A DNA stretch of 20,357 nt from a virus, in IMG/VR virus record IMGVR_UViG_3300023313_000142, positions 1-20,357 of that record, one strand, 5' to 3'. Below the pieces are notes generated by a model. The model was not told where the DNA came from and did no database searches. It saw nothing but the letters and a program-made list of their open reading frames with translations. The position numbers and the translations under genes are program-made. How positions within the stretch are numbered: the stretch's first letter is position 1; every line of letters begins with the position of its first letter. Shown piece after piece: positions 1 to 20,357 of the stretch.

Positions 1-16
1 GGGGGGGGGGGGGGGG
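1..16. other. Homopolymer run of 16 G at contig end, probable artefact
   Basis: The first 16 bases are all G, in a window that is otherwise strongly AT-rich with no other long G run. This looks like an end-of-contig artefact (for example no-signal base calls or added tailing) rather than genomic sequence. Real sequence appears to begin at base 17 with TCTAAGCA. A genuine homopolymer terminus cannot be excluded. Confidence 0.8.
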
Positions 17-95
17 TCTAAGCACCAAACAATCAATTACAGCGTTTTTAAAAATTATCTAAGCAAGTATACCTTAAAATATATAACCGTCTTAG
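17..95. repeat. TCTAAGC motif cluster at left end
   Basis: TCTAAGCA occurs at 17-24 and again at 58-65, 41 bp apart, about four helical turns. CTAAG at 59-63 is matched by CTTAG at 91-95 in inverted orientation. The segment between them contains TTAAAATATAT (74-84), also present in the left arm and loop of the 60-bp palindrome at 4360-4419. The right flank, around TAACCGTCTTAGG (84-96), resembles the palindrome arm TAACGYCTTAG with one extra base. I infer a degenerate member of the same site family; chance similarity in AT-rich DNA is possible. Confidence 0.4.
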
Positions 96-150
96 GATTC
101 GATACACGAACTCTGAGGGCATATTTTGATCTACTCGCTATAAGCAAAAC

Positions 151-177
151 AATACAATTTTTAATACAATTTTTAAT
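151..177. repeat. 12-bp tandem repeat, two units
   Basis: The unit AATACAATTTTT occurs at 151-162 and exactly again at 163-174, followed by AAT that begins a third unit. It is visible directly. It lies in the leader ahead of the RNA polymerase gene. It could be a slippage product in AT-rich DNA or a bend or protein-binding site; nothing decides between these. Confidence 0.75.
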
Positions 178-280
178 CTTACATCTTAAGTACAACTTTA
201 ATATTAGTACATTATTCATATAACACAACATTTAATAGTTGTTTATTTATTAACCATTCAGTCAGGTTATTAGTAAGTTG

Positions 281-309
281 TTGAAGTAAAACAGGGTATA
301 TGTTATTAT
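281..309 (+). promoter_or_regulatory. Candidate host sigma70-type promoter for the RNA polymerase gene
   Basis: TTGAAG (281-286) and TATTAT (304-309) are separated by exactly 17 bp and match the -35 and -10 consensus at 4/6 and 5/6 positions. Transcription would start near 316, just ahead of the ribosome binding site AAGGAGAT and the start codon at 333. A phage that encodes its own polymerase needs the host enzyme to make it first, which fits. In AT-rich DNA such matches also arise by chance. Confidence 0.35.
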
Positions 310-332
310 ATGTCGCAGCATAAGGAGATAAT

Positions 333-2618
333 ATGTCATTACAAGAACAATTAATGCTAGAAGAATCAATGCAATCGTTAGGAACAGAAAAAATCCTTAA
401 CTCGATTGATGAAAATAAAGAGTTTGAATCAACACACGTACAAGTCATTGCTAAGGAGATTATAAAACCGTTTTCAGATTTAATAGAACAAAGCTTAAAG
501 GGCTTAAAAGACCGCTATCTCAGGGGTAAAGAACATCCGCTTGTTGTATTATCAAAGCGTAAATTGTTTAATGAAGTGATCATTTCTTGTGATCATATTT
601 CATTCATAACTATCAGAACATTATTTAATTCTGTTCGATATAAACCTAAAAAGATGGTTGCATTTGCAAGTGAAATAGGGAGTGTAATTAATCAGAACTT
701 ACAATTAAAAATGTCAGACTCACAAGTATTTAGATGCGGTGTTTATTTAATTGAAATGTTCAGTAATACGTTTCCTAACCTGATTGAACATAAGTTAGAC
801 TTCATTGATTTTAATGCTAAAAATAAAGAATATATTATATTCCCAACACAGGAATACTTAGACTTTATTCGTGATAAAATTGATGCTATAGCTGACATTA
901 CTGTTGTTATGTGCCCGATGATATACAAGCCTATGGATTGGACTTCAAAGGGTAAAGATGGTGGATTCTACTCAGATGCACTTAAAACTAATATCATTAA
1001 ACATAAAGGGATCAATTGTGATCCTTATATCAATAATGATGTTTCTCATTCTGTTAACCTTATACAATCAACTGAGTGGGGTGTTAGTGATATATTACCA
1101 ATACTGGAAGAATTGGTAAAAACAAAACCAATGACACTCAAAAAGGTTTTTCCTGTTGAACCACCACAACCAAATGTTAAACCGTTTGATGTGCTGTATA
1201 AGGATATGAATGAAAAGCAAAAGAAAATTCACCAAGTTTGGTCACAGGAAACCAAGCGCCTTATTAAAGCGAGAGAGGCTAAAGGAAGTGTAGATTTAAC
1301 AAGAGTATATGCTTTAAAACAGGCTAAGAAATTCAAGCACAGCAAGTTATATTTTCCGCATGATTTAGATTATCGCGGTAGAATATATAACAAGTGCATG
1401 ACAGGTCTTAATACTCAAGGTAGCGATTTACAAAAGAGTCTTATACAGTTCAATACAGCTAGATTTGTCGAAACTGATAGTGGTGTACGATGGTTAAACA
1501 TCAACTTGGCTAACTTAGCAGGGCATGACAAACTACAGCTAGATGATAGATACGCTTGGACTATTAATAACCAAGACTTGATCAAAGAGATTGTTCGTGA
1601 TCCGATTGGTTGTAAAGCTTGGCATTCATGGGATAAACCAATGCAAGGCTTAGCTGCTTGTATTGAATACGTTAAGCATTTGAATGGTGAGCCAATCCAT
1701 ACACATATACAGCTCGATGGTTTATGTAATGGGGCGCAGCATTTGGCGGCAATCACAAGGGATGAAAAGGTAGCACCTCATGTTGGTTTAATTCGAACTG
1801 AACAACGAGGCGATATTTATCAATACATTTGTGATTGTGTTGTTAGAAATATTACAGGCACAGGAACATTAGCTGATGAATGGTTAACGTCTATGCTGTT
1901 GGATAGAAACTTAACAAAAACTCCAACCATGACACGAAACTATGGCGCTAAATTATACGGAGTTAAAGATGGGATCAAAGATTACATAAACGATCACGGC
2001 ATGATTGATCATTTTGAAGATTTCTTTATTAGTGGAAATTGGATGGGTGAACAAATATGGGAAGCAATGAACAACTGTATGGTTGGTCCAATGCGTTTCA
2101 TGGAATGGGTTCAACAATGCGCTGGCATTTTAGCGAAAGCTAATAAGCCAATGATTTGGACTTCACCTATAGGAATGCAATGCACTCAATCACCATTTGT
2201 TACAACGTCTAAACGAATAGAATTAAAAATAAATAATCAACGAGTTCAGTACCAACTAAGAACGCCAACAACAAAAATAAGTAAGTCAAAAATGGAATCT
2301 AGTAGTTCACCAAATGTTATACATAGCTGTGATACTAGCCATTTAATGAAAACTGTTAATAGGTGTAATCGGTTTGGTATAGATGAATTCGCGGTAGTAC
2401 ATGATAGTTTTGGTTTTCGTCCTGATGATGCAGAGCTAGGATTAAAATGTACAAAAGAATCTTGGGTTGAACAATATGATCGGGATTGGATGCGGTACTG
2501 GTACGAGAATTGGTGTAATCAACTAGGTAGTAACGATTTACCTAGACCTGATGAATACGTAACTCTTGGAACATTAGAAGCAAAATCGGTAATGAAATCA
2601 GACTTCTTCTTTGCGTAG
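333..2618 (+). CDS. T7-type single-subunit DNA-dependent RNA polymerase
   Basis: This 761-residue protein transcribes phage genes from phage promoters without host subunits. Family motifs are in order: DYRGRIY at residues 346-352, motif A with catalytic D462 (LDGLCNGAQH), motif B with K529 and Y537 (KTPTMTRNYG), motif C with catalytic D691 (VVHDSFG), and a C-terminal KSDFFFA matching the ESDFAFA end of T7 polymerase. All catalytic residues corresponding to T7 D537, K631, Y639 and D812 are present. It is about 120 residues shorter than T7 polymerase (883), mostly in the N-terminal half before motif A. That half contains the promoter-melting and nascent-RNA contacts in T7, so these may differ. 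The start at 333 is set by AAGGAGAT 5-10 bases upstream. It is the first gene of the window and probably expressed early from a host promoter. Confidence 0.97.
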   Translation: MSLQEQLMLEESMQSLGTEKILNSIDENKEFESTHVQVIAKEIIKPFSDLIEQSLKGLKDRYLRGKEHPLVVLSKRKLFNEVIISCDHISFITIRTLFNSVRYKPKKMVAFASEIGSVINQNLQLKMSDSQVFRCGVYLIEMFSNTFPNLIEHKLDFIDFNAKNKEYIIFPTQEYLDFIRDKIDAIADITVVMCPMIYKPMDWTSKGKDGGFYSDALKTNIIKHKGINCDPYINNDVSHSVNLIQSTEWGVSDILPILEELVKTKPMTLKKVFPVEPPQPNVKPFDVLYKDMNEKQKKIHQVWSQETKRLIKAREAKGSVDLTRVYALKQAKKFKHSKLYFPHDLDYRGRIYNKCMTGLNTQGSDLQKSLIQFNTARFVETDSGVRWLNINLANLAGHDKLQLDDRYAWTINNQDLIKEIVRDPIGCKAWHSWDKPMQGLAACIEYVKHLNGEPIHTHIQLDGLCNGAQHLAAITRDEKVAPHVGLIRTEQRGDIYQYICDCVVRNITGTGTLADEWLTSMLLDRNLTKTPTMTRNYGAKLYGVKDGIKDYINDHGMIDHFEDFFISGNWMGEQIWEAMNNCMVGPMRFMEWVQQCAGILAKANKPMIWTSPIGMQCTQSPFVTTSKRIELKINNQRVQYQLRTPTTKISKSKMESSSSPNVIHSCDTSHLMKTVNRCNRFGIDEFAVVHDSFGFRPDDAELGLKCTKESWVEQYDRDWMRYWYENWCNQLGSNDLPRPDEYVTLGTLEAKSVMKSDFFFA

Positions 2619-2630
2619 AAGTCTTTATCT
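2600..2630 (+). terminator. Hairpin over the RNA polymerase stop codon, weak terminator candidate
   Basis: AGACTTCT (2600-2607) and AGAAGTCT (2617-2624) form a perfect 8-bp stem with a 9-base loop. The stem is followed by TTATCTT, a weak U-rich tail. The stop codon of the polymerase gene (2616-2618) lies in the loop and right arm. It could attenuate transcription after the polymerase gene or protect the mRNA 3' end. The stem is only modestly GC-rich and the next gene starts 22 bases later, so full termination is doubtful. Confidence 0.4.
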
Positions 2631-2645
2631 TAATAAGGAATAAAA

Positions 2646-3152
2646 ATGGAAAATTTAAAAATTGGTAATTGGGTAAATGTTAGCAATGCAACAAAAGAAG
2701 AATTTTTTGCAATGGTAGAAATTGCTAAACAACAATTTACAATATGTAATAATGATGATGTTGTTTACTGTAAAGACGAACCATATCTAATGATCAGCGA
2801 ATATGGTGATATTTTCACAGATGATAAATTATATGAAGAATGCAACAAAGAAAATGAATTAACGATACATGAGTGGTTATTAAAATCTAATTCAATTGTT
2901 ATTGGCGCTTATGTTGATTTTTACAACAAAGAATTTAAAGTTCTTGCTCAACATGGTGATCGAGTATGGATCGAAAATGAAATCAGTGGGAGTTATATTG
3001 CGACTGCATGTGATGTAAAAATGTATAACAATAACGATAAAAAAGAGCTAAATGATTTAATGTGTGAGTTAAGTACAAAGATTAATAATGATAATTACAC
3101 AGCATATCAAATTCAAAAATTAATAAGTATGATTAAAGATATTAAGGGATAA
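2646..3152 (+). CDS. Phage protein of unknown function, 168 residues
   Basis: I do not recognise the family. The protein is acidic, has no membrane segment or signal peptide, and appears to have two parts. Residues 1-85 are helix- and strand-mixed and rich in D/E. Residues 95-125 (starting near VDFYNKEFKVL and including RVWIENE) read like a small beta-barrel, followed by a helical, lysine-rich tail. The start has AAGGA eight bases upstream. It lies between the RNA polymerase and recombinase genes, so an early role is likely. The beta-barrel reading is inference from residue pattern only. Confidence 0.8.
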   Translation: MENLKIGNWVNVSNATKEEFFAMVEIAKQQFTICNNDDVVYCKDEPYLMISEYGDIFTDDKLYEECNKENELTIHEWLLKSNSIVIGAYVDFYNKEFKVLAQHGDRVWIENEISGSYIATACDVKMYNNNDKKELNDLMCELSTKINNDNYTAYQIQKLISMIKDIKG

Positions 3153-3153
3153 C

Positions 3154-3336
3154 ATGAAAGTATTATTAGAATATGATGAAACTACAGGAATAATTACGGA
3201 TGCTTCCAATATGCTTGTTGGTACATTGATGGGAGTTAAATCATTTGATCAGTCAATCAATGTAGCTGAACTAATCAAATTGGGTGTTACGCCTGATGAA
3301 ATTATTAAAATGAAAAATCAAGACTTATTTAATTAG
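3154..3336 (+). CDS. Small phage protein of unknown function, 60 residues
   Basis: It starts one base after the preceding stop codon, with AAGGGAT as ribosome binding site inside the preceding gene's end. The sequence begins MKVLLEYDETTGIITDASN and ends with a helix resembling LIKLGVTPDEIIKMK. That is a short beta-hairpin followed by a helix-turn-helix-like end, of the kind seen in small conserved proteins beside phage recombinase genes. No catalytic motif is visible. The position immediately before the UvsX-like gene suggests co-expression with it. Function unknown. Confidence 0.75.
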   Translation: MKVLLEYDETTGIITDASNMLVGTLMGVKSFDQSINVAELIKLGVTPDEIIKMKNQDLFN

Positions 3337-3343
3337 GATAAAA

Positions 3344-4336
3344 ATGCTAGATATAAGAGATTTTAAAAAAAATAGTAATATTGATGGCGCTGAACTATTA
3401 AATAAATCTGAGTTTTTTAACCATGAAGATGTACCAACGGATATTCCACTACTCAATGTTGCATTAAGTGGATCATTGGATGGTGGTTTAAGCTCAGGTA
3501 TTACGATGATTTGTGGAGAGAGTAAAACTTTCAAAACAGGATTTTTAGTTCAGATGGTTAAAGCTCACCAGCAAAAATATAAAAAGAAATCAATTACTCT
3601 TTTATATGATTCTGAATTTAGTCCAATGGAATACTATGAGAGACAAGGAGTAAAATTAGATCAAGTTTTACATTTGCCTGTTACTACAATAGAGCAAATG
3701 AAGAATGATATAGCAAATCAACTCAATAGAATTAAACATGAAAATGTTATTATTATTATTGATTCTATTGGTGGATTGGCATCAAAAAAAGAAGCAGAAG
3801 ATTCAGTAGAGGGTAAAAATGTTACTGATATGACAAGAGCTAAGTCGATGGCTTCATTCTTTCGTGTTGTTACTTCTCCACTTTCAATGAAAGGTATTCC
3901 AATGGTGTTGATTAATTCGCATTATGAAACCCTTGAAATGTATTCAAAGAAAGTCACAGGTGGTGGAAAGAAACCTTATTTGAGTTCTGATGATGTTTGG
4001 TTTATTTCTCGCGCTCAAGATAAAGATGGTAAAGATTTAAAAGGTTATAAATTTACAATAACTGCTGATAAATCTAGATCAATCAAAGAGGGCAGTAAAT
4101 TCCCCATTGATGTTACTTATGCTGATGGTATCAATAAAAACTCAGGATTGTTTGATTTGGCTGTTGAATGCGGATTAGTTATTCAAAGTGGTGCGTGGTA
4201 TCAAACTGTTGAAGATGGTGTTGTCTCTGATAAAAAGGTTCGATCTAAAGAGATCAAAACACAAGAGTTTTTTGATGCTTTATTGAAGAATAAAATTTTC
4301 ACTGAATACGTTAGTAATAAATACATGTTACAATAA
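3344..4336 (+). CDS. UvsX/RecA-like strand-exchange recombinase
   Basis: This 330-residue ATPase should pair single-stranded DNA with homologous duplex for recombination-dependent replication and repair. It has a Walker A variant GESKTFKTG (residues 58-66, K64-T65), Walker B VIIIIDSIG (135-143, D140), and a glycine-rich VTGGGKKPY (204-212) at the expected DNA-binding loop 2. The unusual SKTFKT form of Walker A is typical of phage recombinases rather than bacterial RecA (GPESSGKT). It is shorter than T4 UvsX (391) and bacterial RecA (about 350). The start follows AGGA by six bases. It is the last gene before the palindromic element at 4360. Partners in the window are gp46/47-like nuclease and gp41-like helicase. 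A Sak4-type annealase is the main alternative, but the length favours UvsX/RecA. Confidence 0.9.
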   Translation: MLDIRDFKKNSNIDGAELLNKSEFFNHEDVPTDIPLLNVALSGSLDGGLSSGITMICGESKTFKTGFLVQMVKAHQQKYKKKSITLLYDSEFSPMEYYERQGVKLDQVLHLPVTTIEQMKNDIANQLNRIKHENVIIIIDSIGGLASKKEAEDSVEGKNVTDMTRAKSMASFFRVVTSPLSMKGIPMVLINSHYETLEMYSKKVTGGGKKPYLSSDDVWFISRAQDKDGKDLKGYKFTITADKSRSIKEGSKFPIDVTYADGINKNSGLFDLAVECGLVIQSGAWYQTVEDGVVSDKKVRSKEIKTQEFFDALLKNKIFTEYVSNKYMLQ

Positions 4337-4450
4337 GCGATAAGCTTGTGGTAGCCATTCTAAGGCGTTAAAATATATTCATAAGGTGTTTGTACCTTTT
4401 AAAGATTTTAACGCCTTAGAGGTGGTGTACGCTTGCTCTAAGGATAATAA
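4337..4450. other. Intergenic region 1, between recombinase and helicase genes
   Basis: This 114-base gap is one of only two gene-free gaps over 100 bases after the leader. It is almost filled by the 60-bp palindrome (4360-4419) and its outer motifs TAAGC (4341-4345) and CTAAGG (4438-4443). The latter overlaps the AAGGA ribosome binding site of the helicase gene, so a protein bound there could also affect helicase expression. I see no U-tract terminator. Confidence 0.7.
4360..4419. repeat. 60-bp interrupted palindrome, copy 1
   Basis: A perfect 15-bp inverted repeat, CTAAGGCGTTAAAAT (4360-4374) and ATTTTAACGCCTTAG (4405-4419), encloses a 30-base centre. The centre holds a second 5-bp hairpin, AAGGT (4383-4387) with ACCTT (4394-4398). 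The whole 60 bp recurs in inverted orientation at 18499-18558 with a single base difference. The centre is identical in both copies although non-coding, which points to function, recent duplication or gene conversion. It may be a promoter, origin, recombination site or mobile element; none can be proved from sequence. Confidence 0.95.
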
Positions 4451-5815
4451 ATGCAGAATGTTGCAGACGTTGATCTGTCACAAATAATTTTATCTAATAT
4501 TTTAAAAAACGAAACCTACGCAAATAAAGTAATTCCTGAACTCAGTATTGATTTTTTTGTTAACGAAACAGAAAAATTAATAGCCCAAACAATCATTAAA
4601 TTATATACACAATACTCAACCATCCCATCAGTAAAAGAACTCGTTGCTGATATGAGATCCAATAATAATGTTCATAATTTAAGTAAAACAATTATTAATG
4701 AGATCCTAGGCACAGGGATTATAATCGAAAATCAAAAATGGCTAATAGATCAAACTGAGCGCTTCATTAAGCGACAAAGAACATCATTAGTATTTATGAA
4801 AACATTTGAAGAATACGAGCATGGTAATGTTGATGTAACTGAATTCAGTAAACAATTCCAAGAGGCTGCTGCATTCACTTTCGATAATAATGTTGGTATG
4901 TCATTAATTAATGATGCTAGCGCTCGTTATGATTTATATACCAAAAAGCACGTCAAAATTCCTTTTGGTTTAAAGTGGCTAGATAAAGTTACTTATGGTG
5001 GTATGGAAGATGGAACTCTAAATTTAGTGCTTGCTGGTATTAATGCTGGTAAGAGTTTATTTATGGGTGATATTGCGGCTAAGTGTGCTAGTCGAGGCGG
5101 TAAGGTTTTAGTTATTTCATTAGAAATGGCAGAGATAAAATTAATAGAAAGAATAGAATCAAATTTAATGGATGTTCCTATTGGTAACATCAGAAAAATG
5201 TCTAAAGCTGAATACATGATAGCTCAGAAAAATTACATCAATGAGATCAATGTTAAAGGTGGAGATATTATATTTAAGCAGTACCCAACCAAAGCAGCAA
5301 ATGTTAATCATTTCAGAAACTTACTTATAGAATGTAAAAATAAACTCAGGTATGATTTTGATTTAGTAGTGATTGATTATTTAAACATTTGTGGTTGTTC
5401 GAGTACCAATAGAAATATGAATTCATATAGTGAAGTTAAAGCTATTGCAGAAGAATTACGCGCCTTGGCTATAGAGTTCAGTTTTCCAATACTAAGTGCA
5501 TCGCAAGTTAATAAAGATGCTCAAAGTAACACTCACATAAATTTAGAAGATATTGCTGAAAGTATTGGTCTTGCAGCAACAGCCGATTTTGTTATGACTC
5601 TTGTTGCTACAGAAACAATGATTGAACAGAATCAAGTTAAAATAGGTCAAGTAAAAAGTCGGTACGGTGATAAGTCATACAATACTAACTTTATGCTTGG
5701 ATTAGATAGAAAATATATGCGGTTGTATGATATTGATGATGAATTATCTTCATCAGAAGAAACAGAAGAAATAACATCACAAGAATTTGATTTAAGCGCA
5801 TTAACAGGAGATTAA
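4451..5815 (+). CDS. Replicative DNA helicase, DnaB/T4 gp41-like
   Basis: This 454-residue hexameric helicase should unwind duplex DNA at the fork. A helical N-terminal domain (about 1-140) precedes a RecA-fold ATPase. The ATPase has Walker A AGINAGKS (195-202), catalytic glutamate in VISLEM (E225), Walker B LVVIDYLN (305-312, D309), sensor Q in SASQVNK (349-355) and a KSRYGD arginine-finger region (402-407). Length is close to T4 gp41 (475). The C-terminus is acidic (SSSEETEEI), as is common for loader or SSB contacts. AAGGA, seven bases before the start, is part of the outer CTAAGG motif of the palindromic element. It is the first gene of the 14-kb block. No primase gene is visible in the window. 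Confidence 0.94.
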   Translation: MQNVADVDLSQIILSNILKNETYANKVIPELSIDFFVNETEKLIAQTIIKLYTQYSTIPSVKELVADMRSNNNVHNLSKTIINEILGTGIIIENQKWLIDQTERFIKRQRTSLVFMKTFEEYEHGNVDVTEFSKQFQEAAAFTFDNNVGMSLINDASARYDLYTKKHVKIPFGLKWLDKVTYGGMEDGTLNLVLAGINAGKSLFMGDIAAKCASRGGKVLVISLEMAEIKLIERIESNLMDVPIGNIRKMSKAEYMIAQKNYINEINVKGGDIIFKQYPTKAANVNHFRNLLIECKNKLRYDFDLVVIDYLNICGCSSTNRNMNSYSEVKAIAEELRALAIEFSFPILSASQVNKDAQSNTHINLEDIAESIGLAATADFVMTLVATETMIEQNQVKIGQVKSRYGDKSYNTNFMLGLDRKYMRLYDIDDELSSSEETEEITSQEFDLSALTGD

Positions 5816-5817
5816 CA

Positions 5818-6195
5818 ATGAGTGACTTATATAGAAACCCTAAAGTTTTGGTTGGTAAAACAATTACATCAGTAACAGGTTTAGTGAAAGGTAGTGAAGA
5901 AGTTCATATTTATACTGAGGACAACAAGCATTATAAATTTTACCACGAACAAGATTGTTGTGAGTGTGTCGATCTAGAAGATTTTGAGTTGGATTTTGAA
6001 ACTGGATTGGTAGTTAGTGTTGATGTTGTATCTAATAGTGAAGATGTTGATTCTGATTATGGTGATTGTGACAGCAAAACGTGGACTTTCTATAAGATAG
6101 AAACAAACAAAGGTGAGTTGTTTATGCGCTGGATTGGTGTGTCTAATGGGTATTATAGCGAAAGCGTTGATTTTGAGGAAGTCGATGATGTATAG
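5818..6195 (+). CDS. DUF7448-like phage protein
   Basis: This 125-residue protein matches my memory of a phage family annotated DUF7448. It has an opening LVGKTITSVTG, then a strand-rich segment leading to HEQDCCECVDLEDF (residues 43-56). Near the end come KTWTFYKIET and MRWIGVSNGYYSE. The QDCCE cysteine pair and the W-T-F-Y and SNGYYS motifs are the diagnostic parts. The family has no established function; it looks like a small soluble beta protein. The start is fixed by AGGAG nine bases upstream, two bases after the helicase stop. Confidence 0.8.
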   Translation: MSDLYRNPKVLVGKTITSVTGLVKGSEEVHIYTEDNKHYKFYHEQDCCECVDLEDFELDFETGLVVSVDVVSNSEDVDSDYGDCDSKTWTFYKIETNKGELFMRWIGVSNGYYSESVDFEEVDDV

Positions 6196-6487
6196 ATGCT
6201 TGGCTTATAGATTCGTGGAAGTTGAATTAGATGATAGGTATGATTTAAGAATGTTTTGCATGATTGGGCAAGGCACATGGAATTGGAGGCTTTGCTCAAA
6301 TATTGTTAAGTATGTTGAAGAAGATGAATTTATTACATTTACTACAAGATCAGGAAAGGAATACTTAATTAACACAGAAGAAAATGGTGAAGTGTGCGAG
6401 ACAATCAGTAAGTTATTATCTAATGAATGCGTAGAAGAAATATCACTAGATAAATTATTAGAATTGGTAGATTTGAATAATGCTTAA
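6188..6487 (+). CDS. Small protein of unknown function, 99 residues
   Basis: The longest reading frame opens at 6113, deep inside the preceding gene. The better start is ATG 6188 (protein begins MYRCLAYRFVEVEL), six bases after GAGGAAG at 6175-6181; ATG 6185 is too close to that site. This leaves an 8-base overlap with the previous gene. The product is a soluble acidic protein with strands in the first half (VEVELDDRYDL, FITFTTRSGKEYLI) and a leucine-rich helical C-terminus (ISLDKLLELVDL). It may be a small beta-barrel modifier of a neighbouring enzyme. Family not recognised. Confidence 0.7.
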   Translation: MYRCLAYRFVEVELDDRYDLRMFCMIGQGTWNWRLCSNIVKYVEEDEFITFTTRSGKEYLINTEENGEVCETISKLLSNECVEEISLDKLLELVDLNNA

Positions 6488-7265
6488 TTTAACACTTGGT
6501 GACTGTTTAGATGTATTACCAAGTGTTAAAGATAACTCCGTTGATACAATTATAACATCACCACCATACGCAAATAAAAGAGATTATAATGGCTCTAATG
6601 ACTTGGATTATATAGATTTTATATCACCAATAATATTAATAATTAAAGATAAAATTAAACCTAGTGGTAGTATATTCATTAACATAAAGGAATGCTGTGT
6701 TGATGGTCAACGAAGTTTGTATGTTTATAAATTGATAATACATATCGTAGAAGAATTAGGACTGTATTTTATTGATGAATATATATGGAATAAAACAAAT
6801 CCATTTCCAAGTGGTAGTAAAAAGAGATTAAAGGATGGATATGAGAGAATATTACATTTTACAAAATCTAAAAATTATAAATTCTATCCTAATAATGTAT
6901 TAGTCAAGTCAACCTCAAAATGGTTAAAAACAGAAAAGAATAGAAAAAATAAAGCTGCTCATAATACAAATAATAACAGTAATATGAATATGTCTAAACG
7001 AATATCAACAGATATGGTTAGACCATCTAATGTAATAACTGGAAGTACATCAAACATAAACATAAACCATCCAGCGGTATATCCAATATACATACCAGAA
7101 TTTTTTATAAAATTAACAACACTAGAAAATGATATTATTCTTGATCCATTTATGGGTAGTGGAACTACTGGTATTGCTTGTAAAAATCTAACCCGTAAAT
7201 TTATCGGTATTGAATTGGATAAAGAGTATTTTGAATTATCAAAAATAAGAATAGGAACAGAATGA
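6480..7265 (+). CDS. Beta-class DNA methyltransferase with SPPY motif
   Basis: This 261-residue enzyme transfers a methyl group from S-adenosylmethionine to an exocyclic amine of DNA. The motif order is beta class: catalytic TSPPY first (26-30), then a variable target-recognition part rich in K, N and S (about 145-190), and the cofactor motif LDPFMGSGTTG last (221-231), followed by FIGIELDKEYF. SPPY is the form most often seen in N4-cytosine methyltransferases, so m4C is favoured; N6-adenine is possible. It overlaps the upstream gene by 8 bases without a strong ribosome site, implying translational coupling, and ends in an ATGA overlap with nrdA. No restriction endonuclease gene is adjacent, so it is an orphan, probably protecting phage DNA from restriction. 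Confidence 0.92.
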   Translation: MLNLTLGDCLDVLPSVKDNSVDTIITSPPYANKRDYNGSNDLDYIDFISPIILIIKDKIKPSGSIFINIKECCVDGQRSLYVYKLIIHIVEELGLYFIDEYIWNKTNPFPSGSKKRLKDGYERILHFTKSKNYKFYPNNVLVKSTSKWLKTEKNRKNKAAHNTNNNSNMNMSKRISTDMVRPSNVITGSTSNININHPAVYPIYIPEFFIKLTTLENDIILDPFMGSGTTGIACKNLTRKFIGIELDKEYFELSKIRIGTE

Positions 7266-10200
7266 TAACAATAATCGGAAGAACTGAGCCAGTATGTCAG
7301 TATTGCGAACAAGCAAAAAAAGACCTCAACAATAGAGGCATAAATTTTGAATTTATAGATGTAGAAAAAAATGAAAGTTCTAGACAATTACTGAATAGTT
7401 TAGGACTTAAAAGTGTACCTCAGTTGTTTTATAACAATGAACATATCGGAGATTCATCAGCAGCAAAAACATTTACTATTGGTCGAATGGCAACAAAGCG
7501 AAACGGTGATGTTGTGCCATTTAAAGCATCATGTATTAACAACATGGCTGAATGGGCTATAGCGGATAGCAATGTTACTGACTGGTCAAGTATTGTTATG
7601 ACAGCTATGCACAAATTACCCGTTGGTGATGTAACTACAGATCAAATTCAAAAATCATTAATCCAATCATTCTTAGATAAAAAACAGCCAAAATATAATA
7701 AAGTTGCTGGTCGATTATTATTAGGTGAGATCCGCAGATCAAGCTTAGCGAGTAACAACTTTACCGATTTTTATCATACAATGGTAGAAACTGGTTATTG
7801 GCGAGACATGGGATACGATGATATTGATTTGGATTACTTGGGATCATTCATTAATCAGGATAAAGATTTAGGTTATGGTTATCCAGCACTAAGACAAATG
7901 CTTGATAAATATATGATTAAAGATACATCAGGGGTATTATTAGAATTACCTCAATACATGTACATGGGTATTGCTATGTCATTGTTTGACAGTGATCCTT
8001 TGGATGATGTTGTTATGTATTATAAGAAAGCATCTGATCAGAAAATCAATATTCCTACTCCTGTTATGACAGGTCAACGAACAAAATCAAATGTTGGTGT
8101 TAGTTGTATTATCACAACAGCAGGGGATTCGTTACAGGGTATAGCGACCACAGAACATATCGCTTTTATGGGTACAGCTTCAAGTGCTGGTATGGGCGCA
8201 GAATACAATGTAAGAAGTCCTAAAGATGATGTTAGACAAGGTTATGCTAAAGCTGGTGGAAAACTTCCACATTATAAGGTAATGGATAAAATTGTTAAGT
8301 CGGTCTCCCAGAACTGTTATGATGATCAAACAGAAGTATTAACAAATAGAGGATATGTATTATTTTCTGATATTAAAAAGGATGATTTGTTAGCGCAAGT
8401 GCATGATGGGGGGAAATTAGATTTTGTTAAACCTATCAATATTTTTGAGTATGATTATTCTGGTGATATGATTAAATTTACTGATAATGGAAAAAATCGT
8501 AAAGTTGTTGATTTGTTAGTTACTCCAAATCACACAATGTGTTACCGATATAATAAACATGATAAAACTAATGATACTCCACTTGGATATACAAGAATTG
8601 AAGGTTCTTATATTATTGAAGATAAATTTAGTGAGTGTTTAGCTAATGATTTTACACCTAAACGATGCACTATATTTGAGCGAGCTAGTATAGGTAATGG
8701 AGAGCTTGATGAAATATCAGCGTTTGATAGGCTTAGAATTGCATTTCAAGCTGATAGCTATGCAAACTATAGATCAAAAAAAGGAATACATTTCCACATA
8801 AGTAAACAACACAAGATAGATAAGTTAATCAATTTAGCAAAATTGAATAATTTTGAATTCTCTGTGAATAATGAAAAAAATGGATCTACAAATATAATTA
8901 TACAAACTGGCTATGATTTACGCCCATTATTTGATAAAGATTTTGATTGGGTTGATATAACAAAAATATCATCAAATTGGGGTAGAGGATTCATGGATGA
9001 ACTGAGAAATTGGGATGGATCTAAACAAGATAGTAATTGTGAGTCTTATAGTTTTTCTAATACTAACAAAACTGCTATAAATAAGGTATCTGCTATTGCG
9101 TCTGTTAGTGGGATCACCCACTCTATCTCTAAGACAGAGTTTAGTAATCCTAAATGGAGTGATCTTTATAATCTTGGGTATGCTATGAATAGAAGATTTG
9201 TTTCTGGTCGAGGATGCAAAAAAGAAACAATTCAATATAGTGGTAAAGTTTATTGTGCAGAAGTTCCAACTAATAAACTTATGGTTAGACGTAATGGTAT
9301 GAGTGTCGTTTGTGGAAATTCAAGAGGTGGATCAGCAACAATAACATTCAATATTTTAGATCCAGAAATTGAAACATTATTAAAACTTAAACTTCCACGA
9401 ACAGTAGAAGAAAAGCGTATTGATATGCTTGATTATTCTTTATGTTTAAATAATGATTTCCTACGCAGAGCAGCACGTAAAGAAAAATGGTGCTTAGTTA
9501 GTAAACGCATCAATAAAGAATTGCATAATAGTTTTTATCATAAAAGAAACGATTTCTCATTTCTTATGGATCAAGCCATTAAAGAAAACCAAGGCGAAAT
9601 TGTTAACGCTTTTGATTTGTTGGTTATGTACTTAAACGCTAGAGCTGAAACTGGTAGGGTTTACATGTTCAATGTTGATAATGTGAATGATCATACACCA
9701 TTTGAGAAAACAGTCAGATTAAGTAACCTTTGTCAAGAAGTTGCATTACCTACAGATGATTATAATCATATTACGGAACTCTTTGAATCATATAAATCAA
9801 ATGAAAACGGATTAACCGCTCAGTGCTTTTTATCTGCTACTGATGTTGCTCGAATTGAAGATGATCAAGATTATGAAGATACAACTTATATCACTGTAAA
9901 GGCAATTGATAACTTAATGCAAAAAATGGATTATCCATTCGAGCAGTTCAAGTCAAGTGCGGATCAGTATCGTTCTATTGGTGTAGGTATTACTAACCTA
10001 GCTTATTGCTTGGCTAAGAATAATAAGTCTTATACTGATGTTGATTTTATCCATTCAATAGCAGAGCGCCATTATTACTTTTTATTAAAGGCATCTATTA
10101 GATTAGCCAAAGAGCGAGGATCGTTCCCACTCATTGATGAAACTAAATGGAAATATGGTTGGCTACCGATTGATACATATAATAAAAATGTTGATAAATT

Positions 10201-10672
10201 GTGGAGTATTTATAATTATAATTGGGAACTTATACGAGAAGAAGTTTTAGAATACGGAGTTCGTTTTAGTACACTATGCGCTCACATGCCATGTGAAAGT
10301 AGCTCAGTTGTATCATGCGCCACAAATTCGATCTATCCTATTCGTTCATATTTAATTTATAAAGACTCACGATCAGGAAAAATACAAATTTTTGCCCCTG
10401 AATGCGATCAATTAGTATATGAATCTGCTTGGGATTTACCCAATAAAGATTTAATCAATGCTTATGCTTGCGTTCAAAAATTCACAGACCAATCAATCTC
10501 TGCCGACACTTATGTTGACTATACAAAACAATCAAAAATTCCTTTATCTGAAAGTATCAACAACTTTCTCTATGCTAATAAAATGGGATTAAAAACTTTG
10601 TATTATCAAAACAGTAAAACAGGTCGAGGCATACAAGAAAAAGAAGAAACATGCGAAAGCTGTTCACTTTAG
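7262..10672 (+). CDS. nrdA: Class I ribonucleotide reductase large subunit with fused N-terminal glutaredoxin, intein-containing
   Basis: The 1136-residue precursor reduces ribonucleotides to deoxyribonucleotides together with NrdB. Residues 1-75 are a glutaredoxin (active site CQYC 12-15, SVPQLF cis-proline region). About 76-160 form an ATP-cone allosteric domain (KRNGDVVPF). The catalytic barrel follows. An intein occupies 352-686. Catalytic residues are present: redox cysteines C282 and C855, radical set N822/C824/E826 (SNLCQEVALPT), paired tyrosines Y1114-Y1115 and the C-terminal CESC (C1131, C1134). Without the intein it is 801 residues. The fused glutaredoxin probably re-reduces the C-terminal cysteines directly. 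Start ATG 7262 overlaps the methyltransferase stop as ATGA, with AGGA five bases upstream. No internal ribosome site favours a separate NrdA. The partner nrdB lies about 3 kb downstream, separated by unrelated genes. Confidence 0.96.
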   Translation: MITIIGRTEPVCQYCEQAKKDLNNRGINFEFIDVEKNESSRQLLNSLGLKSVPQLFYNNEHIGDSSAAKTFTIGRMATKRNGDVVPFKASCINNMAEWAIADSNVTDWSSIVMTAMHKLPVGDVTTDQIQKSLIQSFLDKKQPKYNKVAGRLLLGEIRRSSLASNNFTDFYHTMVETGYWRDMGYDDIDLDYLGSFINQDKDLGYGYPALRQMLDKYMIKDTSGVLLELPQYMYMGIAMSLFDSDPLDDVVMYYKKASDQKINIPTPVMTGQRTKSNVGVSCIITTAGDSLQGIATTEHIAFMGTASSAGMGAEYNVRSPKDDVRQGYAKAGGKLPHYKVMDKIVKSVSQNCYDDQTEVLTNRGYVLFSDIKKDDLLAQVHDGGKLDFVKPINIFEYDYSGDMIKFTDNGKNRKVVDLLVTPNHTMCYRYNKHDKTNDTPLGYTRIEGSYIIEDKFSECLANDFTPKRCTIFERASIGNGELDEISAFDRLRIAFQADSYANYRSKKGIHFHISKQHKIDKLINLAKLNNFEFSVNNEKNGSTNIIIQTGYDLRPLFDKDFDWVDITKISSNWGRGFMDELRNWDGSKQDSNCESYSFSNTNKTAINKVSAIASVSGITHSISKTEFSNPKWSDLYNLGYAMNRRFVSGRGCKKETIQYSGKVYCAEVPTNKLMVRRNGMSVVCGNSRGGSATITFNILDPEIETLLKLKLPRTVEEKRIDMLDYSLCLNNDFLRRAARKEKWCLVSKRINKELHNSFYHKRNDFSFLMDQAIKENQGEIVNAFDLLVMYLNARAETGRVYMFNVDNVNDHTPFEKTVRLSNLCQEVALPTDDYNHITELFESYKSNENGLTAQCFLSATDVARIEDDQDYEDTTYITVKAIDNLMQKMDYPFEQFKSSADQYRSIGVGITNLAYCLAKNNKSYTDVDFIHSIAERHYYFLLKASIRLAKERGSFPLIDETKWKYGWLPIDTYNKNVDKLWSIYNYNWELIREEVLEYGVRFSTLCAHMPCESSSVVSCATNSIYPIRSYLIYKDSRSGKIQIFAPECDQLVYESAWDLPNKDLINAYACVQKFTDQSISADTYVDYTKQSKIPLSESINNFLYANKMGLKTLYYQNSKTGRGIQEKEETCESCSL
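8315..9319 (+). mobile_element. Intein with LAGLIDADG-type homing endonuclease domain, inside NrdA
   Basis: In-frame 335-residue insertion (precursor residues 352-686) that should excise itself and join QN to SRGG. It begins with C352 (CYDDQTEVLT, block A), has block B TPNHTMCY (T and H at intein residues 70 and 73), block F VYCAEVPTNKLMV, and ends VVCGN before extein Ser687. The penultimate residue is G instead of the usual H, a variant seen in many phage inteins. The middle carries two endonuclease half-motifs, LRIAFQADSYA (D147) and GFMDELRNWDG (D234), each with its acidic residue, so the endonuclease may be active. Insertion is at the conserved KSxSQ/RGG site of class I NrdA. The intein makes the gene unfunctional until splicing, which is typical of such parasites. 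Confidence 0.94.
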
Positions 10673-10680
10673 GAAATATT

Positions 10681-10851
10681 ATGAATGAAACAGAAATACA
10701 CGAAAATGGTGTTTATATGATCATTGATGTTAATGGTTATCCATCTAAACGAAAATGTGAAGTTGTTAATAATGAATTAGTGCCGATTTTAATGCCTAAT
10801 GAAAGATTAAACATATACACAAACTCTATGAGTATTATTGATATTAAGTAG
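10681..10851 (+). CDS. Small protein of unknown function, 56 residues
   Basis: The frame is open from 10651, but ATG 10681 is preferred because AGGAAAT precedes it by a few bases and it lies just after the nrdA stop (10670-10672). The product starts MNETEIHENGVYMIIDVNG. It reads as a short beta-rich protein with NGY turns and no membrane segment or cysteine motif. It is the first of four tightly packed small ORFs between nrdA and the Dam-like gene. Function not recognised. Confidence 0.65.
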   Translation: MNETEIHENGVYMIIDVNGYPSKRKCEVVNNELVPILMPNERLNIYTNSMSIIDIK

Positions 10852-10856
10852 GGTAT

Positions 10857-11039
10857 ATGCCATTTGGAGCAACACATAAAATAGGAAATACCTATTATAA
10901 ATTAGGGAATTTCTATGCCATGTATTATTCGAATGGCATTTGGAAAGAATCCGCATCAATAACAAATAAAAATTTAGGCATCATATATGATAGAAGTAGA
11001 ACAATTTATAGGGTTATTAGTGTTATCAACAATAATTAG
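10857..11039 (+). CDS. Small protein of unknown function, 60 residues
   Basis: ATG 10857 follows TAGGGTAT, an acceptable ribosome site overlapping the previous stop. The product is basic and rich in tyrosine, asparagine and isoleucine (YYKLGNFYAMYYSNGIWK), without membrane segment or known motif. Its last 53 bases overlap the next gene in another frame. That depth of overlap is unusual here, so one of the two starts may be misplaced, but both have plausible ribosome sites. Function unknown. Confidence 0.55.
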   Translation: MPFGATHKIGNTYYKLGNFYAMYYSNGIWKESASITNKNLGIIYDRSRTIYRVISVINNN

Positions 11040-11316
11040 TATAATTTTGGTTGGTATTATTATTTACTTATTTATATTTATACATACGAGTTATGTTTAC
11101 ATAACAACAGCAATAACAGCATTTAAACAAAACCCAACAAGTGATAATTGGTCGCTAGAATATGCTCAAGATAACCACAAAATATTCAACTCTTTAATTT
11201 GGTGTTTTAAAAATCAAAGTATAATATTTGATATTTATACTAATGGTAGGAAAACGGATCTATACCAAATATATACAAATGGTATGTTTTTATCAGGTGA
11301 GCAAAATGAAAATTAA
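10987..11316 (+). CDS. Small membrane protein, one N-terminal transmembrane segment
   Basis: This 109-residue protein has a strongly hydrophobic stretch at residues 8-34 (FIGLLVLSTIISIILVGIII and beyond), long enough to cross the membrane. A soluble C-terminal region of about 75 residues is rich in W, N and aromatic residues. The N-terminus is too acidic and short for a classical signal peptide, so an anchored protein is likely. TTAGG lies about ten bases upstream of the start. It overlaps the genes on both sides. Superinfection exclusion, lysis or defence-blocking roles are common for such proteins, but nothing in the sequence selects one. Confidence 0.65.
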   Translation: MIEVEQFIGLLVLSTIISIILVGIIIYLFIFIHTSYVYITTAITAFKQNPTSDNWSLEYAQDNHKIFNSLIWCFKNQSIIFDIYTNGRKTDLYQIYTNGMFLSGEQNEN

Positions 11317-11467
11317 AGCTTATTTATTTGGTTGTTTGTTTATGATTGATCATGGTATTAATTTATTATTATCTGATGGTTACTCATATAACGAGTCTAA
11401 AGCTATTGTTGCTAGCGGAGTAGGCACAACAGTATTGTTTATATTATTAGGGATAAGGTTAGTATGA
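11306..11467 (+). CDS. Very small membrane protein, 53 residues
   Basis: The frame is open from 11228, but ATG 11306 has a strong AGGTGAG site (11295-11301) and gives MKIKAYLFGCLFMIDHGINL, a plausible membrane-inserted start. Two hydrophobic stretches (about residues 5-21 and 36-53, the second ending VLFILLGIRLV) suggest two membrane passes. It overlaps the upstream membrane-protein gene by 11 bases and the Dam-like gene by ATGA, so all three are likely translated together. It could be a holin-like or signalling-inhibitor peptide. Function unknown. Confidence 0.6.
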   Translation: MKIKAYLFGCLFMIDHGINLLLSDGYSYNESKAIVASGVGTTVLFILLGIRLV

Positions 11468-12261
11468 AAAGCTATCTAAGATGGGTAGGAAGCAAATCAA
11501 GAATTATAGATAACGTAGTAGAAAAAATAGGTAAAGTTAGCGGAAGATTAATAGAGCCATTTGTCGGATCAGCCACAGTAGCTATCAATGCTGATGCTAA
11601 AGAATACATTTGTTATGATATTAACGAAAGGTTAATTAAAACACATCAAGCTATTTGTAAAAATGTTGATAAAGTTCTTCTGGAATTAAGAGTATTATTA
11701 AATTGTGGTCGTGATGATTATTATAAAATTAGAGCAGAATTTAATACTCCACAAACAGATATTTATAAACTTGCTGCTATGTTTATTTATCTCAACAGAA
11801 CAGGGTTTAATGGGTTATATCGAGAAAATAAATCAGGTGGTTATAACACGCCAATGGGTTCAGGAAACATTAAACAAAACGTAGATGAATTAATTCAATT
11901 CAGTAAAAAATTTAACAGTTCAGATTTTGTTTGTGGTGACTTTACCAAAGCGTTTAAAGCTGCAAAAGTTGGTGATGTTATTTATGTTGATCCACCCTAT
12001 CCAAGTACCTCAGAAACACTAAGTGATGTTAAATATCATCAGGGTAACTTTGGCATCAAAGAACATATAAAACTTCATAGTGAGTGTATTAAAGCCGCTA
12101 AACGAGGAATTAAGGTTGTTGTTAGTAATGCTAATACAATCATGATCAGAGAGTTGTATGCTGATGCTGATGAAATAGAAGAAATATTAGCATACAGATC
12201 AATATCAAGTACCAATAACCGAGCTAATGCTAAAGAGTTAATTATTACATACAGGGGATAA
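11464..12261 (+). CDS. dam: Dam-like DNA adenine methyltransferase (D12 class)
   Basis: This 265-residue alpha-class N6-adenine methyltransferase most likely modifies GATC. It opens with SYLRWVGSKSRI. The cofactor motif is EPFVGSA (31-37, a variant of EPFVGGG). The Dam signature FNGLYRENKSGGYNTPMG spans 115-132, and the catalytic DPPY is at 176-179. Length matches phage and bacterial Dam (about 260-280). The start overlaps the preceding stop as ATGA. GATC is frequent in the surrounding sequence, so the phage's own DNA is a ready substrate. Possible roles are evasion of GATC-specific restriction or marking of DNA for replication or repair. The target sequence is inferred from family membership. 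Confidence 0.93.
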   Translation: MKSYLRWVGSKSRIIDNVVEKIGKVSGRLIEPFVGSATVAINADAKEYICYDINERLIKTHQAICKNVDKVLLELRVLLNCGRDDYYKIRAEFNTPQTDIYKLAAMFIYLNRTGFNGLYRENKSGGYNTPMGSGNIKQNVDELIQFSKKFNSSDFVCGDFTKAFKAAKVGDVIYVDPPYPSTSETLSDVKYHQGNFGIKEHIKLHSECIKAAKRGIKVVVSNANTIMIRELYADADEIEEILAYRSISSTNNRANAKELIITYRG

Positions 12262-12263
12262 TA

Positions 12264-13190
12264 TTGAATACTAAAGATGAACAACTAAATATTCTATTTA
12301 CTGAGAAATACAGACCAACAAAAATAGAAGATTGTATTTTACCTCAAGAAATCAAAACTCAATTTATAAACATAATCAAAGATAACAACTTAACTAATTT
12401 GTTATTAGCAGGGAGCGCGGGTACAGGAAAAACAACTATCGCTAAAATTTTATGCAAAGAGTTGGATTGTGAATACTTAACATTTAATGGATCTGATGGT
12501 TCACTTAATATTGAAATGCTTCGTGATTATATTAATGATTTTGTTTCGACTGTTTCCTTAGATGGATCGAAATTAAAGGTTGTTTTTATTGATGAAGCCG
12601 ATGGATTATCAACACTAATTCAACAATCATTAAGAAATTTTATGGAGTTATTTACCAATGTTAGATTTATTTTAACGTGTAATTATCCTGATAAAATAAT
12701 CAATGCTTTACAATCAAGATGTTCTTATATCAGTTTTAAATTCAAACAGAAAAATGAAATAGCTAAATTGTTTGGTTCTAGATTGATTAAAATATTAAAA
12801 CAAGAACAAATTCAATACGATGTTAACGCATTAACAGGGTTGCTTAAAACTTACTATCCAGATCAAAGACGAATTCTAAATGAAGTTCAGCGGTATTCTA
12901 GATTGAATAATAGTATTGATATGAATGTGTTAGATAGCACTGATAGTTTAGGTGAGTTATTTTCTTGTATTAATAATAAAGATTTTAGTGCAGTTAAGGA
13001 TTGGCTAACGAATAATATTGTTGATTCATTGTTTAACTCATTGTTTAACAATATGGAATCTTATATACAGCGAGAAAATTTACCAGCATTTGTAATATGT
13101 TTGGGTGATGCTGCTGCTGTGCATGGGTCTGTTCCTAATCAAGAATTGAATATTTTATCTGCATTGACTAAATATATGGAAAGTGTCTAA
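12264..13190 (+). CDS. Sliding-clamp loader large subunit, T4 gp44-like AAA+ ATPase
   Basis: This 308-residue AAA+ protein should open and load the processivity clamp at primer ends. It has FTEKYRPTK near the N-terminus (12-20), Walker A GSAGTGKTT (50-58), Walker B VVFIDEAD (106-113), sensor 1 LTCN (137-140), the SRC arginine-finger motif (151-153) and sensor 2 PDQRRI (199-204). T4 gp44 is 319 residues. The start codon is TTG, chosen because no in-frame ATG precedes the conserved FTEKYRP and AGGGG lies about six bases upstream. It ends TAATG-coupled to the small subunit gene. No sliding clamp or DNA polymerase gene is in the window, so they must lie elsewhere. Confidence 0.93.
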   Translation: MNTKDEQLNILFTEKYRPTKIEDCILPQEIKTQFINIIKDNNLTNLLLAGSAGTGKTTIAKILCKELDCEYLTFNGSDGSLNIEMLRDYINDFVSTVSLDGSKLKVVFIDEADGLSTLIQQSLRNFMELFTNVRFILTCNYPDKIINALQSRCSYISFKFKQKNEIAKLFGSRLIKILKQEQIQYDVNALTGLLKTYYPDQRRILNEVQRYSRLNNSIDMNVLDSTDSLGELFSCINNKDFSAVKDWLTNNIVDSLFNSLFNNMESYIQRENLPAFVICLGDAAAVHGSVPNQELNILSALTKYMESV

Positions 13191-13612
13191 TGCAAGTTGA
13201 TCTATGGCAGAAGAATATAATTGAGGATAAGCCAGAAGAAAAAGTAAAAAAGGTAGGGTTGTTTGACTGTATAAAAGCATTAAATCAGGGTAAGGATATA
13301 AGATATTCTGATCCTGAGTTAAAATCATTTGATGCTTTTATGGTTAACAAAGCTTTGCAGCAAAGTAGTAAAACTGTTGGTTATGCTAATATGATGAATA
13401 AATTAAGGCTGCCAAAAATTGCTGTTTATTTATTCTATCTTAACGCTTTACCAAAAACGTACAGTTATTCTTCTTGGTCTAAAAAAACTAAAGATAAACA
13501 GAAAGATAAACTACTAGAATACTATCCACTAAAACATGTAGATGAATTGATGTATGTTTTATCAGAAAAAGAAATTAAATCAGTTATAAAAAAATTAAAG
13601 GAAATAAAATGA
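13190..13612 (+). CDS. Clamp-loader small subunit, T4 gp62-like
   Basis: This 140-residue all-helical protein probably completes the clamp-loader ring with the upstream gp44-like ATPase. Resemblance to T4 gp62 (187 residues) is partial but ordered: FDCIKALNQGKDI, then FDAFMVNKALQQ (like gp62 FMVENALSQ), then YLFYLNALPKTYSYSSW (like the YLMAAVPRGKRYGKW region). It has no ATPase motif, as expected for gp62. It starts on the stop codon of the large subunit gene (TAATG), the same coupling used to fix subunit ratio in T4-like phages. It is shorter than T4 gp62, mainly at the C-terminus. Assignment rests on local similarity plus position. Confidence 0.8.
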   Translation: MQVDLWQKNIIEDKPEEKVKKVGLFDCIKALNQGKDIRYSDPELKSFDAFMVNKALQQSSKTVGYANMMNKLRLPKIAVYLFYLNALPKTYSYSSWSKKTKDKQKDKLLEYYPLKHVDELMYVLSEKEIKSVIKKLKEIK

Positions 13613-14682
13613 GTTTAGAGTTTAATATTAAAAATGAAGATACAGATTTTCAAATATTCTTTGGCGAGCCGCATGGGTTATTTGATTCGTTTAACGTAAA
13701 ATACCCACAAATAGAAACGGCTGACGATGAACAACAATCATTGTTTTGGAAAGCAAAAGAAATATCAATGGTTCAGGACTCTAAAGACTTATTAAGTATT
13801 GATGAAAATATCAGAGAAATATTTATCAAAGCGTTAAGTTTTCAAATGGCTGCTGATAGTTTCGCATCAGGATCAATTGCTGAATTGTTCTTACCTATTT
13901 GTACAAATCCACAACTCGAAAGTCTTATTGCTTATTGGAATTTGACAGAGGCTACACACGCTAAATCATACGGTAATATTATCGCTACTGTATTTAAAGA
14001 CCCTAATGAGTTGCTTGAACGTATTAGAAACGATGAAGTAATGATTTCTCGATTAGGATTTATTTTAGAAAGTTTTGGTTTGCATAATCAAATGCTAAAT
14101 AAAATCAGATCAGGTGGAATAGTTCAACTATCAGAAAAACGCAAAACAACCATTAAAACAATTACATCATTGTTAGCATTAGAGGGGATCATGTTTTTAT
14201 CTTCGTTTGCCTCAACATTTGCTGTTTGTGAAGCAACTCAGAAACTTAATGGTATTGGCAAAGAAGTTGGCTTAATTTTTAACGATGAAGTTATGCACAC
14301 TAAAAATAATATAATTTTGCTAAATATTATTAAAAATGAGTGGGAAGAATGGCATGAAGTTAAACATGAAGTTAAAGAAATATTAGACTCAACCATTAAA
14401 GCAGAAGAACATTGGGCTAGTGAACTGTTTAATAACACAGGTGATATTATTGGTTTTAATCCAAACTTATTATCTGACTATACAAAATATTTAGCTTTGC
14501 CTATTTATAACCAATTAGAAATTGAGTTTAATTTTAAGAAAGTTACAGAAAATCCGTTAACGTGGATCGACTCTTATATTAATCCTGATCTGTTACAAGT
14601 AGCCAACCAAGAAGCACAAAATAATAACTATTTAACAGGAACATCAATTGATGATACTGATGATTGTGAGTTTCACTATTAG
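13609..14682 (+). CDS. nrdB: Class I ribonucleotide reductase small subunit
   Basis: This 357-residue ferritin-fold protein houses the metal centre and radical that start catalysis in NrdA. All iron ligands are visible: D83, E114 and H117 (LTEATHAKSY), E192 (LLALEGIMF), E227 and H230 (FNDEVMH). Y121 sits where E. coli has radical Y122, so a tyrosyl-radical, class Ia-type enzyme is expected. The C-terminal tail (DDTDDCEFHY) is acidic and aromatic, as needed to dock on NrdA. The gene overlaps the gp62-like gene as ATGA with AAGGA upstream. It lies about 3 kb from nrdA, with methyltransferase and clamp-loader genes between. Confidence 0.96.
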   Translation: MSLEFNIKNEDTDFQIFFGEPHGLFDSFNVKYPQIETADDEQQSLFWKAKEISMVQDSKDLLSIDENIREIFIKALSFQMAADSFASGSIAELFLPICTNPQLESLIAYWNLTEATHAKSYGNIIATVFKDPNELLERIRNDEVMISRLGFILESFGLHNQMLNKIRSGGIVQLSEKRKTTIKTITSLLALEGIMFLSSFASTFAVCEATQKLNGIGKEVGLIFNDEVMHTKNNIILLNIIKNEWEEWHEVKHEVKEILDSTIKAEEHWASELFNNTGDIIGFNPNLLSDYTKYLALPIYNQLEIEFNFKKVTENPLTWIDSYINPDLLQVANQEAQNNNYLTGTSIDDTDDCEFHY

Positions 14683-14690
14683 GAGAAATA

Positions 14691-15725
14691 ATGAGTTTTG
14701 TTATATTAGGTGATTTACATGCAGGGGAATCCGATGGAAACCTAATGCTGATGGATCACCAATTACAAGTATTAGATGAAGTAATACAATATTGCACTGA
14801 TAATAAAATCAATAATATCGTTGCTACTGGTGATGTATTTGATGTAAGAAAAAGTACCAACACAAATGTATTAAATACATGGAAAACTAGGTTTTTCGAT
14901 AAACTAAAAGAGTTAAGTATTAATTTTCATACTATCGTTGGTAATCACGATATGTATTATAAAAATGCTGTTAACCCAAACACAATCACACAGCATTTAT
15001 TAGCATACGAAAATGTTTTTATTTATGATATTCCATCTAAATTGAAAATTGATGGGACGAATATTTTAATGATGCCTTGGATTTGTAGTAGTAATTATGA
15101 TGATTGCATAGAGGCATTAAATAACAAAAAACAATTCGATGCTGTTATAGGTCATTTTGAAATTAATAATGTATCAATGGGTGGTAGTATTTGTAATAAT
15201 GGATTACCCCAATCATTCTTTATTAACTTTAAAACTGTTATATCTGGTCATTTTCATATCAAGGGAAAGTATTCAAATATTGAGTACGTAGGCACACCAT
15301 ATGAAATGTCTTGGATTGATTATAACGAGCCAAAAGGTTTTCATTTATTTGATGATAAATTAGAGTTTATTCAGTTAGATCATAAACTTTATCACCGCAT
15401 TTATTATAATGATGAATTCGATCTAAATGAAAAAATAAATCTAGAAAACAAATTTGTTAAAGTAAGTATTGATAACAGAACAGACTTTAAGAAATATGAT
15501 AAATTCATTCATGCTATAGAACAACAAAATCCTTACAGCTTAACAATCATTGAACCGCTTATGGATCTATCAGCCGATGATGTTAATATGAATTTTAACG
15601 GTGATTTAGTAGTAAAAGCCACAGAAGATTTGATTTCTGACTATATTTCCGAATTATATCCAGAAAAGTACAACAATCTGAATAATCTCATACAGAATAT
15701 TCATCAAGAAGCGAGGGTATTATAG
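14691..15725 (+). CDS. Recombination nuclease subunit, SbcD/Mre11/T4 gp47-like
   Basis: This 344-residue metallophosphoesterase should act with the SbcC-like protein to resect DNA ends for recombination. Five metal-binding motifs are in order: GDLHAG (7-12), GDVFD (47-51), GNHD (84-87), GHFE (154-157) and GHFH (186-189). Length equals T4 gp47 (339) closely. The residues after about 230 form the capping and partner-binding region. AGGAG lies seven bases upstream of the start. It pairs with the gp46-like gene, separated only by one small ORF. Confidence 0.95.
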   Translation: MSFVILGDLHAGESDGNLMLMDHQLQVLDEVIQYCTDNKINNIVATGDVFDVRKSTNTNVLNTWKTRFFDKLKELSINFHTIVGNHDMYYKNAVNPNTITQHLLAYENVFIYDIPSKLKIDGTNILMMPWICSSNYDDCIEALNNKKQFDAVIGHFEINNVSMGGSICNNGLPQSFFINFKTVISGHFHIKGKYSNIEYVGTPYEMSWIDYNEPKGFHLFDDKLEFIQLDHKLYHRIYYNDEFDLNEKINLENKFVKVSIDNRTDFKKYDKFIHAIEQQNPYSLTIIEPLMDLSADDVNMNFNGDLVVKATEDLISDYISELYPEKYNNLNNLIQNIHQEARVL

Positions 15726-15992
15726 ATGGGTATTCATACTAATATAAATGGAACAGTAAAAGTTCATAAATCAAAGCATATAAGTTTAGAAAAACTAATC
15801 TTAATGGTATTCACTGATCCCGATTACAATGTAGATCAAGTAACAGATTGTGATTGTTACATTTATAATATGAACATTAATTTAGATTATAGTGATCTAT
15901 GTGCAGTTAAAGATATTACAGAATTTGTAGATATTTTAGAACAATGCAATTCTGTAGTTGATTTAACCTCAAGTATAAGGTGGTATAGATGA
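15726..15992 (+). CDS. Small protein of unknown function between nuclease and ATPase genes, 88 residues
   Basis: The start codon follows the preceding stop directly, with GAGGG at 15713-15717 upstream. Its stop overlaps the next start as ATGA, so it is embedded in the gp47/gp46 pair. The product starts MGIHTNINGTVKVHKSKHIS and is strand-rich and acidic in the centre (CDCYIYNMNINLDYSDL). No membrane segment or known motif is visible. The position suggests co-expression with, and perhaps regulation of, the nuclease complex; that is inference from location only. Confidence 0.75.
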   Translation: MGIHTNINGTVKVHKSKHISLEKLILMVFTDPDYNVDQVTDCDCYIYNMNINLDYSDLCAVKDITEFVDILEQCNSVVDLTSSIRWYR

Positions 15993-18103
15993 TTTTATTT
16001 CAGTCTGCATCAGCGCAGAACTTTCTAAGTATCGGTTCTAGTACAGTAGCGTTTGATTTGTATAGCATAGATAAGACAATTATTTATGGTACAAATGGTA
16101 CAGGTAAATCAACCATTATTGATATTATTACTTATGCTTTGTTTAACAAAACTATCCGTGATGTTAAATTACCTCAGTTAGTTAATTCTGTTAATAAAAA
16201 GAACATGGTATGTAGTGTAGAATTTTCTATTAATTCTCATAGTTTCAAAGTAAGCAGAGGTCAAAAACCAACACTGTTTACTATAGAAAAAGATGGTAAA
16301 TTATTAGATGAAGATGCAGCTACTAAGGATTTACAAAAGCGCCTAGAACAAGAAATACTTGGTTGTGATTATCGTAGCTTTACTCAAACATCAATTATGT
16401 CTAGTTCAGGTTCTAAATACTTCATGGAGTTAACTACACCTGAGCGCAGATCAGTTGTTGAACAGATGCTTGATATTGAAGTTATCGGTAGAATGTCTAG
16501 TGTTATTAAAGATAGACAAAAAGAAATAAACGCTAGAGTAGAATCAAATATAAATAGTATTAATATTTGTGAAATAAACATTACAAATAAAAAAGAAAAT
16601 ATTGATTCTATTAGTGTTATTTCTAAAGATCATTTAACCTCAAAAGAAGATGAGCTAACAGATTTAATAACGAATTTAACGGTTGCTAATACACAGCTTA
16701 ACGAATTAAATTCTGTTGTTATTAAATATCCCGAAAAACCAACAACTCCAACTAAGCCAGAATACGTTTGTAGTGAAACGCCAGAGAAACCAGTTATTAA
16801 TACTGATGTTGTTCTTCCTGATGAACCAAAATATAAGATTTCTGAACTACCATTGGAGCCAGCACAGGGTAATACTAATTTAATCAGTGAGTTAATTGAA
16901 AAAAGAATTTCTATAGAACAATCTATGAAATCATTAATTAATGATGCTAATTATCATAAGAAACGAGCAGAATTTTATAAAACTCACAACAGTTGTGATA
17001 ACTGCAAACAAGAAATTTCTACTGATTTTAAGAGATCTATATTTGAAACTATAAATTCTGATATTAAAAAATCAGGAAATTCATATAAAGAGTTAAATAA
17101 TGAGTTAGATAATGTTAAATATAAAATAGAAGAACAAAACAATATTAAATCAATTCATGATCAGTGGGGATCTGATTGTTATGATATTGAGGCAACTACT
17201 CTATCATTTAATACTGCATTAAAACGTGATTGGGAATTAGAATGCAATGCTATTATTTCAGCAAATAATAACAAGAATAATAAAATTATTTCTGATTGGG
17301 AAACAGTATGTAATTCATTAGCTGCTAATGATAAAGCAAGCCATGAGCAAAAAGTTGCTGAGTACGAGCAAAAAGTATGGGAATTAATGAAGCCATACAA
17401 AGATGAATGCCAGCGATTAGATTTAGAACATACAAGTCAATTGCGCGAGCTAAACAATAAAGTATCTGATCTAACCACAAGACAAATCAAATTAGAACAA
17501 GATATTTCTGAACTTAAATCAAAACAAAATAATAACTTAGAAAAATATACACAAGAGCTAAATGTTCTTAATGATGAATACTCTTTGTTATTAGTTAATC
17601 GTGGAAATTTAAGAGAAGAATTAGAGACTGTTAAATTAGGCATAGAAATGCTTAAAGATACAGGACTAAAAGCTAAAATTGTTCAGCAATACCTACCAAA
17701 TATTAATATTAGTATTAATGATTATTTGGATAAAATGGGTGCTAATTATTCATACGTATTAGATGAAAACTTTAACGAGACTATTAAATCTAGACATCGT
17801 GATAAATTTAGTTATGGATCATTTAGTAATGGTGAGCGGAGTCGGATCAATTTTGCTATTATGTTGATGTGGATAGACTTAGCAAAATCTAAAAATACAA
17901 TCAGTTCAAATTTGTTATTAATTGATGAAGTATTAGATTCTGCTTTAGATGAAGATGGTATCAATAAGGTTATGCACATATTTGATGCAATGGAAATGAA
18001 TATCTTTGTAGTCTCTCACAGAAAAGAGATCAGAGATTTATTTGATACTAAAATTGAAGTAACCAAAAACGGTAATTTCAGCCAATATAGGACAACAGAA
18101 TGA
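15989..18103 (+). CDS. Recombination ATPase, SbcC/Rad50/T4 gp46-like with zinc hook
   Basis: This 704-residue SMC-type ATPase partners the gp47-like nuclease. It has Walker A GTNGTGKST (34-42), Q-loop QTSIMSS (Q133), a first coiled coil to about 240, a CDNC zinc hook (C336, C339), a second coiled coil to about 560, ABC signature FSNGERSR (612-619), Walker B LLLIDE (642-647), D-loop SALDEDG and switch histidine VVSHR (H677). It is longer than T4 gp46 (560). An odd proline-rich stretch at about 247-292, with PEKP twice and several KP/EP pairs, interrupts the first coil. It starts in an ATGA overlap with AAGGTGG upstream and ends in ATGA coupling to the next gene. Confidence 0.95.
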   Translation: MILFQSASAQNFLSIGSSTVAFDLYSIDKTIIYGTNGTGKSTIIDIITYALFNKTIRDVKLPQLVNSVNKKNMVCSVEFSINSHSFKVSRGQKPTLFTIEKDGKLLDEDAATKDLQKRLEQEILGCDYRSFTQTSIMSSSGSKYFMELTTPERRSVVEQMLDIEVIGRMSSVIKDRQKEINARVESNINSINICEINITNKKENIDSISVISKDHLTSKEDELTDLITNLTVANTQLNELNSVVIKYPEKPTTPTKPEYVCSETPEKPVINTDVVLPDEPKYKISELPLEPAQGNTNLISELIEKRISIEQSMKSLINDANYHKKRAEFYKTHNSCDNCKQEISTDFKRSIFETINSDIKKSGNSYKELNNELDNVKYKIEEQNNIKSIHDQWGSDCYDIEATTLSFNTALKRDWELECNAIISANNNKNNKIISDWETVCNSLAANDKASHEQKVAEYEQKVWELMKPYKDECQRLDLEHTSQLRELNNKVSDLTTRQIKLEQDISELKSKQNNNLEKYTQELNVLNDEYSLLLVNRGNLREELETVKLGIEMLKDTGLKAKIVQQYLPNINISINDYLDKMGANYSYVLDENFNETIKSRHRDKFSYGSFSNGERSRINFAIMLMWIDLAKSKNTISSNLLLIDEVLDSALDEDGINKVMHIFDAMEMNIFVVSHRKEIRDLFDTKIEVTKNGNFSQYRTTE

Positions 18104-18471
18104 ATGAAATAAAAGAATTAATTTTTGATGCGTGTGTATTTATTCAGGATAATAATTCTGATGCTAATACCATGTTAAATATTTTACGATTTTTAGATGG
18201 TAAAGAAAAACCAATTACTGATAATTCATTAATACGACAAAACCTTTTGCCTGATGTTATCAATGCGATACAAATGCGTTGTGAGGTTGAGGGTATTGAT
18301 TTTCTAAACGATGAAGAAATGGATAGTATGGTTGGTGGTGATTTATATGAGTACATGGCGAATACTTATTTAAAGTTATACATTGAAGCGAATTATAAAA
18401 ATATTAAGCACTGTTTGGATAATTGGGAATCAACAAAAACATTTCTAGAATCACATCTAGAAGAACAATAA
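18100..18471 (+). CDS. Acidic helical protein of unknown function, 123 residues
   Basis: The start overlaps the gp46-like stop as ATGA with AGGA upstream. The protein is acidic and appears mostly helical (INAIQMRCEVEGIDF, EYMANTYLKLYIEANY), with no membrane segment or catalytic motif. It is the last gene of the 14-kb block before the second palindromic element. Near its end a 7-bp inverted repeat TTCTAGA/TCTAGAA (18443-18462) lies within the coding sequence. Family not recognised; coupling suggests it is made with the recombination proteins. Confidence 0.75.
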   Translation: MNEIKELIFDACVFIQDNNSDANTMLNILRFLDGKEKPITDNSLIRQNLLPDVINAIQMRCEVEGIDFLNDEEMDSMVGGDLYEYMANTYLKLYIEANYKNIKHCLDNWESTKTFLESHLEEQ

Positions 18472-18475
18472 TCTG

Positions 18476-18581
18476 TTCTAAGCTCAACATAACCACTTCT
18501 AAGACGTTAAAATCTTTAAAAGGTACAAACACCTTATGAATATATTTTAACGCCTTAGAGAGGACAATCATTGGCTTAGAA
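18476..18581. repeat. Nested palindrome of 106 bp with arms at 21-bp spacing
   Basis: Outer arms TTCTAAGC (18476-18483) and GCTTAGAA (18574-18581) are perfect inverted repeats. Inner arms lie at 18499-18513 and 18544-18558. Both pairs share the same centre (18528.5). On each side the CTAAG/CTTAG cores are exactly 21 bp apart (18478 to 18499; 18554 to 18575), two helical turns. This geometry suggests a multimeric protein binding on one face of the DNA. Copy 1 has a similar but degenerate outer set. Confidence 0.85.
18499..18558. repeat. 60-bp interrupted palindrome, copy 2 (inverted relative to copy 1)
   Basis: The reverse complement of this segment matches 4360-4419 at 59 of 60 positions by eye. 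The one difference puts A at 18504 in the left arm (CTAAGACGTTAAAAT) opposite C in the right arm (ATTTTAACGCCTTAG). A minus-strand transcript would keep pairing as G-U at that place; a plus-strand transcript would not. The inner hairpin AAGGT (18520-18524) and ACCTT (18531-18535) is intact. Outside the arms similarity fades quickly. Confidence 0.95.
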
Positions 18582-18593
18582 TACAAGGAAAAT

Positions 18594-18929
18594 ATGGAAA
18601 TAATTAAAAAGTATTTTAAAGAGTTATACGAACAATATTCTACTGATTCTGACGCAGAAATAAATTTTATTTACGGATCAGTAGAACGAACAATGAAACA
18701 AAAAGCTAGATACAAATATTGTTATCTAAACATACCAACAGTTATACAAACTATTCAGTTAGAAATAGATTTATTAAATTCTGTTAGTCGTAGTGCTTTT
18801 AATCTACACGATCAAAACAAACGCGATATTTACAGAAATAATAGTTTAAAAAGATGTCAAAAAAACAACAAAATAAATAAGGAAAAACGTGAAAATAATC
18901 TCAAGAAATCAATCAATGCAAATGGCTAG
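18594..18929 (+). CDS. Protein of unknown function with basic C-terminus, 111 residues
   Basis: AAGGAA lies seven bases upstream of the start. Residues 1-70 are mixed and moderately acidic (FKELYEQYSTDSDAEINFIY). From about 75 the chain is very rich in K, R and N (CQKNNKINKEKRENNLKKS), which could bind nucleic acid. No known motif is visible. It is the first gene after the second palindromic element, so whatever that element does may govern it. The last 41 bases overlap the next gene. Confidence 0.65.
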   Translation: MEIIKKYFKELYEQYSTDSDAEINFIYGSVERTMKQKARYKYCYLNIPTVIQTIQLEIDLLNSVSRSAFNLHDQNKRDIYRNNSLKRCQKNNKINKEKRENNLKKSINANG

Positions 18930-19107
18930 AATTATGGCTGTGGAAATGGATTGTTGTATTAATGCAAATGAGCTGATGTATGAATATGTATCAGTATGTA
19001 ATAACGCAGATGTAGATGTTGGTATATCAATGATTGGTAGCCCTGATGTTTATAACTTCACAATAAACAAAGAAATCACGCTTACATCAATATCAGAATT
19101 AGGATAA
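18889..19107 (+). CDS. Small protein of unknown function with GTG start, 72 residues
   Basis: The start at 18889 is GTG, with AAGG six bases upstream (18879-18882). A later ATG at 18917 lacks a good ribosome site, so GTG is preferred. The product is a short, slightly acidic protein with a methionine-rich helical start (MQMARIMAVEMDCC) and a strand-rich end (YNFTINKEITLTSI). No motif is recognised. It overlaps the upstream gene by 41 bases and ends two bases before the MazG-like gene. Confidence 0.6.
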   Translation: MKIISRNQSMQMARIMAVEMDCCINANELMYEYVSVCNNADVDVGISMIGSPDVYNFTINKEITLTSISELG

Positions 19108-19109
19108 TT

Positions 19110-19625
19110 ATGAGTACATACAAAAGAGTAAAAGAGTGGAATGAAGCAGCAGGGAAATACCCATCTGATGATCCACTTGAATTTAAAGATGTATTACTGA
19201 ATCAATTAGCGCGAATTCAAGAAGAATTGGATGAAGCTGTAAAAGCAGTAAAAGAAAACAATCATATTGAAATGCTTGATGCTGCTTGTGATTTAGACGT
19301 TACTGTTAATGGCTATGCTTATTTACTTGATGTTAAAGATTATCAAGGAGCTATTAATGCTGTTCTTGATAATAACGATAGTAAATTATATACAGCCGAT
19401 GATATTACTCATGCGTTTGTTCGAGCCGATAGCCTATCAGCAACTACAGGTGAATTACATACAGTAGTTTGTACGATTAATGAAAATTCAGGCGTTAATA
19501 TGGAAGATATGAAACTAGAAGAATTAATCGAGGCAGAGGCAATTGTGAGCATTCATCGTGATCGTGATGATAAAGTTTGCAAGCCTGATGGTTTTGTTGG
19601 TGTTGATTTAGGCGAATTTTTATAG
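19110..19625 (+). CDS. MazG-like nucleotide pyrophosphohydrolase
   Basis: This 171-residue protein has the helical metal-binding signature of the MazG/HisE/dUTPase-2 superfamily: EELDEAVKAV (38-47) followed by IEMLDAACDLDVTVNG (53-68), giving the E-x-x-E and E-x-x-D pairs (E38/E39/E42; E54, D57, D61). It probably hydrolyses nucleoside triphosphates or an alarmone-like nucleotide to the monophosphate and pyrophosphate. The remaining C-terminal 100 residues, starting near AVLDNNDSKLY, occur in phage versions and may set substrate preference. AGGA precedes the start by six bases. Possible roles are dNTP pool cleansing or lowering host (p)ppGpp during infection. The exact substrate is not predictable. 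Confidence 0.85.
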   Translation: MSTYKRVKEWNEAAGKYPSDDPLEFKDVLLNQLARIQEELDEAVKAVKENNHIEMLDAACDLDVTVNGYAYLLDVKDYQGAINAVLDNNDSKLYTADDITHAFVRADSLSATTGELHTVVCTINENSGVNMEDMKLEELIEAEAIVSIHRDRDDKVCKPDGFVGVDLGEFL

Positions 19626-19632
19626 GAATAAA

Positions 19633-20357
19633 ATGCAAGACGATTTAGTTAGTGATTTAGAAACACAAGCAAATAATTGGTTAATGCTTGGTGATTGTTT
19701 AGAAAGAATGAAAGAAATACCTGATGGATCAGTAGATATGATATTAACAGATCCACCATACGGAACGACTAAGTGTAAGTGGGATTCTATTATTCCATTA
19801 GAACCTATGTGGGAACAATTGAAACGTATTATTAAACCTAATGGTGCTATTGTTTTATTTGGTAGTCAGCCATTTACAAGTATAATTGTAAGTAGCAATA
19901 TAAAGATGTTTAAATATTCATTAGTATGGAAGAAATCACAAAGCACAGGACATCTAAATGCTTGGCGTATGCCAATGAGATCACATGAGGATGTTTTAGT
20001 TTTTTATAATAAACCACCAACTTATAATCCTAAATTAATAGATAAACCAATATCTAATATAAGACCCATAACAAGCAGAACAAAAACAACTGATTGTTAT
20101 GGTAATCACCGATTGGATGCTCATAGATGTCCTCCTAATAAGTCAATGCCTAATAGTATACTGCAGTTTAATAACGCACAAGGAAAGTTACATCCAACTC
20201 AAAAACCTGTAAAGCTTATGGAATACTTAATTAAAACATATAGTAATGAAGATGAAACTATTTTGGATTTTACTATAGGTAGTGGAACTACAGGAGTTGC
20301 TTGTAAAAATCTAAACCGCAGATTTATAGGTATTGAACAAGATGAAGAATATTTTGA
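19633..20357 (+). CDS. Beta-class DNA methyltransferase with DPPY motif, cut by window end
   Basis: The first 241 residues are visible; the 3' end is beyond the window. Catalytic LTDPPYG (38-44) comes first, then a target-recognition stretch (about 100-185), the LHPTQKPVKLMEYLI block (186-200), and the cofactor motif LDFTIGSGTTG (211-221) with FIGIEQDEEYF. The order is beta class and DPPY favours N6-adenine. The cofactor motif has FT in place of the usual PF (LDPFMGSGTTG), but the GSGTTG loop is kept, so activity is likely. Its end resembles the SPPY enzyme at 6480 (ACKNL..RFIGIE), so the two may be distantly related copies. AGGA lies upstream. Probably an orphan protective methyltransferase. 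Confidence 0.92.
   Translation, partial: MQDDLVSDLETQANNWLMLGDCLERMKEIPDGSVDMILTDPPYGTTKCKWDSIIPLEPMWEQLKRIIKPNGAIVLFGSQPFTSIIVSSNIKMFKYSLVWKKSQSTGHLNAWRMPMRSHEDVLVFYNKPPTYNPKLIDKPISNIRPITSRTKTTDCYGNHRLDAHRCPPNKSMPNSILQFNNAQGKLHPTQKPVKLMEYLIKTYSNEDETILDFTIGSGTTGVACKNLNRRFIGIEQDEEYF

Follow-up and report, generated by a model that had tools for sequence, protein, structure and literature searches.

The locus and the copies of the element

The window, meaning the whole 20,357-nt stretch of viral DNA analysed here, carries a T7-like RNA polymerase gene, a UvsX/RecA-like gene (3344-4336) followed by a DnaB-like helicase gene (4451-5815), and a ribonucleotide reductase large-subunit gene (7262-10672) that encodes an in-frame glutaredoxin domain at the N terminus and an apparent intein, read from the translation (CYDDQTEV...VVCGNS). 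Two paralogous N6/N4 DNA methyltransferase genes give rise to a direct repeat of 79% identity (7125-7234 and 20248-20357). Leaving aside the stretch upstream of the RNA polymerase gene, just two internal non-coding gaps exceed 30 nt, with lengths of 114 and 122 nt, and a palindromic element of about 106 bp fills both. The site at 18476-18581, here termed c2, belongs to a set of six related copies of this element, which lie between genes of an uncultured bacterial virus.

The initial annotation had described c2 as two concentric inverted repeats with a 21-bp spacing, and this layout was borne out; it had not recorded that the structure is repeated elsewhere in the window, as two further copies. 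The outer and inner arm pairs (Table 1) are both centred on 18528.5, and the TCTAAG cores, beginning at 18477 and 18498 on the plus strand and at 18554 and 18575 on the minus strand, are 21 bp apart on each side. The inner arms differ by one mismatch, and in a repeat search of 1.4 kb the arms merge into a single 38-nt inverted repeat, the longest found. When placements in the genome are drawn at random, 0.075% of them show a concentric 8-bp pair with an exactly shared centre, and 0.5% do if the centre may slip by up to 2. The window holds 10 occurrences of the heptamer TCTAAGS where 3.5 are expected (none of 100 shuffles reached this), and 8 of the 10 fall inside the three non-coding gaps, whose combined length is 2.7% of the window (P about 1e-11; counting the duplicated inner arms once gives 1e-8).

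Table 1. Positions in the window of element copies c1 and c4 and of the parts of copy c2.
Feature	Position	Strand	Remarks
Copy c4, diverged, upstream of the T7-like RNA polymerase gene	17..118	.	No stable hairpin
Copy c1, inverted relative to c2	4339..4446	-	Core 4359-4426 97% identical to 18492-18559; outer arms degenerate
c2 left outer arm, TTCTAAGC, the element's left end	18476..18483	+	Seen in sequence; identical bases and spacing in c5 and c6 of L131
c2 left inner arm, TCTAAGACGTTAAAAT	18498..18513	+	21 bp from outer core; TCTAAG and TTAAAA invariant in c1, c2, c3, c5, c6
c2 loop, apical hairpin AAGGT-ACAAAC-ACCTT	18520..18535	.	From the fold; c5 and c3 have a different palindrome here
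c2 right inner arm, ATTTTAACGCCTTAGA (TCTAAGGCGTTAAAAT on the minus strand)	18544..18559	-	Sequence and repeat search
c2 right outer arm, GCTTAGAA (TTCTAAGC on the minus strand)	18574..18581	-	Sequence and repeat search; conserved in c6

The six copies are spread over 49.4 kb of one phage type: c1, c2 and c4 in the window, c3 in the IMG/VR contig L004, and c5 and c6 in the IMG/VR contig L131. Copy c1, which came up when the window was searched with c2, occupies the 114-nt gap between the UvsX and helicase genes, a junction that measures merely 8-10 bp in L006, L007 and L016 and that holds an HNH endonuclease gene in L005. Copy c3, recovered by a pattern search of IMG/VR, is the same palindrome and fills the gap that follows a gene for a family-B DNA polymerase; L004 also has, at 5281-5324 inside an open reading frame beginning at 5220, a 15-bp inverted repeat without mismatches around a loop of 14 nt. 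A second such search recovered c5 and c6, which are adjacent in a 322-nt gap before the terminase gene. Thus c1-c3, c5 and c6 sit in gaps and c4 upstream of the RNA polymerase gene. The two additional contigs come from one metagenome. Window, L004 and L131 share no overlap except the element and one weak 31-nt match; all three have genes of the henriette 12B8 type and similar GC contents (30.9%, 31.9% and 33.3%, respectively), and we infer that they come from one genome or species, apparently as pieces of a phage type about 100 kb in size.

The most diverged copy, c4, has TCTAAG-like sites at 17 and 58 (both TCTAAGC), at 90 (CCTAAGA, minus strand) and at 112 (TCTGAGG). It is the best match of c3 in the window besides c1 and c2, with a local score reached in 1 of 2000 shuffles and an alignment that extends over the full length, and it folds no better than shuffled sequence (z +0.26). 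A poly-G run at positions 1-16, at the contig start, is probably a sequencing artefact, and c4 may be truncated on the left.

Sequence searches gave no match to the element beyond these contigs. BLAST against phages and plasmids returned no real match, the element is absent from whole Vibrio phage records and from the relatives L016 and L017 discussed below, and nothing like it was found outside its phage type. The bare hairpin pattern CGTTAAAAT matched 31 viral and 8 genomic sequences, which, L004 excepted, were put down to chance.

Conservation of half-sites, spacing and orientation

Copy c6 matches c2 (18476-18583) with 88% identity over 111 nt, outer arms included, as TTCTAAGCTC[A/C]ACATAACCACTTCTAAG, and because of this match the outer repeat and its spacing are seen to be conserved rather than an accident of c2. 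The distance between inner and outer cores is 21/21 bp in c2, 21/20 in c6, 21 in c5 (left side) and 20 in c3. The concern that relatives might keep the inner element and lose the outer arms or their spacing was met by a mixed picture: both outer half-sites are present in c2 and c6 and the left one only in c3 and c5, while c1 has lost the left one and retains a degenerate right one (GCTTAT, 20 bp).

Alignment scores place c1 and c3 in inverted orientation relative to c2, c5 and c6, so that any function would be independent of direction; the annotated flanking genes all run one way although the copies face both ways. A flip of the c2 loop alone was considered and dropped, since c6 shows that the whole element with its flanks is inverted between copies.

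Among the five well-aligned copies (c1, c2, c3, c5 and c6), 12 of the 16 pairs of the inner helix never vary, and TCTAAG and TTAAAA are invariant on both arms. The changes that do occur (six cells) are all one-sided; five break a pair and one leaves a T.G wobble, so that none is compensated. The apical hairpin of the loop, which counts the other way but is suggestive only, occurs in three sequence versions, which could reflect either structure or quasi-palindrome correction, a choice that five related copies cannot decide. Double-stranded half-sites of the form TCTAAG-N3-TTAAAA are favoured over an RNA stem because of the uncompensated changes, the invariance of TCTAAG and TTAAAA, the hairpin-free c4 and the free orientation; the comparison of copies therefore favours a double-stranded DNA binding site rather than an RNA hairpin.

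Signals of transcription were sought directly. No sigma70-like promoter with at least 10 of 12 matching positions lies inside c1-c3; the best matches in c2 reach 9 of 12, and promoter-like matches in the region are no commoner than in shuffles. Neither a terminator-like site nor a T run of that kind was found in 17800-19200. A T7-type promoter was considered for the right flank, where c3 and c4 share a ATTCGATACA-GA-CT stretch, and was rejected as the motif does not recur.

A putative operator and its rivals

At roughly even odds (about 0.5), the element is a dispersed, orientation-independent, operator-like piece of regulatory DNA, putatively bound by a multimer at phased half-sites. Each copy carries inverted inner half-sites (TCTAAG-N3-TTAAAA) with centres about 55 bp apart, and in the best-preserved copies another half-site, TCTAAGC, lies outside the inner one at a distance of 20-21 bp, or two turns of the helix. 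A phage or host protein could bind these phased half-sites cooperatively as a multimer, the bound multimer would fold or loop the DNA, and this folding or looping might in turn set transcription, or insulate units, at gene boundaries. The original suggestion of a multimer-bound site gains indirect support from the invariant half-sites, the uncompensated stem breaks, the recurring 20-21 bp interval, the occurrence in both orientations and the promoter cassettes of relatives; nothing points to the recombinase, transposase-end or initiator role that was suggested with it. The observation that no gene obviously encodes the binder also held, in that the small open reading frames tested in this incomplete genome gave no informative family match for a candidate binder or regulator. 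The function itself is one that we infer, because no binder, promoter or terminator was identified. Counting against a simple operator are the strongly conserved loop and the apical hairpin, which such a site does not need, and the invariance of the half-sites partly reflects recent duplication, the copies being few and related.

The main rival is a small mobile or selfish palindromic repeat of the REP/BIME or MITE kind, spread by recombination or by a transposase acting in trans, with the outer arms as terminal inverted repeats and no regulatory job. This is possible but doubtful, and the mobile and regulatory readings may both be true. Bacterial repeats of these kinds are short extragenic palindromes, repeated and found in both orientations (e.g. 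PMC3733652, PMC2759123). The present element shares with them its extragenic position, its palindromy and its two orientations, and mobility would also suit the two copies side by side in L131, the ends defined by TTCTAAGC and GCTTAGAA in c2 and c6, and the short UvsX-helicase junction of L006, L007 and L016. It departs from them in having few copies, confined to one phage type, and neither a transposase nor a RAYT partner was seen in the open reading frames read from the incomplete genome, nor was a target-site duplication recognised. Moreover, all copies occupy intergenic, control-like gaps, and outer and inner cores keep their helical spacing; both points tell against the mobile reading.

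Action as RNA is improbable. A hairpin between cistrons, lying immediately ahead of the ribosome-binding sites and acting either as a site of RNase III processing or as a stability site, would fit the very stable folding of c1, c2 and c3 (z values of roughly -5 to -6; for the c2 region as single-stranded RNA, -34.6 kcal/mol and z -6.2, with none of 200 shuffles as good), the end of the structure just before the Shine-Dalgarno sequence, and the persistence of an apical hairpin with other bases in c3 and c5. The c2 region folds almost equally well on its two strands (z -6.2 and -5.9 against shuffles). However, the inner-stem changes of c2, c5 and c6 are uncompensated, c4 lacks the hairpin, copies are inserted in both orientations, and there is no terminator-like T run; a covariance-model search of Rfam with the element gave no match at the gathering threshold and only chance matches at a permissive one. 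Least probable of all is a replication, recombination or packaging site, in which an iteron-like array would recruit an initiator or recombinase. The 21-bp phasing is iteron-like and the neighbouring genes belong to replication and recombination, with a terminase gene in L131, but the element is present between genes in five or more places, whereas an origin or pac site would call for fewer, and no integrase or initiator was seen in the window.

The operator-like reading may also be put more broadly, in a form that is rather unlikely: a previously undescribed phage protein would assemble on the phased TCTAAG sites and, by looping or insulation, switch or organise the whole transcription programme independently of orientation, a layer of control that would be shared in principle by phages combining a T4-like replication module with a T7-like RNA polymerase. 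Under the narrower reading as a putative operator, the element is a regulatory-type repeat in a lineage of phages about which little is known, the relatives of Vibrio phage henriette 12B8, and arrays of the form TTCTAAGC-N13-TTCTAAG offer a concrete DNA bait for the putative binder.

Control sites in the nearest relatives and in known systems

When RNA polymerase, UvsX and helicase are compared, L016 and L017 are the closest phages found. L016 is 46% identical to the window phage in its RNA polymerase and 49% in its helicase; for L017 the values are 54% in the RNA polymerase, over the part present, and 56% in UvsX. Both carry dispersed intergenic repeats at a density comparable to that of the window element, about 20 in 107 kb in L016 and about 14 in 98 kb in L017, and these are clear sigma70-like promoters with inverted repeats (TTTACT-TATAAT in L016, TTGACA-16-TATAAT in L017). 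In L016/G002, cassettes at about 20 places (for example L016 2849-2981, 3974-4096 and 8288-8383) have a sigma70-like promoter, preceded in several copies by an intrinsic terminator, together with inverted repeats of GGGTTAACGGTTAACCC or GCTTTAC..GTAAAGC.

The L016 repeats, with their terminator and promoter, look like the PeSL cassettes of T4-type phages, which are reportedly short repeated intergenic units of a promoter plus a stem-loop and are said to mediate the shuffling of modules. PeSL cassettes have been proposed to be both mobile and regulatory. The window element resembles them in being repeated at intergenic positions, in six copies, but has no recognisable promoter or terminator, forms a concentric palindrome and occurs in both orientations. 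Another point of comparison is provided by the stoperators of cluster A mycobacteriophages, repressor sites that are present in many copies across the phage genome and control transcription; each is short and asymmetric, and the repressor binds it as a monomer (PMC9283540). The window element would be a comparable dispersed binding site, TCTAAGS being enriched and clustered in gaps here; it differs in having paired inverted half-sites within a palindrome of about 106 bp and no known repressor.

The promoter palindromes of L016 and L017 are, like the window element, dispersed and intergenic at similar density, and L017 family B even has concentric arms. They differ in having an evident TATAAT, which the inverted repeat either encloses or comes after, and in that all of them point with the genes; there is no sequence similarity, and the analogy is one of place, density and layout. 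On this analogy the window element would be its own lineage's counterpart of the promoter-operator cassettes in the nearest relatives, and taken together the three suggest that each member of the lineage owns a genome-wide set of control sites.

The loop promoters of L017/G003 are a more striking find than the window element. At least 13 sigma70-like promoters have their -10 box in the loop of an inverted repeat (for example L017 1536-1600, 2485-2551, 6354-6435, 8865-8962 and 17911-17980; G003 10252, 33606, 55189 and 64753), and the arm sequences vary between sites yet pair within each site. In L017 the two arms of a site match each other better than they match arms drawn from other sites, scoring 89 where the shuffles average 67 (none of 5000 as high), a figure inflated by related copies. 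These promoters are possibly an operator set or a hairpin or cruciform promoter. A similar arrangement is present between c5 and c6 in L131 (2986-3035), where TATAAT lies within a 7-bp inverted repeat (GCTTGTA..TATAAT..TACAAGC) and resembles the L017 promoters.
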